A stretch of 64,000 bases of DNA from contig NZ_AOJK01000050.1 in assembly GCF_000336875.1 (NCBI RefSeq), positions 1 through 64,000 on the forward strand. The letters run 5' to 3'. The notes below the pieces were generated by a model, which saw only the letters and a program-made list of their open reading frames with translations, did no database searches and had not been told where the DNA came from. The translations under genes and the position numbers were made by a program. Of this stretch, positions 1-64,000 are shown one piece after another (within the stretch, counting starts at the first letter, position 1; each line of letters starts with the position of its first letter). The DNA is from Halorubrum californiense DSM 19288 (GTDB lineage: Archaea; Halobacteriota; Halobacteria; Halobacteriales; Haloferacaceae).

Positions 1-66
1 TGTGTCATAGGCAACCGAATCTTCCCGCTTCAACTCCTTTGATTTAGTGGCCTACCTCGCTGCCGT

Positions 67-1182
67 ATGGCGATTCAACACAGCCATTTCAACCAGATGT
101 GGAACGCGACCCCCGACCAGGGGGAACTCGCCGAGCACCTGCGTGAGATGCTCGCCAAACCCGAATCACGGGGGGCGGCTGCGGACCGAATCAATGAGCA
201 CGCTGGTTTAGCGCAGACGTACCGGGAGAACAGTATTGACGCGGAGCCGCGGTACAAGCCGGCGATGTTTTTCCTCAGTTACTTCTGGCATCTTCAGGCG
301 CCGACCGAGTACCCGGTCTACTATGTGACGACTGAACACTACTTGGAGGACCACGACCGGTTCGTTCAAGATGGGGAGTGGGGTGAGGACTATGTCGAAT
401 TCATCGACACACTGGACGAGTTAATCAACCTCGCAACAGAAACAACCGGCGCTGACTGGGAGTACCGGGACATTTCGAATGCGATTTACTGGGATCAAGA
501 ACCCCGTCTAGAGTGGGAAGCGGAGGAGGAGGGGCAGGGGCCCGGAGAACCGTCCGGGGTTCACGAGGAGGTGCTCGGTGACTTCCTGCCACCGGTCGTT
601 TCTGATCTGAGTGCTGTCGCACAGCGTGACAGTACAGCTGAAGCGGAGTATGAAGAGCAAGATAGGGATTTAGCCGTTGTTTTCGAGGAGAAGCTCCATC
701 ATTCGTTCCGGATACTCGGGTTCGACGTAGAGGAGCTCGGGCAGGGATCCGGGCGGCAGCCTGATGGTATCGCTACGGCTGTTCGGAATGACTACGCGAT
801 CATCTACGACGCGAAAGTCCGCGGAGACGGGTACTCGATATCTACTGATGACCGCGCGATTCGAGAGTACATCGAGCGGCACGCCCGGCAGTTGCGTGAT
901 CAGGGTGTTCGCCGCATCTACTTCGCTATCGTGTCCTCAACGTTCACCGACCCAGACCGCAGCACGTTGCGTGAGCTTCGAGAAACGACGGCCGTTGAGA
1001 GTATCGTGTTCCTCAGCGCGGAGTTGCTTGAGGAGCTCATGGTGCTTCGGCTCCGGGAACCGTACCTGAATCTGGACGATATCCGGGCGGTGTTCGGAAC
1101 GCGAGACGGGATCTTCCACCGCGAGGAACTGAACAACGTACTCCCCGACTGGAGAGACGTCACCGTTGACGAATTCCTATAG
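67..1182 (+). CDS. FokI-type nuclease domain protein (restriction endonuclease-like)
   Basis: A 371-aa protein whose C-terminal third reads like the FokI cleavage domain. It has a GRQPDG stretch, then DYAIIYDAKV, then GDGYSIS, an arginine-rich helix ending REYIERH, and a late VFLSAELLEELM/LNLDDIRAVFG segment, in the same order as FokI (KPDG, VIVDTKA, GGYNL, YVEEN, LSVEELL, TLEEVRRKF). The Asp of PDG and the D-x-K of DAKV would be the PD-(D/E)XK metal-site residues. The N-terminal half (about 50-150, with YPVYYVTTEHYL) resembles domains beside McrB-type restriction ATPases, but I hold that loosely. There is an acidic linker at about 150-165. No methyltransferase or ATPase is adjacent. It probably cuts DNA in a defence role; the recognition specificity is unknown. 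Confidence 0.75.
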   Translation: MAIQHSHFNQMWNATPDQGELAEHLREMLAKPESRGAAADRINEHAGLAQTYRENSIDAEPRYKPAMFFLSYFWHLQAPTEYPVYYVTTEHYLEDHDRFVQDGEWGEDYVEFIDTLDELINLATETTGADWEYRDISNAIYWDQEPRLEWEAEEEGQGPGEPSGVHEEVLGDFLPPVVSDLSAVAQRDSTAEAEYEEQDRDLAVVFEEKLHHSFRILGFDVEELGQGSGRQPDGIATAVRNDYAIIYDAKVRGDGYSISTDDRAIREYIERHARQLRDQGVRRIYFAIVSSTFTDPDRSTLRELRETTAVESIVFLSAELLEELMVLRLREPYLNLDDIRAVFGTRDGIFHREELNNVLPDWRDVTVDEFL

Positions 1183-1389
1183 ACTATCAACATCTTCTGC
1201 CACGCGCTTCTAGTAATCATCAGGCTAGACACGTTGTAGCGTCAAGCGGCAGCAGTACGTATGCCGGCGATCCGTTCTATGTCACCGGTGTATCCAAGCC
1301 GATAGTTGGGTAGTGTTCACACGGGAGTACGGCACGTGACGAGGCGAAGTTCTTAGCGGCGCGTGGTTTGGGGGCAACGGTTACATGTG

Positions 1390-2247
1390 CTATATTTCGA
1401 AGTCGGCGATGAGCGCTGCGTGGTCGCTGTGATTGAGGGATTCAGGGTCGTACTCGCAGTACACCGGGTTTAGCTCTTCGGAGGCGATGATGTGGTCGAA
1501 TCGTCGGTTGCCGAAGCTTTCGTCTAGTGTGTCGATGGTTCCGTACCCCCAGTGGTAGCGGAATACGTCCACCATGCCGATGTGACCTAGTCCTTTGAGG
1601 ATTTGAAGCGCAGCGGTCCGCCAGCGGTCTTGGATTCGTGGGTCTTTGTCGTCGCTGAACGTGATGGGTTGCCCGTCGGGGAGTTCCGCGGCTGGCGTGT
1701 TGAAGTCGCCGGCGAGGATTCGCAACCGCTCCGGGTCGTTCGTAATCCGGTTGTAAACGGTCTCGAAGATCTTGAGTTTCTCTTCGCCTTTCATGCTGCC
1801 CGGGACGGCGCGGACGTTCCAGACCTTGATGTCTCTCCCGTTGACCGTGTACGTCGTCACTAAGATTTTCTCGGGGTAGTGCGTTGAGACGTGCTTGCGG
1901 TCCGCGTCGTCGTACGTGTCGTCGAACAATTCCAATGGGGTGTGTTCGATGCTGTCAGCGTCTCGGACGGCGGTGAGGTTGCCGTTTGTGTGACCGATGT
2001 CGCGGTGCGGTTGGACGTCGCTCTCGCGGAGTTCGTGCGCCCATGACAGCGTATCAACGATACCGTCATACCCTAGTTCGTCTCGAATCAACTCGCGGGT
2101 GAACTCCCGCCGGTACTGATTCACCTCGTTCAACAGGAGCAAATCAGGCGGGTCAGCCACCCCTGCGAGGCACTCGATTTGCGCTTCGATTTCGTCTTTG
2201 GCCTGATGTGGGAACGCGCCGTTAACGTTCCGAGTGAGGACTCGCAT
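1390..2247 (-). CDS. Endonuclease/exonuclease/phosphatase (EEP) family protein
   Basis: A 285-aa protein with the exonuclease III/DNase I-like fold. It begins RVLTRNVNG (the N-terminal Asn motif), has LLLLNEVNQY with the metal-binding Glu, AGDFNTP (the catalytic D-x-N pair), and ends with LNHSDHAALI (the S-D-H triad). All core catalytic residues are present, so it should be an active metal-dependent hydrolase of phosphodiester bonds. The substrate (DNA, RNA, nucleotide or phospholipid) cannot be told. It is transcribed towards the FokI-type gene; an AT-rich stretch about 25-30 bp upstream (near 2272-2278) could be its TATA box. Composition is less GC-rich than the later chromosome. Confidence 0.82.
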   Translation of the reverse strand: MRVLTRNVNGAFPHQAKDEIEAQIECLAGVADPPDLLLLNEVNQYRREFTRELIRDELGYDGIVDTLSWAHELRESDVQPHRDIGHTNGNLTAVRDADSIEHTPLELFDDTYDDADRKHVSTHYPEKILVTTYTVNGRDIKVWNVRAVPGSMKGEEKLKIFETVYNRITNDPERLRILAGDFNTPAAELPDGQPITFSDDKDPRIQDRWRTAALQILKGLGHIGMVDVFRYHWGYGTIDTLDESFGNRRFDHIIASEELNPVYCEYDPESLNHSDHAALIADFEI

Positions 2248-2509
2248 ACCGACGTGTTCTCCTTACCAGCTCCATAATTCTTAGACGGATTTGGTGGAGT
2301 TACTTGTGCGCTTGTTGCTTCACGCTGTGTATTCGGCACGATTCCCGAGGTCTGTCACCGTGTGAATCAGTACGGGATAGGCACGGTGGTAAAAGACGAA
2401 TTCTGATCGTTTTCTCACGAGTATCTCGATATCTCAGGAGAATACCTGCGTTCCAATACAAGATAAATAGTTGATTATATTATATTTTGTTTCGTATTCA
2501 CCTAAGTTG

Positions 2510-2516
2510 TTAAATA
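2510..2516 (+). promoter_or_regulatory. Archaeal TATA box for the HTH-nucleotidyltransferase operon
   Basis: A TTAAATA element lies 24-30 bp before the ATG at 2540, the distance expected for a leaderless haloarchaeal transcript. The whole gap 2248-2539 is AT-rich for this genome, and I see no further gene in it. Confidence 0.55.
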
Positions 2517-2539
2517 CTATTGGGCGAATATGAGACAAC

Positions 2540-3466
2540 ATGGTTGGTGAGAAAGAGTTGTGGGTCCTTTCGGTGCTCGGCGAGCCAAAGGACAGGCGGG
2601 AGTTAGCCGAGGAGTTAGGGTACGAGGAGGCGACGATATCTGATGCGTTCGGTGACTTGGAACAGCACGGGCTGATAAGCAGAGAACGGGTTGGAACGCG
2701 GTCCGTCGCAAAACCAAGTGACGCGCGGTGCGTAGAAGTGTTTCAATCGCTTACAACGTCGAATCCTCACGTTGATTTCCCGGAGCTGCTGACCTCCTCG
2801 ATGCTGAATGTATTATACTACCTTGGCAGCGAAGAGCCGTGGACAGCGACGGAGCTCGCAGAGCGAACTGGGCACAGTCGGGCGACGATCTATCGAGATC
2901 TTCGGACGCTCACGAATCGAGCGATGGCGACGAAAGAACACAGTCAGTATCGACTGAGAGCGGAATTCGACGATCTCCATGTGTTCGCGTATGAGCTTCG
3001 ACATCATGTCCACCGTGTCAGAACGAAGCGTGATGTCGGGGGTGCGACGATCGTCTGGGAATCTCACACCGAGTTCCTCATCCGAACAGCGACAGACGTA
3101 AACGAGGAAAACTATCATCGAACCGGGCTCGATCGGTTTGCCGAGTACGGACTCCAGTTTTTCACGACATCCGAACAGTACTACTTCTATTCGGAGGACC
3201 GGGAAGCGCTCGGTCCCGTGGAGTTCGTTTGCCACCTGCTTCTCATAGAGAACGATTCACGGCACCGGAAATACGCGCTCTTGCTCATCGCTGCGACGGA
3301 GTTGTCGGAGGAGTCGCTTGAGGAGGCGGCAACGTACTACGGCGTCGAGGACGTCGTCGTCTCGCTCCTGGAGTTTCTGCGCACCGGCGGGGAGGTCACG
3401 TCTGAGAGCACGCCAAACTGGGAGGAGTTCGAGACGCTCGCCGCTGAGTATGAGGTGAAAGTATGA
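2540..3466 (+). CDS. Tandem winged-helix DNA-binding protein, candidate antitoxin
   Basis: A 308-aa protein with two predicted winged-helix segments: residues about 5-60 (RRELAEELGYEEATISDAF) and about 85-150 (TATELAERTGHSRATIYRDL). The C-terminal half is mixed alpha/beta without a family I recognise. Its stop overlaps the next start by 4 bp, so the two are translationally coupled. AbiEi antitoxins are also winged-helix proteins encoded just upstream of a nucleotidyltransferase toxin, so an antitoxin/autorepressor role is the best inference. An ordinary transcription factor is the alternative. Confidence 0.6.
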   Translation: MVGEKELWVLSVLGEPKDRRELAEELGYEEATISDAFGDLEQHGLISRERVGTRSVAKPSDARCVEVFQSLTTSNPHVDFPELLTSSMLNVLYYLGSEEPWTATELAERTGHSRATIYRDLRTLTNRAMATKEHSQYRLRAEFDDLHVFAYELRHHVHRVRTKRDVGGATIVWESHTEFLIRTATDVNEENYHRTGLDRFAEYGLQFFTTSEQYYFYSEDREALGPVEFVCHLLLIENDSRHRKYALLLIAATELSEESLEEAATYYGVEDVVVSLLEFLRTGGEVTSESTPNWEEFETLAAEYEVKV

Positions 3467-4299
3467 GCCGTGAGCCGACGTTCGAGTCCACCGCGATCCG
3501 ACGACAGTTCAGCGAACTCGCCGACCTCATCAGCGACGATCTCACAGTGTACCTGATCGGTGGCGGGGCACTGACGTTGGAAGGCCTCAAGAACGCGACG
3601 AAAGACATCGATCTCATCGTCCGGAAGGAGTCTGAGTTGAAGCAACTCTGGAGTGTACTTACTGCCGCGGGATACGAGCCGCAGGGTGACCTCGCAGAAG
3701 CGTATGACGAGTTAGAGGCGGCGTTCATTCTCGAAAAGGATCGACGCCGATTCGATGTGTTCCACAGGCAGGTGGCTGGGGTTATCCACCTGAGTGACGC
3801 GATGATTTCGCGTAGTCAGCACCTGTTCGATGAAAGAGGCTTGTCGGTTCAGACGGTATCTCTGGACGACATTTTCTTGTTCAAGGCAGTGGCGAACCGC
3901 GAGGACGACGTCGAGGACATGGTGCGCATTGCTCAGGGAGGAATTGACGACGACGTGATCGTTACAGAGATCATGACGCAGTTAGACCTGCTTGGAAGCG
4001 ATGACTTCATTGGAGCGATGAAACAGAAACTGGACCGACTGGAGGACCAAGGGTTCGTATTCGACATTCACAGGGAGGTAGGCGAACTCTACGAACGAAG
4101 CCAGCACGGAACGGAAGTCAGGAACGCTGTTATTTCGCTTCGTGAACACGAGTATGATGACGACCTCTATTCAGGTGTTCCTGAGGAGGCGATTACGCGG
4201 CGGGTTGGCGAAGAAATCGCCACGTCAGGTGTTGAATGGTTGCTGAAGATCGGTGATATCGATCAAGCACCAGACGGATCGCTGGTTCTCGATCGATGA
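3463..4299 (+). CDS. Nucleotidyltransferase (AbiEii/DUF6036-like), candidate toxin
   Basis: A 278-aa protein with a minimal nucleotidyltransferase core. YLIGGGALTL is followed by KDIDLIV, giving the GG-x(n)-DxD metal site, and RRFDVF supplies a plausible third Asp. The start ATG overlaps the TGA of the winged-helix gene. In AbiE and MenAT systems such enzymes transfer nucleotides, in some cases to tRNA acceptor stems, and stop growth. The target here is unknown. The C-terminal 100 residues are helical and unassigned. Codon use and GC match the upstream partner, suggesting that they moved together. Confidence 0.65.
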   Translation: MSREPTFESTAIRRQFSELADLISDDLTVYLIGGGALTLEGLKNATKDIDLIVRKESELKQLWSVLTAAGYEPQGDLAEAYDELEAAFILEKDRRRFDVFHRQVAGVIHLSDAMISRSQHLFDERGLSVQTVSLDDIFLFKAVANREDDVEDMVRIAQGGIDDDVIVTEIMTQLDLLGSDDFIGAMKQKLDRLEDQGFVFDIHREVGELYERSQHGTEVRNAVISLREHEYDDDLYSGVPEEAITRRVGEEIATSGVEWLLKIGDIDQAPDGSLVLDR

Positions 4300-4383
4300 G
4301 CGGCTCGTGTGCGGGTAGTCTTTCAGATAGTTTACGTGATGCACAAGCTATACCGGCGGCTGAGTGCTACGTGGTAGTACCGC

Positions 4384-4737
4384 ATGACGTCACTTCAGAG
4401 CCGGTTGGCGAGTCTCTCTGATGTCGATGTCGACGCGGCTGAACAGACACGTGACGCGGTGTTGTCGGAACTCGACGTGCCTAGCGACTGGGCCGTGGCC
4501 GAGGCGGACGTCGAGATCGCGCAAGACGGCACGCGAGACTGGTTGCTCCTCGTGCTCGAACACGCGTCTGACCGGGAGAAGCGTGCGTCCGTCTTTCTCC
4601 TCGCTGACTCGCACGCGTTACAGACCTACGTTGAAGCCTCTGATACGGATGAGTGGAGCGAGCCGACGCGAGACCCCTCTGATTTGCGGCTACGCTCCGC
4701 GACCGCGCGTGACTCTGGTCGGTCGAGAGTCGCTTGA
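4384..4737 (+). CDS. Hypothetical protein, 117 aa
   Basis: An acidic 117-aa protein with no family I recognise. The N-terminal half is helical with regular acidic residues; the middle (WLLLVLEHASD) may be a buried strand; the tail is Arg/Ser-rich. It follows the nucleotidyltransferase gene by 84 bp on the same strand and converges with the CBS gene. The acidic residues are typical of haloarchaeal proteins, which supports this frame. Confidence 0.45.
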   Translation: MTSLQSRLASLSDVDVDAAEQTRDAVLSELDVPSDWAVAEADVEIAQDGTRDWLLLVLEHASDREKRASVFLLADSHALQTYVEASDTDEWSEPTRDPSDLRLRSATARDSGRSRVA

Positions 4738-4788
4738 GCCGCGGGTATCCCGCTGCGGTGCGTGTTCGCCGCGAGTTGATACTCGTTG

Positions 4789-5658
4789 TTACTGCTGCTG
4801 TGCCGGCGCGTCGCTTCCAGTTTGATCCGGGTCGTCTTGCGGCTCCGGTGCGCCGGGGTCGTACCCGGCGGCTTGGAGGTTCGAGAGGACGTCGTCGATG
4901 GTTTCGAGGGTGCGGTACAGGTTTTCGGTGGTGCGGCCGCTGGCGAGGAAGTCGGTGTTGTCCGTGGTTTCGACGAGGAGGTTGGCGTGCGCGACGTCGT
5001 TGCGGAGGTCGGTGACGTCGTGGAGACGCGAGTCCGCGGTGCCTTTCGTGGTGAACCCGCAGGCCTCCCAGCAGGTTTCGACGTTGGTGACGATCGTTTG
5101 GAGCGTGGAGAACTGCGCGTAGTGGAGTTCGTCGAGCGCGACGTTGGCGGCTTGTGCGTCCTCGTGCCGGGCTTCGATGCCGTCGAGTTCGTCGCGGGTG
5201 ACGGGCGTGGTTTTCCAGTCCGGTTTGACGTCGAGGACGAGTTCGCGGAGGTGTTCTTCGAGGTAGGTGATGCGGTCGAACAGGTAGATGCGGGCCGGTG
5301 CGGTGTTCAGATCGGCGCGGGTAAGGATTCCGGTGACCTGATCGGGGCCGCCGAGGAAGTAAACGGGGTTGTCGATGAGTGCGGACAACAGGGCCGTGAA
5401 CGACGTGTCGCCGCTCACCATGTAGTCGATAGTGAGTGGAGTGAGGTGGTCGGCGAGCGTGGTGCCGTCATCGTCGGTCGTGACGTCGTCTTTGTGGATG
5501 AATCCGACGGGGTCGTCATCGGCGTAGACTGGGGCGGCGTCGTACCCGTTATCGGCGAGCCACGCAGCGGCGGTACTCGGTGCCGTGTCGTGATCGAGGC
5601 GCTCGACGGAGTGTGTGGCGAGTTCGGCCGCGGTACAATCGTACAGGTCGCGGGGCAT
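4789..5658 (-). CDS. CBS-pair protein with C-terminal HEPN-like domain
   Basis: Read from the ATG at 5658 this is 289 aa; the frame stays open to 5736. Residues about 5-120 form a CBS pair (PVYADDDPVGFIHKDDV and VTGILTRADL), which normally binds adenine nucleotides. The C-terminal half is helical and carries LRNDVAH (R219 to H224), which fits the RxxxxH ribonuclease motif of HEPN domains. The same arrangement, with YAQF before the motif, occurs in the gene at 14533-15267. I infer a nucleotide-sensing RNase or a nuclease-like toxin. The tail (PEPQDDPDQTG) is acidic and probably disordered. It shares an intergenic region with the divergent gene at 5778. Confidence 0.7.
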   Translation of the reverse strand: MPRDLYDCTAAELATHSVERLDHDTAPSTAAAWLADNGYDAAPVYADDDPVGFIHKDDVTTDDDGTTLADHLTPLTIDYMVSGDTSFTALLSALIDNPVYFLGGPDQVTGILTRADLNTAPARIYLFDRITYLEEHLRELVLDVKPDWKTTPVTRDELDGIEARHEDAQAANVALDELHYAQFSTLQTIVTNVETCWEACGFTTKGTADSRLHDVTDLRNDVAHANLLVETTDNTDFLASGRTTENLYRTLETIDDVLSNLQAAGYDPGAPEPQDDPDQTGSDAPAQQQ

Positions 5659-5755
5659 GTAAGTGCGTGTATCGGCCGCGGTTGTGAAATTAAGGGAGCA
5701 GTCGGGTGATAGCGACCGGTCGAGGCTCTCACCCACCGCAAGTTTGATGTTTCGG

Positions 5756-5783
5756 GAGCATATGTCTATAATTAATTATGCTC
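5756..5783. promoter_or_regulatory. Perfect inverted repeat over a divergent promoter
   Basis: Arms GAGCATA (5756-5762) and TATGCTC (5777-5783) are perfect reverse complements around a 14-bp AT-rich core (TGTCTATAATTAAT). The right arm covers the ATG of the gene at 5778. The core could hold a TATA box for the leftward CBS/HEPN gene. An operator is the natural reading. Confidence 0.45.
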
Positions 5784-6134
5784 AAAGGGCATTTCTCGTC
5801 GGCGGGGGCCAGTGTCGAGTACGGGGATGCGAAGCGTCTCTTCCCCGTCGGTGAGCTGGATGCGACGGTGCGCCGGTATCGAGATGCCCAACTGGCGCTT
5901 GACGGTGTCGACGGGGCGAGCGTCATCGTCGTCGCGCCGACGAGTCTCGCAACGAGCTACCGCCTCACCCAACACGCGCTGACCGTGGTTCGTGTCGATA
6001 GTCTCTCCGGCGCGGTCCGCAGGGAGATCGACACCGCGATCGATGCGCCGATCGATGCGTTCGAACTCATCCAGATAGGGAAATGGAACAGTGACAGCCG
6101 GAACCACTCGCTCTCTGAATTCGCCGACGCCTGA
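5778..6134 (+). CDS. Hypothetical protein, 118 aa
   Basis: A 118-aa open frame with no recognised family. The core GASVIVVAPTSLATSY looks like a buried strand followed by a helix, and the C-terminus ends in SLSEFADA. The start is doubtful because the ATG lies inside an inverted repeat and immediately after AT-rich promoter-like sequence. The opposite strand is also open here and is rich in Arg, as shadow frames usually are. It sits between the CBS/HEPN gene and a small conserved-looking gene. Confidence 0.4.
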   Translation: MLKGHFSSAGASVEYGDAKRLFPVGELDATVRRYRDAQLALDGVDGASVIVVAPTSLATSYRLTQHALTVVRVDSLSGAVRREIDTAIDAPIDAFELIQIGKWNSDSRNHSLSEFADA

Positions 6135-6188
6135 CCCGTATTCGGAGACGCACCGACTCGACAGATCCCTTTCACCTCCTGCCATCCA

Positions 6189-6458
6189 ATGAGTAAGTCA
6201 CTCGCTGACGACTACCCGGAAGCCGCCTCGTACATTCAGAAGGCCGTCGACGAGCACGGCGAAGACTGGGTGTTGGAGAACTACTACGAGCAACTCTACC
6301 CGCTCGGGCAGGTGATGAAGATGCCGGACAAAGAGGAACTCCCGTTTTACGATGCGGACGAACACGATGCGATGACCAGAGAGGAACGCGTGGAGATGTA
6401 TCAAGCGTGGGCGGAATACCGAGAGAATCTCCGCACTGGGACGAAACCCGACGAGTGA
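6189..6458 (+). CDS. Small acidic hypothetical protein, 89 aa
   Basis: An 89-aa, strongly acidic, helical protein (DEHGEDWVLENYYEQLYPLG, later MTREERVEMYQAWAEYRENL). Its composition is typical of a real haloarchaeal protein. No domain recognised. It lies 42 bp before the ADP-ribosylglycohydrolase gene on the same strand, so co-transcription is likely. It might be a partner of that enzyme, but nothing in the sequence shows it. Confidence 0.55.
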   Translation: MSKSLADDYPEAASYIQKAVDEHGEDWVLENYYEQLYPLGQVMKMPDKEELPFYDADEHDAMTREERVEMYQAWAEYRENLRTGTKPDE

Positions 6459-6500
6459 CTGCCACCCCACGTTTTTCTCACCAGTAGTCGTTGGTGACGC

Positions 6501-7409
6501 ATGGACTCGGATAGGGCGCGTGGTGTGCTGCTCGGGGTGGCGTGCGGAGATGCGCTTGGCCGCCCGGTCGAATTCCAGTCGGCGTCCGCGATCACGGCCG
6601 AGCACGGGCGGCTCGACGAGATGAAAGGGCACGGGACGTGGAATCAGCCGGCGGGGACGATCACGGACGACACAGAGCAGGCGCTGTGTATCGCGCGGAG
6701 TCTCGTCGAGTGCGGGACGTTCGATCCGGCGGACATCGCTGACCGGTTCGTCGCGTGGTACGATACGGGACCGTTCGATATCGGGGGCATGACGCGGCGG
6801 TCGCTGCGCCGGTTGAAACGCGGTGACGCGTGGGACGAAGCGGGCCAACGCGTGTGGGAGCAGAGCCGGGAAGGACAGAACGCCGGGAACGGGAGCGTAA
6901 TGCGGTGCGCACCGCTCGCCGTCCCGTACGCGACCGACTGGAACCGTCTCGTGGAGGGGAGTCGGAAGTCCTCACAGATCACGCACGCCGACCCGCGGTG
7001 TACGTACGGGTGTGCGGTTCTGAACGTAACCGTCGCAGGCCTGCTCGACGACGCGGCGACGCCGCTGAGAGACGCGCTCGACTGCGTCGGCTCGGACGCA
7101 CCTGACGACGTTGTGGCGGCGCTCGACCCGATCGCTCGCGGTGCGTCCCCTGGCACGTTGGAGACGACGGGGTACGTCGTCCACTCCCTACAGACGGCAC
7201 TCCACGACGGCCTCACCGCCGACAGCGCCGAGGAAGCGATCGTGACTGCGGTGAACCGCGGCGGTGACACGGACACGATCGGTGCGATTACAGGGGCGGT
7301 CGCCGGAGCACGGTTCGGCGCGTCACAACTGCCTGACCGGTGGCTCTCTGTCATCGACGAGACTGAGGAGCTGACCGAGTTGTCAAATGGACTCGTTGCC
7401 GTATCGTAG
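6501..7409 (+). CDS. ADP-ribosylglycohydrolase family protein
   Basis: A 302-aa DraG/ARH-type enzyme. It shows GDALG at 16-20, TDDTEQ at 55-60 and GGDTDTIGAITGA near 253-265, the three metal-binding signatures of the family (Mg or Mn dinuclear site). These enzymes remove ADP-ribose from protein or nucleic acid side chains. The length is normal for the family and all ligands appear intact. It lies in an island with nuclease, nucleotidyltransferase and CBS/HEPN genes, so reversing ADP-ribosylation by a foreign toxin is one possible role. No ADP-ribosyltransferase is seen nearby. Confidence 0.88.
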   Translation: MDSDRARGVLLGVACGDALGRPVEFQSASAITAEHGRLDEMKGHGTWNQPAGTITDDTEQALCIARSLVECGTFDPADIADRFVAWYDTGPFDIGGMTRRSLRRLKRGDAWDEAGQRVWEQSREGQNAGNGSVMRCAPLAVPYATDWNRLVEGSRKSSQITHADPRCTYGCAVLNVTVAGLLDDAATPLRDALDCVGSDAPDDVVAALDPIARGASPGTLETTGYVVHSLQTALHDGLTADSAEEAIVTAVNRGGDTDTIGAITGAVAGARFGASQLPDRWLSVIDETEELTELSNGLVAVS

Positions 7410-7620
7410 CCCTGTAGACAACGTGCGACGCAAGATATGCTGAGACCCGCTTGAGTGGATGTACCGACTCGGTCGACAGAGAGATTATACTCGCATCGCA
7501 TCGAGGAGCCGATGGCTGACTCGCCGTGATATCGGTCAGTGGAGGATTTTTCCGCCGTTCATGACGATATCGTCGCTGAGTAGTCCGGCACGTAGCCCGG
7601 TGTGTAGAACCGTGCTCGGC

Positions 7621-7825
7621 GACCCGGTGCCGGGTTTTGGAGGTTTCATTGATGAGCACTCGGGATCTCCGGAGCACGCCCCTCATCATCGACCCGTCAC
7701 CGTGTTCTGTAGATTTCATGTTCTCGGACCCGAGACCCGGAGCCCACAGTTCATAACCGAGCCGTCACCGGATTCTACAAATTCCGTTGTCGGGGAAGTG
7801 GGCTCTCCAGGCCGTGATGCTGTGC
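7621..7825. repeat. Three degenerate ~69-bp tandem units
   Basis: Similar blocks start at 7621 (GACCCGGTGCCGGG), 7691 (GACCCGTCACCGTG) and 7759 (GAGCCGTCACCGGA). Each is followed by a T-rich segment (TTTTGGAGGTTTC, TTCTGTAGATTTC, TTCTACAAATTCC) and then a CGGAGC-like stretch. Spacings are 70 and 68 bp. The copies have diverged along their whole length, so this looks like an old tandem array rather than CRISPR, where repeats stay identical. Confidence 0.5.
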
Positions 7826-7932
7826 GGCACTCATCGGTCAAACCGGATCGGATTACGATCAATCGGGGCTAGGAACCTGATTCACCCCTATATGACCGAC
7901 TCGCGGCCGGTCTTGACGGCCTTGAGGCAGAC

Positions 7933-7939
7933 ATTTAAA
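7933..7939 (+). promoter_or_regulatory. TATA box for the first integrase
   Basis: ATTTAAA lies about 30-36 bp before the ATG at 7969. That fits a transcript starting at or just before this ATG, and favours it over the TTG at 7945. Confidence 0.5.
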
Positions 7940-7968
7940 TTCAATTGCTTCATACGGTGTTTAATCCG

Positions 7969-9489
7969 ATGGTAACTGACGAATTAGAGCCGATGGGGCC
8001 TCGGGAAGCGAGGGACGACTACTTACGAGAACGGAAGGAGGACGCGTCGTTCGAGACGCTGCGAACGATACGGAAGGGAGTCAACCTCTTCGTGGAGTGG
8101 TGCGAGGAGAAGGACATTCACAATCTGAACGAGATCGGTGGGAGGCAGCTCAACAAGTTCAAGAACTGGTGTAAGGAAACGAGCGATAACAACACCGTGA
8201 GTCTCAACGGGATCCTCGGGATTCTTCGACGGTTCCTCGTCTACTGTGTCCGGATCGAGGCCGTTGCGAGCGGAACGCCGGACAAGACCCCGATCCCGAA
8301 CGTTCCGGAAGACGAAGAGGTGAGCGACGAGAAGCCGACGGACGAGGAAGTCGAGGCGACATTGGAGTACTTAGAGACGTACGAACGGGCGTCTCGTCGC
8401 CACGTCGAATACAGACTCATGGAAGAGATCGGATGCCGTGTCGGGGCGATCCGAGCGATCGACATCAAGGATGTCGACCTCGAAGAGCGAGCGATTCGCT
8501 TCCGCCATCGCCCCGAGAACGACCACCCGGACGAGAAGGGCACCCCGTTGAAAAACCAGACCGACGGGCAACGGCACGGCAACATCCCGACCGACTTGGC
8601 GGAACTGATCGGCGACTACTTGGACAATCCGGACCGGCACGACGTCACTGATCGGTTCGGCCGGAAACCGCTGTTAACGACGAGACACGGCCGACCATCG
8701 ACGGACACGATCCGGCGAGACTTGTACAAAGTCACTCGGCCGTGCGTCCATGCGAACAACTGCCCGCACGACCGGGACATCGACTCATGTGACGCGGTGA
8801 AGAACGCGTACGCGAGCGAGTGCCCGTCGAGTCACAGCCCGCATCCGCTTCGTCGGTATTCGATAGAGTCACAGATCGACGCCGGGGTCCCGAAAGACAG
8901 GTTGACCAGCCGCGTGGACGTCTCGATTCCCGTGTTGAACAGGCACTACGACACCCGCAGCGAGGAGCGAAAGCGGAAACACCGGCTCAAAATATTCGAG
9001 AAGTTGTTCGACGGGTACGGAGATCCGGAAGAAACGCTGGACATGGACCATGTGCCTGACAACCTGTTCAACGAGGATGAGATGATCGACCCGCAGGTGT
9101 TGTCACGGCTCCAATCGAACGATGCGGATTCAGCGACCGGCCCTGCCTCTGACGGTGCGAGGGGTAGCGAAGGGACCGAAACGGTGGACACCGGGGACAA
9201 GTCGGACGAGACACCCGAAGAGACGGATGTAGTACAGCGAAGCATAGACGAGGTCTGGCGGGGGCCGACTGCGGTGTTTGGCCCGGGAACGGCAGCGGCC
9301 TCGGCCACCGCTGCGCTCGGGTCCCGGACCGCCGGTCGGCTTCACAACGAACTCGAAGCGATGACGCCGGGAGAGAGCGGCGTCACACCTCCGAGCGCGG
9401 AACGCGCTGCGAAGGGCGTCGCCGGGTACGCGCTGTTCGTGGCGATGCTCGCGGTGAACTTCGCGTTGCTCGGGATCGTTCCCGCCTGA
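7969..9489 (+). CDS. Tyrosine recombinase (phage-type integrase) with C-terminal membrane helix
   Basis: About 506 aa from the ATG at 7969. Residues about 10-100 are an N-terminal SAM-like DNA-binding domain (LFVEWCEEKDIHNLNEIGG). The catalytic domain has CRVGAIRAID (first Arg), LKNQTDGQ (Lys turn), HPLRRY (H-x-x-R) and NRHYDTRS (nucleophile Tyr). Between the core segments there is a Cys/His-rich insert (CVHANNCPHDRDIDSC) that may bind zinc. The last ~130 residues are an acidic linker and a hydrophobic helix (YALFVAMLAVNFALL), which is unusual for an integrase. It is related to the recombinase at 10256-11251. Role: site-specific integration or excision of the island. Confidence 0.85.
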   Translation: MVTDELEPMGPREARDDYLRERKEDASFETLRTIRKGVNLFVEWCEEKDIHNLNEIGGRQLNKFKNWCKETSDNNTVSLNGILGILRRFLVYCVRIEAVASGTPDKTPIPNVPEDEEVSDEKPTDEEVEATLEYLETYERASRRHVEYRLMEEIGCRVGAIRAIDIKDVDLEERAIRFRHRPENDHPDEKGTPLKNQTDGQRHGNIPTDLAELIGDYLDNPDRHDVTDRFGRKPLLTTRHGRPSTDTIRRDLYKVTRPCVHANNCPHDRDIDSCDAVKNAYASECPSSHSPHPLRRYSIESQIDAGVPKDRLTSRVDVSIPVLNRHYDTRSEERKRKHRLKIFEKLFDGYGDPEETLDMDHVPDNLFNEDEMIDPQVLSRLQSNDADSATGPASDGARGSEGTETVDTGDKSDETPEETDVVQRSIDEVWRGPTAVFGPGTAAASATAALGSRTAGRLHNELEAMTPGESGVTPPSAERAAKGVAGYALFVAMLAVNFALLGIVPA

Positions 9490-9563
9490 CCGGGCGACGA
9501 ACGGCCGCTGCCAAGGAGAGCGGGTACGGTACACGGAACGGTTCGACTCGCTTCGAACGTGAG

Positions 9564-10196
9564 TCACTCTTCAGCAGTCGCACAGGGGCCGCGGAGCGGA
9601 CAAGAGGAACATCCCGGAGAATCGGCAGTACAGACTTCAGCCGCGAAGTCGAGCATCGCGTGTTGGAAGTCACTGCTTCGCGTCGAGGGGGCGAGCGCGT
9701 CGGCGAGGACGGCGATCTGGCTCTGCTCCGGTGTGACGTCGAAGAACCGGGATAGCAGTCGGCGCACGTTCGTGTCGACGGCCGCGACCCCGAGGCCGTG
9801 AACGTGTATCAGGACCGACCGTGCCGTGTACTCGCCGACTCCGTGAAGGTCCACCAGCACCGAGTGCTCGCGCGGCACGTCGCCCGCATGCCGCGAGAGG
9901 ATCTGACCGGCACACTGCCGAACGTACGCGGCGCGCTTCACGAGCCCAAGCGGTTCGACAAGCCCCTTGATGTCGTCGCTCGGTGCGGCTGCGGCGGCTG
10001 CCGGTGTAGGGTATCGAGCCGCGAACGGTCGAAACACGCCCGCGACGGCCTCCGCGGTGGTCCGCTGGAGCATGATCTCCGCGAGCAGTACCTCGAACGG
10101 CGTCCGGTCGGGTTCTCGCCACGGCAAGTCGTGACGCCCGTTCTGCTCGTACCAGGAAAGCAACGGATCCACGAAGCCGCGTTGTGGGTCGAACAC
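9564..10196 (-). CDS. Compact HhH-GPD mismatch DNA glycosylase (MutY/MIG type)
   Basis: From a GTG at 10196 this is 210 aa; the open frame runs further upstream but overlaps the recombinase gene. It has LLAEIMLQRT (catalytic Glu region), a helix-hairpin-helix LHGVGEYTARS, VDTNVRR with the catalytic Asp, and a C-terminal 4Fe-4S loop with Cys spaced 6-2-5. It lacks the C-terminal 8-oxoG-recognition domain of long MutY proteins, so it may act on T:G rather than A:8-oxoG mismatches. The Tyr in GEYTA occurs in both thymine and some adenine glycosylases, so it does not settle this. It sits between two recombinases, downstream of and co-directional with one of them, which suggests it travels with the element. 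Confidence 0.8.
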   Translation of the reverse strand: MFDPQRGFVDPLLSWYEQNGRHDLPWREPDRTPFEVLLAEIMLQRTTAEAVAGVFRPFAARYPTPAAAAAAPSDDIKGLVEPLGLVKRAAYVRQCAGQILSRHAGDVPREHSVLVDLHGVGEYTARSVLIHVHGLGVAAVDTNVRRLLSRFFDVTPEQSQIAVLADALAPSTRSSDFQHAMLDFAAEVCTADSPGCSSCPLRGPCATAEE

Positions 10197-10255
10197 GAGG
10201 TTGTCTCGCCGCGTCTTCGGTGAAAAATGCGAGTCGCGCGCGAACGCCCCGGTCG

Positions 10256-11251
10256 TCAGATGTCGTCCAGGTACCCGCGTCGCTGTTCCATCTTCACCTC
10301 TTCGGACCGTTTGTCGTAGTGGGCGTCGAGGACTTTCCGGCTCACGTTCATTCGGTCGCTGACGACGTCGACGGGCACGTCGCTGGTGAGGAAGTGCGTG
10401 ATACTCCCTCGACGGATGGCGTGCGGACTGACCGCCTCGGGGCACTTCGACTCGTCGCCCTCGCAGTCCGGGCAGGTGACGCCGCGGTAACACGGCGCGG
10501 TCACGCGGTAGATGAGTCGCCGGATCGTGTTGCCGTGCATCCTGCCGTGCGCCGTCGTGAACAGCGGTTCGCGGCCGTACTCATCGGTCTCGTCCTTCCG
10601 ATGGGCCTGAATGTAATCCGCGAGTACCTCTGAGACGTCGGGCGTGAGCGCGACCGGGCGCTGACCGCTTTTCCCGTTCTTCAGGGTCGTTCCCTCGTCG
10701 GGCCGGTGGATCAGTTGAACGTAGTTCTCGTCGAGGAAAACGTCGTCCAAGTCGAGCGAGTGCGCGGATCCGACGCGGATCCCCGTCTGCCAGAGCAGCG
10801 CCATCGCCGTGTGCTCCCTCGACGCGTACTCGTACTTCGACAGGTAGTCCAAGATGTCCTGTGCGTCCTCGGCGTCGAGCGTCTCGTCGCGCTGCCGCTC
10901 TTCGGGACGGACGCGCGGGACCATCACCTTGTCGTACAGGTTCTGCGGCACCGCCTCGATCGACCCGGCCCACTTCAGGAACACGCGGAGCGTGGACATC
11001 TGCATGCGGAGCGAGAGCTTGTTCAGGTCGCCGTCATCCTTCCGCCAGAGCCGGTAGCGCTGTAAGTCCCGGCCGGTGATGTCGTTGAGGTTATCGATGT
11101 CCTCCTCGCCGCACCACCGAACGAACGGGTTCAGTCGGTATCGGTGATTCCGAACGGTCGAATCGGTACAGTCGGTCGCCTTGTGATCCAAGAACAGCTT
11201 CTGAGCCGTCCCCGGTTCGATCGGTTCGAGGTCGTCTTTGTCCGTGGTCAT
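10256..11251 (-). CDS. Tyrosine recombinase (phage-type integrase)
   Basis: 331 aa from the ATG at 11251; a GTG at 11260 is possible. The N-terminal domain has LNPFVRWCGEEDIDNLNDI, closely like the recombinase at 7969. The catalytic motifs are TGIRVGSAHSL (Arg), LKNGKSGQ (Lys), HAIRRGS (H-x-x-R) and DAHYDKRS (Tyr). A four-Cys insert (CYRGVTCPDCEGDESKC) lies before HAIRR and probably binds zinc. It lacks the membrane-helix tail of the other recombinase. It is divergent from the small gene cluster at 11.5 kb and marks the right limit of the accessory island. Confidence 0.87.
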   Translation of the reverse strand: MTTDKDDLEPIEPGTAQKLFLDHKATDCTDSTVRNHRYRLNPFVRWCGEEDIDNLNDITGRDLQRYRLWRKDDGDLNKLSLRMQMSTLRVFLKWAGSIEAVPQNLYDKVMVPRVRPEERQRDETLDAEDAQDILDYLSKYEYASREHTAMALLWQTGIRVGSAHSLDLDDVFLDENYVQLIHRPDEGTTLKNGKSGQRPVALTPDVSEVLADYIQAHRKDETDEYGREPLFTTAHGRMHGNTIRRLIYRVTAPCYRGVTCPDCEGDESKCPEAVSPHAIRRGSITHFLTSDVPVDVVSDRMNVSRKVLDAHYDKRSEEVKMEQRRGYLDDI

Positions 11252-11310
11252 AGTTGTCACAGACCCCCGTTAGAAGACTCCTCGCCCGCAAAACCCGGAG
11301 AGAAGGAACC

Positions 11311-11325
11311 CCGCGTAGTACGCGG
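11311..11325. promoter_or_regulatory. 15-bp perfect palindrome upstream of the recombinase
   Basis: CCGCGTA-G-TACGCGG, 7-bp arms around one base, about 60 bp upstream of the recombinase start at 11251. It could be an operator, a recombinase binding arm or an RNA hairpin. Confidence 0.4.
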
Positions 11326-11528
11326 AATCCCCGCCCCAACCCATACCAACTTCGTACGGATTGTAACCGTGCGATTTCCTCTGCCTCAGTCTTTCTAGTG
11401 CCCGAATCGTGATCGACCCAGACGTCTCCGGGTGGAACCGACTGACGACGAGTAAGGCAGTCCACAGACTGGCTGAGCAGACCTAACCTATCCGTTTCGA
11501 AGTGGTCCACCGAAATCCAAGCTGAATG

Positions 11529-11744
11529 TCAGCGATCCCTGAATTCGACCGTGTAGCCGTTATTGCGGAGGGCTTCAACGAGGTCGTCGCCACGCTCGAT
11601 TGTAAATTCGTGGAACGAGTTGGTGGGACTGTCCGCCGAGTACAGATCCGAGTTGATGTTGTCCGGGATCTCGTTCTGGTGGGTGTCCTCTTGGACGACG
11701 ATCGGTTGACTGGGAACGTCGGGAGAACTGCTATTTTCTGGCAT
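11529..11744 (-). CDS. Small acidic hypothetical protein, 71 aa
   Basis: A 71-aa protein starting MPENSSSPDVPSQ and ending in a helix-strand segment (DDLVEALRNNGYTVEFRDR). The composition is acidic and Asn/Ser-rich with lower GC, like other island genes. No family recognised. The start ATG at 11744 is preceded by an A/T-rich stretch. It could belong to the island or to the pilin operon upstream of it. Confidence 0.5.
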   Translation of the reverse strand: MPENSSSPDVPSQPIVVQEDTHQNEIPDNINSDLYSADSPTNSFHEFTIERGDDLVEALRNNGYTVEFRDR

Positions 11745-11809
11745 TTGGATACTCTCCGTTAGAGCTATTCGGCTATTTGAATTCCGATCTCGGTTCCCGT
11801 CAAGTCGCG

Positions 11810-12412
11810 TCAGGCGAACGTCAGCGTCTCGTCCGTGATGTCGATGTCGTCCGGGTTGCCGTTGAAGATGCCGTACGAACCGGAGATGCCGATCTGTTTG
11901 CGGTAGAGGATCGAGCCCGACGGCTCGTGTATCATCTGGAGTCGAATCCGCTCGTCGTCGGGGAAGTTACCGTCGTCGCCGGCCAGCCGACACGCCACGT
12001 CGACGTTGGTACAGTTGAGATCGGGCGGAATCGTGTCCCCATCCTGATTGTTGTGGACGATGGTCAGTCCGACGGTCTCGCCGGGCCGAAGCGACCGGTC
12101 GAGCGTTCCGGCGACCCGCTGGTTCCCGTGGTCGAGATAGACGGCGATCTCGTCGGCCTCGACGGTCTCGCCCGCGGTGTTCGTAAGCGTGATGTCCCAG
12201 CGAAACGCGCCGTAGTCCGGGGCTGAAGCGGGCGCTTCCTCGAACGTCAGATCGAGGGCAGCAAAAGTTGGCTTCTCTCCGATATCGTCCGTGACCCCGA
12301 TCGCGAACACGGCGATTACGGATGCGAGGAGGACGGTGATCGTGACGAGCAACACGACGCCAACGGCCGGGCTGACCGCGCGGTCGTTGTTCGATCTGAC
12401 CAGTTGGTCCAT
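11810..12412 (-). CDS. Archaeal type IV pilin-like protein
   Basis: 200 aa from the ATG at 12412. The N-terminus NDRAVSPAVGVVLLVTITVLLASVI (shown here as the family reads: charged residues, then VSPAVGV, then ~20 hydrophobic residues) is the class III signal/PilA N-terminal domain, processed by PibD after the charged segment. The rest is a beta-rich extracellular domain with two Cys (NCTNVDVAC) and Asn/Asp-rich loops. It probably forms adhesion pili or a pilin-like surface protein. A TAATAATAATTG stretch about 20-35 bp upstream is a likely promoter. It is divergent from the antiporter gene. Confidence 0.82.
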   Translation of the reverse strand: MDQLVRSNNDRAVSPAVGVVLLVTITVLLASVIAVFAIGVTDDIGEKPTFAALDLTFEEAPASAPDYGAFRWDITLTNTAGETVEADEIAVYLDHGNQRVAGTLDRSLRPGETVGLTIVHNNQDGDTIPPDLNCTNVDVACRLAGDDGNFPDDERIRLQMIHEPSGSILYRKQIGISGSYGIFNGNPDDIDITDETLTFA

Positions 12413-12567
12413 TACTGCGGTTGTTTTGTCAGTAAAATAATAATAATTGTGATCTGACTCACGTGAACTCCGGCCGGACCGATCAACGGCGGCGAGGTCA
12501 CGGGAGTCAGACACACCAACTAACTTATAATCCAGCGAAAATTGAACCACGACACGGAGGACCGAGT

Positions 12568-14448
12568 GTGTCACAGGAGTTCCTGATCCCGCTCGTCGCC
12601 GGCATCATCGGACTCGGTGTCCTCGCACAGATACTCGCCGCCCGGCTTCGCGTCCCGAGCATCATCTTCTTCCTGCTCGTCGGGGTAACCATCGGTCGAC
12701 CGGGGCTGGGGATCGTGACGAGCGAGAGCTTCGGCGACTCGCTCCCGGCTATCGTCGGGCTCGCGGTCGCGATCATCGTCTTCGAGGGGGCCTTCCACCT
12801 CGAGTTCAAGCGCATTCGGCAGGCGCCTCGGGCGGCGGTCCGCCTCGTCACGGTCGGGGCCGGCATCGCGCTGGTCGGGACCGCGGTCGCCGTCCGGGTC
12901 CTCGAAGGACTCCCTTGGGGACTCTCCTTCGTGATCGGGGCGCTGCTCGTCGCCACCGGCCCGACGGTCATCTCCCCGATTCTGGAGGTCGTCCCCGTCC
13001 GCGATCAGGTCGCGGCCGTCCTAGAGACCGAGGGGATCGTCAACGACGTGACGGCGGCGATCACGGCGGTCGTACTCTTCGAGACGGTGAATCCGACGGT
13101 CGCCGGCGAGGGGCTGATTCAGGGGTTCGCGCTCCGCCTCGGAGAGGGGCTGCTCGTCGGCCTCGTCGTCGCGGGGATCCTCTATTACCTGCTCCGCTAC
13201 GTCGACCTCTCGCCCGGGGCCGCACCGCGGAACGCGCGGCTGCTCGCCCTCGCCGGCGCGCTCGCCGCATACGCGGGGGCGAACCAACTGGCGAGCGAGG
13301 CCGGCGTCGCCGCCGCCGCCACCGCCGGACTGGCCCTCGGGAACGTGGATATCCCGTACAAAGACGAGATAACCGACTTCAAGGGCGACATCACGCTGCT
13401 CGTGCTGGCGTTCGTGTTCATCGCGCTCGCCGCGCAGCTGCCCCCGGCGGCGATATTCGACGTCGGGCTCGCGGGGCTCGGCGTGGTCGTCGTAGTCGCG
13501 GTGGTGATCCGGCCACTGCTCGTGTTCGTCTCGACGGTCGGCGACCGGTTCACACTCTCCGAGCGGCTGTTCATCAGCGCGATCGGTCCGCGCGGGATCA
13601 TCCCCGCGTCGGTCGCGACGCTGTTCGCCACCGAGCTTCGGGCGGCCGCCACGGAGCTCAACGACCCCGCGCTGGCCCAGCAGGCGGACCTGCTGATCGG
13701 GACCGTGTTCCTGGTCATCTTCGTGACCGCCGTCGTCCAAGGCGGGCTGGCGCGGTACATCGCGCAGTACCTCAACGTGATACCCATGAGAGTCATCATC
13801 GTCGGAGGCGGACAGGTGGGCCGCGCGCTCGCCGAGCGCCTCGAAGACCGCGGCGAAAACGTCGTCATCATCGAGGAGGATGACGCGACGGTCGAATCGC
13901 TCCGCAACGACGGCTTCGCCGCCGTGATCGGCGACGGAACGGACACGGAGGTGTTGCGCAAGTCCGGTGCCGAGAACGCGAAGATCCTCGTCGCGGCCAC
14001 GGGGGACGACGACACGAACCTGCTGGTCGCGCAGCTCTCGAAGACGAACTTCGGCGTCGAGAAGATCCTCGCAAAGGCGAACAACTCCGACAACGTCGAC
14101 GCGTTCGAGGACCTCGGCGTGAGTACGATCTCCGCCGCGATGTCGGCCGCGTGGGCCATCGACAATCAGATCGAGCGACCGGACCTCGCTCACTGGATGA
14201 CCGACATCGGGGAAACGGGCGACGTCCAACAGATCGAGGTCACCAACGAGGAACTGATCGGCAAGCGCGTCCGCGAGGTCGGCCCGATGCTCCCCGACGG
14301 CTGCCTCATCGCCGTCCTCAGCAACGGTGACAGCGACTCCGTCGCGGTGCCGAGCGCGGACACCGTCGTCAACCGCGGCGACCACGTCACGCTGCTCGGT
14401 CGACGCGAAGCCGTCCGAGGGGGCATGGAGTTAGTCCAAGCCGACTGA
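12568..14448 (+). CDS. CPA1-type Na+/H+ antiporter fused to TrkA-N/TrkA-C (RCK) module
   Basis: 627 aa from a GTG at 12568, preceded at 8 bp by GGAGG, which fixes the start. About 12 membrane segments span residues 1-405, including ATGPTVISPIL and ETEGIVNDVTAA, the typical NhaP carboxylate region. Residues about 410-540 form an NAD-binding TrkA-N domain (MRVIIVGGGQVGRALAERL), and 545-625 a TrkA-C domain (VTNEELIGKRVREVG ... GDHVTLLGRR). The cytosolic module probably gates ion flux in response to nucleotides. This exchange of Na+ or K+ for H+ suits a salt-in halophile. Confidence 0.88.
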   Translation: MSQEFLIPLVAGIIGLGVLAQILAARLRVPSIIFFLLVGVTIGRPGLGIVTSESFGDSLPAIVGLAVAIIVFEGAFHLEFKRIRQAPRAAVRLVTVGAGIALVGTAVAVRVLEGLPWGLSFVIGALLVATGPTVISPILEVVPVRDQVAAVLETEGIVNDVTAAITAVVLFETVNPTVAGEGLIQGFALRLGEGLLVGLVVAGILYYLLRYVDLSPGAAPRNARLLALAGALAAYAGANQLASEAGVAAAATAGLALGNVDIPYKDEITDFKGDITLLVLAFVFIALAAQLPPAAIFDVGLAGLGVVVVVAVVIRPLLVFVSTVGDRFTLSERLFISAIGPRGIIPASVATLFATELRAAATELNDPALAQQADLLIGTVFLVIFVTAVVQGGLARYIAQYLNVIPMRVIIVGGGQVGRALAERLEDRGENVVIIEEDDATVESLRNDGFAAVIGDGTDTEVLRKSGAENAKILVAATGDDDTNLLVAQLSKTNFGVEKILAKANNSDNVDAFEDLGVSTISAAMSAAWAIDNQIERPDLAHWMTDIGETGDVQQIEVTNEELIGKRVREVGPMLPDGCLIAVLSNGDSDSVAVPSADTVVNRGDHVTLLGRREAVRGGMELVQAD

Positions 14449-14532
14449 GCCGGGCCGGGCGACGCCGCCGCGCCCGAGAGTTCGTCTCCTCTTCGGTCCG
14501 ACAGGCGGTCCGTCTCCGCGGTCGGCCGGGGT

Positions 14533-15267
14533 TCACACGGAAGAGAAGTACGACTGCCCGAACCGAAGGAGGTCGCGGTCGAACTCCTCCGGATCGTCGA
14601 TCCGGAAGTGGAAGAGTCGGTTGCGCATGTCGCCGATTTCGAGCACCAGTTCGCGGATCACGTCCTGCTGGTCGTCGAAGATCGGTTCGAACTCCGCCCA
14701 GTGGATGGAGATGAACTGGGCGTAGTGCGCGTAGCTACAGTGGTCGACGGACGCCGGGGTCGGCAGCGGGTGGTCTTCGTCGAACGTCGCGGCCAGCTCC
14801 TCCGACAGGCCGTCGCCGAACGCCCGCCCGAGGATCTCGCGCAGCCGCATCTCGATCGACTCGATCAGCAGGAACGGTTCGAGCATCCGCTTCAACCGCG
14901 TCAGGAGGTCGTAGTCCGTCAGGATGTGCCACCCCTCACCCCTGTCGACGACGATGTACGTGTGCTCGGCGAGCGCGTCGAACACCGCGAGGACGGGCTC
15001 GTCCTCGCTGACCGTGTGGGCGTCCTCGACCGCCGCCCCGACCGAGACCTTGTCCAGCGTCTTGTGGCCGACGTCCAGTTGGTGGAACGCGAGCAGCGTA
15101 CGGACGACCGACCGGTAGGTGACGATCCCGACGAGTTGGCCGTCGCGTTCGACGCCGACCTGCGTGTAGCCGTTCTCGAACGTTCGGCGGAGCGCCGATT
15201 CGAGTTCGAGATCGTACTGGACGGTCCGGAGTCGGTTGTCGATCGGGAGGTCTGCGATCGTGTACAT
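14533..15267 (-). CDS. CBS-pair protein with C-terminal HEPN-like domain (paralogue)
   Basis: A 244-aa protein. Residues 1-125 are a CBS pair (GQLVGIVTYRSVV and GWHILTDYDLLTR). The C-terminal half is helical, with HYAQF and then MRNRLFH (R215 to H220), again a RxxxxH motif. The layout matches the protein at 4789-5658, which has YAQF and RNDVAH. This copy lacks the acidic tail and lies in ordinary chromosomal context, so it could be the ancestral housekeeping form. The likely role is adenine-nucleotide sensing linked to RNA binding or cleavage, inferred from domains only. Confidence 0.72.
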   Translation of the reverse strand: MYTIADLPIDNRLRTVQYDLELESALRRTFENGYTQVGVERDGQLVGIVTYRSVVRTLLAFHQLDVGHKTLDKVSVGAAVEDAHTVSEDEPVLAVFDALAEHTYIVVDRGEGWHILTDYDLLTRLKRMLEPFLLIESIEMRLREILGRAFGDGLSEELAATFDEDHPLPTPASVDHCSYAHYAQFISIHWAEFEPIFDDQQDVIRELVLEIGDMRNRLFHFRIDDPEEFDRDLLRFGQSYFSSV

Positions 15268-15331
15268 GGATAGCTGTCGTGTCGTCGCGTGGAAAGCTAC
15301 GTGGTTCCGCGCAGCCGCGCGGCGGTTTCGT

Positions 15332-15940
15332 TCACGGCTGACGCCGGAGCTCTGAGTCGACGTACGAGGCGATGGAGACGCGCGTCGCCGCCGCGGCGCT
15401 CTCGCGATCGGTCGTCGCCCGGGCGTACATCGCGCCGTTGACCGTCGCGAGGATGTGCTCGGCGACCCGTGACGGGTCGACGTCGCGGAACGCCCCCTCG
15501 TCGATGCCGCGCTCGACGATGTCCCGGATGGTGGCCGCCAGCCGGTCGTCGATCCGCGTGAACTGCTCGCGGAACACCTCGTTCGTCACGGCCTGCGACC
15601 GGAGCCCGACCAGCACGGCCTGCAGCTGGTGCTGCTCCTCGTCGGGCTGGAGCGGGAGGAGCTTCTCGATGACGTGTTCGAGGTCGGCCGTCGGCTCGTC
15701 GCCGGTCTCGGTCGCGATCGTCGCTTCGAACCTGTCGACGGCGAACTCGAGGAACGCGACCAAGAGGTCGTCCTTGGCGTCGTAGTGGTAGTAGATGGCG
15801 GCCTTGGACTTCCCGAGCTCCGCGGCGATCCGAGAGATCGACAGCCCCGCGTAGCCGTGTTCGAGCAGCGCCCGGTAGGTCGCCTCCATGATCTCCTCTT
15901 CAGCGGCGCTCCAGTCACGCTCGGGCGCGTCGGCGACCAT
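15332..15940 (-). CDS. TetR/AcrR family transcriptional regulator
   Basis: 202 aa from the ATG at 15940. The N-terminal HTH is clear (MEATYRALLEHGYAGLSISR, then LGKSKAAIYYHYDAKDDLL), followed by an all-helical ligand domain. It lies 2 bp after the membrane/zinc-ribbon gene, so they form an operon. Matching palindromes lie in the promoter of that operon (16420-16435) and of the divergent HalOD1 gene (16604-16619). The simplest reading is that this TetR protein represses both units, including its own. Confidence 0.92.
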   Translation of the reverse strand: MVADAPERDWSAAEEEIMEATYRALLEHGYAGLSISRIAAELGKSKAAIYYHYDAKDDLLVAFLEFAVDRFEATIATETGDEPTADLEHVIEKLLPLQPDEEQHQLQAVLVGLRSQAVTNEVFREQFTRIDDRLAATIRDIVERGIDEGAFRDVDPSRVAEHILATVNGAMYARATTDRESAAAATRVSIASYVDSELRRQP

Positions 15941-15942
15941 CG

Positions 15943-16413
15943 TCAGTCCGACCCCCGCTCGGTCGGCCGCCCGCCCTCGGCGGGGTCGACGGCCTCGAGC
16001 TCGGTCGTACACCAGTGACAGAATCCGATGTCCGGGTCGACCGGCTTCCCGCAGGCGGGACACGTCGGCGGTTCGTCGGCAGCCGTCGCGTCCGTCGCGT
16101 CCGTCGCTCCCGCCGCGTCGGCCGCCCGATCGCCGTCGGACCGGCGCTCGGCGGTCGCGACGAGGTAGGCGTCGACGACGCTGGCGGCGCTGACGAGGAC
16201 GATCGGGAGCAGCGAGAACGGGTCGGCGAGCGTGCCGGTGCTCAGCGCGGACAGCGCCGACTCGGGGACGAACAGTACCGTCGCCGCGTAGGTGGCCGAG
16301 AGCCACCCGATCGCGCGGAGCCAGCGCCGGAGATACAGGTGTCCGAGCCCGGTGGCTAACGTCCCCAACACGGCGGCGAGCAGCGGATTCTTTCGGAGCG
16401 AGACGCGTGCCAT
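15943..16413 (-). CDS. Membrane protein with C-terminal zinc ribbon
   Basis: 156 aa from the ATG at 16413. Several hydrophobic segments fill residues about 10-80 (PLLAAVLGTLATGLGHLYL; IGWLSATYAATVLFV; LPIVLVSAASVVDAYLV), then an Ala/Asp/Thr low-complexity linker, then CPACGKPVDPDIGFCHWC, a two-CxxC zinc ribbon. First gene of the TetR operon. Function unknown; the context suggests envelope stress or efflux control. Confidence 0.75.
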   Translation of the reverse strand: MARVSLRKNPLLAAVLGTLATGLGHLYLRRWLRAIGWLSATYAATVLFVPESALSALSTGTLADPFSLLPIVLVSAASVVDAYLVATAERRSDGDRAADAAGATDATDATAADEPPTCPACGKPVDPDIGFCHWCTTELEAVDPAEGGRPTERGSD

Positions 16414-16419
16414 ACCGTA

Positions 16420-16435
16420 TACTGAACGTTCGGTA
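16420..16435. promoter_or_regulatory. TetR operator copy A
   Basis: TACTGAACGTTCGGTA, a near-perfect palindrome centred on GAACGTTC, 7 bp upstream of the start of the zinc-ribbon/TetR operon. The same 16 bases occur inverted at 16604-16619. Confidence 0.7.
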
Positions 16436-16603
16436 GGTAAAAGCGCTTCGTCCGTGTCGCGACGCGCGAGTCGGAGCGCAGCTTCAGACACTGATCGACG
16501 GTTAAACCGCCGATATTGGCCCTCAAGTGGCTCTCATCCAAAGTGGAGACGACGGCGAGAACGCCTCGCGTTCGGCGACGCCTCCGGCCGAAAGGTTAAT
16601 ACT

Positions 16604-16619
16604 TACCGAACGTTCAGTA
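16604..16619. promoter_or_regulatory. TetR operator copy B
   Basis: TACCGAACGTTCAGTA, the exact reverse complement of copy A, 35 bp upstream of the HalOD1 gene and next to TTAATACTTA, a possible TATA element. Binding here would block that promoter. Confidence 0.7.
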
Positions 16620-16654
16620 AGAGCCACGGGCGAACAGACGCCCTCGACCGAACC

Positions 16655-16981
16655 ATGACCCGCGAAACCCGATCCGCCGACGAATCGACGGCACCGTGGC
16701 ACGACCGCCAGCTCGCCCGCTGGGACGACGAATCGTCCCTCTACGAGGCCGTCACCGACGCCGTGTCGAGCGCCACCGGGACGGCCCGCTCGACGGTCGC
16801 GTCTCAGTACGACCGAGCGCACGCGGTCGCCCTCAGCCGGCTGTTCGGCGAGAGCGAGGGGACGGCGACGCCCTCGACCGGGGTCGTCAAGTTCGTCCTC
16901 TCCGAGTGCGTCGTGTCGGTCCACAGCAGCGGACAGGTCTCGGTCAGTCCGGTCGGCGAGACGGCCGCCGCGGACAACTGA
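16655..16981 (+). CDS. HalOD1 output-domain protein
   Basis: 108 aa from the ATG at 16655. Residues about 25-100 match the halobacterial output domain HalOD1: SLYEAVTDAVSSATG, a helix ending LSRLF, then VKFVLSECVVSVHSSGQVSV. This domain is common in haloarchaeal signalling proteins and usually stands alone or after receiver domains. Its molecular action is not known. A TetR-type operator lies in its promoter, so it is probably co-regulated with the divergent operon. Confidence 0.82.
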   Translation: MTRETRSADESTAPWHDRQLARWDDESSLYEAVTDAVSSATGTARSTVASQYDRAHAVALSRLFGESEGTATPSTGVVKFVLSECVVSVHSSGQVSVSPVGETAAADN

Positions 16982-17152
16982 GACATCGCGGAGCGGCCGC
17001 GACGCCGAACGGTGCGTGTCGATTCGCACCTTTCAGTGGTCACCGACCGTTCCGGACGGGTGACCGAACGCTAGACAGCCGCTTCCTCTCGGGGCTGCCG
17101 GGTCCCGGTACCTGAAGAGCTTTGAGCCGCCGGCGGGACCGGGACATCGATC

Positions 17153-18013
17153 ATGAACGGAATCGACGGCAAGACGGCGCTGGTTACCGGCGCGGGCTCG
17201 GGCATCGGTCGCGCCTCGGCGCTGCGCTTCGCCGAGGAGGGCGCGAGCGTCGTGGTGGCGGACATCGCGACCGCCGAGGGGCAAGAGACGGTCGAGCTGA
17301 TCGAAGACGCCGGCGGCGAGGCGACGTTCGTCGAGGTCGACGTGGCGGACACCGACTCGGTCGAGCGGATGGTCGACATCGCGGTCGAGACGTACGGGAG
17401 CCTGGAGTTCGCGCACAACAACGCCGGCATCCTGACCGACTTCGTCGACGTGACGGGGATATCCGAGGCGCGCTGGAACCGGATCATCGACGTGAACCTG
17501 AAGGGCGCCTGGGCGTGTCTGAAGGCCGAAATCCCGGTGATGAAATCGCAGGGCGAGGGCGCTATCGTCAAAACCGCGTCGGAGGCCGGGCTCGTCGGGA
17601 TGCCCGGGCTCTCAAGCTACTCGGCGAGCAAACACGGCGTCGTCGGCCTGACGAAGTCGGTCGCGCTCGAACACGCCGAGCAAGGGATCCGAGTCAACGC
17701 GGTCGCCCCCGGCCCGACGAAGACGAACATCCAGTCCGGCCTGCTCGGCGATGGGCCCGGCGGTTCGACGCCCTCGCTCCGCGACCGGTTCCGGACGGCG
17801 ATACGTCTGATCCGGACGGCGATACGTCTGATCCGGACGGCGATACGGACCATCCGCGCGGACTACGACACGTCGGCGATGCGCGACGTGCCGATGGACC
17901 GCATCGCCGACCCCGAAGAGATCGCCGGCGCGGTCGCGTTCCTCTGCTCGTCGGACGCCTCCTACATCACGGGACACACGATCCCGGTCGACGGCGGACA
18001 GGCGGCAGACTGA
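17153..18013 (+). CDS. Short-chain dehydrogenase/reductase (glucose 1-dehydrogenase-like)
   Basis: A 286-aa classical [11 protein letters not shown] (residues 12-19) binds the cofactor, the HNNAGI motif follows, and SSYSASKHG holds the catalytic Y-x3-K. DGGQAAD closes the family-typical C-terminus. The Asp after the second strand (VVADIA) favours NAD over NADP. Between substrate-loop residues about 214-232 it contains RTAIRLI repeated in tandem, which comes from a 21-bp DNA repeat and lengthens the flexible lid. Substrate unknown. Confidence 0.9.
17791..17847. repeat. In-frame 21-bp tandem repeat inside the SDR gene
   Basis: Unit CCGGACGGCGATACGTCTGA plus T occurs at 17791-17811 and 17812-17832, with a 15-bp third part to 17847. 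It encodes (R)TAIRLI twice and then RTAIRTI. The copies are identical, so the duplication is recent. Confidence 0.9.
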
Positions 18014-18040
18014 GCGCGCTCGCCGTCTCGGCCTCCCGCG

Positions 18041-18781
18041 TCACCAGTCCCGCGACACCGGCGTCTCGCTCGCGTCGACGTTCTCCAGCAGCCACGCCGC
18101 GGCCGCGTCGAGCGCGTCGTCGTCGGTCGCGGTCACCTTCAGCCGGTTGTGGTCGGCCTCGCGGTCGGGGTAGCAGCCGACAGCGACGTCGAACCGGTCC
18201 ATCGCCTCCTCCAGGGCGGCGATGATGTTCGACTCGGGCTCGACGGTGTAGAGGAACCGCGAGCGCCGATCACCAGCGAACTCGTCGGCGACCGCCTCGA
18301 ACGTCGCCTTCAGTTCGTCGGGGATGCCGGGCATGACGTACACGTTCTCGACGACGCAGCCGGGCGCGAGCCCCGCGTCGGTCACGAGCGGGCGGCTCCC
18401 CTCCGGAACCGACGCCTCGGCCTCGATGTCGACATCGAACTCGCGGTCGGGGACCCGCTCGCGGATCGCGGCCAGCCGCCGCTCGACGGACTCGCGCGTG
18501 AGGTCCGTGGGGGTCATCTCGCTGTCGAACGCGTCCGCGACCGCCTCCATCGTCACGTCGTCCGGTGTGCTGCCGATGCCGCCCGTCACGATCACGGCGT
18601 CGAAGTCCGCCGCGTACTCCCGGACCCGCGCCGCTATCTCGGCCCTGTCGTCAGGGATCGAGAGGATCCGCGGCACGGCGACGCCGCGCTCGCTCAGCGC
18701 CGCGGCGAGCCAGTTGGCGTTCGTGTTCACCGTGTCGCCCGAGAGCAGTTCGTCCCCGACCGTGATCAGCGCGACCTCCAT
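18041..18781 (-). CDS. CinA-like/molybdopterin-binding (MoaB-type) domain protein
   Basis: 246 aa from the ATG at 18781. Residues 1-165 form the MoCF-binding fold: ALITVGDELLSGDTVNTNANWL, then VIVTGGIGSTPDD, then VYVMPGIPDELKATFE. It is the N-terminal domain of CinA without the C-terminal nicotinamide-mononucleotide deamidase domain, a form common in archaea. ADP-ribose pyrophosphatase activity is known for some CinA N-domains, but no substrate can be assigned here. Confidence 0.85.
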   Translation of the reverse strand: MEVALITVGDELLSGDTVNTNANWLAAALSERGVAVPRILSIPDDRAEIAARVREYAADFDAVIVTGGIGSTPDDVTMEAVADAFDSEMTPTDLTRESVERRLAAIRERVPDREFDVDIEAEASVPEGSRPLVTDAGLAPGCVVENVYVMPGIPDELKATFEAVADEFAGDRRSRFLYTVEPESNIIAALEEAMDRFDVAVGCYPDREADHNRLKVTATDDDALDAAAAWLLENVDASETPVSRDW

Positions 18782-18882
18782 CGATCCGCCGTACGTCCGG
18801 GCGACGGATGTACGTTTCCCGCCGCCGAGGGGGAGTTGGGACACGTCAGGTAAGCAACCACCAGAAGGGCTAACTATGCGGT

Positions 18883-19888
18883 TTGTCTACCTCAATTTAC
18901 ACCCTCCCCCCCCACGCAGTCGAAAACGTAGAGAGAGCGTTCAGCGTCACCCGGGAGTTCCTGACTCCCCTCACCGTGCGCCGCTGGCTGAAGCTCGCGG
19001 TCGTCGCGTTCTTCGTCGGGGGTGGCGTAAGCTTCCCGACGGCACAGTTCAGCGCGTCGGCACCGCCGGGAGACATCTCTACCGATGAGATACCCTCCGA
19101 CCTTCCGGTCGACCTGCTGACGCTCGTCGTCGCGGTCGTCGCCGTGGGACTCCTGCTCCTCGCCGTGGTCGCGCTGATCGGATCGGTCATGGAGTTCGTG
19201 CTGATCGAGTCGCTCCGCACCGGCGAGGTGACGCTCCGACGCTACTGGCGCCGGCGGTGGCGGCAGGGGCTCCGCCTGTTCGGCTTCCGGGTCGCGATCG
19301 GACTCCCGACGCTCGCGCTGTTCGCCGGCTGGATCGCACTGCTCGTCGGTCCCGTCCTTACCGGACGCGATCCCTCGTTCTCCGCCGCGACGTTTCTCGT
19401 CGGGATTCCCCCTGTTGGGTCTCGTCGGCGTCGCGTACGCGTTGGTGTCGGGGTTCACGACCGCCTTCGTCGTACCGCTCATGGTCCAGTCGGACTCGGG
19501 CGTGCTCGCGGCGTGGCGTCGCCTCTGGCCGTCGATCAGGAGCTCGTGGAAACAGTACCTGGCATACGTCGCGGTCGCGTTCCTGTTGACGGCCGCGACC
19601 GGGGTCATCGTCTCCGTCGTCGTCGGTATCGTCGCGGTCGTGCTCTTGATCCCCATCCTCGTCGCGGCCGCGGTCGTCCACGTAACCGTCTCGTTAGCTT
19701 CACCGATCGGACTCGCCGTCCTCATCGCGCTCGCAGTCCTGTTCCTCGTCGCGCTGCTCGTCGTCGGGACGCTCTCACAGGTCCCCGTCGTGACGTCCCT
19801 CCGGTACTACGCGCTGCTCGTGCTCGGCGACATCGAGGAGTCGTTCGACGTCCTCACCGATCGGCGGCCGTCGGTCGCGGATCGGTGA
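18883..19888 (+). pseudogene. Multi-pass membrane protein gene split by a frameshift
   Basis: Two frames read as one protein. The first (from a TTG at 18883) has AVENVERAFSVTREFL, then membrane segments, and runs to about 19408. The second frame continues with GLVGVAYALVSGFTTAFVVPLM and several more membrane helices to 19888. Removing one base in ATTCCCCC (19405-19412) joins them as ...FLVGIPLLGLVGVAYA. No in-frame ATG exists at the 5' end, and a run of eight C (about 18906-18913) lies just after the first codons, so a second slip site is possible. The family is a haloarchaeal membrane protein of unknown function, about 330 aa when intact. Real mutation or sequencing error cannot be told apart. 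Confidence 0.75.
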
Positions 19889-19964
19889 CGAGGCCGGCTC
19901 AGCGACACAGCGCTGCTCGGGACCGTGACGGTTCTGTGAACCCCGCCGAGCGGCCAAGGGGCGG

Positions 19965-21137
19965 TCAAAACAGCGACTCCAACTCGCCGTCGCTGTCGAT
20001 CAGCTCCGCGAAGCGGTCCTCGCTCTCGTCGGTGATCTCGCCCAAGTTCCGTTGCGCCTCGATCGCGACCTGCTGAAGCTCCTTGACCCGCGGGACGTTC
20101 GTCACGCCGCCGAGCAGCACGAGCGCCGCGACCGTCCCCTCGCCGCGTCGCGGGTAGTCGCCGCCGCGGACCTCCATCGAGCCGGTCTGCTCTTCGAGCC
20201 ACTTGCGACCGTGCTCGATCCCCTTCCGGTTGAGATACGCCGGCGGCCCGGCGACGACGAGCAGCGCGCGCTCCGTGCCGCTCACCTCGCAGGGCAGGGT
20301 GAGCCGACCGAGCGTCGCTTTCCGGACGAGGCTCGTGACCCGGTTGGTGGCCTCCGTGCTGTCGATCCCGGCGGTCGAGTCGTCGCGGAGCCGCGACAGC
20401 AACCCCGAGCGCTTCGGTTCGTCCACCTCGACGTCGGCGTACCCCAGCGAGGAAATGCCGCCGCCTTTGAGCGTGTTGATGATCTCGGAGGAGTCGACCA
20501 CGCTCTCGGCGACGTCGCTCCCCTCGGTGATTTCGCCGGCGCTGAACAGCACGCCGAACCGCTGGACCAGCTCCCTGTTGATCGCGTCGAACCCCTCCCC
20601 GACGGACTCGCCCGAACTGCGCCACGCGTCGTTGTCGAACAACAGGAGGTTGTCCACCTCGTCGACGAACGTCTTGAGCGATCGAGCGGCGTTCAGCGTG
20701 TAGATCCCGCCCTCGTCGCTGCCGGGCAGAATGCCGAGCCCGTAGACGGGTTCGGTGTAGATCCGTTTGAGGTTCTTCGCGATCACGGGTGCGCCGCCCG
20801 ACCCCGTCCCGCCGCCGAGCCCCGCGACGACGAGGAACGCGTCTATCTCGTGGACCGGCACCGAGTCGAGCGCCCCCCGGATCTCGTCGATGTCCTCCTC
20901 GGCCACTTCCGCGCCCAGTTCGTTGTCCGCGCCCACGCCGTGGCCCTTGACTCGCGACTGCCCGATCAGGATCCGGCGGTCAGCCGGGAGGCGGTCGATG
21001 CCGTCGAGATCCGCTTTCGCCGTGTTGACCGCGATCGCTCCCCGAACGATGTCCGCGCCCGTCTCCGCGTCGTAGGCCAGGAACTCGTCGACCACCTTCC
21101 CGCCCGCCTGTCCGACCCCGATCAATGCGTGTTTCAT
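19965..21137 (-). CDS. cetZ: CetZ tubulin-like protein
   Basis: 390 aa from the ATG at 21137. The nucleotide-binding T1 loop GVGQAGGKVVD, the tubulin/FtsZ signature GLGGGTGSGGAP and NTAKADL are all present. GQSRVKGHGVGADNELGAE and the C-terminal ELESLF are characteristic of CetZ rather than FtsZ. CetZ proteins assemble GTP-dependent filaments that control cell shape and motility in haloarchaea. Which paralogue (CetZ1, CetZ2 or other) cannot be fixed. It is divergent from the penicillin acylase gene. Confidence 0.92.
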   Translation of the reverse strand: MKHALIGVGQAGGKVVDEFLAYDAETGADIVRGAIAVNTAKADLDGIDRLPADRRILIGQSRVKGHGVGADNELGAEVAEEDIDEIRGALDSVPVHEIDAFLVVAGLGGGTGSGGAPVIAKNLKRIYTEPVYGLGILPGSDEGGIYTLNAARSLKTFVDEVDNLLLFDNDAWRSSGESVGEGFDAINRELVQRFGVLFSAGEITEGSDVAESVVDSSEIINTLKGGGISSLGYADVEVDEPKRSGLLSRLRDDSTAGIDSTEATNRVTSLVRKATLGRLTLPCEVSGTERALLVVAGPPAYLNRKGIEHGRKWLEEQTGSMEVRGGDYPRRGEGTVAALVLLGGVTNVPRVKELQQVAIEAQRNLGEITDESEDRFAELIDSDGELESLF

Positions 21138-21208
21138 GTGAACACACCGCACGTATCTACGCGGGACGGACAAATAAAGGTTCGAAGCCCGATCCGATCC
21201 AAATTATA

Positions 21209-23686
21209 ATGAAGGATCGCGGCCTCGCTTGGGAGGTGACACGTGACACCACGCGCCGCGCGGTCCTCGCGAGCGTCCTCGCGGCCGGCAGCGCCGGGCT
21301 GGCGGCGAGCGACGCGGCCGACCGCCTCGACTCGTTCGCGCCGCTGTCGGGCAAGGCGTGGGACGCCGCCGACCGGTCCCTCCCGGAGACTGTCGAGAGC
21401 CCGCACGGGGCGGCGACGGTCGCCCGCGACGAGTTCGGCGTGCCGCAGATCGAGGCGGACGAGGAGCCCGCGGCGTACTTCGCGGTCGGCTACTGTCAGG
21501 CGTTCGATCGGCTGTTCGCGATGGACCTCCAGCGCCGGGTGATGCGCGGGCGGCTCTCGGAGGTGATCGGCGAGGCGACGCTCGGCGGCGACGAGTTCAA
21601 CGTCGCGATGGGCTTCGCCGACGCCGCGGCGGCGACTTGGGAGGTCGTCGCCGAGACCCGCGCCGGCCCGCTCGTCGAGGCGTTCGCAGACGGGGTCAAC
21701 GCCGCGATGGACGACCTGCCGCTCCCGCTGGAGTTCGAGCTGATCGGTTACGAGCCGGAGCCGTGGACCCCGGTCGACTCGATGCTGATGGAAAAGCAGA
21801 TATCGTGGACGCTCACCGGTGACTTCGCCGAACTGCGCCGCGCGCTCGTCGCCGATCACCTCGGCGCGAAGCGCGCGGAAACCCTGTTTCCGACGCGGTA
21901 CGACCACGACGACGCGATCCTCGACGGCACCGAGACGCGGCTGGGTGGGAGCGCCGAGAGCGTCCGCGGTGCGGGCGAGCGCGCCACGACCGGCGCGCCG
22001 AACGGCTCCGTCGACCCCGTCGATCCCTCCCTGACAGACTGGCTCTCGGGCTTCGAGTCGCCGACGGGCGTCGGCTCGAACAGCTGGGTCGTCTCGGGCG
22101 AACACACCGCGAGCGGGACGCCGATACTCGCGTACGACCCGCACCTCTCCCTCCAAGCGCCGCCGTTGTGGTACGAGCAGTCGGTCGATACCCCCGAGCG
22201 ATCGGTGCGGGGCGCAACGTTCTCCGGGGTCCCGTTCGTCATCGCGGGCGCGAACGACCGCGGCGCGTGGTCGTTCACCAACCTCGGTGCCGACGTGTTG
22301 GACTGCTACCAGTACGATATCGACGACGCGGGCGACCGCTACCGGTACGACGGGGAGTGGCGGCCCTTCGAGGTCGACGAGCGCGAGCCGATCCCGGTCG
22401 CCGGCGGCGAGGACCGCGAACTCCGCGTGCGCCGCACCGTCCACGGCCCTCTGATCGAGCGCGAGGATCAGACGGTCGGCGTCGCGTGGACCGGCCACAC
22501 CGCGACGCGCACGACGGTCGCCATCGAGGCGTACGGGCGCAGCGAGGGGCTCGACGACGTACTGGAGGCGACGCGTGACTTCGACCTGCCGACGCAGAAC
22601 CTCGTGTACGCGGACGCCGACGGCCGGACCCTCTACTTCGCGACCGGACGACTCCCGATCCGCCGGACCGACGGCGAGGTCGTCGACGGCGACCGGATCT
22701 TCGACGGCTCCGCGGGCGAGGGGGAGTGGCGGGGGTTCGAGCCGTTCGGCGAGTCCTCGTGGGAGGGCTTCGTCCCATTCGAAGAGAAGCCGCACGCGAT
22801 CGACCCCGACGTCCTCTCGACGGCCAACCAGCGACCGATCGACGACCCGACCCACTACATCGGCGTCGACTACGCGACCCCCTACCGCGGCGCGCGGATC
22901 GCCGCCGGGCTCGACGAGGCGGTCGACGGCGGCGAGACCGACGGTGGGAACGCCGACGGCCCGACCGCCCCCGGCTTCCACCGCGCGCTCCAGCGCGACG
23001 TTCGGGACGGGCGCGCCCCGGAGCTGGTCCCAGAAATAGTCACGGCGGTCCGCGACCGCGACGGCCTCGGCCCGTCGCTCGTCGACGCCGCGGACGCCCT
23101 CGACGGGTGGGACTACCGGATGCGACGCGACTCGCGCGCCGCGCTGCTGTTCGCCCGCTACCTCCCACACTTCCGCGAGCGCGTCTTCGGCCCGGCGTTC
23201 GCCGACGCCGACCTCGGCGAGGGGTACTACCCGAGCGACTGGACGCTCGCGCGGCTGCCCGACGACGACCCGCTGTTCGACGGCCGGTCGCGGTCGGCCC
23301 TCGCGGTGAGAGCGCTCCGCGACGCGCTCGACGAAGTCGAGGCGGAAGGGTGGGAGACGTACGGCGACTACAACACCACCCGGGCGATGAGCCACCCCCT
23401 CGGCGGCGAAGCGCCGTTCCTGAACTACGCGGAGCTGCCGGCGGACGGGTCGCCGGCGACGGTGATGAACTACCGCGTCGAGTCCGCGGTCGGGTCGAGC
23501 TGGCGGATGGTGGTGCGGCCGGGGACCGACGCGACCGCGGTCCTGCCGGGCGGCAACTCCGGCGACTACTTCTCCGAGCACTACGACGACCAGCTCCGGC
23601 GCTGGCTCGAAAACGACCAGCGCCCGATGCCGCTCGGGGCCGGCGGCGAGCCGGCGGTGCGGTTCGAGCCGGGGGGATCGCAGTGA
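21209..23686 (+). CDS. Penicillin acylase family N-terminal nucleophile hydrolase, Tat-exported
   Basis: 825 aa from the ATG at 21209. TTRRAVLASVLAAG at residues about 14-27 looks like a twin-arginine signal. The alpha chain contains ARDEFGVPQI and FAVGYCQAFDRLFAMDLQRR. The predicted autocatalytic site is GVGSNSWVVSG, with Ser as the N-terminal nucleophile of the beta chain. PHLSLQAPPLWYE and the conserved Asn of TNLGADVLD and, later, LPGGNSG fit the family. It would cleave an amide such as an acyl-homoserine lactone or another acylated amine outside the cell. The substrate is not predictable. Confidence 0.9.
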   Translation: MKDRGLAWEVTRDTTRRAVLASVLAAGSAGLAASDAADRLDSFAPLSGKAWDAADRSLPETVESPHGAATVARDEFGVPQIEADEEPAAYFAVGYCQAFDRLFAMDLQRRVMRGRLSEVIGEATLGGDEFNVAMGFADAAAATWEVVAETRAGPLVEAFADGVNAAMDDLPLPLEFELIGYEPEPWTPVDSMLMEKQISWTLTGDFAELRRALVADHLGAKRAETLFPTRYDHDDAILDGTETRLGGSAESVRGAGERATTGAPNGSVDPVDPSLTDWLSGFESPTGVGSNSWVVSGEHTASGTPILAYDPHLSLQAPPLWYEQSVDTPERSVRGATFSGVPFVIAGANDRGAWSFTNLGADVLDCYQYDIDDAGDRYRYDGEWRPFEVDEREPIPVAGGEDRELRVRRTVHGPLIEREDQTVGVAWTGHTATRTTVAIEAYGRSEGLDDVLEATRDFDLPTQNLVYADADGRTLYFATGRLPIRRTDGEVVDGDRIFDGSAGEGEWRGFEPFGESSWEGFVPFEEKPHAIDPDVLSTANQRPIDDPTHYIGVDYATPYRGARIAAGLDEAVDGGETDGGNADGPTAPGFHRALQRDVRDGRAPELVPEIVTAVRDRDGLGPSLVDAADALDGWDYRMRRDSRAALLFARYLPHFRERVFGPAFADADLGEGYYPSDWTLARLPDDDPLFDGRSRSALAVRALRDALDEVEAEGWETYGDYNTTRAMSHPLGGEAPFLNYAELPADGSPATVMNYRVESAVGSSWRMVVRPGTDATAVLPGGNSGDYFSEHYDDQLRRWLENDQRPMPLGAGGEPAVRFEPGGSQ

Positions 23687-24048
23687 GCGACTCCCTCGAA
23701 TCGATCGCGTCCCGGAAGTCGCCGTCGCTGCTCCACCGGATCAGGACCGAGCCGCGACCGCACGCGGTCGCGGTCGTCGGGGCGCTCGCCGCCGGCGTCG
23801 GGCTCGCGTCGATCCACTGGCTCGGGCTGATCGCCGCGGGCGCGCTCGCGTCGCTCGCGGCGCCGACGGTCCGCCGCGGCGCCGGCTACGCGCTCGGCGC
23901 GGGGGTCGTCTGTCTCGCCGCGTTCGCGGCCTCGCTCGGACCGTCGGCCGCGGCGGTCCCGGAGATGGTCCCGGTCGTATACGTCACGGTCGGATCGGGG
24001 CTGGGGCTGCCGCTGTTCGGGTCGCTCGCGCGCGCCGTGGTGAGGTGA
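23683..24048 (+). CDS. Small membrane protein coupled to the penicillin acylase
   Basis: 121 aa from a GTG at 23683, which overlaps the acylase stop as GTGA. A cytosolic start (about 30 residues) is followed by hydrophobic stretches (AVAVVGALAAGVGLASIHWLGLI is the first region, then ALASLAAP; GVVCLAAFAASLG; VPVVYVTVGSGLGLPL). About four membrane helices. Translational coupling implies a shared role, perhaps at the envelope. No family recognised. Confidence 0.65.
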   Translation: MSDSLESIASRKSPSLLHRIRTEPRPHAVAVVGALAAGVGLASIHWLGLIAAGALASLAAPTVRRGAGYALGAGVVCLAAFAASLGPSAAAVPEMVPVVYVTVGSGLGLPLFGSLARAVVR

Positions 24049-24070
24049 GCGGGACCACGGGGTCCGGTCC

Positions 24071-24436
24071 TCAGTCGATCCGCTCCAAGTCGGACACCGT
24101 CTCGTCGGTCTCGACGTCGCCGGTGTTGCGCGTCTCGCTCGGCTCGAAGAGGAGGATTTCGGCCTCGGGCTCGGCGACGGGCCGGTGTTCGGTCCCGCGC
24201 GGAACGATCGTGAACTCGCCTGCCTCCAGCACCGCGTCCGCCTCGTCGCGGAACTCGATCCGGAGTCGACCCGCGTTGACGAGGAACAGCTCGTCGGCGG
24301 CTTCGTGTTGATGCCAGACGAACTCGCCGTCCGCCTTCGCGAGCTTCACCGCCTGCCCGTTGAGTTCGCCCGCGAGCCGCGGCGACCACGTCTCGTCGAA
24401 CGAGTCGAACGCCTCGGTGAGAGAGACCGTCTCCAT
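24071..24436 (-). CDS. Cupin domain protein
   Basis: A 121-aa single-domain cupin. The first motif is WHQHEAADELFLV (metal ligands H, H, E), the second is EFTIVPRGTEHRPVA (last His). Such small cupins bind a metal and may be isomerases, dioxygenase-like or ligand sensors. No neighbour points to a substrate. Confidence 0.88.
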   Translation of the reverse strand: METVSLTEAFDSFDETWSPRLAGELNGQAVKLAKADGEFVWHQHEAADELFLVNAGRLRIEFRDEADAVLEAGEFTIVPRGTEHRPVAEPEAEILLFEPSETRNTGDVETDETVSDLERID

Positions 24437-24567
24437 GCCGTCGGTCGGCGCCGGAGCGGTAAAGTCGCTGCCCCGGGCGCGGGATCTATATACGACTCCG
24501 TAGTCGTCCGGTGCGGCAGATACGTCTCATATAAGCGTTTACGAGGGGCCTCGGCGTGGCGCGACGT

Positions 24568-25413
24568 ATGGCAGCGACTCACGCGGACGACGGGAGCGAT
24601 CCGATCCGGGCGGCGCGGTCCGCGCTCCGGGTCGAGCGGCGCCGAGTGGTCGACGAGCGGGAGGCGCTGAGCGCGTTCCGGAGCCGGGTGTCGTCGATCC
24701 CGGACGAGAACGCCGCAGAGACGGGGGGAGGTGGATTCGAGGGCACCGCCGGCGTCGGCGGCGCAGTCGGCGGCGCGGTGCGGGACGCGGTCGGGAACGC
24801 GCCGCGCCCCGGCTCCCGGCTCGTCGCGGTCAGGGAGGCCTACCGGGACACGGTGATGTCGGTCCCGCACTACGCCGAGGAGTACGACGACACCTACGAG
24901 CGGAGCGTCTCGGAGGAGTTCGGGCCGGAGATGGCGTACGCGCTCACACGGACCCAGAGCTTCCGCGCGGAGTACAAGCGCTCCCTCCTCGGCGCCGTCG
25001 AGACCGCCGTTCAGGAGCGCGAGGCGTTCCTCGACGCGCTTGAGTCCGAGATCGAGTCGGTCGAGCGCGCCGGCTCCCGCCTCGATCCGATCCGGTCGGA
25101 GATCGAGGCGATCGCGGACGAACTCGGCGGCGACGAGGCCGACGCGGCCGACGCCGGGTTCGGCGCGCTCGACGCCTGTCGGACCCGGACCGTCGCGCTT
25201 CGCGAGGACTGCGACCGGATCGCGGCCCGCCGCCAGCGCGTGCTCGCGGACCACGAGCGCCGGCTCGCGCTCGGCGACGACCTCGACCTGCCGGAGTACT
25301 GTTACCAGCGTCTCGACGTCAGCTACCCGGCTCTCGCGGCGGTCGGGACCGTCGGCGATCGACTGGAGGCGCTCCGGAGCCGGATCGAGCGGGCGATGGC
25401 GTGCGGAGACTGA
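24568..25413 (+). CDS. Coiled-coil haloarchaeal protein of unknown function
   Basis: 281 aa from the ATG at 24568; a GTG at 24556 is also possible. Long charged helices (ALRVERRRVVDEREALSAF; ETAVQEREAFLDALESEIE; then HERRLALGDDLDLPEY) suggest coiled coils or a helical bundle. There is a Gly-rich linker at about 55-80. I recognise it only as a type of helical protein common in haloarchaea. Confidence 0.7.
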   Translation: MAATHADDGSDPIRAARSALRVERRRVVDEREALSAFRSRVSSIPDENAAETGGGGFEGTAGVGGAVGGAVRDAVGNAPRPGSRLVAVREAYRDTVMSVPHYAEEYDDTYERSVSEEFGPEMAYALTRTQSFRAEYKRSLLGAVETAVQEREAFLDALESEIESVERAGSRLDPIRSEIEAIADELGGDEADAADAGFGALDACRTRTVALREDCDRIAARRQRVLADHERRLALGDDLDLPEYCYQRLDVSYPALAAVGTVGDRLEALRSRIERAMACGD

Positions 25414-25517
25414 CCGGCCTTCCGCCCGCGATCCGCCTCCCGTCCACGACCGCGACGGGGACCCGGTAACACCCGTGTCCGCGCCGATTCAAGTCCCTCC
25501 GGGACGTATCTCGTTAC

Positions 25518-26567
25518 ATGACCGACGCATCCGACTCCGCCGCCGGAACCGACGAGGTCGCCGAAGCGGGGCCGACCCCCACCCCCGGGATCCACCACGT
25601 GACCTGCGTGGCGGGCGACCCGCAGCGCAACCTCGACTTCTGGACCGAGACGCTCGGGCTCCGGCTCGTGAAGCGCTCCATCAACCAGGACGACCCCGGG
25701 ACGTACCACTTCTTCTACGGGGACGCCGAGGGCACGCCCGGCACCAGCATGACGTTCTTCCCGTGGACGGACCTGCCCGAGGGCGAGGTCGGCGCCGGGC
25801 AGGTCTCCCGGACCGCGTTCCGGGTGCCGGAGGGCAGCCTCGACTACTGGGAGGCGCGGTTCGACGAGCGCGGCGTCGACTACGACGCCCGCGGGGAGCG
25901 CTTCGGCGAGACGGTCCTCCCCTTCCGCGACCCCGACGGGCTCCCCGTCGAACTGGTCGCGGTCGAGATTCCCGACGACGATCCGACGACGGCGTGGACC
26001 GCGTTCGTCCCCGAGTCGGCCGCGATCCGCGGCTTCCACTCGGTCACGCTGTGGCTCGGCGACGCCGAGCGCACCGAGGGGCTCCTCCGCACGATGGGAC
26101 TGACGGAGACCGCGTCCGCGGCCGAGACGGAGGCGGAGGACGCGACCGGAAACGACCGGACTCGCTTCGCCGCGGACGGTCCGGTCGGGAAGTACGTCGA
26201 CGTCGTGGAGACCGACCGACAGGGGAGTTCGGGCCGCGGCACGCTCCATCACGTCGCGTTCCAGACGCCGACGGACGCGGACCAGTCCGCGATGCGCGGC
26301 GCGGTCGCCTCGATGGGACTCCGCCCGACCGAACAGATCGACCGCCACTGGTTCCGCTCGGTCTACTTCCGGGAGTTCGCGGGCGTCCTCTTCGAGCTCG
26401 CCACCGCGGACCCGGGGTACGCGAGCGACGAACCGCTCGACGAACTGGGCGAGCGGCTGGTGTTGCCGGGGCAGTTCGCGGACCGCCGCGACCGGATCGA
26501 GGCCGGGCTCCCCGACGTGACGGTCCCGCGATCCGACGCGGCGTTCGCGGCGAACCGCGCGGACTGA
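25518..26567 (+). CDS. VOC-family ring-cleaving dioxygenase/glyoxalase-like protein
   Basis: A 349-aa protein with two pairs of VOC modules. PGIHHVTCVAGDPQRNLDFW opens the first with a metal His; GFHSVTLWLGD opens the second; HHVAF and LFELATADPGY supply the other His and Glu ligands. The family (MhqO/LinE-like) includes extradiol dioxygenases for hydroquinones and catechols. Fe2+ and O2 are the expected cofactor and co-substrate. It is probably used in detoxification. Confidence 0.87.
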   Translation: MTDASDSAAGTDEVAEAGPTPTPGIHHVTCVAGDPQRNLDFWTETLGLRLVKRSINQDDPGTYHFFYGDAEGTPGTSMTFFPWTDLPEGEVGAGQVSRTAFRVPEGSLDYWEARFDERGVDYDARGERFGETVLPFRDPDGLPVELVAVEIPDDDPTTAWTAFVPESAAIRGFHSVTLWLGDAERTEGLLRTMGLTETASAAETEAEDATGNDRTRFAADGPVGKYVDVVETDRQGSSGRGTLHHVAFQTPTDADQSAMRGAVASMGLRPTEQIDRHWFRSVYFREFAGVLFELATADPGYASDEPLDELGERLVLPGQFADRRDRIEAGLPDVTVPRSDAAFAANRAD

Positions 26568-26693
26568 ACGGCGTCGGTGCGGGCCGCGCGTCGCGCCCGC
26601 AGCGGCGGCCGGCGTGCTCCCGACCGCCGCAGCCGCAGCGCCCCAACCGCCGCAGACCGATCCTTCTAATCGCCCGCGGCCGAACGCCCACGC

Positions 26694-27551
26694 ATGACCG
26701 AGGACCTCGGTACGCCCGTCTTGGACGACCACCTCCACCTCGACCCGCGACACGGCCGCGGGGTCGAGGCCGTCGAGGAGTTCGTCCGGCTCGGCGGCAC
26801 CCACCTGCTCGTGGTGAACAAGCCCTCGTGGCTGCTCGGCGTCGAACCGGACGAACCGGCCGACTTCCGGGCCGTCTTCGAGGAGACGCTGGAGACGGTC
26901 GCGGCCGCGACGGAGACGCTCCCGGGGCGCGCGTGGCCCGTCCTCGGCGTCCACCCCGGGCTGATCAGCCGGCTCGTCGACGAGCGCGATTTCTCGCCCG
27001 ACGAGGCTCGCGACCTCATGCGCGGCGGGCTGGAGGTCGCGAGCGAGTACGTCGCCGACGGCGACGCGCTCGCGCTGAAGTCCGGCCGCCCGCACTACGA
27101 CGTGAGCGACGCGGTGTGGGCGGCGTCGAACGCGGTCACGCGGCGGGCGTTCGAACTGGGCGCGGAGGTCGACTGCGCGGTCCAGCTCCACACCGAGGCC
27201 ACCGAGGACCTGACCGACCTCGCCGCGGTCGCCGAGGAGTCCGGCCTCGACCCCTCGCGCGTCGTCAAACACTACGCCGCGGGCGAACTCGCGGGCGTCA
27301 CGCCGAGCGTGATGAGCGACAAGGAGCGGCTGGAGCGCGCCGCCGAGGCGGGCGAGCCGTTCCTGATGGAGACCGACTTCGTCGACGACCCGGACCGGCC
27401 GGGGATGGTGTTGGGGCCGAAGACCGTCCCGCGGCGGGTCCGTTGGCTCCTCGACAAAGGGTACGACGAGGCGATCCGGCGGGCGCACGTCGAGACCCCC
27501 CGAGCCGTGTACGGGATCGACACCGAGGCGACCCTGGAACGCGAGTCCTGA
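26694..27551 (+). CDS. TatD-family metal-dependent hydrolase
   Basis: A 285-aa amidohydrolase-fold protein. It has the H-x-H metal motif (LDDHLHLD), GVHPG, CAVQLHTEA, VVKHYAAG and LMETDFVDD (metal Asp), in the order of TatD enzymes. Bacterial TatD has DNase activity, but archaeal members are little studied. Length is normal. Confidence 0.85.
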   Translation: MTEDLGTPVLDDHLHLDPRHGRGVEAVEEFVRLGGTHLLVVNKPSWLLGVEPDEPADFRAVFEETLETVAAATETLPGRAWPVLGVHPGLISRLVDERDFSPDEARDLMRGGLEVASEYVADGDALALKSGRPHYDVSDAVWAASNAVTRRAFELGAEVDCAVQLHTEATEDLTDLAAVAEESGLDPSRVVKHYAAGELAGVTPSVMSDKERLERAAEAGEPFLMETDFVDDPDRPGMVLGPKTVPRRVRWLLDKGYDEAIRRAHVETPRAVYGIDTEATLERES

Positions 27552-27636
27552 ATCCGACGATTCACACGAGTGAGACGCCCTCTCGGGCGGCGATCGATAG
27601 GAAAGGCATTTGAGTTGGCCGGGCGACGTACAGGAC

Positions 27637-28218
27637 ATGACCGACGACGACGCCGTTGAAACGTTCTATACCGACGAACGCTGGCAGAACTGGCTCGACA
27701 GGCTGGCCGAGGAGGAGATCGATCCCGAGAACGAGGACTCCGCCCGGCTCCTCTTGAACCTCCAAGACGACGCGGCGATCGCCGTGGTGAAGGTGCTGGC
27801 CGCGTTCGACGACGAACGCATCGACGAGGATCGCGCCGTCGAGGAGCTCCGCGACATTCGTGACATCGTCCTCGCCGACGTCGATTTCGACGACGAGGAC
27901 AAGGTGATGCTGATCGACGGCGTCCAGACCTCGCTCGTCCCCGTCTTCTACGCGGCCGAGGAGTACGTCGTCGGCGGCGTCGTCGAGGGCGACGTGAGCG
28001 AGTTCGTGCGCGCGGCCGCCGAGGCCGAGGAGGGCGACGACCTCGACGCCGCGCTCGGCTACGTCGTCCAGGCCGGCACGCGCGTCATCGACGGCGAGAC
28101 GCTCGACATCGACCTCGTCGAGGACCTCGAGTACGGCCTCGTCTCCGAGTGGGTCAACGGGCTCGACTCCCTCCAGTCGGCCATCGAGGACCCCGAAGTC
28201 GTCGAGGAAGAGGACTGA
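27637..28218 (+). CDS. DUF2150-family haloarchaeal protein
   Basis: 193 aa from the ATG at 27637. Very acidic, mainly helical (WLDRLAEEEIDPENEDSAR; LRDIRDIVLADVDFDDEDK; ALGYVVQAGTRVI). It matches my recollection of DUF2150, a family confined to Halobacteria. No catalytic motif visible. It stands alone with AT-rich sequence downstream. Confidence 0.72.
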   Translation: MTDDDAVETFYTDERWQNWLDRLAEEEIDPENEDSARLLLNLQDDAAIAVVKVLAAFDDERIDEDRAVEELRDIRDIVLADVDFDDEDKVMLIDGVQTSLVPVFYAAEEYVVGGVVEGDVSEFVRAAAEAEEGDDLDAALGYVVQAGTRVIDGETLDIDLVEDLEYGLVSEWVNGLDSLQSAIEDPEVVEEED

Positions 28219-28580
28219 GCGCAGCGGGCCGAAACCGGCGACGTCCGTACTGGTTCCGGGGATAGTTCTACGGTCCGCGCGCGTCGCAACGGAGCGCGGC
28301 CCGAGCCGACTGAAGCCGGATCGGGGAGCGGCGTCTCCGTCGGGGACCGCCGTGGGCGCGGGGTCGAGCGAGGGTCTCGATTTGTTTAGACGGCGACTCG
28401 GGTGAGCGTGATACTCCGACCCCAAAAGATAAATATTTTCGCTGAGAAATAGTAAGCGAGTAGTAAAGTAACTATTTTTGGTAAGTTTTTCTCCGTAGCA
28501 GCCCTCTCTGTCTCCCGCGTGAGTCCGGAACAGCCGATCGAAAGGTCGTAGAGCGCCAAAAATGACACAACATCTAAACA
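28219..28580. other. Intergenic region with AT-rich core, no gene
   Basis: No coding frame with haloarchaeal composition. 28420-28500 is markedly AT-rich and holds CCAAAAGATAAATA and TATTTTTGG, a partly matching inverted pair about 45 bp apart, around TAGTAAGCGAGTAGTAAAGTAA, a short direct repetition. The AT core could be the promoter region of the methyltransferase gene. Confidence 0.45.
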
Positions 28581-29291
28581 ATGTCCGAGACGCGATACGC
28601 GAATACCATCGACTGGGGGGAGTACTGGGACGGAGCCGACGAGTCGGTGCGCGAGGACACGAGCCCGAGCGCGGACCTCGTCGCGGAGCCGTTCGCCGGG
28701 TTTCTGACCGCGCGGTTTCCAGACGGCCCGAACGCGTACGCCGACGTCGGGTGCGGGCCGGGCGATCTCGCGTTCGAGGTCGCGGAGCGCTACCCGGACG
28801 CGACCGTCATCGGGTATGACGCCGCCGAGGCGGTCCTCGCGGAGAACCGCGAGCGCGCACGTGGAGCCGACCGCGAGGTCGCCTTCGAGCGGGCGGTCCT
28901 CCCGGAGTTCGACCCCGACCGCCGGTTCGACGTGGTCTCCTGTCTGTTCACGCTGTGTTACGTGGCTGACGTTGAACGAGCGTTAGAGCGGCTCTACGAC
29001 GCGGTAGAACCCGGCGGCTACCTCGTCGTTCACTACCACAACCGGCTCGCACAATCCCACTACGAGCGCATCGCGGACGCGCCGCACGAACGGCTCGGCG
29101 AGGACGCCGTGTGGGCCCCCGAGCGGTTCGCCGACCGGTTCGAGCTGGTCCTCGCGGGCGAGAGCCTGCTGTCGTACGAGCGCATCCACGAGGTGTTGGG
29201 GACGTGGCCGAAGAGCGTGTTCTCGGCGGTCGACGACGCCGACCCGTACGCCGCCCACCGGCACGAGCCCCTCGTGTACGTCCCCAAGTGA
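28581..29291 (+). CDS. Class I SAM-dependent methyltransferase
   Basis: A 236-aa Rossmann methyltransferase. Motif I is YADVGCGPGDLAFEVA, motif II ends VIGYDAAE, motif IV is FDVVSCLFTLCYV, and the post-motif helix is LERLYDAVEPGGYLVVHYHN. Small-molecule methylation is likely. A second ATG in another frame at 28562 gives no protein of sense. Confidence 0.87.
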   Translation: MSETRYANTIDWGEYWDGADESVREDTSPSADLVAEPFAGFLTARFPDGPNAYADVGCGPGDLAFEVAERYPDATVIGYDAAEAVLAENRERARGADREVAFERAVLPEFDPDRRFDVVSCLFTLCYVADVERALERLYDAVEPGGYLVVHYHNRLAQSHYERIADAPHERLGEDAVWAPERFADRFELVLAGESLLSYERIHEVLGTWPKSVFSAVDDADPYAAHRHEPLVYVPK

Positions 29292-29351
29292 CGGGACTCG
29301 GGATGGTGCGGCGGGAGACGCGCTTTTGAACGCGCGCGGCGTTCACCCCGT

Positions 29352-29834
29352 ATGGTCTCCCTCGCGGCCGGACTGGCGATTGCGCTGCTCGTCGTCTGGA
29401 CGGCCAGCTCGTTCGTCCCGCTCGTGCCGGGCGGCGCCCTCGCGGCGCTGACCGTCGTCGGCTACGCGTACACCACCGGCTTCGCGGAGCCGAGCCTCGT
29501 CGTGATGGTTGCGCTCGTCCTCGTCTCGCTTCTTGCTTCCCTCGCAGACTTCGTGTCGGGGATGGTCTCCGGAAAGCTCGGCGGCGCGTCGACGCGGACC
29601 GTCGTCGTCGGGACGCTGGTCGGGATCGCCCTCCTGATCCCGCTCGGCCCGATCGGACTCGTCGTCGGGCTGGGGGGCACCGTCTTCCTCGCCGCCCTCG
29701 ACGAACACGACGGCGACACGGGCGAGGCCGCTCGGCAGGCGGCCTACGCGGTGGTGGGCGCCCTCGCCAGCGCGTTCGTTCAGGCGGTCTTCCTCGCGGG
29801 CGTCACGGTCGCGTTCGCGCTGGCGGTCCTCTGA
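29352..29834 (+). CDS. DUF456 family membrane protein
   Basis: A 160-aa protein, nearly all membrane segments: starts LAAGLAIALLVVWTASSFVPLVPG, has ASLADFVSGMVSGKLGGAS in the middle (the conserved Gly/Ala loop of DUF456), then two more pairs. The function of the family is unknown. Confidence 0.8.
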   Translation: MVSLAAGLAIALLVVWTASSFVPLVPGGALAALTVVGYAYTTGFAEPSLVVMVALVLVSLLASLADFVSGMVSGKLGGASTRTVVVGTLVGIALLIPLGPIGLVVGLGGTVFLAALDEHDGDTGEAARQAAYAVVGALASAFVQAVFLAGVTVAFALAVL

Positions 29835-29856
29835 CGCCGGTCACCGGACTCCGAGT

Positions 29857-30666
29857 TCACGCCGCGACGGAGAACAACAGCAGGTTGTGCGCGGCCGGGC
29901 CGAGTCCCATGGCCGCGACGAAGCCGAGGAGGAGGTACCCCTCGGCCGGCTCCTCGCGGACGTACGCCGCGAACAGCCAGACGACGGCGCTCGCGACCGC
30001 GAGCTTCACGAGGAGGAACAGCCACCCCTCGCCGACGACCGGAAGCGACGGCAGTCCGCCGATCTCCAGCAGGATCCGCGAGAGCGGCGTGCGCTCGCCG
30101 AAGCCGAGCTGCGTCGTCCCGACCGCGGTCGAGACGCCGTCGAGCGCGTGGCCGAACACCGCGAGCGCGCCGACGCCGCCGGTGACCGCGGCCTCGGGCC
30201 GGAAGCGTGTCAGGACGACCCACGCGGCGCCGGCGATCGGGACGGTGAGCGCGAGCGCGCCCGCCGACCAGCGCGCGCCGGTGGGAGAGAGTCCGGTCCC
30301 GACCGCGACGGCGACGACCGGGATCAGGATGAGTGCGCCGGCGGCCGCGAGCGGCGCCGCGACGCGGTTCGGGCGGGCGGCGTCGGCGGTGAGCCACGCC
30401 GCGCCCGCCAGCGACCCCACCGTGAGGTAGACGGTCGGCGAGCCGGCCAGGGGCGCGAGGAGGGGCGGGAGCGCGTCGACGACGTAGAGGACGTGCGCCG
30501 CGGAGCCGAGCGCCATCCACGGGGCGAGCGCGAGCACGCGCCGCGCGGTCACCCGCGGGCGCCGCCGCCGGAGCGCGGCGACGACCCCGCCGGTCGCGAG
30601 CAGGACGACAAGGAGGTGCGGCAGGGGCGGCAGCGTCGTGCCCGCCGGGAGGAGGCCGCCGACCAT
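29857..30666 (-). CDS. DUF63 family membrane protein
   Basis: A 269-aa protein with about seven or eight membrane helices. GHALDGVSTAVG and LGPAAHNLLLF are the polar positions I associate with DUF63. Its start codon overlaps the stop of the upstream UspA gene by one base (TGATG), so the two are co-translated. Transport or sensing is possible. Confidence 0.78.
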   Translation of the reverse strand: MVGGLLPAGTTLPPLPHLLVVLLATGGVVAALRRRRPRVTARRVLALAPWMALGSAAHVLYVVDALPPLLAPLAGSPTVYLTVGSLAGAAWLTADAARPNRVAAPLAAAGALILIPVVAVAVGTGLSPTGARWSAGALALTVPIAGAAWVVLTRFRPEAAVTGGVGALAVFGHALDGVSTAVGTTQLGFGERTPLSRILLEIGGLPSLPVVGEGWLFLLVKLAVASAVVWLFAAYVREEPAEGYLLLGFVAAMGLGPAAHNLLLFSVAA

Positions 30667-31115
30667 CAGACGGACAGGACCGGCTGGCTCGCGTACAGCA
30701 GGACGTACTCGGCGGCCTTCCCCAGCACCTCACCGGGGTCGCCGGAGACCGGTTCGCGCGGGACGACGATGAAGTCGGACTCCAGTTCCTCGGCCGTGTC
30801 GAGGACGACGCTGCCGGGGTGGACGGTCTTCACCGACGTGGAGAAGCCGTACGCGATGGAGTTGCTGTGGGGAACCCCGGCCGCCTCCGCGCGGCGCGCG
30901 ACGGAGTCGGTGAACGCCTCGGAGTCGTCGGCCACCTCGCTCTCGTCGACCACGCCGTGGTCGATCGCGCGGACGACCTCCTCGTCGAGGACGTACAGCG
31001 CGTGGACGCTCGCGCCGTACTCGTCCGCGACCGCGATGGCGTAATCGACCGCCTCGTGCGACTCCTCGCTGCCGTCGACGGGCACGAGGACGAGGTCGAT
31101 GTCGAGATCGGTCAT
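30666..31115 (-). CDS. UspA-type universal stress protein
   Basis: 149 aa from the ATG at 31115. IDLVLVPVDGSEESHEAVDYA opens the fold and VHALYVLDEE follows. The ATP-binding loop G-x2-G-x9-G(S/T) is not present (the end reads FIVVPREPVSGDPGEVLG), so it probably does not bind ATP in the classic way. Co-translated with a DUF63 membrane protein. Confidence 0.88.
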   Translation of the reverse strand: MTDLDIDLVLVPVDGSEESHEAVDYAIAVADEYGASVHALYVLDEEVVRAIDHGVVDESEVADDSEAFTDSVARRAEAAGVPHSNSIAYGFSTSVKTVHPGSVVLDTAEELESDFIVVPREPVSGDPGEVLGKAAEYVLLYASQPVLSV

Positions 31116-31311
31116 ACGCGACCCGTCGGCGGGGGAGGTCAAAAAGCCCGCCCCAACGCCGCGGTCCGACGACCGCGCGGGTCCGCGGCCGACGCGATAC
31201 TCCGGTCCGCGCGATTCCGTCGTGCCGATCCCCCTGAATCCGCTTGTTCAGACGAATTCTCGCTTGAAACGGCTGGTCGCTGAAGGGTGCGAATATAACA
31301 CCGGGATTCTT

Positions 31312-31318
31312 TTTTATA
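31312..31318 (+). promoter_or_regulatory. TATA box for the small membrane protein gene
   Basis: TTTTATA, about 20-25 bp before the ATG at 31337, in an AT-rich context. Confidence 0.4.
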
Positions 31319-31336
31319 CACCCATTATCCGCAATT

Positions 31337-31603
31337 ATGGGCTGGACGACTCTGCTCGCTGTCGGATTGTTTGTTTTCGCTTGGCTTACAGCAGCTTACC
31401 AATCGAAGAGAGATGACTGGGATACGACCCGGACTATCGGGATGTTTGTTTTTCTTGCCGGTGCTACCTGTGGAGTGTTTCTCGACGATTTGCTTTCCTC
31501 AAAATCGCTGCTCTTTCGATGGATTGAGCCGATCTCAGCGGTGGTAATGGTTGTCGGGCTATTCGTCGCGTGGATTTGGAAACCCGAAGAAGACAGTCCG
31601 TAG
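31337..31603 (+). CDS. Small membrane protein, 88 aa
   Basis: An 88-aa protein with three hydrophobic helices (LLAVGLFVFAWLTAAY; GMFVFLAGATCGVFL; ISAVVMVVGLFVAWIW) and charged loops. GC is visibly lower than in the genes around it, so it may be foreign. No family recognised. It ends 85 bp before the 3' end of the Dam-like gene, which converges on it. Confidence 0.65.
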   Translation: MGWTTLLAVGLFVFAWLTAAYQSKRDDWDTTRTIGMFVFLAGATCGVFLDDLLSSKSLLFRWIEPISAVVMVVGLFVAWIWKPEEDSP

Positions 31604-31687
31604 GTCGGAGCCCGTAGATATGTCGTCTGTACTGAGCGATCGAGGGCGAGAAGTGCCGAACTCCGAACATTGTAACGAACCCGTGGC

Positions 31688-32608
31688 TCAGAAGTCGGGG
31701 AGTTCGCGCTGGCCGGCCTCCCGGCGCTCGGCGGGCGGGACGTTCGTCGCGACGATCTCGTCGACCGCGTCGCGGCCGTCGGCGTCGCTGTTGATCGCTC
31801 TCGTCGCGTCCTCGCGGTCGACGCGGAAGCCTGCCTCGGCGTACGCGTCGTACATCACGCCGCTGTTCGAGAGCACGACCCACACGCCCGCCTCGTCGAG
31901 TTCGCCGGCGACGTCGAGCAGGCGACGCTGGTCCTCGCGGTCGAACCCCGACGCGCTGTACTCGTTGAAGTTCGCGGTCGCGCTCATCGGCTCGTAGGGC
32001 GGGTCGAAGTAGACCAGATCGCCCGGCTCCGCGACGTCGAGGACGTACGCGAAGTCGGCGTTGCGGATCTCGGCGTCGGCGAGCAGGTCGCTCGCGCGTC
32101 GGATCCGGTCTCGCCGGACCCAGTCTGGATCGGCGTACCGGCCGATGGGGACGTTGAACCCACCGTCGGCGTTCTCGCGGTAGAGCCCGTTATAGCAGGT
32201 ACGGTTGAGGTAGAGGAGGAGCGCGGCCTCCTCCAGCGGGTCGAACTCGCCCTCGTACGGCCGGCGGTTGAACCGCGCGCGCTGTTGGTAGTAGTACGAG
32301 TCCACCTCCCGGTCGCGGGCCGTCTCCTCGGCGTGCGGGAGGTCCGGGTCGGGGTCGCTCTGGGGGTCGTCGAGCGACGTGAGCCGAGCGATCAGCTCGT
32401 CGGGGCGGTCACGGACCTGCTCGTAGAAGTTCACCAGCCGCGGGTTCGCGTCGTTGACCGTCGCGCGTGCGGGTTCGAGGTCGAAGAAGACGGCGCCGCC
32501 GCCGACGAACGGCTCGTGGTAGCGGCCGAACGCCGACGGGAACCGGGCGTACAGCTCGTCGAGCAGCTGCCGCTTCCCGCCGGCCCACTTCAGGATCGGC
32601 TCGGCCAT
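31688..32608 (-). CDS. dam: DNA adenine methylase (Dam/D12 class)
   Basis: 306 aa from the ATG at 32608. Motif I is LKWAGGKRQLL; FVGGGAVFF follows; motif IV is VYFDPPYEP; VVLSNSG follows. This is the alpha-type N6-adenine methyltransferase order, in which most members recognise GATC. No cognate endonuclease is adjacent, so it would be an orphan marking the host genome, or part of a system whose nuclease is elsewhere. Confidence 0.9.
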   Translation of the reverse strand: MAEPILKWAGGKRQLLDELYARFPSAFGRYHEPFVGGGAVFFDLEPARATVNDANPRLVNFYEQVRDRPDELIARLTSLDDPQSDPDPDLPHAEETARDREVDSYYYQQRARFNRRPYEGEFDPLEEAALLLYLNRTCYNGLYRENADGGFNVPIGRYADPDWVRRDRIRRASDLLADAEIRNADFAYVLDVAEPGDLVYFDPPYEPMSATANFNEYSASGFDREDQRRLLDVAGELDEAGVWVVLSNSGVMYDAYAEAGFRVDREDATRAINSDADGRDAVDEIVATNVPPAERREAGQRELPDF

Positions 32609-32702
32609 AGCTGTCGGGTGTCGCCTGCGCCCGGGCATAAACGTCCCGGGCCGCGTCCGCGCCGGTCGGCACCGACGCGTCGCGTGCCAACCCCCGATCC
32701 GG

Positions 32703-33002
32703 TCAGTCGTTCGAGGGCTCGGCGTCCGGCATCGGGAGGTCGTCGACGTGGCCCCCGGCCTCCTCGAAGTTCGGGCCGGGCTCGATGGTCCCGGCCTCGC
32801 GGTCCCACTCGATGTGGCCGGCCTCCTCGAGGGCCGGCAGGTGCGTCTCGCGGAGTTCGGCGGCGATCTCGTCGGCCCGCCCGCGAACGCGCAGGTCAGC
32901 GACCGCCTCGACGGCGCCGTCGACGGGGCCGGCGACCACGCGCCTGCGCTCCGGCGCGGAAACGACGACCGTCGGGTCGGTGGTGGGGGTGTCAAGTGTC
33001 AT
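32703..33002 (-). CDS. Small HTH protein (DUF7344-like)
   Basis: A 99-aa protein with a predicted winged helix (RGRADEIAAELRETHLPALE, then AGHIEWDREAGTIEPGPNFEE). The ending is typical of haloarchaeal DUF7344 regulators. It is 94 bp upstream of the Dam-like gene on the same strand. Confidence 0.75.
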   Translation of the reverse strand: MTLDTPTTDPTVVVSAPERRRVVAGPVDGAVEAVADLRVRGRADEIAAELRETHLPALEEAGHIEWDREAGTIEPGPNFEEAGGHVDDLPMPDAEPSND

Positions 33003-33198
33003 CGTGTGGTTCTGTCCGTATGTACGGATTTCGTCGGAGCGGAATAAAAGCGCCGGCGAACGCGGCTCTCACCGCCGCCGGGGCACGGGATCTCCCCGGT
33101 TCCGTGAGCGCGACCCGCGGCCGACACGGTCTCGTGACCGACGGTTTTGCGGCAGGCCGTGCCGCCAATTCACAGATATTTGAGATGTATACTAGCGA

Positions 33199-33210
33199 GT
33201 ACCATGGTAC
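33199..33210. promoter_or_regulatory. 12-bp perfect palindrome GTACCATGGTAC
   Basis: A perfect palindrome in the gap between two divergent genes, with a shorter relative at 33257-33264. Probably an operator. Confidence 0.45.
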
Positions 33211-33256
33211 ATCTTACACCGCATGAATAACCGTTTCAGATGATTTACTGCCATGA

Positions 33257-33264
33257 ACCATGGT
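33257..33264. promoter_or_regulatory. Second palindrome ACCATGGT
   Basis: An 8-bp core of the same palindrome, centre to centre 56 bp from the first, 65 bp before the ATG at 33329. Confidence 0.35.
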
Positions 33265-33328
33265 ATCATTTCTCAAAAACTATTTGGAAAATGAAAGGTT
33301 TTAGTCGGCGGAGCCCGTACGATGAGAT

Positions 33329-33613
33329 ATGTACCAAGGCTCTATCGCACCGGAGGAGGCGCACCGGCTCGGCCGGAACTCGCCCCCCGGCAGTCGCTCG
33401 CCGCTGGGAACCCTCGCGTTCCTCGCGCTCGTCGTCGCACTGTTCGTCGCGTTCGCGCACCCCGTCGCGACCGTCGCGCTGCTGACCGGCACCGTCGCGC
33501 TCGCCGTCCTGTCGCGGTCCGTCCTGCGGACCCTGCGCCGGCGCAGCGGGCGCGTCCAGACGCTCACGCTCCCCGGTCTGGGGACTGTCGAGTACCGGAT
33601 CACGACGAACTAA
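33329..33613 (+). CDS. Small membrane protein, 94 aa
   Basis: A 94-aa protein with two hydrophobic helices (LGTLAFLALVVALFVAFAH; TVALLTGTVALAVL), a basic stretch after them and a short C-terminal strand region. No family recognised. Confidence 0.6.
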   Translation: MYQGSIAPEEAHRLGRNSPPGSRSPLGTLAFLALVVALFVAFAHPVATVALLTGTVALAVLSRSVLRTLRRRSGRVQTLTLPGLGTVEYRITTN

Positions 33614-33719
33614 CCGTTCCGGCCGCTCGGCTTCGGGCCGAAACGCCGCCGAACCGCTTCTCAAAAAATCTCTCCCCGCAGCGACGCCACGGTCGACCGC
33701 GGCGTCGTCTCCCGATTTC

Positions 33720-34796
33720 CTACAGTCCGTACGCGACGCGCTCGCCGACGTCAAGCCCGTTCGCGAGGGCCGCGTGGAGTCGCCCCTCGCCCGCGACCCA
33801 GTCGCCGAGCAGGTACAGCCCCGCGTCGCGCGCCGAGTCGACGGGGCCGCGGTCGACGCCCGCGTCGGGGAGCGCGTAGCGCCACCCCTGGTGGTCCGTC
33901 CACGCAGGGTCCGCCAGCCGGTCGTCGCCGACGATGTCGGCGGCGTGGTTGGCGAGCGCGGCGACGTTCTCCGCGGGGTCGTCGTCGTAGTGCTCGGTCG
34001 ACCACGCACCGCTCGCTTGGACGACGAGCAGCGTCTCGCCGTCGGGGACGTGCCCGGCCTTACACTCCTCGCGCGAGATCCAGCCGACCGGGTGTTCCTT
34101 GTCGGTGTTGACGAGCGCGTAGTAGGGGACATCGAGCGCGAACGGGTATCGCAACACCGCGGTCCAGACGCTACCGTACGCGACGTCGCCGACCGCCTCG
34201 ACGAGCGTCTCGCGGAGCGGGTCGTCCCACTCGGCCGTCCGGAGCAGTTCCGCGGTCTGGGGGGCCGGCGGATTCAAGAGGAGGACATCGAACGGGCCGT
34301 GGGCCTCGCCGTCCGCGTCGTCGAGCTCCCACCGGGCGTCACCGTCATTCGCCCCACCGTCGGTGTCGCCCGCGCCGTCGACGCGCCGAACCGTCTCGAC
34401 GCGGGTGCGCCGGTGGACGGTCGCGTCGGTGCGACCGAAGAGGCGCTTCGCGATCTGGGTGAGCCCCCGGCGGTAGCTCCACTTGTGCTCGTCGGCGTCG
34501 CGGCCCGGGGACACCGTCCCGTCGGCGTCGAAGGTGTACACCGGCCCCGTCACCTCGACGAGCCCCTCGTCGTCGAGCGTCTCGGTGATCAGTTCGACGA
34601 CGCGGTCGTCGTCGCTCTTCAGGTAGTTCGCCCCGTAGTCGTACGTGAGATCGTCGTGGCGGCGGGTCGCCGCGCGCCCGCAGAGCCCGCCCGACTTCTC
34701 TAACACGGTCACGTCCGCGTCGGGCACGGTCCCGTCGATGACGAACGCCGCCGCGGCCGCCCCCGCGCCCGCGCCGACGATGCCTACGTCTGTCAC
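33720..34796 (-). CDS. FAD-dependent oxidoreductase (renalase/amine oxidase-like)
   Basis: 358 aa from a GTG at 34796; an upstream GTG at 34820 would add 8 residues. The N-terminus DVGIVGAGAGAAAAAF is an FAD-binding dinucleotide fold, followed by VLEKSGGLCGRAATRR and DYGANYLK, as in flavin amine oxidases and renalase. The C-terminus YLLGDWVAGEGRLHAALANG is the second FAD contact. The substrate is unknown. Confidence 0.85.
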   Translation of the reverse strand: MTDVGIVGAGAGAAAAAFVIDGTVPDADVTVLEKSGGLCGRAATRRHDDLTYDYGANYLKSDDDRVVELITETLDDEGLVEVTGPVYTFDADGTVSPGRDADEHKWSYRRGLTQIAKRLFGRTDATVHRRTRVETVRRVDGAGDTDGGANDGDARWELDDADGEAHGPFDVLLLNPPAPQTAELLRTAEWDDPLRETLVEAVGDVAYGSVWTAVLRYPFALDVPYYALVNTDKEHPVGWISREECKAGHVPDGETLLVVQASGAWSTEHYDDDPAENVAALANHAADIVGDDRLADPAWTDHQGWRYALPDAGVDRGPVDSARDAGLYLLGDWVAGEGRLHAALANGLDVGERVAYGL

Positions 34797-34889
34797 AGCG
34801 ATCGTAGGGGCCGGGACCACTTAACGGGTCGCGTGCGGCGGGAGAGAGGAGATCCTATCCGGGACGGCGACCCGGAGAGAGGGCCCCGA

Positions 34890-35387
34890 TCAGTCGTCGT
34901 CCGGACCGACGATCACGACCGGGACGTCGACGCCGCGCCGGACGCGGGTCGGGACCGGCTCGGGGTGGATCAGGCGGTCCAGCCCGGTGCGGCCGGCGGA
35001 GCCGACCACGACGAGGTCGGCGTCGTGGGCGGCGGCGAAGTCGATCGCCTCCCGGTGAGGCGTGCCGTAGCGGAACCACTTCTCGACGGGGACGCCGGCC
35101 GCCGCGCCGGCGGCCTCGGCGGCCTCCACGATCCGTTCGCCGTCGCGCTCGCGCCGCTCGACGAGCAGGTCCCAGTGCTCGGTGGTGTCGACGACGTAGA
35201 GCGCGTCGACCGCCGCCCCGTGGGCGGCCGCGAGGTCCACGGCGGTCGACACCGCCGCGTCGTCGCCGGCCCCGCCGGTCGTGACCGCGAGCACGCGCTC
35301 GAAGCGCCCCGTCTCGGGAGGCGACGCGGTGCGGTCGGCGTCACGGGGCGCGGTCGAGGGGTCGGCGGCGTTGACGTCGGTAGACAT
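34890..35387 (-). CDS. UspA-type universal stress protein
   Basis: 165 aa from the ATG at 35387. An acidic N-terminal extension of about 30 residues precedes the fold. VLAVTTGGAGDDAAVSTAVDL and LVVVGSAGRTGLDRLI match Usp. The last half of the ATP loop is altered (IHPEPVPTRV where GS would be expected). It lies 93 bp upstream of the FAD oxidoreductase on the same strand. Confidence 0.85.
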   Translation of the reverse strand: MSTDVNAADPSTAPRDADRTASPPETGRFERVLAVTTGGAGDDAAVSTAVDLAAAHGAAVDALYVVDTTEHWDLLVERRERDGERIVEAAEAAGAAAGVPVEKWFRYGTPHREAIDFAAAHDADLVVVGSAGRTGLDRLIHPEPVPTRVRRGVDVPVVIVGPDDD

Positions 35388-35658
35388 GGGATTGATGCGG
35401 GCCGCCACTTGGACGCCCGCGAAGTACGAATACCACTTCGAGCGGACTCCTCTTAACAATTTTCGACAGGATAGACAATTATCATAATTTATCCGCGGGC
35501 GCGCCGCCGGCCGGTCGGCGGGGGCTCGCCTCCAACGACGCGTTTTAATCGGTCAGTCCAGACAGTCCCGGTACGAACGCGACCGGCGGTCCCGGCGTCG
35601 CGGCCCGAGAGACACGACATGACACCGACCACCACCACGCGATCGACGGACGGGGACG

Positions 35659-36990
35659 ATGGCTGACGACGGGGCGGACGGCGGCGCCGCGGGCGACGAG
35701 TCGAGCGGGGGAATGGACTACGCCGCGCGCGCGGCCGACACCCTCGGCTTCTCGCGCTGGTGGCAGATCGCCGCCGCGGCCGGGATGATGGCCGCGGTGA
35801 GCCCGTACCAGTACGTCTGGTCGTCCATCTCGCCGGCGCTCTCGGAGAGCCTCGACATCGCGCTGCCCGCCCTGGGGGCGGTGTTCTCCTTTTACGTCGT
35901 GTTCCAGTCGCTCTCGCAGTTCCCCGCCGGCAAGTGGCGCGACAGCCGCGGCCCGGGCGCGCTCACCTTCCTCGCGGCGCTGCTCGCGGGCGGGGGGTAC
36001 ATCGGGCTCGCGTACGCGACGAGCCTCTGGCAGCTGTACCTGCTGTACTCGCTCGGGGCGGTCGGCGTCGGCATCGTCTACACCGTCGCGGTGAACACCG
36101 CGGTCAAGTGGTTCCCCGACCGCACGGGGCTGACGACCGGCGTCGGGACGATGGCGTTCGCGGCCGGGAGCGCCCTGGTGGTCCCGTACGTGCGGGCGAA
36201 CGACTCCGCGGCGGCGTACAGCGGGGTGCTCCGCAACATCGGGATCGGCATCCTCGTCGTGACGCTCGTCGGATCGTTCCTCCTCCGGGACCCGCCGACG
36301 GACTGGCTGGACCGCGCGGGCGACGACGACGACGGCGACGACGAGGGGCTCGCCGCCTCGATCCGCGGACGGAACTACTCGACGCGCGAGATGCTCTCGA
36401 CGTGGCAGTTCTGGCTGCTGTACGCGATGTTCATCGCGATGGCGAGCGCGGACCTCCTCGTCATCGCCAACGTGGTCCGGTTCGCGGAGAACTTCGGGCT
36501 CGCGGCGCTGATCGCGACGCTGTCTGCGACGCTCCTCCCGATCGCCGCGGGGGTCTCGCGGCTGATCCTCGGCGAGGCGACCGACCGGTTCGACCGCAAG
36601 CGCGTGATGGCCGGCTCGTTCCTCCTCGCCGGGCTGTTCCGGGTCGGGCTCGTGGCCGCCGGCGAGGCGGGCAACGGGGCGGTCTTCGTCGCGTCCGTCC
36701 TCGGCGCGATGTTCTTCTCCTCGCCGCTGTACGTGTTCTTCCCGTCGATGCTGGCCGACTACTACGGCGCGGCCAACTCCTCGGGCAACTACGCGGTCCT
36801 GTACACCGCGAAGGTCGGCGGCGGCGTCTTCTCCGGCACCGTCGCGGGGTACCTCGTCGCGACCCTCGGGTGGACGCCGACGTTCGCCCTCGGCGGCGCG
36901 CTGGCGGTGGCCGCGGGGCTGGCGGTGTTCGTCCTCCGGCCGCCGAGCGGATCGGGGCTGGAATCGGCAGAGCCGTCGACCGCGGACTGA
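35659..36990 (+). CDS. MFS transporter, OFA (oxalate/formate antiporter) type
   Basis: A 443-aa protein with twelve predicted membrane helices in two halves, separated by an acidic loop (about residues 215-235, DDDDGDDEG). The WWQIAAAAGMMAAVSPYQYVWSS start and KWRDSRGPGALTF loop resemble OFA-type carriers. It probably exchanges a small anion such as an organic acid. A TTTTAAT element near 35543-35549 may be part of its promoter. Confidence 0.82.
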   Translation: MADDGADGGAAGDESSGGMDYAARAADTLGFSRWWQIAAAAGMMAAVSPYQYVWSSISPALSESLDIALPALGAVFSFYVVFQSLSQFPAGKWRDSRGPGALTFLAALLAGGGYIGLAYATSLWQLYLLYSLGAVGVGIVYTVAVNTAVKWFPDRTGLTTGVGTMAFAAGSALVVPYVRANDSAAAYSGVLRNIGIGILVVTLVGSFLLRDPPTDWLDRAGDDDDGDDEGLAASIRGRNYSTREMLSTWQFWLLYAMFIAMASADLLVIANVVRFAENFGLAALIATLSATLLPIAAGVSRLILGEATDRFDRKRVMAGSFLLAGLFRVGLVAAGEAGNGAVFVASVLGAMFFSSPLYVFFPSMLADYYGAANSSGNYAVLYTAKVGGGVFSGTVAGYLVATLGWTPTFALGGALAVAAGLAVFVLRPPSGSGLESAEPSTAD

Positions 36991-37045
36991 CGGTCGCCGA
37001 CCCCGACGAACGCCCCGGATCGGGTCTCCGGCGATCGCCGGCGGT

Positions 37046-37654
37046 TCACCGAAGCGTCCCCACCAGCGCGTAGAACGGATCTTCGCCCGGCCGCTCGGCG
37101 ATCCGCTCCGCGACGTCGAAGCCGCCGGCCGCGAGGTAGCGCTCGACGAGGTCGGCGCGCTCGTCCATCGAGGCGGCCCGCCACGCGCGGACGGCCTTCG
37201 TCGGGAACATCCGGTTCGAGAAGCTCACCACGACCGTCCCGCCGGGCGCGAGGACGCGGGCGAACTCCGCGAACGTGGGCCCGGGGTACTGGAGGTACTG
37301 GACCGACAGCGCACAGCAGACGACGTCGAAGGAATCGTCAGAAAACGGGAGCGACTGATCCGCGTTGAGGTCGCTCACGACGAACTCGTCGAGACGGTCG
37401 TTCGCGGCCAGTTCGGCCTCGTTGAGCCCGTGGCCGACGACGCGCTCGTAGTCGGTGTCGGGCAGGTGCGAGACCCAGCTGCTCATCGCGTCGAGGACGC
37501 GGTCGCCGGGCTCGGTCACGGACGCGTACAGCGCCGTCAGCCGGTCGAGGAACGCGTCGGCGGCGTGGGTGACGAACCGCGGCTCGTCGTAGAACGTCTC
37601 GTCCGGGCGGTCGTCGCGTTTGCGTCGGTCGCGGTCCGAGAGGACGGTCGTCAC
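37046..37654 (-). CDS. Class I SAM-dependent methyltransferase
   Basis: 202 aa with a GTG start at 37654. Motif I is weak (DRVLDAMSSWVSHLP), motif IV is FDVVCCALSVQYL, and VLAPGGTVVVSFSNR follows. Motif I has lost the usual GxGxG, so its binding of SAM may differ. Function unknown. Confidence 0.75.
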   Translation of the reverse strand: MTTVLSDRDRRKRDDRPDETFYDEPRFVTHAADAFLDRLTALYASVTEPGDRVLDAMSSWVSHLPDTDYERVVGHGLNEAELAANDRLDEFVVSDLNADQSLPFSDDSFDVVCCALSVQYLQYPGPTFAEFARVLAPGGTVVVSFSNRMFPTKAVRAWRAASMDERADLVERYLAAGGFDVAERIAERPGEDPFYALVGTLR

Positions 37655-37869
37655 GGTGCCGGAACGCGGGGCGCCGGAGGCAAGAGACCGTCGCCGCTCG
37701 CGTCGAGAGCGCGGTTCGCGAGCGCTCGCGAGCGGCGACGGTCCGCCAGCAGCGATGTAGAAGCGAGCGACCGGGACTTCGGAACCGTTCGTCGCCGAAC
37801 CGTCAGCGACTATTTATAACTCCGCGTCGGGTCGGAAAGGCTCAACACCCGGCCCGGCGAACGCGAGGT

Positions 37870-38421
37870 ATGCGCACCCCGCTCGCGGCCGCCGGGCTCG
37901 TCGCGCTCGGCCTCCTCCTGATGGCGAACCCCCTGTTCCTCCCCGTCTCCGTCGACGAGCCGGACCCCGCCTACACGCACACCGTCCAGCCGGTGGGGGA
38001 GGGGTCTGTCGCCGGTATCGAATCGCCCGTGACAGGCGTGGAGAACGGTCCAAGTGGGCAAAACGGGTCGAACGGATCGAACGCGTCGGACGCGGTCGTC
38101 GCGTACGACGACCTCTCGCCCGACGCCCGCGCGGCGTTCGACCGGGCTCGCGACGCGCCCGAGGGCGGGTTCGGCGTCGAGGACCCGGACGAGCGGGTCG
38201 AGTCGCTGGCGTACCCCGCGGAGCCGACGCTCGGGGACGGGCTGCTGATCGTCGAGCGCGCCGGCGAGCGGTACGAGTTCTGGACCCGGACCGTCGAGCG
38301 CGAACCGGGCGCGGTGGTCGCGCAGCGCGTCTTTCTCCAGCCGGTCGCGTTCCTCGTCGGGTTCCTCGCGGTCGTCGCCGGCGCCGCGGTCGCGCTGCGA
38401 GGGCGGCTCGGGGAAGAGTGA
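37870..38421 (+). CDS. Membrane-anchored extracellular hypothetical protein
   Basis: A 183-aa protein with an N-terminal hydrophobic segment (LAAAGLVALGLLLMANPLFL) and a C-terminal one (LVGFLAVVAGAAVAL), enclosing an acidic domain. NGSNGSNAS near residues 65-73 offers several N-glycosylation sites, so the loop is probably outside. Reminiscent of haloarchaeal surface proteins of unknown function. Confidence 0.62.
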   Translation: MRTPLAAAGLVALGLLLMANPLFLPVSVDEPDPAYTHTVQPVGEGSVAGIESPVTGVENGPSGQNGSNGSNASDAVVAYDDLSPDARAAFDRARDAPEGGFGVEDPDERVESLAYPAEPTLGDGLLIVERAGERYEFWTRTVEREPGAVVAQRVFLQPVAFLVGFLAVVAGAAVALRGRLGEE

Positions 38422-38465
38422 CGACCCGGCGGTCGGCGCAGCGGCGGATCGCCGCGCCGGCGACC

Positions 38466-39509
38466 TCAGTCCTCGGCCGCCGGCGTCGGCTGCCCCACCG
38501 GCTCGGGCGCGTCGCCCGCCTCGATCGCGCGGCGGGTCGGCTCGCCGATCTCGACGAGGTGACACAGGGGGTTGCCGGGGTAGACCACCGGGTTCTCCAG
38601 CAGGCCGATCAGGAGCCCGGTGAACGGGGCCTCGACCGCGACCGCGTCCTCCTTGAACGGGTTGGTGATCGTCGCGATTTGGTCGCCCTCGCGGACGAGC
38701 GAGCCGCTCTCGAAGTGGGTGTCGACGATGCCGCCGGAGTCGGCGCGCAGCCACGTCTTCTCGCCCGCGCCGGCGACGATGGTGCGCCAGCCGGGCCAGC
38801 GCACCGTGTCGGCCTCCAGGAGGCCGTACTCCGCGAAGACGGAGCGGACGCCGGCGAGCGCGTCGTCGATCAGCGGGCGCTGGAACCGGTGGGCCTCGCC
38901 CATCTCGATGGTGATCGTGGGGATGCCGGCGTCGGTCGCCTCGCCGCGGAGGGTGCCGCTCGGGCCGTCGCTGTCGATGACGACCTTGGAACCGAACGCC
39001 AGCGCGAGCCGGTGGACCGCCTCGTCGGTCATGTCCGCGCGGACGTGGAGCATGTTCGTCCGGCCGCGGGTGGAGGTGTGGAAGTCGAGCCCGAAGTCGC
39101 ACGGAGCGATGAAGTTCTCGTAGATCTGGTGGGCCATCCGCTTCGAGCTCGTGGAACCGGACTTGCCGGGGAACGACCGGTTCAGGTCGCGGTCGTAGAC
39201 GGGGAGGTAGCGCTGCTGGGCGATGAAGCCGGGCACGTTGAGGACAGGGAGACAGACGAGGGTGCCCGCGAGTTCAGAAAGGTCCCACTCGTGGGCGACC
39301 TCGCGGACGACCTCGATCCCGTTGAGTTCGTCGCCGTGTGCCGCGGCGGTGAGGAAGGCGGTCGGCCCGTCGCGCTCGCCGTTGACGATGGTCACCGGGA
39401 TCCGCACGGGGTCGCCGAGGTACGTCTCGCTGATCCCGTAGCGGATGTTCTGCGTGTCGCCGGGCGGAACCGCCCCGCCGTTGTACGTGAACGCCCGGTC
39501 GTCGCTCAT
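38466..39509 (-). CDS. Succinylglutamate desuccinylase/aspartoacylase family deacylase
   Basis: 347 aa from the ATG at 39509. The zinc ligands H58 and E61 (AAAHGDELNG) and H144 (LDFHTS) and the substrate motif DRDLNRSFPG are those of the M14 AstE/ASPA group. It should hydrolyse an N-acyl amino acid or a related amide. It is divergent from the RimK-type gene, with about 110 bp between them. In other organisms RimK-like ligases make N-acetylaspartyl-glutamate and aspartoacylases cut related molecules, so a make/break pair is possible. Confidence 0.88.
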   Translation of the reverse strand: MSDDRAFTYNGGAVPPGDTQNIRYGISETYLGDPVRIPVTIVNGERDGPTAFLTAAAHGDELNGIEVVREVAHEWDLSELAGTLVCLPVLNVPGFIAQQRYLPVYDRDLNRSFPGKSGSTSSKRMAHQIYENFIAPCDFGLDFHTSTRGRTNMLHVRADMTDEAVHRLALAFGSKVVIDSDGPSGTLRGEATDAGIPTITIEMGEAHRFQRPLIDDALAGVRSVFAEYGLLEADTVRWPGWRTIVAGAGEKTWLRADSGGIVDTHFESGSLVREGDQIATITNPFKEDAVAVEAPFTGLLIGLLENPVVYPGNPLCHLVEIGEPTRRAIEAGDAPEPVGQPTPAAED

Positions 39510-39619
39510 GGCGGAGCGGAACACGGCGTCGGCTATATATATGGCGACCCGAGCGCCCGGCCACCCGATCCGCCGAACCGATCGGCGCGTCTTTTAGGTC
39601 GGCCCACGCAGGGTGAGGT

Positions 39620-40975
39620 ATGAGTTCGGACTCCGTTCGGGTGGGAGTGCTGTCGCTGCACAACAGCAAGGAGACGAAAGCGATCTGCAACGCGGTCGAG
39701 GACCTCGGCCACGAGCCCGTGTGGCTCCGAGAGGAGAACGCGGCGGTCAGCGTCGAGGACGGGGACGTCTCCGTCGAGCCCGCGGTCGACGTGATCGCGA
39801 ACCGCCTCCTCCTCTCGAACACCGACCAGCCCGCGGAGCTGCTGGGACTGGCGACGACGTTCGAGCGGATCCGGCCGATGTTGAACGAGCCGAACGCGGT
39901 GCTGGCGTCGATCCACAAGTTCGCCACGGCGGCGACGCTCGCGGACTGGAACATCCGCGTGCCGGACGCGCTGCTGGCGCTGTCGAACGACCGACTCAAC
40001 GAGGGCCGCGAGCGGTTCGGCGACGTGGGCGTGTACAAGACCGCCATCGGCACCCACGGCGGCGGGACGTGGAAGGTGGACCTCACCGAGCGCGTGAACC
40101 CGAAGGTCGGGAACCGGCAGGCGTTCCTCCAGCAGCTGATCGACCGCGACGACGAGAAGCACCGCGACCTGCGGGTGTACATCGTGGGCGACGAGATCGT
40201 CGGGTCGATGTACCGCTACGCGCCCGAGGGCGACTGGCGCACCAACGTCGCGCTGGGCGGCGCCGTCGAGGACGCCACCGACGACATGCCGCAGGAGGCC
40301 GCCGACACGGCCCTCTACGCGGCCGAAGTCATGGACCTCGACTACGCCGGCGTCGACCTCGTCGAGGGGTACGACGGCTGGTACGTCCTCGAAGTCAACC
40401 CCACGGCCGGGTTCAAGGGCCTGTTCGAGGCGACCGGCACGAGCCCCGCCCCGCACATCGCGAAGCTGGCGATCGAGAGGGTCGGCGGCGAGGTCGACGA
40501 CGAGGCGGTCGAGCGCGTCGCCGCGACCCTCGACGACTCGCGGCCCTCCTGCGCGCCGGCGCCGAAGCCGAGTTCGACCGAGCAGCCCGACATCGGCTAC
40601 ATCGAGGAGGTCGTCGTCACCGGCACCTCCGGCTCCACGCAGGCGCTCGCGAAGTCGGACACGGGCGCGACGCGGACGAGCATCGACACCCAGTTGGCCG
40701 CCGAGATCGGCGCCGGCCCGATCAAGAGCATGACGCGCGTCAAGTCGGGCAGCGTGAAGGGCGGGAAGGCCCGGCCGGTCGTCGACCTCGTCATCGGTAT
40801 CGGCGGGAACCAGCACACCGTCACCGCGAGCGTCGAGGACCGCGGGCACATGGAGTACCCGCTGCTGCTCGGCCGCGACATCCTCACCGACTACCGGGTC
40901 GACGTTCGCCGGCGCGCCGACACCGACGAGGCGGAGCGCGACGAAGCGGGCGAGATCCTCGAAGAAGAGGAGTAG
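39620..40975 (+). CDS. RimK-type ATP-grasp ligase fused to a RimB-like retropepsin domain
   Basis: A 451-aa protein in two parts. Residues about 1-310 form a RimK/LysX ATP-grasp ligase: DVIANRLLLS, HKFATAATLADWNIRVPD, VYKTAIGTHGGGTWKV (P-loop-like), VLEVNPTAGFKG (metal-binding E and N). Residues about 325-440 form the RimK-associated, retropepsin-like aspartic protease domain (ALAKSDTGATRTSI with catalytic D-T-G, then YPLLLGRDILTD). Bacterial RimK adds Glu to the S6 C-terminus and RimB is its separate partner. The fusion implies that tight coupling. The target in archaea is unknown. Confidence 0.88.
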   Translation: MSSDSVRVGVLSLHNSKETKAICNAVEDLGHEPVWLREENAAVSVEDGDVSVEPAVDVIANRLLLSNTDQPAELLGLATTFERIRPMLNEPNAVLASIHKFATAATLADWNIRVPDALLALSNDRLNEGRERFGDVGVYKTAIGTHGGGTWKVDLTERVNPKVGNRQAFLQQLIDRDDEKHRDLRVYIVGDEIVGSMYRYAPEGDWRTNVALGGAVEDATDDMPQEAADTALYAAEVMDLDYAGVDLVEGYDGWYVLEVNPTAGFKGLFEATGTSPAPHIAKLAIERVGGEVDDEAVERVAATLDDSRPSCAPAPKPSSTEQPDIGYIEEVVVTGTSGSTQALAKSDTGATRTSIDTQLAAEIGAGPIKSMTRVKSGSVKGGKARPVVDLVIGIGGNQHTVTASVEDRGHMEYPLLLGRDILTDYRVDVRRRADTDEAERDEAGEILEEEE

Positions 40976-41007
40976 ACGCAGCGATCGGCCGACGATAGAG
41001 AATCAGT

Positions 41008-41318
41008 TGCGGTGGCGCGTGCCGGCGAGGCCGCCTCGCGGCCGAGCAGCACGCGCGAGGTCGCCGGCGCGTAGCGCCGGCTGCCAGAGAATCTTCGACT
41101 CTCGCTGGACGCGGTGAGCGCTCGAAGAGCGCGAACCGCGAGGCTGGGGAGGCGTGAGGTGCGGGGCTGTGCGGTGCGGGGTGGGACTCGAAGGGGCAGT
41201 CGCGAGGGCGAAGCACGGCGACGCAAGTACCGCAGCGAGGGAGCGCAAGCGACCGAGCGAGGAACGCAGCAAGCCGCGAGAGCCGTCGCGACTGGGGCTT
41301 CGGCGGTGGTTTCGGCCA
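41008..41318 (+). repeat. GC-rich dispersed element, copy 1
   Basis: The gap 40976-41457 holds no gene. From TGCGGTGGCGCGTGCC (41008-41023) to about 41318 it carries hairpin-forming GC-rich sequence that recurs, in reverse complement, at 58099-58344. Shared blocks include 19 identical bases, AGGCTGGGGAGGCGTGAGG (41141-41159), and a Lys-free tract of CGCAAG/GAGCG words around 41210-41280. It starts 33 bp after the RimK fusion stop. Confidence 0.75.
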
Positions 41319-41457
41319 ATCTGCCCTCGCTCAGTGATCGGCCAGTCAGTTGGCTTTCGGTACCGCTCCCGTCGGAACCGATTTCAACACATCTCACGAC
41401 TCCTCTCACGTAGTCGGCCCGAAACCCGTATGCCCGCGCGACCGCAACCCGCCACTG

Positions 41458-42468
41458 ATGGAGTGCGACAAGTGCGGAGCCGACGCGATCCACCACGCCG
41501 CCTACTCCGGGGCGCACCTCTGTGGCGAACACCTCCGGCAGTCGGTCGAGAAGCGGGTGAAGCGTCGGGTCCGCGAGGACGGCCTCCTCGATCCGGACGC
41601 GACGCCAGACGACCCCGACCGGTGGGTGATCGGGCTCTCCGGGGGGAAAGACAGCGTCGCCCTGACGCGGATCCTCGACGACGTGTTCGGGAAGGACCCC
41701 CGCGTGGAGATGCTCGCGCTGACGATCCACGAGGGGATCGAGGGGTACCGCGACGCCAGCGTCGACGCCTGCGTCGAGTTGGCCGACGAGCTCTCCCTGC
41801 GGCACGAGCTCGTCTCCTACGAGGAGGAGTTCGACGTGCGCATGGACGACGTCGTCGAGGACGACCCCGAGAACATGGCCGCCTGCGCGTACTGCGGCGT
41901 GTTCCGCCGCGACCTCCTCGAGAAGTACGCCGCCGAGTTCGACGCCGACAAGCTGCTCACCGGCCACAACCTCGACGACGAGGCGCAGACGGCGATGATG
42001 AACTTCCTCGAAGGCGACGTGCGGCAGGTGGCGAAACACTTCGACGCCTCGCTCGGCCCCTTCGACGAGCGCGAGGCCACCGACGCGTTCGTCCCGCGCG
42101 CCAAGCCGCTCCGCGACGTACCCGAAAAGGAAATCGCCCTGTACTGCCACGTCCGCGACCTCCCGACGCACATGGCCGAGTGCCCCCACGCCGAGGAGGC
42201 GTACCGCGGCGAGATCCAGTCGACGATCCACGAACTCGAAGAGAACCACCCCGGCGCGCGCCACTCGATCATGGCCGGCTACGAGGAGCTGTCCGCGCTC
42301 GCGGCCGACGCCTACCGCGGGGGCGACGGAGACGATGCCGACGGGGACGACGCCGGCGGCGACAGCGAGAGTTCCGCCCTCCGCGAGTGCGAGCGCTGCG
42401 GCTCGAAGACGAGCCGCGACGTCTGTCGGAAGTGCCGGCTGCTCGACTCGATCGAGGCGGCGACCTGA
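41458..42468 (+). CDS. ncsA: tRNA 2-thiolation protein NcsA (Ncs6/TtuA family)
   Basis: 336 aa from the ATG at 41458. An N-terminal CDKCG/LCGEH zinc site, the PP-loop LSGGKDS (residues 60-66), CAYCG in the middle, LLTGHNLDDEAQT, and a C-terminal CERCG/CRKC zinc site give the TtuA/Ncs6 layout. It adenylates the target uridine of tRNA and sulfurtransfer follows, with SAMP-type ubiquitin-like proteins as sulfur donors in haloarchaea. A low-complexity Asp/Gly linker precedes the last zinc site. Confidence 0.9.
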   Translation: MECDKCGADAIHHAAYSGAHLCGEHLRQSVEKRVKRRVREDGLLDPDATPDDPDRWVIGLSGGKDSVALTRILDDVFGKDPRVEMLALTIHEGIEGYRDASVDACVELADELSLRHELVSYEEEFDVRMDDVVEDDPENMAACAYCGVFRRDLLEKYAAEFDADKLLTGHNLDDEAQTAMMNFLEGDVRQVAKHFDASLGPFDEREATDAFVPRAKPLRDVPEKEIALYCHVRDLPTHMAECPHAEEAYRGEIQSTIHELEENHPGARHSIMAGYEELSALAADAYRGGDGDDADGDDAGGDSESSALRECERCGSKTSRDVCRKCRLLDSIEAAT

Positions 42469-42514
42469 CCGGAGCGCCGTTCACCTGCTGCGGTCGACGT
42501 GATCGGAGCGCCGC

Positions 42515-43465
42515 TCAAACGTCGCCGTCGACGCGGCCGACGAGGTCGAGTTGGTGGGTGAGGTAGACGAGCGCGCCGGATTTCACCTGTCCGCGGCGAG
42601 TTTCGAGCCACGCGTCGAGGTCGGCGGCCGAGACGCCGTTCGTCTCACCCCCCTCGGCGGCGATCACCTCGCCGACCGCCGTCTCGACGGTGTCCAGAAT
42701 GTGTCTGAGGAAGACCGCCTCGTCGCCCGGATAGCCCCCCTCCCCGTCGGCGGGACGCACGATCCAGTCGGAGCCGGCGACCCCGAGGAGCGTCGAGCCG
42801 TCCGCCTCGCGAAGGCGCGCGAGCGCGGCGCCGCCGGCGCGGCTGTCCCCGCCCGGCTTCTCGTCCATGTGCCGGTGGTACAGCCGCTCGATCGCCCGGT
42901 CATCGGGATGCGCCGGGCGGAACCGGGTCCCGCCGTCGAAGGTGATCGGGAAGTAGTAGGTCCCGCCGGGCGCCAGCGCGCCGAGCAGCGGGTCGAGCCG
43001 GTCGAACCCGAGTACGTCCAGCAGCGCCATCCCGATCAGCGCGTCGGCCTCGCCCGGGTGTTCCGCGGCGTACGCGGCCGCGTCGGCGGCGACGGGCTCG
43101 ACGGTCACGGCGCGCTCGCCCGCCTCGAAGACGAGCCCGCCGGCAGCGTCAGCCGAGCCGGAGACGGCGGCGTCGGACCGGCCCGCAGCCCACTCCCGGA
43201 GGAACGGCTCGGCTCCGGCGAGCGTCTCGGCGTCGCGGTCGACGGCGACGTAGCGCGTCTCGCCCGGCGGGAGGACCCCCCAGTCGATCAGCCGGGCGAC
43301 CATCGTCCCGACGCCGGCGCCGACCTCCAAGACGCGGAGCGGCCCCTCCGTCGCGGCGGCTCGCTCCGCCAGCCGCTCGCGGAGCGTCCCGACGAGGCGT
43401 CGGTCGAGCGCCCGGTCGTCGACGGTGCGCTTCGCTCGGAGGTAACGCCGGAAGGAGTCCGTCAC
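42515..43465 (-). CDS. SAM-dependent methyltransferase, end of the GT/PTPS operon
   Basis: 316 aa with a GTG start at 43465 that overlaps the glycosyltransferase stop (GTGA). Motif I is RVLEVGAGVGTMVARL; ADALIGMALLDVLGF and LGALAPGGTYYFPITFDG follow. The protein is longer than most small methyltransferases, and the C-terminal half includes DEKPGGDSRAGG, of unknown meaning. The overlaps with GT and PTPS genes imply one pathway. Substrate unknown. Confidence 0.82.
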   Translation of the reverse strand: MTDSFRRYLRAKRTVDDRALDRRLVGTLRERLAERAAATEGPLRVLEVGAGVGTMVARLIDWGVLPPGETRYVAVDRDAETLAGAEPFLREWAAGRSDAAVSGSADAAGGLVFEAGERAVTVEPVAADAAAYAAEHPGEADALIGMALLDVLGFDRLDPLLGALAPGGTYYFPITFDGGTRFRPAHPDDRAIERLYHRHMDEKPGGDSRAGGAALARLREADGSTLLGVAGSDWIVRPADGEGGYPGDEAVFLRHILDTVETAVGEVIAAEGGETNGVSAADLDAWLETRRGQVKSGALVYLTHQLDLVGRVDGDV

Positions 43466-44571
43466 GTCGCCACCTCCGGGTCTGGGGCGTCGACGGCTTC
43501 GGGGTCGTCGACGATCTCGGCGAGCAGGCGCCTCACGCGGGCCGTCGACTCCGCCCAGTCCGGGTGGCGCTCGTACCGCCGCCTCGCGGCGCGGCCCATC
43601 GCGGCGAGCCGGTCGGGGTCGCCCGCGAACTCGTCGAGCGCGCGGGCGACGGCTGCCGGGTCGTCCGGGTCGACGAGGACGCCCGTCTCGCCGTCGGCGA
43701 CCGTCTCACCCGCGCCGCCCGCCCGCGAGGCGATCGCCGGGAGGCCGAAGCTCATCCCCTCCAGATAGACGATCCCGAACCCCTCGTACCGGGAGGGGAC
43801 GGCGAGGACGTGGCTCCCCCGGAGCGCGTCGGCCAGTTCGGCGTCCGACAGCCGGCCGGCGAAGCGCACGTGGTCGTCGAGCCCGCGTTCCCGGACTATT
43901 CGCCGCACGTCCGCGACGTGCCCCTCGTCGACTACCCGGCCGACCACCGTGAGGTCGACGGCGGTGTCGGCGCGGTCGACCCCCGCGACGAGCGTGTCGA
44001 GCCCCTTCCGCGGCTCGACGTTGCCGACGAATGCGACCCGGAGCGGACCGGGGTCGGGACCCCCGAGAGACGCGGCCCGCGCCTCGATCGCGTCGTCGTT
44101 GATCGCGGGATCGAACCGGTCGCCGGCGGGCGGCGCGACGACGGTCGCCGCGGGATCGACGCCGAGGGCGGCGACGGCGTCGCGGGTCGCCGCGCTGTTA
44201 CAGACGACGCCGTCGACGGTCGCGAGGTAGCGGCGTTCGACGGCGCGGTACAGCGGCGAGAGCCGACGGGGCTCGCTCGCGCGCAGGTGATGGACGACGC
44301 TCACCACCGGGTACGGCAGGTCGCGGTTGGCGCGGAGGAGCGAGGGGTGCGCGAGCTCGTCTTGGAGCAGCACGTCGACGTCGACGCGGAGGCGGTCGCG
44401 GACCCCCGGGAGCGCGTTGTCCAGCAGCCCGCGCGGGTACGCCCGCCACGGGAGTTCGACGACCTCGACCGTGTCGCCGGCCGCGCGGAGCCCCGCGACG
44501 AGCTTCCGGTCGTAGCGGAATCCCCCGGACTGCTCGTCGAGGCTCCCGTACAGCGCGAACCCGACGTTCAT
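43462..44571 (-). CDS. Glycosyltransferase family 4 (GT-B) enzyme
   Basis: A 369-aa retaining glycosyltransferase. RVAFVGNVEPRKGLDTLV (start of the C-terminal Rossmann half), SHVLAVPSRYEGFGIVYLEGMSFGLPAIAS (here in parts: VPSRYEGFGIVYLEGM) with the E-x7-E motif, and GVLVDPDD are clear. It uses a nucleotide sugar. ATGA overlap with the PTPS gene upstream. Confidence 0.88.
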   Translation of the reverse strand: MNVGFALYGSLDEQSGGFRYDRKLVAGLRAAGDTVEVVELPWRAYPRGLLDNALPGVRDRLRVDVDVLLQDELAHPSLLRANRDLPYPVVSVVHHLRASEPRRLSPLYRAVERRYLATVDGVVCNSAATRDAVAALGVDPAATVVAPPAGDRFDPAINDDAIEARAASLGGPDPGPLRVAFVGNVEPRKGLDTLVAGVDRADTAVDLTVVGRVVDEGHVADVRRIVRERGLDDHVRFAGRLSDAELADALRGSHVLAVPSRYEGFGIVYLEGMSFGLPAIASRAGGAGETVADGETGVLVDPDDPAAVARALDEFAGDPDRLAAMGRAARRRYERHPDWAESTARVRRLLAEIVDDPEAVDAPDPEVAT

Positions 44572-44945
44572 AGCGGCGCGTCGTAGGTCGCGGCGGCCGC
44601 GTCGTCCTCCCAGACCGTCACGGCCAGCTCGCTCACGGCGTCGTCGGTCACCGCGTCGGTCACGCGCTCGAAGACGACGCGGGCGAAGCGCTCGACGCTG
44701 GGGTTGTACCCCTCGAACTCGGGGAGGTCGTTGAGCAGTTCGTCGCGGTAGCGGTCCGCGAGGTCGCCGAGCGCCGCCTCGGCGTCGTCGATGTCGACGA
44801 GGTAGTCGTGCTCGTTCAGCTCGGGGCCGCGGAAGGTCAGTTCCACCTCGAAGTGATGGGAGTGCGGGACGCTCTCCGGCCCCTCGTCGACGACCGTGAG
44901 GTAATGTTGGGCCACGAAATCCGTCAGCACCGTCGTCGCGTACAT
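44568..44945 (-). CDS. 6-pyruvoyl-tetrahydropterin synthase/QueD-family protein
   Basis: 125 aa from the ATG at 44945. The zinc His are in VAQHYL and HSHHFEV, and the C-terminal VTVWEDDAAAATY matches the family's Glu motif. The catalytic Cys expected about four residues before HxH is not present (ESVPHSHH), so it may not be a true PTPS or QueD. It could bind a pterin-like or other substrate. Its gene overlaps the glycosyltransferase start. Confidence 0.78.
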   Translation of the reverse strand: MYATTVLTDFVAQHYLTVVDEGPESVPHSHHFEVELTFRGPELNEHDYLVDIDDAEAALGDLADRYRDELLNDLPEFEGYNPSVERFARVVFERVTDAVTDDAVSELAVTVWEDDAAAATYDAPL

Positions 44946-45047
44946 AAACCGATCCACGGACGCGAGCAACCTAAATCCGGAGGGCGGCGGAAGGACGTTC
45001 GACGCGTCGGAGTGGTATACCCGGACGCGAGCGGCGGCGACGATCGT

Positions 45048-45938
45048 TCACAGATAGCCGAGCGCGCGCAGCCGCTCTTTGTCCGTCTCGCCCTCGTCGC
45101 CGTGTACCCGCGACACCGGCAGCGGCTCCGGCGGCGTCAGGGTCGGCTCGCGCGTGCCCTCGTCCGCGCCGTCGACCGTCGCCCACGGGACCGCGAGGAG
45201 CGCGGAGACGGGCGTGTGCATCGGGTGGCCGTACAACCCCCACTCGCCGAAGCAGTTGCCGTGGTCGGCGGTGACCGCGATCCGCCCGTCGACGCTCGCC
45301 GCGAGGGACTCGACCTCGTCGAGGACGTACCGGAGGTTCGCCTCGTACGCCGTCCGGACGCGCTCGACCGACACCTCGCCGCGCCGGAGCAGCACCCACG
45401 GGTTCCCCGCGTTGCTGTGGCTCCCGGTCCGGGCCAGCCCGTCGTCGCCGTCGAGTGGATCCGGAACGAACGGGTGGTGCGGCTACATGTAGTGGGCGAC
45501 GAGCCGGTCGGGGTCGCGCTCGCGGGCGAGCGCGATCGCCCGATCGGTCACGGCCGCGGCCGGCACGGTCCCCGCCTCGTCGTCCCACGCGTACTTCCAC
45601 ACCTCGTCGAGCGCGGCGAACCCGTCGGCGTCGAGGTAGCGGTCGGTCCAGGTGTTGCCGGTCACCATCGCGGTCCGCCCCGTCTCGGGGTGACCGAGGA
45701 AGGTGTTCTCCAGCCACTCCGAGGAGGAGCTCCCGACCGACCGGACCGACTCGACCTCGCCGAGGAACTCGAAGTCGGGCGCGACCGAGCGCAGCAGGTC
45801 GGCCCGACAGGCGTCGAGGACGACGAGGACGTCCCACTCGCGGTCGAAGGCGTTCGTCACGTAGTCGAGCCGCCGACCGATCGCCTGTAGCCCGCGCAGG
45901 TAGGCGGTCCCGAGGCGGCTCATTCCCGGCTCCGTCAC
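45048..45938 (-). pseudogene. Sulfatase/alkaline-phosphatase-like gene with in-frame amber codon
   Basis: A continuous 297-codon frame interrupted by one TAG at 45483-45485. Upstream part (151 aa): VLVVLDACRADLL with the metal Asp, VGSSSSEWL with the likely nucleophile, and ends VAHYM. Downstream part: PHHPFVPDP, then VTADHGNCFGEWGLYGHP with the remaining metal ligands. The family normally has a Gln in HYMQPH, and CAG to TAG is one transition. Without read-through the C-terminal metal ligands are lost. Sequencing error, a recent nonsense mutation or suppression are possible. Confidence 0.82.
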
Positions 45939-46048
45939 GACCGTCAGTTGGCGCGGGGCGACTAAACCGCTCCGGCGGGAGCAGTCCCGTCGGCCACGCG
46001 CCCCGACGCCGTCGGGACACCTATACGTCTCGCCGCCTCGGTACGACC

Positions 46049-48028
46049 GTGAACTGCCTGTTCGTCGGCGCGGGAGCGATCGCGCCGGAGTACGCCGCCG
46101 GCCTGCCGGAGAGTTCGCTGTCGCTCGCCGGCGTCGTCGACCTCGACGCGGACCGCGCCGCGTCGCTGGCCGCGTCTCACGACTGCCCGTCGTTCACCGA
46201 CTTGGAGACCGCGCTGGAGCGCGTCGACGCGCCGGTCGTGGTGAACCTGACGAGCCACGCGGCCCACGCGGCGGTGACGCGGACCGCGCTCGAAGCGGAC
46301 CGCCACGTCTACTCGCAGAAGCCGCTGGCGCTCGACGCCGACGAGGCGCGGGCGCTGGTGGCGCTCGCCAGCGACCGCGGGCTCGGCCTCGACTGTGCGC
46401 CCGGGACGCCGCGGGCGCCCTCGCAGCGCCGCGCGGGCCGCCTCCTCGCCGACGGGCGGCTCGGGTCGGTGGGGTTGGGGTACGCCCACGCCCACGTCGG
46501 CCGCGTCACCGACTGGCACGACCGGCCCGACTCATTCCTCGAAATCGGGCCGCTGTACGACGGGGCGGTGTATCCGCTCGCGCTGCTGGTGGCGTGGTTC
46601 GGGCCGGTCGAGCGCATCCGCGTCGCCGACGCCCTCGACGTCTGGCCCGCCCGGGAAGACCGGCGGCCGTCGACGCCGAGCCACGTCGAGGCGACGCTGT
46701 CGTTCGCGTCCGGGCCGACGGTCAGGCTCACGGCCAGCTTCTACGCGCCCCACCGGAGCCGGGAGTTCTACGGGCTGGAGCTCCACGGCGACGACGGCTC
46801 GCTGTACCTGAAGGGGACCGGCGCGATGGACGACGACCGCGACCGCGTTCGGTTCGGCCGCGTCGGCCGGGAGTACGTGAGCGCGCCGTCGGACGCGCCC
46901 GGGGAGCCGTACGAGTACGTCGACGCCGTGGAGCGCCTCACCGAGTCCGTCGAGGCCGGGTCGCCGTCGCGGGCGGGGGGACGGCGGGGCGCCCACGTCG
47001 TCGCCGTCTGTAACGCCATCGAGGCGGCCGCCGAGGGCGAGGGGTCGGTCGCGGTCGACGACTGCGGCGCGACCGCCGACCCGCCGCCGGCGCCGGTCGT
47101 CCGGCCAGAGAAGCAGACTGGAAGGGAAACAGAGTCCGGCCAAAGCGCGCTCCGACTCCCCGCCGTCGGCTTCGGCTGTTCGCGCTACCGCGACGGGGAG
47201 TACGTCGAGCGCGCCGACTCGATCGCGACCGCGCTCGACGCCGGCTACCGCCTCCTCGACTCCGCCGAGCTGTACGGCAACGAACACCGGATCGGGGAGC
47301 TGCTCGCCGCGCCCGGCGCGCCCGACCGCGAGCGCGTGTTCCTCCTCGGGAAGGCGTGGCGAACCAATCATCGCCGCGGACACCTGCTCGCCGCCTGCGC
47401 GGGCAGCCGCGAGGAGCTCGGGATCGACGCGTTCGACTGCTACGCGCTCCACTGGCCCTCGGCGCTCGAACACCGGGGCGAGCTTCGCCGCCTCGCCGAG
47501 AAGCCGGTCGAGCGGCAGGAGGCGCTCACCTTCCCCGAGGACGCGGACGGCGAGCCCGCGACCGACGACGTGTCGCTCGCGACCGCGTGGGAGAACCTGG
47601 AGGCCGTTCACGAGAGGGGGTGGGCGCGGACGCTCGGGGTCTGTAACGTCTCGCGGTCCCAGTTGGAGACGGTGCTGGAGACCGGCGACGTCGACCCGGC
47701 GCTCGTACAGGTGGAGCGACACCCCTACCGCCCCCGGACCGACCTCGTCGAGTTCTGTCGCGAGCGCGGGATCCGGGTGGTCGCGCACTCGCCGCTGTCG
47801 GCGCCCGGCCTCCTCGACGAGCCCGTCCTGAACGGGATCGGGACGGATCGGGAGCTCTCGCCGGCCCAGACCGTGATCGCGTGGAACGCCTCGCAGGGGG
47901 CCGTCCCGATCCCGTCGAGCACCGCCGAGTCGCACGTCGTCTCGAACCTTGCGGCCGGGGGCGAGCGGTTGACGGACGACGAGGTCGCGCGGATCGACGG
48001 CCTGCGCGACCCCGACTTCGAGCGCTGA
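46049..48028 (+). CDS. Gfo/Idh/MocA oxidoreductase fused to aldo/keto reductase
   Basis: 659 aa from a GTG at 46049. Residues 1-340: Rossmann fold (FVGAGAIAPEYA), NLTSHAAHAAVT, SQKPLALDADEA (the E/QKP motif). Residues about 375-659: AKR barrel with VGFGCSRYRDGEY, LLDSAELYGNE (Asp and Tyr), LLGKAWRTN (Lys), ALHWPSAL (His), VCNVSRSQL, VAHSPLSAPG. All four catalytic residues are there. Two NAD(P)-linked redox steps, perhaps on a sugar or polyol, are fused. A linker with Pro/Ala and Gln/Thr lies near 350-370. Confidence 0.87.
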   Translation: MNCLFVGAGAIAPEYAAGLPESSLSLAGVVDLDADRAASLAASHDCPSFTDLETALERVDAPVVVNLTSHAAHAAVTRTALEADRHVYSQKPLALDADEARALVALASDRGLGLDCAPGTPRAPSQRRAGRLLADGRLGSVGLGYAHAHVGRVTDWHDRPDSFLEIGPLYDGAVYPLALLVAWFGPVERIRVADALDVWPAREDRRPSTPSHVEATLSFASGPTVRLTASFYAPHRSREFYGLELHGDDGSLYLKGTGAMDDDRDRVRFGRVGREYVSAPSDAPGEPYEYVDAVERLTESVEAGSPSRAGGRRGAHVVAVCNAIEAAAEGEGSVAVDDCGATADPPPAPVVRPEKQTGRETESGQSALRLPAVGFGCSRYRDGEYVERADSIATALDAGYRLLDSAELYGNEHRIGELLAAPGAPDRERVFLLGKAWRTNHRRGHLLAACAGSREELGIDAFDCYALHWPSALEHRGELRRLAEKPVERQEALTFPEDADGEPATDDVSLATAWENLEAVHERGWARTLGVCNVSRSQLETVLETGDVDPALVQVERHPYRPRTDLVEFCRERGIRVVAHSPLSAPGLLDEPVLNGIGTDRELSPAQTVIAWNASQGAVPIPSSTAESHVVSNLAAGGERLTDDEVARIDGLRDPDFER

Positions 48029-48103
48029 GTCGCCGCCCGCGACCCGATCGGACGCCCGCGGTCCGGGCGGTATTCCTATGTGAGAGAAGTCCGTGTGTGT
48101 GAT

Positions 48104-48490
48104 ATGGCAACGACCGAAGCGCGACAGTCGGCGGTCGACCTCGGATCGCTGAACGGTCTCCACTGGGTAGGTATCGTCGCCGCCCTCGTCTCCGCCGCCG
48201 TTCACCTCCTCCTCGGCGTCAGGCTGTTTCCCTCTCCGATGGGGATCAGCTTCGTCCTCGCGGGGCTCGGGTTCGTCGGGGGCGTCGTCCTCCTCGCGAT
48301 CGACTACCGGCGTCGCACGGTGTACGCCGTCGGGATCGCGTTCACGCTCGTCCAGATCCTCCTGTGGTACGTCGTCAACTTCGCCGGGGGCGCGAAGTCG
48401 TTCCCGGCCGACGTCGGGACGCTCGGCGCCGTCGACAAGGTCGCACAGGTCGCGTTGATCGCCGTCCTGGTCGCCCTGCTCCGCCGATAG
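48104..48490 (+). CDS. Small four-helix membrane protein
   Basis: 128 aa from the ATG at 48104, with four membrane helices (HWVGIVAALVSAAVHLLLGV; ISFVLAGLGFVGGVVLLAI; VYAVGIAFTLVQILLWYVV; VAQVALIAVLVALL). A conserved type in haloarchaea, of unknown function. Followed immediately by the CDP-alcohol phosphatidyltransferase. Confidence 0.7.
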   Translation: MATTEARQSAVDLGSLNGLHWVGIVAALVSAAVHLLLGVRLFPSPMGISFVLAGLGFVGGVVLLAIDYRRRTVYAVGIAFTLVQILLWYVVNFAGGAKSFPADVGTLGAVDKVAQVALIAVLVALLRR

Positions 48491-48492
48491 CC

Positions 48493-49254
48493 GTGTCGAC
48501 TCGGCAGCGCTCCCTCCGCGTCGGGGTCGGCATCGGGCTCCCGCTCGTCGCCGCGGTCGCGCTCGCCGCGCTCCTGTTTCGGCTGTTTCCGACGGTCGCG
48601 ACGGGTCGGTGGGGGCTCTCTCCCGCCGTCGTCGCGGGCGGCTGCTGGGCCGGACAGCTCTGGTACGTCGGCTACCGGATCGATCCGGAGCGGCTGGCCG
48701 GGCGGTTCTGGCGGCGGCTGTTCGGGCTGGCGAACGCGGTCACGCTCGCTCGTGGAGCGCTGTACGCCGTCGTCGCCGGGTTCACGGTCGTCCCAGCGGG
48801 GACGACGCTCGCGTGGGTGCCGGCGCTGTGTTACGGGACCGGCGTCGTCCTCGACAGGCTCGACGGCATCCTCGCCCGGACGGTGAGCCGGGAGACCGAG
48901 GTCGGCCGCCGGCTCGACATGGCGTTCGACACCTTCGGGTTCGTCGCCGCGCCGTTGGTGGCGGTGCTGTGGGGACTGCTGCCGGTCTGGTACCTCGCCA
49001 TCTCCGCCGCGCGGTACGTCTTCCGCGGGGCCGTGTGGCTGCGCCGCGTCCGCGGGCTCCCGGTCTCCGACCTCCCCGACAGCGACCTCGGGAAGTATCT
49101 CGCGGGCGTCCAGATGGTCTTCGTGACGGTCGCGCTCGTCCCGCCGGTCCCGACGGGACTCGTGTGGACCGTCGCGCCCGCCGTCCTCCTCCCGTCGCTC
49201 GCGGTGTTTACGCGCGACTACCTCACCGTCAGCGGGCGCCTCCCCCGCCGATGA
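48493..49254 (+). CDS. CDP-alcohol phosphatidyltransferase family membrane enzyme
   Basis: 253 aa from a GTG at 48493, 2 bp after the upstream stop. The signature DGILARTVSRETEVGRRLDMAFD fits D-G-x2-A-R-x8-G-x3-D-x3-D exactly (positions about 130-150). Six membrane helices are expected. It condenses a CDP-linked lipid or alcohol with a second alcohol, as in making archaeal phospholipids. The acceptor is unknown; adjacent genes suggest an uncommon headgroup. Confidence 0.87.
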   Translation: MSTRQRSLRVGVGIGLPLVAAVALAALLFRLFPTVATGRWGLSPAVVAGGCWAGQLWYVGYRIDPERLAGRFWRRLFGLANAVTLARGALYAVVAGFTVVPAGTTLAWVPALCYGTGVVLDRLDGILARTVSRETEVGRRLDMAFDTFGFVAAPLVAVLWGLLPVWYLAISAARYVFRGAVWLRRVRGLPVSDLPDSDLGKYLAGVQMVFVTVALVPPVPTGLVWTVAPAVLLPSLAVFTRDYLTVSGRLPRR

Positions 49255-49267
49255 CGGCGGCGGACGC

Positions 49268-50293
49268 TCACGAATACTCTAAGATTACCTGAACCGCCTC
49301 CTCGGACTCCGAGTCGAGCAGCTCGTACGCCTCCGCCGCACGCTCGAAGGGGATCCGGTGGGTGATCAGCTCGTCCGCGGGGACCCGGTCGAGCCGTTCG
49401 AGCGCCGCGTCCATGCGTCGCTCGCGATCCCAGCGCCCGCGGAGCTCGGGGCTGATCGTCGACACCTGACTGGAGACGATATCGATCCGGTCTCGGTGGA
49501 ACCGCCCACCGAGCCCGATCGGCTCGCGTTTGGTGCCGTACCACGACCCGACGACGATCCGCGCGTCGTAGCCCACGACGCCGATGGCGTCGTCGAGCGC
49601 GCTCGGCTGCCCGGAGAGTTCGACAGCGAGGTCGGCGTCGCCGAGGGCGGCGTCCGAACTGCCGACGCCGGCGTCGGCGGCGTCGTCGAGCGTCCCGGGC
49701 GTCGTCGTCCGGTCGGCGCCGAACGCCGCCGCGAGGGTCCGACGGCGCTCGACGGGGTCGACTACGACGAGCGATTCCAGCGGGAACCCGGCCAGCAGTC
49801 GGGTGACGCAGAGCCCGATCACGCCGGCGCCGAACACCACGACCCGCTCTCCGAGCCGCGGGGCGGCGTCGAGGACGATATTCGTCGCCGTCTCGACCGA
49901 GGGGAGGAGCGATCCGACGGCCGGCGTCGTCTCCGGCGCGAGCGCGACCACCGCGTCGGGGGTCGTTCGGAAGCTCGTCTGGTGGGGGACGAACGAGAAC
50001 ACCGACCGGCCGACCCAGTCCGGGTCGACGTCCGCGCCGACCGCACGGACGACTCCGCTCGCGGCGTATCCGTACTGAAGGGGGTACGAGAGGTCGCCGT
50101 CGAGCGCGTCGAGCGTCTCGTCGGCCGGGAGGTCACCGGGCGTCTGGTCGCGGTACACGAGTAGTTCCGTCCCGGCGCTTATGGCCGACGCGCGGGTGTC
50201 GACGAGCAGCTCGTCGGCCTCCGGCGGGCCGACTGACGTCTCTCGCACCTCGACGGTCTCCGGCCCCGTGAAGTAGAGCGCCGCGTCGGTCAT
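49268..50293 (-). CDS. MDR-superfamily dehydrogenase, BchC-like, without catalytic zinc Cys
   Basis: 341 aa from the ATG at 50293. VVFGAGVIGLCVTRLL is the NAD(P) motif. The first domain has ASAISAGTELLVYRDQTP, where zinc-dependent MDRs have a Cys, and there is no four-Cys structural zinc loop. ISAGTE is like bacteriochlorophyllide dehydrogenase BchC and related proteins. It probably oxidises or reduces a polyol or ring alcohol. Confidence 0.82.
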   Translation of the reverse strand: MTDAALYFTGPETVEVRETSVGPPEADELLVDTRASAISAGTELLVYRDQTPGDLPADETLDALDGDLSYPLQYGYAASGVVRAVGADVDPDWVGRSVFSFVPHQTSFRTTPDAVVALAPETTPAVGSLLPSVETATNIVLDAAPRLGERVVVFGAGVIGLCVTRLLAGFPLESLVVVDPVERRRTLAAAFGADRTTTPGTLDDAADAGVGSSDAALGDADLAVELSGQPSALDDAIGVVGYDARIVVGSWYGTKREPIGLGGRFHRDRIDIVSSQVSTISPELRGRWDRERRMDAALERLDRVPADELITHRIPFERAAEAYELLDSESEEAVQVILEYS

Positions 50294-50496
50294 CGTGTCG
50301 TCGCGAACTTGGTCCGTCCGCGGGCGGCGCCGGAGCGACGCCGCGCCCCCCGGCTCGGCTGGTGACGTGACACGTGACTCCACAGGGACCGTGTGATGTT
50401 AAGTCCTCGCGCCGTGTGCGAGTCGGAAGCAGTATCGACGGAATCGAAAAACGGTATCGACGGAACAGAAAACGAACCCCAGCGGTCGCGAGGCGC

Positions 50497-51732
50497 TCAG
50501 CGGATGACGTCGAGGCCGTTGTTCTTCTCGATCGGCTCGCTGCCGCCGTCGGACTCCCAGCCGCGGTCGGTGCCGCCGGAGACCGCCGGCTCGCCTCTCT
50601 CGCCCGCGGCGCCCGCGGCCTCGGTCGCCTCGGCCGCTCGCTGGCGCGAGTCGCCGAGGTCGTCGCCGTCGACCGCGGCGCGCGACTTGTCGGCCTGCTT
50701 CTGGGTGGAGGGGCCGAGCACCTGCGCGCTCTGGACGCCCGTCATGATCGCCATGACGCGCACCTTCCCCTTGTACTCCTCCTGGATGCGAGCGCCCCAG
50801 ATCACGTTGGCGCTCGCCTCCAGCCGCTCGGTGATGTTGTTCGCGATCCCCTCGGCCTCCTTCAGCGTGAGGTCCGGACCGCCCGTGATGTGGACGAGCC
50901 CGCCCGAGGCGCCGCGGTAGTCGACGTCGAGCAGCGGGTGGTTCATCGCGTCGTTGACCACCTCTTGGGTCTTGTTCTTGTCCTGCGTCTCGCCGACGAG
51001 CATGACCGCGACGCCGCCCTGATTCATGATCGTCGACATGTCCGCGTAGTCGAGGTTGATGAGGCTCGGCTGGGTGATCGTCTCCGAGATCCCCTTCACC
51101 GTCTCCGCGATGATCTGGTCCATCACGGAGAACGCCTTCCCGATCGGCAGGTTCGGCACGTAGTCCAAGAGCCGGTTGTTGTCGAGGACGATGATCGAGT
51201 CGGCTTCGTTGCGGAGGTCTTCGAGGCCCTCCTCGGCTTTCACCGTGCGGGCGCGCTCGACGTTGAACGGCGTCGAGACCATCCCGACGACGATGGCACC
51301 CTGCTCTTTGGCGATCTTCGAGACGACCGGCGCCGCGCCGGTGCCCGTGCCGCCGCCCATCCCGGCGGTGACGAAGACGAGGTCGGCGTCGCCGAGTACC
51401 TCTTTGATCGTGCCCTGGGCCATCTCGGTGGCGCGCTCGCCCATCTTGGGGTCGCCGCCGGCGCCGAGCCCCTGCGTGAGCGACTTGCCCACGAGGATCT
51501 TGGTGTCGGCCTCGATCATCTTGAGGTGCTGTTTGTCCGTGTTGATGGCGACGGTGTCGGCGCCGTCGACGCCGATGTTGTACAGGCGGTTGACCGTGTT
51601 GTTCCCGGCCCCGCCGGCGCCGACGATGACGATCCGGGGGTCCCCGAACTCGTCGTCTCCCATGTCGACGTCATCCATGTCGCGCTGCTCCGCTTCCGCG
51701 TTGTCGAGGGCGTCCTGAACGAGATCTTGCAT
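50497..51732 (-). CDS. ftsZ2: Cell division protein FtsZ2
   Basis: A 411-aa Fts[20 protein letters not shown] (T1), [15 protein letters not shown] (signature), NVDYAD-like [17 protein letters not shown] (T7 region). The [21 protein letters not shown] start and the absence of secE/nusG neighbours, which accompany FtsZ1, favour FtsZ2. FtsZ2 drives ring constriction in haloarchaea. The C-terminal tail is long and acidic (about 70 residues). It is 4 bp after a small RHH gene. Confidence 0.88.
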
Positions 51733-51736
51733 CAGT

Positions 51737-51916
51737 TTACACCTTCGCCCAGTTGCGGTTGCGGCCGCGCTCGTCGCGCTCGCCGTCCTGTTCGTTCAAC
51801 ATGTCGCGGACGGCCGACCGGATCGCCTCGCTCCGGTTCGGGAATTCGCCCGTCTCCACCATCTGTTCGACCTCGTCTATCTGCTGTTTCGGGATTCGTA
51901 GTGTCACACGCTCCAT
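51737..51916 (-). CDS. Ribbon-helix-helix (CopG/MetJ) DNA-binding protein
   Basis: 59 aa from the ATG at 51916. [19 protein letters not shown] is a ribbon strand and helix, then [20 protein letters not shown]. Such short RHH proteins are dimeric repressors. It precedes ftsZ2 by 4 bp, so the pair is one operon. The GTAAGAC boxes upstream are the natural candidates for its operators. Confidence 0.87.
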
Positions 51917-51929
51917 TGGTATTCCCCCG

Positions 51930-52083
51930 GTAAGACGACGAACACGCAACGCGTGTGTCTTACAGCGCGAAACCGCCCGACTGCGGGGAGACGCCCCACA
52001 CCGGACGACCGCTGTAAGACGACCGTCTTACGCAGATGAAATCACCGAGCGAACTATTATAAAACTATCGGTGGGTGTAAGAC
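51930..52083. promoter_or_regulatory. Five GTAAGAC/GTCTTAC boxes upstream of the RHH-ftsZ2 operon
   Basis: GTAAGAC at 51930-51936, 52014-52020 and 52077-52083, and its complement GTCTTAC at 51957-51963 and 52025-52031. Two of them form an inverted pair GTAAGAC-GACC-GTCTTAC (52014-52031). An AT-rich TATTATAAAAC lies at about 52055-52064 between boxes four and five. They look like RHH operators. Confidence 0.68.
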
Positions 52084-52132
52084 AGAACGTGAAGACGGCC
52101 GAATATCGACGTATACGGACTGCTACAGCCGG

Positions 52133-52729
52133 TTATTGGTCTTTCAAAACGTCCGCTGCCGGGGTCCGGCGTCCGCATCCGGGGCAGAACGCCCAGTCGG
52201 TCCGGAGCTCGTCGCCGCACTCGCAGAACGCTCTGTGCGACTGTTTCTCTCCACAATTCGGGCAGTATACGTGGTCAGAAGGGACGATTTCGCCACATCC
52301 GCCGCAGGCGTTTTCACGCGTTTGCGCGCCCGGACTCGCCTCCGTCTTACGCGCGTTCGGTTCCGTCTCGTCGGTCGTCACACGCACCTCGTCGTCCCGC
52401 TCGTCGGATCCGGCGTTCGGGGCGTCGAGCGTGACGTTTACGTTGATATCGCCGGCGTTTCCGGGCGTATACGCTCGCGTCGCAGCGCCGCCCGCCGGAC
52501 CGAGCCGCTCGTCGAGCGCCGCGTCGAGCCGCTCCGCGATCAGATCGTCGACGCGGTCCGCGAGGGCGTCGTCGACGCTCCCGGGTGACGCGTCGGACGC
52601 GTCGGACGCGTCTCCCTCTCCGCCGAGGTGCGTCCGGAGCGCCTCCCGCATCACCTCGCTTTTGGAGGCGTCACACGCTTCCAGCCGGTCGACGAGGTCG
52701 TCGTCCGCCCGGAAGGGGATCTTGCTCAT
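52133..52729 (-). CDS. RHH and double zinc-ribbon protein
   Basis: 198 aa. The N-terminus MSKIPFRADDDLVDRLEA with SKSEVMREALRTHL is a ribbon-helix-helix. A DASDASDAS repeat and a predicted helix follow. The C-terminus has CGGCG ... CPNCG and CECGD ... CPGCG, two zinc ribbons. It is upstream of the RHH-ftsZ2 operon on the same strand and is divergent from the coiled-coil/SMC operon. It may regulate both. Confidence 0.78.
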   Translation of the reverse strand: MSKIPFRADDDLVDRLEACDASKSEVMREALRTHLGGEGDASDASDASPGSVDDALADRVDDLIAERLDAALDERLGPAGGAATRAYTPGNAGDINVNVTLDAPNAGSDERDDEVRVTTDETEPNARKTEASPGAQTRENACGGCGEIVPSDHVYCPNCGEKQSHRAFCECGDELRTDWAFCPGCGRRTPAADVLKDQ

Positions 52730-52772
52730 ACCGAAGCAGTATCTCCGGTCGGTATAAGTATCTTCTCCTGCT

Positions 52773-52851
52773 GTCTGACACGTTTCACGGCGGCGAAACG
52801 TTCAGCCGAACGCCGCCCGAATCATGCGATTTGGTCACACGTGTGTCTGAC
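52773..52851. promoter_or_regulatory. Two GTCTGAC boxes in the divergent promoter region
   Basis: GTCTGAC at 52773-52779 and 52845-52851, differing by one base from the GTCTTAC boxes near ftsZ2. The second sits in GTGTGTCTGACGCAGAT, which parallels GTCTTACGCAGAT at 52025-52037. A TTTATA stretch just after (52857-52862) is about 30 bp before the ATG at 52891. Confidence 0.4.
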
Positions 52852-52890
52852 GCAGATTTATACGCGTCGCGCGAGCATGCGTGTGTATAA

Positions 52891-53346
52891 ATGAGTAACC
52901 GCGTCGAGGACCTCGAACGGCAGGTCGCGGAGCTACAGGCGGCGGTCAACGGGCTCACAGAAGAGCTCGTCGAGATGAAAGAGCGCGTCCGACAGCTGGA
53001 AGACGAGCGGTCGGTCGCGGTCGAGGAGGCGGTCGCCGAGGCGCCGGCCGGTTCCGAGGCTGGAGACGCCGCGGCCGGCGAGTCAGCGAGCGACGAATCC
53101 GCGAGCGCCGACGCCGAGGAGGCGTCCGGCGGCGAGCGGACGACCCACTCTGACGACCACGTCGACGTCTTCGAACCCGCTGAGGAGTCGTCCGACGGCG
53201 CCGATGAGGCGGCGACGACCGCGGACGACGCGGGCGAGGGAGAGGACGTCATCGTCCCCCAGCAGTCGGCGACGACGCCCGACGCGGAGGCCGCCGAGGA
53301 CGACGACGGCGAGTCGAGCGAGGGCGACGACATCATCGTCGCGTAA
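52891..53346 (+). CDS. Coiled-coil acidic protein upstream of smc
   Basis: A 151-aa protein. Residues 1-50 form a regular heptad coiled coil (VEDLERQVAELQAAVNGL, EEL, EMKERVRQLEDE); the rest is Asp/Glu/Ser/Ala-rich and probably disordered, ending GDDIIVA. 18 bp before smc on the same strand, so a likely operon. Bridging or adaptor role possible. Confidence 0.78.
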   Translation: MSNRVEDLERQVAELQAAVNGLTEELVEMKERVRQLEDERSVAVEEAVAEAPAGSEAGDAAAGESASDESASADAEEASGGERTTHSDDHVDVFEPAEESSDGADEAATTADDAGEGEDVIVPQQSATTPDAEAAEDDDGESSEGDDIIVA

Positions 53347-53364
53347 GCGGTCGCCCCCGACCCC

Positions 53365-56300
53365 ATGCACATCACTGAAGTCGTTCTGGACGGGTTCAAG
53401 AGCTTCGGGCGAACGACGAGGATACCCTTCTACGAGGACTTCACCGTCGTCACCGGCCCGAACGGCTCCGGGAAGTCGAACATTATCGACGGCGTGCTGT
53501 TCGCGCTCGGCCTCGCCCGGACCCGCGGGATCCGCGCCCAGAAGCTCACCGACCTCATCTACAACCCCGGCCACGACGACGGCGAGGCCGCCGATGGGCC
53601 GAACGAAGCCTCCGTCACGGTCGTGCTCTCGAACGAGGACGGGACGCTCGACCGGTCGCAGGTCGTCTCCGCGGCCGGCACGGAGAACGTCGGCGACGTC
53701 TCCGAGATAACGATCAAACGGCGCGTGAAGGAGACCGAGGACAACTACTACTCGTACTACTACCTCAACGGGCGCTCGGTGAACCTCTCGGACGTCCAGG
53801 ACCTGCTCGCGGCGGCGGGCGTCACCCCGGAAGGATACAACGTGGTGATGCAGGGCGACGTCACCGAGATCATCAACATGACTCCCTACCAGCGGCGGGG
53901 GATCATCGACGAGATCGCGGGCGTCGCGGAGTTCGACGAGAAGAAGGAGGCGGCCTACGAGGAGCTCGACACGGTCGAAGACCGCATCGGCGAGGCGGAC
54001 CTCCGGATCGGCGAGAAGCAGGACCGACTCGACCAGCTCGCCGACGAGCGCGAGACCGCGCTCCAGTACCAGGAGTTCCGCGACGAGCTGGAGGAGTACC
54101 GCGGGTTCCGGAAGGCCTCGGAGCTGGAGGAGAAGCGCGACGCGCTCGCAGACGTCGAGGGCGACATCGACGAGTCGGAGGCGGACCTCGACGAGCTCCG
54201 CGAGGAGCTCGACGCCAGACAGGGGAAGCTCACCCGCTTGGAGGAGGACCTCGCGGACCTCAACCACGAGATCGAGACCAAAGGCGAGGACGAGCAGATC
54301 CGGATCCGCTCGGAGATCGAGGAGGTCAAAGGCGAGGCCTCGCGGCTGGAGGACAAGATCGAGTCGGCGGAGTCGCGCGCCGAGTCGGCCGAGACCGACC
54401 GCCGAGAGGCGTTCGTCCAGATAGATCGGAAAGAGGAGAAGGTAGAGGAAATAGATGGGGAGATCCGCGAAGCGAAGGTTGAGAAGGCGTCGGTGAAGTC
54501 GGAGCTGGCGACGAAGCGCTCGGAGCTGGCCGACGTCGAGGCCGAGATCGAGGGCGCGGACACGGAGTTCGACGAGCTGAAAAGCGATCTCGCGGAGAAG
54601 AAGGCGGCGATCGAGGCGCTCCGCGAGGAGAAGAACGAGACCCAACGCGAGAAGGACCGGCTGCTCGACGAGGCCCGCCGCCGCTCGAACGCGGTGAGCG
54701 AGGCGCGCGAGGAGCTGGAGGCGGCCCGCGAGTCGCTGCCGGAACACAAGGCGCGCATCTCCGAGCTGAAAAGCGAGCTCGACAAGGCCGAGAAGAACCA
54801 GGCGACCATCGAGGACGCGGTCGCCGACCTGTTCGCCGAGAAGGCGGAGAAGGAAGAGCGGCTCGAGGAGATCGAGGCCACCCTCCGCGAGAAGCAGAAC
54901 GAGTACGCCAAGCTGGAGGCCGCCGCCGACGAGCGCGGCGACGCCTCGTGGCCCCGCGCGGTCACCGAGGTGAAGAACGGCGGCATCGACGGCGTCCACG
55001 GCGCGGTCGGCGAGCTGGGATCGGTCGAGGCCCAGTACGCCGAGGCCTGCGAGACCGCGGCGGGCGGCCGCCTCGCGAACGTCGTCGTCGACGACGACGG
55101 CGTCGGCTCGACGTGTATCGACTACCTGAAGCAGCGCAACGCGGGCCGGGCGACGTTCCTCCCCATCACGAAGATGGACGACCGGAGCCTGCCGCGGAAA
55201 CCCTCGCTGCCGGGCGTCGTCGACTTCGCGCGGAACCTCGTCGACTACGACGCCGAGTACGACTCTATCTTCTCGTACGTGCTCGGCTCGACGCTCGTCG
55301 TCGAGGACATGTCGACCGCTCGCGAGCTGATGGGCGACTACCGGATGGTCACCCTCGACGGCGACCTCGTCGAGAAGTCGGGCGCGATGACCGGCGGCTC
55401 CGGCGGTGGCTCCCGCTACTCGTTCACGAAGTCCGGCGGCGGAAAGATCGAACGGCTCGCGACCGAGATATCCGACCTCGAAGACGAACGGCAGTCCGCC
55501 CAGTCGGAGATCGACGCCCTCGACGACGACATCGAGGACGCCCGCGACCGCAAGGCCGACGCGGCCGAGCGCGTCCGGTCGCTGGAGGCGGACGTCGAGC
55601 GCGCCGAGGACGACCTCGCCGAGGCGGAAGACCGGATCGCGGAGCTGGAAGCCGAGCTCGACGATCTGGAGGCGGAACGGGAGTCCGTCGACGCGGAGAT
55701 GACGGCGCTCGACGAGCGGCTGGCCGAGACCGACGCGGAGATCGACGACCTCGCCGCCGAGATCGACGATATCGAGGCCGAGCTCGCCGACTCGAAGATC
55801 CCGGAGCTCTCCGAGCGCGCCGACGAGATCCGCGCGGAGATCGACGACCTCGAAGACCGGATGAGTTCGTTCGACAGTCGGATCAACGAGCTGGAGCTGG
55901 AGAAGGGGTACGCCGAGGACGCGCTCGACGACCTCCACGACGACGTCGAGGCGGCACAGAACGCGAAGGCGGAGGCGGAGGAGGCGATCGCCGACCACGA
56001 GGCCGCGATCGAGGAGAAGGAGGCGGAGCTGGCGGAGAAGAAGGCGGCGATCGCCGACTTGGAGGAGGAGCTCACGGAGCTGAAGGCGGAACGCGAGGAA
56101 CTCCGCGAGGAGATCCGCGAGGCGACGCAGGCGCGCGACGAGCAGCGGTCGCTCGTCGCCGAGGCGGAGTCGGACCTCTCGGACCTCACCGACCGCCGCG
56201 ACCGGCTGGAGTGGGAGATCGACGAACTGGAGTCGCAGGTGGGCGAGTACGACGCCGACCAGATCCCCGACCTCGACGAGGTGGAGTCGCGGATCGAGGA

Positions 56301-56946
56301 GCTGGAGGCCGAGATGGAGGCGTTGGAGCCGGTGAACATGCTGGCGATCGACGAGTACGAGGAGGTCCAGGCGGCGCTCGACGAGCTACAGGAGCGTCGC
56401 GACGTGCTCGTCGAGGAGCGCGACGCCATCGAGGAGCGCATCGAGGGGTACGAAGCGGCGAAGAAGGAGACGTTCATGGAGACGTTCGACTCGATCAACG
56501 ACCACTTCGAGGACATCTTCGCGCGGCTCTCGGCCGGGTCGGGGGAGCTGGTTCTGGAGAACCCTGAGGACCCATTCGAGGAGGGATTAACGATGAAGGC
56601 GCAGCCCGCGGACAAGCCGGTCCAGCGCCTCGACGCGATGAGCGGCGGTGAGAAGTCGCTCACCGCGCTCTCGTTCATCTTCGCCGTCCAGCGGCACAAC
56701 CCCGCGCCGTTCTACGCGCTCGACGAGATCGACGCGTTCCTCGACGCGGTCAACGCCGAGCGCGTCGGCGAGATGATCGAGGAGCTGGCGGAGGAGGCGC
56801 AGTTCGTCGTCGTCGGCCACCGCTCGGCGCTGCTGGAGCGCTCCGACCGCGCCATCGGCGTCACGATGCAGGGCGATAACCTCTCGGCGGTGACCGGGAT
56901 GCAGTTCGGCGACGACGCCGACGAGGAGGTGAGCGCGGATGACTGA
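53365..56946 (+). CDS. smc: Chromosome partition protein SMC
   Basis: 1193 aa. Walker A GPNGSGKSNIIDG is at residues 32-44; the first coiled coil runs to about 515; a hinge at about 520-660 contains GGIDGVHGAVGELG, RNAGRATFLPI and a Gly-rich GGSGGGSRYSF loop after it; the second coiled coil follows; LSGGEK-like DAMSGGEKSLTALS and Walker B FYALDEIDAFLD are near 1090-1130. The protein is full length. It would form a condensin with ScpA, whose gene overlaps its 3' end. Confidence 0.97.
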   Translation: MHITEVVLDGFKSFGRTTRIPFYEDFTVVTGPNGSGKSNIIDGVLFALGLARTRGIRAQKLTDLIYNPGHDDGEAADGPNEASVTVVLSNEDGTLDRSQVVSAAGTENVGDVSEITIKRRVKETEDNYYSYYYLNGRSVNLSDVQDLLAAAGVTPEGYNVVMQGDVTEIINMTPYQRRGIIDEIAGVAEFDEKKEAAYEELDTVEDRIGEADLRIGEKQDRLDQLADERETALQYQEFRDELEEYRGFRKASELEEKRDALADVEGDIDESEADLDELREELDARQGKLTRLEEDLADLNHEIETKGEDEQIRIRSEIEEVKGEASRLEDKIESAESRAESAETDRREAFVQIDRKEEKVEEIDGEIREAKVEKASVKSELATKRSELADVEAEIEGADTEFDELKSDLAEKKAAIEALREEKNETQREKDRLLDEARRRSNAVSEAREELEAARESLPEHKARISELKSELDKAEKNQATIEDAVADLFAEKAEKEERLEEIEATLREKQNEYAKLEAAADERGDASWPRAVTEVKNGGIDGVHGAVGELGSVEAQYAEACETAAGGRLANVVVDDDGVGSTCIDYLKQRNAGRATFLPITKMDDRSLPRKPSLPGVVDFARNLVDYDAEYDSIFSYVLGSTLVVEDMSTARELMGDYRMVTLDGDLVEKSGAMTGGSGGGSRYSFTKSGGGKIERLATEISDLEDERQSAQSEIDALDDDIEDARDRKADAAERVRSLEADVERAEDDLAEAEDRIAELEAELDDLEAERESVDAEMTALDERLAETDAEIDDLAAEIDDIEAELADSKIPELSERADEIRAEIDDLEDRMSSFDSRINELELEKGYAEDALDDLHDDVEAAQNAKAEAEEAIADHEAAIEEKEAELAEKKAAIADLEEELTELKAEREELREEIREATQARDEQRSLVAEAESDLSDLTDRRDRLEWEIDELESQVGEYDADQIPDLDEVESRIEELEAEMEALEPVNMLAIDEYEEVQAALDELQERRDVLVEERDAIEERIEGYEAAKKETFMETFDSINDHFEDIFARLSAGSGELVLENPEDPFEEGLTMKAQPADKPVQRLDAMSGGEKSLTALSFIFAVQRHNPAPFYALDEIDAFLDAVNAERVGEMIEELAEEAQFVVVGHRSALLERSDRAIGVTMQGDNLSAVTGMQFGDDADEEVSADD

Positions 56947-57922
56947 GGACGGCGACGGGGCCGCCGACGGCGGCGTTCCGGACCTCGACCTGACGAGCGA
57001 GCGCGACGGTGCGGACCCGTTCGCCGACGACGCGTCCGGAAGCGAGGGGGGCGAGACCGTCGAGCGCGGCGCAGGCGACGAGCCCGACTCGGACGTGCCC
57101 GACGTGTCGCCGCCGGACGAGACCGACGACGACGAGGTCGAGCCCGTCGAGCTCCTCGTTCAGCTCGCCGAGGAGGGCGAGATCGAGCCGTGGGACATCG
57201 ACATCGTTCAGGTGACGGACGCGTTCTTGGAGAAGCTCGACGAGACGGACCTCCGGACGACCGGGCGGGCGCTGTTCTACGCCAGCGTCCTCCTGCGGAT
57301 GAAAAGCGACGGCATGCTCGCGGACGACGACGAGGACGAGGAGCCCGAGCCGGAGCCGTGGGAGGTCGCGATGGAGGGCGGCGCGCCAGACCCCGCCGCC
57401 GACGACTTCGACCCGGTCGGCAAGCTGGAAGCAGAGATCGACCGCCGGCTCGACCGGAAGAACACCCGCGGCTCGCCGGAGACGCTCGACGAGCTGGTCC
57501 GCGAGCTGCGCGAGGCCGAGCGCGGCTCGTGGTGGAAGGACTCCCGGGAGTACGACACCTCGGAGTCGCCGCACGGCCACGCTCGCGGCACGCAGACGCT
57601 CGACTACCACGCCGGCGACGAGTTCCGGCAAGACGGCGAGCCGACCGCGGGCGAGGCGACCGACCGCACCCACGACGAGGACATCGAGGAGGTGATCGTG
57701 GAGATCGACAACGCGCTCCGGACCCACTTCGACCGCGGGCGCACAGAGGTGCTGTTCGCCGAGATCGAGAGCGCCGGCGGCCGCCCGTTCATGACGTACC
57801 TCGCGCTGCTGTTCATGGCCCACCGCGGCTCGGTCCGACTCCAGCAGGACGACCTGTTCGGCGACCTCTGGGTGAAGGACCCGACCGCGATGACCGGCGA
57901 GTCGGAAGCGATCGCGGACTAG
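56939..57922 (+). CDS. scpA: Segregation and condensation protein ScpA
   Basis: 327 aa, start at 56939, overlapping the smc stop by 8 bp. An acidic 60-residue start is followed by VELLVQLAEEGEIEPWDIDIVQVTDAF (in parts: LLVQLAEEGEIEPWDIDI), the ScpA N-terminal domain, and the ending RGRTEVLFAEI ... FMTYLALLFMAHRGSVRL, the winged helix that contacts the SMC head. This is the kleisin of the complex. No scpB is seen in the window. Confidence 0.93.
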   Translation: MTEDGDGAADGGVPDLDLTSERDGADPFADDASGSEGGETVERGAGDEPDSDVPDVSPPDETDDDEVEPVELLVQLAEEGEIEPWDIDIVQVTDAFLEKLDETDLRTTGRALFYASVLLRMKSDGMLADDDEDEEPEPEPWEVAMEGGAPDPAADDFDPVGKLEAEIDRRLDRKNTRGSPETLDELVRELREAERGSWWKDSREYDTSESPHGHARGTQTLDYHAGDEFRQDGEPTAGEATDRTHDEDIEEVIVEIDNALRTHFDRGRTEVLFAEIESAGGRPFMTYLALLFMAHRGSVRLQQDDLFGDLWVKDPTAMTGESEAIAD

Positions 57923-57996
57923 TACGTTTTTGATGTGGTACTCGGTTCCGAGGATATCGCCGTTCTGTAATGAATAACTGCCCGCCAATCGGCAGC

Positions 57997-58125
57997 GAAC
58001 ACCTCCAAAGCCCCGGCCGCTCGGCTGTACGTTGTTGCGTCCGCGAAGAACACCTCCAAAGCCCCGGCCGCTCGGCTGTACGTTGTTGCGTCCGCGAAGA
58101 ACACCTCCAAAGCCCCAGCCGCGAG
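57997..58125. repeat. 51-bp tandem repeat, about 2.5 copies
   Basis: Units beginning GAACACCTCCAAAGCCCC start at 57997, 58048 and 58099, spacing 51 bp each. Copies one and two match almost perfectly over the whole unit (through CGGCTGTACGTTGTTGCG); copy three diverges after GAACACCTCCAAAGCCCCAG and runs into the GC-rich element. The gap 57923-58356 has no gene. Confidence 0.9.
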
Positions 58126-58344
58126 GAGGGCGCACGCTCGCTGCGCTCCTCAGTCGTTCGCTTCGCTCACTCCTTGCGGTGCTTGCGTCGCCTGTGCCCG
58201 CCTCGCGGCTGCCCCTTTGAGTCCACCCGAACAGCACCGCAACCGCAGCCTCACGCCTCCCCAGCCTCGTCGCTCACTTCGTTCGCGACTCCCTCGCGCG
58301 TGCGACTCGCGCCCTTCGGGCGCTCGTCGGCACGCGCCACCGCA
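58099..58344 (-). repeat. GC-rich dispersed element, copy 2 (inverted relative to copy 1)
   Basis: Contains CCTCACGCCTCCCCAGCCT (58249-58267), exact complement of the 19-bp block in copy 1, and ends in GGCACGCGCCACCGCA (58329-58344), complement of the first block of copy 1. It ends 12 bp from the stop codon of the MTA phosphorylase gene, so its orientation relative to the preceding gene is the same as in copy 1. Confidence 0.75.
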
Positions 58345-58356
58345 CGGCGTGTCTAT

Positions 58357-59223
58357 TTAGAGGTAGTCGCCCAGCAGCGGCTCGACGCGCTCCTTCGTCT
58401 CCTCGGGGATCGCCTCCGTCGGCGTGTTGACGGTGCCTTCGAGCGACGTGTGCGCGTCACACTCCAGGTCCTCGGGGAGCGTCCGGACGGCCTCCTCGAC
58501 GGCGGCCTTGATCGCCGTCTGGTTCTTCTCGGCGTTCTCGAGCACCTCTTCGAGCGTCACTTCGCTGTCCGCCTTCCAGACGTCGTAGTCGGTGACGCCG
58601 GCGATCGTCGCGTACGCGATCTCGGCCTCCCGGGCCAGCTTCGCCTCGGGGATCGCGGTCATGCCGACGAGATCCCAGCCTTGGCTCTTGTAGAACTCCG
58701 ACTCCGCGCGCGTCGAGTACTGCGGCCCCTCGATGCAGACGTAGGTGCCGCCCTTCACGACCTTCGTGTCGCCGGGCGCGGCGGACTCCGCGGCCTCGGT
58801 GAGGTGGTCGACGAGCTCCGGGCTGTACGGGTCCGCGAACGGCTGGTGGACGACGACGCCGTCGCCGTAAAAGGAGAGGTCGCGGCCCTTCGTCCGGTCG
58901 TAGATCTGGTCGGGGACGACGAGCGTGCCGGGCTCCAGTTCCTCTTTCAGACTTCCGACCGCGTTCGACGCGAAGACGTGCGTGACGCCCGCCTTCTTCA
59001 GCGCGTACATGTTGGCGCGGTACGGCAGGTCGGTCGGCGAGACGCCGTGGTCCGCGCCGTGGCGCGGGAGGAACGCCACCTCTCGGCCCGTGCCGCCGAA
59101 CTCGCCGATCGTCACGGCGTCGCTCGGCTCGCCGTACGGCGTGTCGAACTCGACCTCGCGCACGTCGTTGAGGGGGAGCGCCTCGTAGATGCCGCTGCCG
59201 CCGATGAATCCGATGGTTCCCAT
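58357..59223 (-). CDS. mtnP: S-methyl-5'-thioadenosine phosphorylase
   Basis: 288 aa. TIGFIGGSGIYEAL, VAFLPRHGADHGVSPTDLPYRANMYALK (motif RHG...P...NYRAN), SNAVGSLKEELEPG, CIEGPQYSTRAE and MTAIPEAKLAREAEI are the PNP-family signature and match MTAP over its whole length. It cleaves MTA with phosphate to adenine and 5-methylthioribose-1-phosphate. Inosine as an alternative substrate cannot be ruled out. Confidence 0.93.
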   Translation of the reverse strand: MGTIGFIGGSGIYEALPLNDVREVEFDTPYGEPSDAVTIGEFGGTGREVAFLPRHGADHGVSPTDLPYRANMYALKKAGVTHVFASNAVGSLKEELEPGTLVVPDQIYDRTKGRDLSFYGDGVVVHQPFADPYSPELVDHLTEAAESAAPGDTKVVKGGTYVCIEGPQYSTRAESEFYKSQGWDLVGMTAIPEAKLAREAEIAYATIAGVTDYDVWKADSEVTLEEVLENAEKNQTAIKAAVEEAVRTLPEDLECDAHTSLEGTVNTPTEAIPEETKERVEPLLGDYL

Positions 59224-59324
59224 ACCCGGAGTGCGCCCGCTCGCTACTTATAAGGAGTGAACCAGATCGCGGTGCGCGGTCGACTTCCCGGCGGCGCGGT
59301 CGGCTGCCCGGTGCGCGACCCACC

Positions 59325-60323
59325 TCACAGCAGCCAGCGCACCGCCGCGAGCGCGGTCGCGCTCACGACGAGGAGGTGGACCAACACCGCGCCGACCGGC
59401 GCGGCGCCGACCGCGCGCATATCCTCGATCCGGATCGAGAGCCCGAGGCCGACGAACGCCAGCGCGAACAGCGCGTCCGACACGCGCCCGATCGACGCCA
59501 GCGCGGCCGGCGAGAGCAGCCCGCTGTTGGCGACCGCCGCGACGAGGAGGAAGCCGAGCAGGAACTTCGGGAACTCCGCCCACAGCCGCCGGACGTCGGG
59601 ATCGGCGGCCGACCGCGCCGTGTACGCAACCGAGTACGCGACCGCGACGCCGCCCAGAAGGGAGTTGCGCGCGAGCTTCGTCACGGTCGCCCACTGGCCC
59701 GCCTCGGGCGAGTAGGCGAACCCCGCGGCGGCGACGGGGCCGGTCGAGAACATGCTCACGCCCGCCCAGACGCCGAACTGTCGGCTCGTGAGCCCGAGCC
59801 ACTCGCCCGCCAGCGGGAACGCGACGAGCGTCACCGCGTCGAACAGCAGGATCGTCGCGGCCGCGAAGGTGATGTCCGCCCCGCGCGCGTCGAGTACCCT
59901 CCCGATCGCGACGACCGCGGAGACGCCGCAGATGCTCGCGCCCGCGGCCAACAGCGAGGAGGTGGGTGAGCCGATCCGGAACAGGCCGCGCGCGACGACC
60001 TCTCCCAACAGGAGCCCGCCGGCGACCACCGCCACCACGAGGCCGAGGACGGTCGGCCCCGCCGTGAGGAACTCCTCGACCGCGACCGCCGCGCCGAGCA
60101 GCACGATCCCGGTCTCCAGGAACAGCTTGTCGACGCCGACGCCCGGCTCCGCGATCTCGGGGACACCAACGGTATTTCCGACACCGACGCCGATCACGAC
60201 GGCGACGACGAGCGGCTGGAGGCCGGGGACGGCGCCCGCGATGAGCGTCGCCGCGATCGCGCCCCCCGCGAGCAGCGCGAGGCCGGGGAGGTGCGCCCGG
60301 ACCGCCTCGGCGATCCCGGTCAC
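59325..60323 (-). CDS. YeiH/UPF0324-family putative sulfate exporter
   Basis: 332 aa from a GTG at 60323, overlapping the upstream stop as GTGA. About ten membrane helices. VGVPEIAEPGVGVDKLFLETGIVLLG, GASICGVSAVVAIGRVL (the conserved GxSICG), ATILLFDAVTLVAFP and SVANSGLLSPAAL-like AVANSGLLSPAA are the family's features. These proteins are annotated as sulfate or sulfonate exporters; direct evidence is thin. Confidence 0.85.
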   Translation of the reverse strand: MTGIAEAVRAHLPGLALLAGGAIAATLIAGAVPGLQPLVVAVVIGVGVGNTVGVPEIAEPGVGVDKLFLETGIVLLGAAVAVEEFLTAGPTVLGLVVAVVAGGLLLGEVVARGLFRIGSPTSSLLAAGASICGVSAVVAIGRVLDARGADITFAAATILLFDAVTLVAFPLAGEWLGLTSRQFGVWAGVSMFSTGPVAAAGFAYSPEAGQWATVTKLARNSLLGGVAVAYSVAYTARSAADPDVRRLWAEFPKFLLGFLLVAAVANSGLLSPAALASIGRVSDALFALAFVGLGLSIRIEDMRAVGAAPVGAVLVHLLVVSATALAAVRWLL

Positions 60324-60508
60324 AGCGCCTGTCCGATGAGGTGCGCGGCGACGATCCCGAGCCCCAGCGCGAGCGCCTGCCAGCCGCGGTCGAGCGCGGT
60401 CCAGCGGTCGACGAGCGAGGGGGTCGGTGCGGCGGCGTCCGGGCGTGCGCCGGCCTCGTCGGCGGCGTCCGACCGCCCGTCCGTCCCGTCGGCGGCGTCC
60501 GATACCAT
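60320..60508 (-). CDS. Small membrane protein upstream of YeiH
   Basis: 62 aa from the ATG at 60508. An Asp/Ala-rich cytosolic part, then WQALALGLGIVAAHLIGQAL, one helix. Overlaps the YeiH-type start by 4 bp. Likely a subunit or leader protein; no family recognised. Confidence 0.6.
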   Translation of the reverse strand: MVSDAADGTDGRSDAADEAGARPDAAAPTPSLVDRWTALDRGWQALALGLGIVAAHLIGQAL

Positions 60509-60637
60509 ACGCGTCGCTCGCCGCGCTCGCATTTATGCGGTGTGGCTCGGGCCCCTCCTTGGGTGCCGATGGAGCGAACCGCGGTCGGGTGCCGACCGAA
60601 AGAGGCAGGACGCGGGAGGGTGTGGTGCCCACAATCG

Positions 60638-62080
60638 ATGGCCACCACGCAGATCAAAGACGCCGTCCACGGCTACATCGAGTTGCCGGACGCGCTCGTC
60701 GAGGGCGTCGTCGACACGCGGCCGTTCCAGCGGCTCCGGTACGTCCGCCAGCTCTCGGCGACGCACCTCGTGTACCCGGGCGCGAACCACACCCGGTTCG
60801 AGCACTCGCTCGGGGTCTACCACCTCGGACGGACCGTCTTCGAGAACCTCCGTCGGCAGTCGTACTTCACGCGGGACGCCGCCGCCGACGAACTCGAAGA
60901 GATCCAGCGCACGCTGGAGTGCGCCTGCCTGCTCCACGACGTGGGCCACCCGCCCTTCTCGCACCTCTCCGAGGGGTTCCTCGACGAGGGGGTCCTGCGG
61001 GAGCGCGTCGCGGAGACCGGGCTTGTCGACGCCTTCGACGACGCCGGCGTCGGCGGCGCCCCGCTCCGCTCGGCGAACCCGCACGAGCTGCTCGGCTGCG
61101 TGATCATCGTCGAGGAGTACGGGGACGCCCTCCGCGCGTTCGACGTGGACCCCTTCGAGGTGTGCGCGTACGTGCTCGGCTACAGCCTCGCGTACGAGCG
61201 CGGCGAGCCGTGGCAGTACGGGGTCGGCGCGCAGCTGCTCCACTCGCCCATCGACGTGGACCGGCTCGATTACATCACCCGCGACAACGAGATGACCGGC
61301 GCGGGCGTGTTGAGCTTCGACGTCGAGCGCATGGTCGACGCGTACACCGCCCACCCGGAGGCGGGGCTGGCGCTCTCGGAGAAGGCGCTCTCGACCATCG
61401 GCAACTACCTCGAAGGGCGGATCGCGTTGTACATGTGGGTCACCCAGCACCACAAGTCGGTGTACGCGAACCGGCTGCTTCAGGCGCTGCTGCGGGAGTA
61501 CGCCGCCGAGACCGGCGAGAGCCCCGTCACGGTCGACGGGATCATCGACCGCGAACTCGACGACAACGCGGTGCTCGAACGGCTCCGGACCGCCGCCCGC
61601 GAGAACCCCGACTCGACGCTCGCGTCGATGTACGACCGCTTCCGGGGGCGGCGCTTCCCCGCCACCTGCTGGAAACACCGGATCGCGCTCGCTGACCGGG
61701 TCGGCGGCGACCTCGCCGACGACCTCGACGGGGACGGCGGGGAGGGCGGACACGGCGACCGCCTCGACGAGTTCACGACGTGGCTCACCGCCGGCGACGA
61801 CCGCTTGGAGCGACTCCTCGCGGACGCGCTCGACGTGCCGGTCCACGAGGTGTGGATCGACCGCTCGTACGTCCCGGCGTACGATCCCGACGAGCTGGAG
61901 GACATCCCCATCGCGTACGGCGGCACGACGCGGTCGGTCGCCGACTGGGGGTTGTACGGCGACCGCGCGTTCGACGTGCCGATCCCCTTCGTGTTCGTCC
62001 CCGACGGGACGAAGCGACGGGCGATCCGCGTGCTCAAGGAGGCCTTCGAGCGGGAGGTCGCGGAAAAGACGCGCACATAG
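60638..62080 (+). CDS. HD-domain phosphohydrolase (SAMHD1/dGTPase-like)
   Basis: 480 aa from the ATG at 60638. RLRYVRQLSATHLVYPGANHTRFEHSLG (here in parts: LVYPGANHTRFEHSLG) gives the first His; LLHDVGHPPFSH gives the H-D pair; LLHSPIDVDRLDYITRDN gives the last Asp. These are the HD-superfamily features of the YdhJ/SAMHD1-type group. It probably hydrolyses dNTPs or related nucleotides and may act in nucleotide homeostasis or antiviral defence. Confidence 0.87.
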   Translation: MATTQIKDAVHGYIELPDALVEGVVDTRPFQRLRYVRQLSATHLVYPGANHTRFEHSLGVYHLGRTVFENLRRQSYFTRDAAADELEEIQRTLECACLLHDVGHPPFSHLSEGFLDEGVLRERVAETGLVDAFDDAGVGGAPLRSANPHELLGCVIIVEEYGDALRAFDVDPFEVCAYVLGYSLAYERGEPWQYGVGAQLLHSPIDVDRLDYITRDNEMTGAGVLSFDVERMVDAYTAHPEAGLALSEKALSTIGNYLEGRIALYMWVTQHHKSVYANRLLQALLREYAAETGESPVTVDGIIDRELDDNAVLERLRTAARENPDSTLASMYDRFRGRRFPATCWKHRIALADRVGGDLADDLDGDGGEGGHGDRLDEFTTWLTAGDDRLERLLADALDVPVHEVWIDRSYVPAYDPDELEDIPIAYGGTTRSVADWGLYGDRAFDVPIPFVFVPDGTKRRAIRVLKEAFEREVAEKTRT

Positions 62081-62141
62081 GCCGTCGTTCGAGGCGGCCG
62101 ATGGCCGAGTCGACCGTCGTTCGGCTCGGTCGTCGACCGGA

Positions 62142-63566
62142 TCAGTCGTCGGCCTCGGCCGCGACTTCCTCGTCGTCCGCGGCGGGTTCGGCCGCTTCAC
62201 CCTCGTCGCCGTCCGCTTCCGTCTCGCCGTCGAGCCGCGGGAAGTTCTCGATGGTCGCGTCGCGGAAGGCGGCCTCGTCGAACTCGTAGTCGTCCTCGTC
62301 GAAGAAGCCGAGGACGGTCTCGACGTCTCGCATCGCGTTCTTCAGCGCGGTCGAGGCGCCCGGCGAGGGCGTGATGTTGAACAGGATGCCGTCCTCGACG
62401 ATCTTCGCTTCGCCCATGTCGAGCGCTTTGTTCTCGGTGTCGACGATCTGTGGGCGCACGCCGCCGTACCCCTTCGCGCGGTCGATGTCGTCGACGTCGA
62501 CGCTCGGCACGACCTTCTGGACGTTCGGGAGGAACGCGCGCTTCCCGACCGCGGGGAGGTCGTACACGAGGTTGCGCACGACGTACGGGAAGAGGATCCG
62601 GTCCGAGAGGATGTTGACGTAGCTCAGCACGGATTCCGGGTTGAACCCGAACACGTCGACGAAGTCGCTCACCGTCGAGAGGTGGCCGCGTTCGAGCGCG
62701 GGCACGAGCTTCGCGGTCGGCCCGAAGCGGGTAACGCTCCCGTCGTGGACGTCGGCGTCGCCGTGGACCGCCGCGAACGGGAGCTTCTTCATCTGGAGCG
62801 TGTACACCTTCCCGTTCAGCAGGTCGTCCGCGAGGAAGAAGCTCCCCGCGACCGGCAGCAGCGACATCCCCTCGCCGTACCCCATCTCCTTGGCGAACTG
62901 GAGGCTGTGGGACCCGGCCGCGACGACGACCGCGTCGGCGTCGAACGCGCCGTCGTCGGTCTCGACGCGGAACCCGTCGCCCCGGTCGTCGACGCCCGTA
63001 ACCGCCGTCCCGAGGTGGACGGAGACGCCCTCCTCCTCACGGGCGGCGTCCACGAACGACCTCGCGACCGCGCCGTAGTCGACGACGTAGCCGTCGGGCG
63101 TCTGGAGCGCCTTCAGCTCGGTGTCGGGGTCGCGCCCCTCGACGACCTTCGGCTCCAGCTCGGCGATCTCCTCGCGGCCGATCTCGCGGAGCTTCGGGAA
63201 CAGGTCGCCGAACCCGTTCTCGCGGTAGCGCTCCTCCAGCTTGGCGACCTCCTCGTCGCCGACGCCGAGGACCATCTTGCTCCGCTTGCTGTGCATCTCG
63301 CGGTCGGGGTCCGACCCTTCGAGGTAGCCCGCGAGCAGCTCGGCGCCCTCCTTGACCTCCTCGGCCTTTTCGAGGGTGTAGTTCGTCTCGATGTCCCCGA
63401 AGTGGAGCGTCTGGGAATTGTTCGTCCGGGCGGAGTTGATCGCGGCGATCTCTCGTTCCTTCTCGATCAGCGTGACGTCGTCGACGTCGATGAACTTCGC
63501 GACCGTGTACAGCAGCGACGCCCCGCTAATCCCTCCGCCGATGATTACGAGATCGGTGTCAGACAT
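62142..63566 (-). CDS. mqo: Malate:quinone oxidoreductase-type FAD dehydrogenase
   Basis: 474 aa from the ATG at 63566. DLVIIGGGISGASLLY (FAD fold), INSARTNNSQTLHFGDIETNYT (here in part: NNSQTLHFGDIETNYT), the Mqo signature, and KGYGGVRPQIVD and ITPSPGASTALKNAM near the end all match malate:quinone oxidoreductase. It oxidises malate to oxaloacetate and passes electrons to quinone at the membrane. The C-terminal 50 residues are a strongly acidic haloarchaeal tail. Confidence 0.87.
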   Translation of the reverse strand: MSDTDLVIIGGGISGASLLYTVAKFIDVDDVTLIEKEREIAAINSARTNNSQTLHFGDIETNYTLEKAEEVKEGAELLAGYLEGSDPDREMHSKRSKMVLGVGDEEVAKLEERYRENGFGDLFPKLREIGREEIAELEPKVVEGRDPDTELKALQTPDGYVVDYGAVARSFVDAAREEEGVSVHLGTAVTGVDDRGDGFRVETDDGAFDADAVVVAAGSHSLQFAKEMGYGEGMSLLPVAGSFFLADDLLNGKVYTLQMKKLPFAAVHGDADVHDGSVTRFGPTAKLVPALERGHLSTVSDFVDVFGFNPESVLSYVNILSDRILFPYVVRNLVYDLPAVGKRAFLPNVQKVVPSVDVDDIDRAKGYGGVRPQIVDTENKALDMGEAKIVEDGILFNITPSPGASTALKNAMRDVETVLGFFDEDDYEFDEAAFRDATIENFPRLDGETEADGDEGEAAEPAADDEEVAAEADD

Positions 63567-63746
63567 GCGTGGTGAAAGCTCACCTCGTGCGAGTACCTCC
63601 CCCGTTAACCCTTTTACCATCCTCGGCCGAAATCTCCCGGTAGAGAGCCTACGAACGTCGATTTACAATACAACGATCGTCGAAACTCGGTCGGAGCCGG
63701 GTCTCGGGTCGGTCTCACCGACTCGCCTCGCTGGGCTCGGTCCGGC

Positions 63747-64000
63747 CTACTCGTCCCGCGCGGCCCGGTACCGCTCGCGGATCGCCGCGAACAGTTTCCG
63801 GCCGGTCTCGGTCCGGAGCCGCGGCTCGGTCGTCGCGAAGAACTCGTCGAGGTCGTCGTACTCGCGGAACGCGTCGGGGTCGCCGCGTTCCGGGTCGTAC
63901 CGGTCGTCCCGCTCGTAGGTCACGGCCTGAAGACAGGTGTCGAGCAGGTCGCACTCCTTGGCGAGGACCGCCGCCGGCGAGTCGCGAGCCTCGTACGCCT
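63747..64000 (-). CDS. 3' part of an HD-type hydrolase gene (truncated by the window)
   Basis: 84 codons to the TAG at 63747-63749; the start is beyond 64000. It reads SPAAVLAKECDLLDTCLQAV, then an acidic loop, then EYDDLDEFFATTEP and ends RERYRAARDE. The CDLLDTCLQAVTYE stretch recalls the last Asp-containing helix of YfbR/HDDC2-like HD hydrolases (nucleotide 5'-phosphatases). Only the C-terminus is seen, so the call is tentative. Confidence 0.55.
   Translation of the reverse strand, partial: AYEARDSPAAVLAKECDLLDTCLQAVTYERDDRYDPERGDPDAFREYDDLDEFFATTEPRLRTETGRKLFAAIRERYRAARDE

Follow-up and report, generated by a model that had tools for sequence, protein, structure and literature searches.

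The array of GTAAGAC boxes upstream of the cdrS-ftsZ2 operon is a real, class-wide operator of a known haloarchaeal regulatory system. A sequence scan of the window, that is, the whole stretch of 64,000 nucleotides analysed, found five exact copies on both strands within 51930-52083, and the copies at 52014 and 52025 form an inverted repeat with a 4-bp gap that spans 52014-52031. The genome holds 56 copies of GTAAGAC in 3,682,872 bp, and the count for the window as a whole is unremarkable (6 vs 3.67 expected). From the genome-wide frequency, ~0.002 copies are expected in the interval that holds the five (Poisson P ~3e-16). Chance clustering is ruled out by the genome count, this probability, the conservation across the class and the occurrence of the pair once per genome. 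The preliminary description of this DNA had reported five exact 7-bp matches including the 4-bp-spaced inverted pair, and had judged the array to be far from chance; the scan bears out the first statement, and the probability together with the comparative conservation bears out the second. A sixth GTAAGAC is located at 52344-52350 (-), within the linker region of the cdrL reading frame.

The locus is the published cdrL-cdrS-ftsZ2 locus of the CdrSL-ftsZ2 network, which has been described in Halobacterium salinarum and Haloferax volcanii (PMC7439475, PMC8406309) with the same genes, order and promoter. In that network CdrL has a ChIP site upstream of cdrS-ftsZ2, and CdrS has sites at ftsZ1 and dacZ. 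The locus and the CdrL ChIP result were already known; new here are the operator code GTAAGAC, its proposed ancestry, its relation to the ftsZ1 site and the 11-bp arrays outside the class. No box for the CdrL site is given in the available main text of PMC7439475, where the word "motif" is absent, and no description of the five-box array was found in the available texts of the two reports. The CdrS motif appears in the available text of PMC8406309 as a figure only. A literature search for the GTAAGAC box returned nothing relevant, and no report of direct binding to it was found.

The open reading frames of cdrL, cdrS and ftsZ2 are adjacent on one strand (Table 1), an order that is kept in nearly all loci collected. 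CdrL possesses an N-terminal RHH region, whose profile matches RHH proteins of the PDB, as well as the CdrL middle region and a double zinc ribbon. R3, T5 and R7 of CdrS are invariant in 21 aligned orthologues. Sequence alignment likewise shows K3, T5 and R7 to be conserved in CdrL, and these residues would be expected to lie where the beta-strand of an RHH dimer contacts DNA. The predicted monomer models, with an extended N-terminus and two helices for CdrS and merely an extended N-terminus and helices for CdrL, were uninformative on DNA reading. Position 5 of CdrL in the window (52715-52717) is a proline, MSKIPFR, where 105 of 106 CdrL sequences have threonine, MSKITFR. This residue is at a position expected to face DNA, and the proline may reflect either natural variation or an error in the sequence. 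Elsewhere the genome also encodes a more distant paralogue of FtsZ. In Haloferacaceae archaeon XH8 the locus lies near both ends of the 2.9-Mb chromosome record (L106/L107, L278/L287), and in one of the two copies the cdrL frame is broken; the duplicate probably represents overlapping assembly ends.

Table 1. Features of the cdrL-cdrS-ftsZ2 locus in the window. The operon strand is (-); the remarks on the boxes also give the strand on which each exact copy reads GTAAGAC.
Feature	Position	Strand	Basis or remark
ftsZ2	50497..51732	(-)	Tubulin + FtsZ_C Pfam matches
cdrS, 59-aa RHH protein	51737..51916	(-)	RHH_1 PF01402 E 9.8e-9
Box 5, GTCTTAC on operon strand	51930..51936	(-)	exact match, GTAAGAC on (+); adjoins probable ribosome-binding site CGGGGG, directly upstream
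Box 4, GTAAGAC on operon strand	51957..51963	(-)	exact match, GTAAGAC on (-); 5' leader
Leader segment between boxes 3 and 4, predicted hairpin	51964..52013	(-)	fold z
Box 3, GTCTTAC on operon strand	52014..52020	(-)	exact match, GTAAGAC on (+); inverted pair with box 2
Box 2, GTAAGAC on operon strand	52025..52031	(-)	exact match, GTAAGAC on (-)
Predicted transcription start	52032..52036	(-)	inferred from TATA spacing
TATA box TTTTATA, cdrS-ftsZ2 promoter	52058..52064	(-)	sequence
Box 1, GTCTTAC on operon strand	52077..52083	(-)	exact match, GTAAGAC on (+); upstream of TATA, ~-50 from predicted start
cdrL, RHH + CdrL_M + double zinc ribbon	52133..52729	(-)	PF24252 CdrL_M E 6.5e-10, DZR E 4.5e-7
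CdrS-type box GTCTGAC (GTCAGAC on cdrL strand), cdrL promoter	52773..52779	(+)	sequence

Regions upstream of cdrS were gathered from the same genus, family and order and from 80 named genome records, giving 181 distinct haloarchaeal loci. Box 2 is exact in 180/181 loci, box 3 in 177/181, box 5 in 166/181, box 1 in 143/181 (162/181 with up to one mismatch) and box 4 in 141/181. Across these loci the columns of the pair are 99-100% identical, compared with 30-70% for most flanking columns outside TATA, and the variants mostly retain the outer GT and AC. The gap between boxes 2 and 3 is 2-5 bp, and is 4 bp in 151 of the 181. Of 116 genomes, 114 contain the inverted pair exactly once each, and it is hardly ever found in the reversed control. 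G203 and G063 are the exceptions: the locus of G203 coincides with that of Hbt. salinarum (L226; four exact boxes, with GTGAGAC as box 2), and box 3 of G063 is degenerate in the same way as that of Haloquadratum walsbyi. The preliminary description had read the boxes upstream of the RHH-ftsZ2 operon as a regulatory switch, had named conservation in other Haloferacales as a check and had taken absence of the boxes upstream of orthologues as grounds for rejection. The class-wide conservation supports a regulatory array and removes that ground for rejection, since boxes are found upstream of every haloarchaeal orthologue examined and related boxes even outside the class. In many genera recurrent CGTAAACG, CGTATACG and CGTTTACG words were also seen in the stretch from the cdrL stop to box 1, 150-260 bp upstream of cdrS in L085-L144.

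The position of the array relative to the promoter is equally constant. In 99 of 109 loci box 2 lies 32-34 bp from the TATA start, and most of the other loci resemble mis-picks by the simple TATA finder. At this distance the array covers the predicted transcription start, and boxes 2 and 3 would occupy about +3 to +20 if the start lies ~30 bp after the TATA start. Box 1 has two main settings that differ by clade. Measured from the TATA start, it either reads GTCTTAC and lies at -18 to -20 or reads GTAAGAC and lies at -30 to -32; the two settings are 11 bp apart and flipped in orientation. A strong promoter has been reported upstream of cdrS in Hfx. volcanii (PMC8406309).

The operators of MetJ, Arc and CopG consist of short boxes that each bind one RHH dimer and repeat at about one helical turn. 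The pair has the same form of short boxes repeated about one helical turn apart. Unlike those operators, the boxes here are also spread along ~150 bp that include promoter and leader, and there is one pair per genome. NikR, the RHH repressor of bacterial nickel uptake, recognizes the half-sites GTATGAC/GTCATAC. GTATGAC is one base from GTAAGAC and occurs among the haloarchaeal boxes as a rare variant, and the reading head of NikR, MQRVT, resembles MERVT of CdrS. However, the NikR half-sites are about two helical turns apart, unlike the 4-bp-spaced pair, and NikR has a C-terminal nickel-binding domain that the 59-aa CdrS, which is RHH only, does not have. RHH control of the transcription of a cell-division gene is also known for aCcr1, the cell-cycle repressor of the Sulfolobales, which according to the available text belongs to another lineage and targets cdvA (PMC7617429).

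Which protein reads the boxes? We slightly favor CdrL as the main reader. By ChIP-seq in Hbt. salinarum, CdrL binds reproducibly only upstream of cdrS-ftsZ2 (PMC7439475), and this single reproducible site matches the one pair per genome. A second argument for CdrL is that the box changed in evolution while CdrS did not, as discussed below. However, CdrL as the sole possible reader is not sustained. In a profile search with positive controls at E 1e-53 or better, six haloarchaea (G072, G038, G046, G059, G183, G231) gave no CdrL match above background, and all six retain the pair together with the CdrS head MERVTLRIP; in these genomes the pair must therefore be maintained by something other than CdrL. 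Box 1 is present in 56/70 cases with CdrL vs 1/6 without it (Fisher P 0.003, uncorrected for kinship), a link to CdrL that is only suggestive.

The alternative that survives best is that GTAAGAC is read by CdrS, which would thereby regulate cdrS-ftsZ2 by feedback, with CdrL a later co-regulator or tethered to the DNA by CdrS. We regard this as possible but rather doubtful. It would explain why the haloarchaea that lack CdrL keep both the boxes and an unchanged CdrS reading head, and it agrees with the alignment of CdrS with E. coli NikR at MQRVT and the GTATGAC-type half-sites of the latter. It also agrees with L310, a second ftsZ2-like gene in a Haloferax-type genome that is 80% identical to the query and has neither cdrS nor upstream boxes. 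However, none of the 18 CdrS ChIP sites listed for Hfx. volcanii is at its own promoter (PMC8406309), even though the other Haloferax species examined do have the array, and it is CdrL that binds the region in Hbt. salinarum. The ChIP construct was named NFlag (PMC8406309), and a tag beside the expected DNA-reading strand could alter binding. Autoregulation by the 59-aa RHH protein was the proposal of the preliminary description, in which the upstream-encoded CdrL was not mentioned. The operon array and its conservation agree with that proposal, but reading by CdrS is not established, as published ChIP places CdrL and not CdrS on this region (PMC7439475, PMC8406309). The label "repressor-type" given to CdrS is doubtful, as CdrS appears to activate at ftsZ1 (PMC8406309).

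Sites related to the array are found at other promoters. ftsZ1 and dacZ are CdrS ChIP targets in Hfx. volcanii (PMC8406309), and the Haloferax ftsZ1 promoter has GTCRGAC-N4-GTCTGAC just upstream of TATA. The cdrS site, GTAAGAC-N4-GTCTTAC, has the same 18-bp layout and differs from it by one symmetric change, the third base of each box being A at cdrS and C at Haloferax ftsZ1; the cdrS boxes are thus not identical to those of ftsZ1 and dacZ. The paired boxes of dacZ are looser, of the type GYNNGAC. In Haloplanus the paired boxes of ftsZ1 and dacZ are centred at the published CdrS distances of -50 and -47, with starts based on TATA and a fitted placement. In Haloplanus no such pair was found at the promoters of psmB and panA, genes whose orthologues in Haloferax are bound by CdrS in ChIP; this suggests that the CdrS code deduced here is incomplete. 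In 72 of 103 loci GTCNGAC also lies shortly upstream of cdrL, up to 80 bp from its start (78 boxes vs 2.1 expected), sometimes with a partner 11 bp away. Since cdrL is missing from the list of CdrS targets in Hfx. volcanii (PMC8406309), a CdrS site at the cdrL promoter is a prediction. In the window GTCACACgtgtGTCTGAC is located at 52834-52851, just upstream of the TATA of the DUF7518-smc genes, which are divergent from cdrL, and in other loci of the genus GTCTGAC is again found beside the DUF7518-smc TATA. Judged from these sequences, a CdrS-type site may touch smc too.

Outside Halobacteria, 20 regions upstream of cdrS, taken from other families of the phylum, contain 43 GTCNGAC boxes vs 0.4 expected, and one GTAAGAC. 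The distances from box to box are exact multiples of 11 bp in 32 of 33 cases from seven families (L145-L164, 190 bp upstream of cdrS); since closely related genomes are included, the 33 distances cannot all be counted as independent events. In many cases the array starts 38-45 bp after TATA. These phased GTCNGAC arrays, apparently a phased RHH operator, are of interest in themselves. CdrL is reported to be absent outside Halobacteria (PMC7439475), and arrays before cdrS in its absence also speak for the alternative of CdrS autoregulation. However, R3, T5 and R7 of CdrS are unchanged across the switch from GTCNGAC to GTAAGAC, and a change of reader explains this better than drift of CdrS. It can be tentatively proposed that an ancestral CdrS array with 11-bp phasing was rewritten by a symmetric C-to-A change in the ancestor of Halobacteria into GTAAGAC, a private code read by CdrL. 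CdrL would then be a newly acquired RHH protein, and sites of the GTCNGAC type would have been left to CdrS at ftsZ1 and dacZ and now also at cdrL.

Two further explanations were considered. A third, unlinked and universal haloarchaeal DNA-binding protein could read the boxes, and such a protein would account both for their retention in genomes that lack CdrL and for the missing CdrS peak. Other RHH proteins do exist in haloarchaea (weak profile matches), but the locus already encodes two RHH proteins of its own, binding of CdrL is published, and the closeness of the array to the CdrS-type sites points to the same family; we therefore consider a third protein improbable. It is very unlikely that the boxes act primarily in the mRNA, with leader stems (box 2 with 5, 3 with 4) controlling the translation or stability of cdrS-ftsZ2, because the box stems show no compensatory or double-sided changes, the leader has no Rfam match and its median z is only -1.2 without the boxes. 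The leader does fold well (z -4.9 in the window and a median of -4.2 over 181 loci, against shuffles), which is mostly a consequence of the boxes being inverted copies of one another. The inner hairpin is widespread and post-transcriptional control of the operon has been suggested in Hbt. salinarum (PMC8303175), but box 1 is upstream of TATA and flips by clade, and box 4 or 5 is often lost singly. The segment between boxes 3 and 4 has a median z of -2.3 over 180 loci with the boxes excluded, and its hairpin shows a few double-sided changes in Halorubrum-type loci; this hairpin may be a separate RNA feature.

The reading that we put forward, at about even confidence, is an ancestral CdrS operator that was taken over by CdrL in Halobacteria and limits cdrS-ftsZ2 transcription. 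The five boxes would serve RHH proteins as an operator that is part of both promoter and leader, with one dimer gripping each 7-bp pseudo-palindrome. At the 4-bp-spaced pair, 11 bp from centre to centre, two dimers would sit side by side over the transcription start. The occupant in most haloarchaea would most likely be CdrL, encoded immediately upstream. The operator would derive from a CdrS autoregulatory array, with CdrS-type GTCNGAC sites persisting at ftsZ1 and cdrL, and more loosely at dacZ, and the altered GTAAGAC at the cdrS promoter. That boxes lie over the start as well as in the leader suggests occlusion, and occupancy there would most likely limit transcription and keep CdrS and FtsZ2 within the tolerated range. 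It has been shown that cdrS overexpression inhibits growth (PMC7439475), which makes the need for a limiter plausible. However, the expression of cdrL and cdrS-ftsZ2 is positively correlated or uncorrelated, never inverse (PMC7439475), and their co-expression under stress does not favor a simple repressor. Second-site mutations were present in the cdrL deletion that has been published. Box 1 lies as far upstream as CdrS does at ftsZ1 and may aid initiation instead.

CdrS and CdrL control the timing of archaeal division, and the DNA code that links them to ftsZ2 was not defined in the available texts of the earlier reports. The site is kept letter for letter in some 44 genera with its central pair once per genome, and it is thus an exact target for mutation and binding tests. 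The differing box codes offer a reason why CdrS ChIP and CdrL ChIP located different places. The relatives outside the class suggest a way in which one symmetric base change could let a new regulator capture an old promoter. If the tentative hand-over from CdrS to CdrL is true, it would create a two-regulator loop, CdrS to cdrL to cdrS-ftsZ2, and the dosage of the division genes would be insulated from the wider CdrS regulon.
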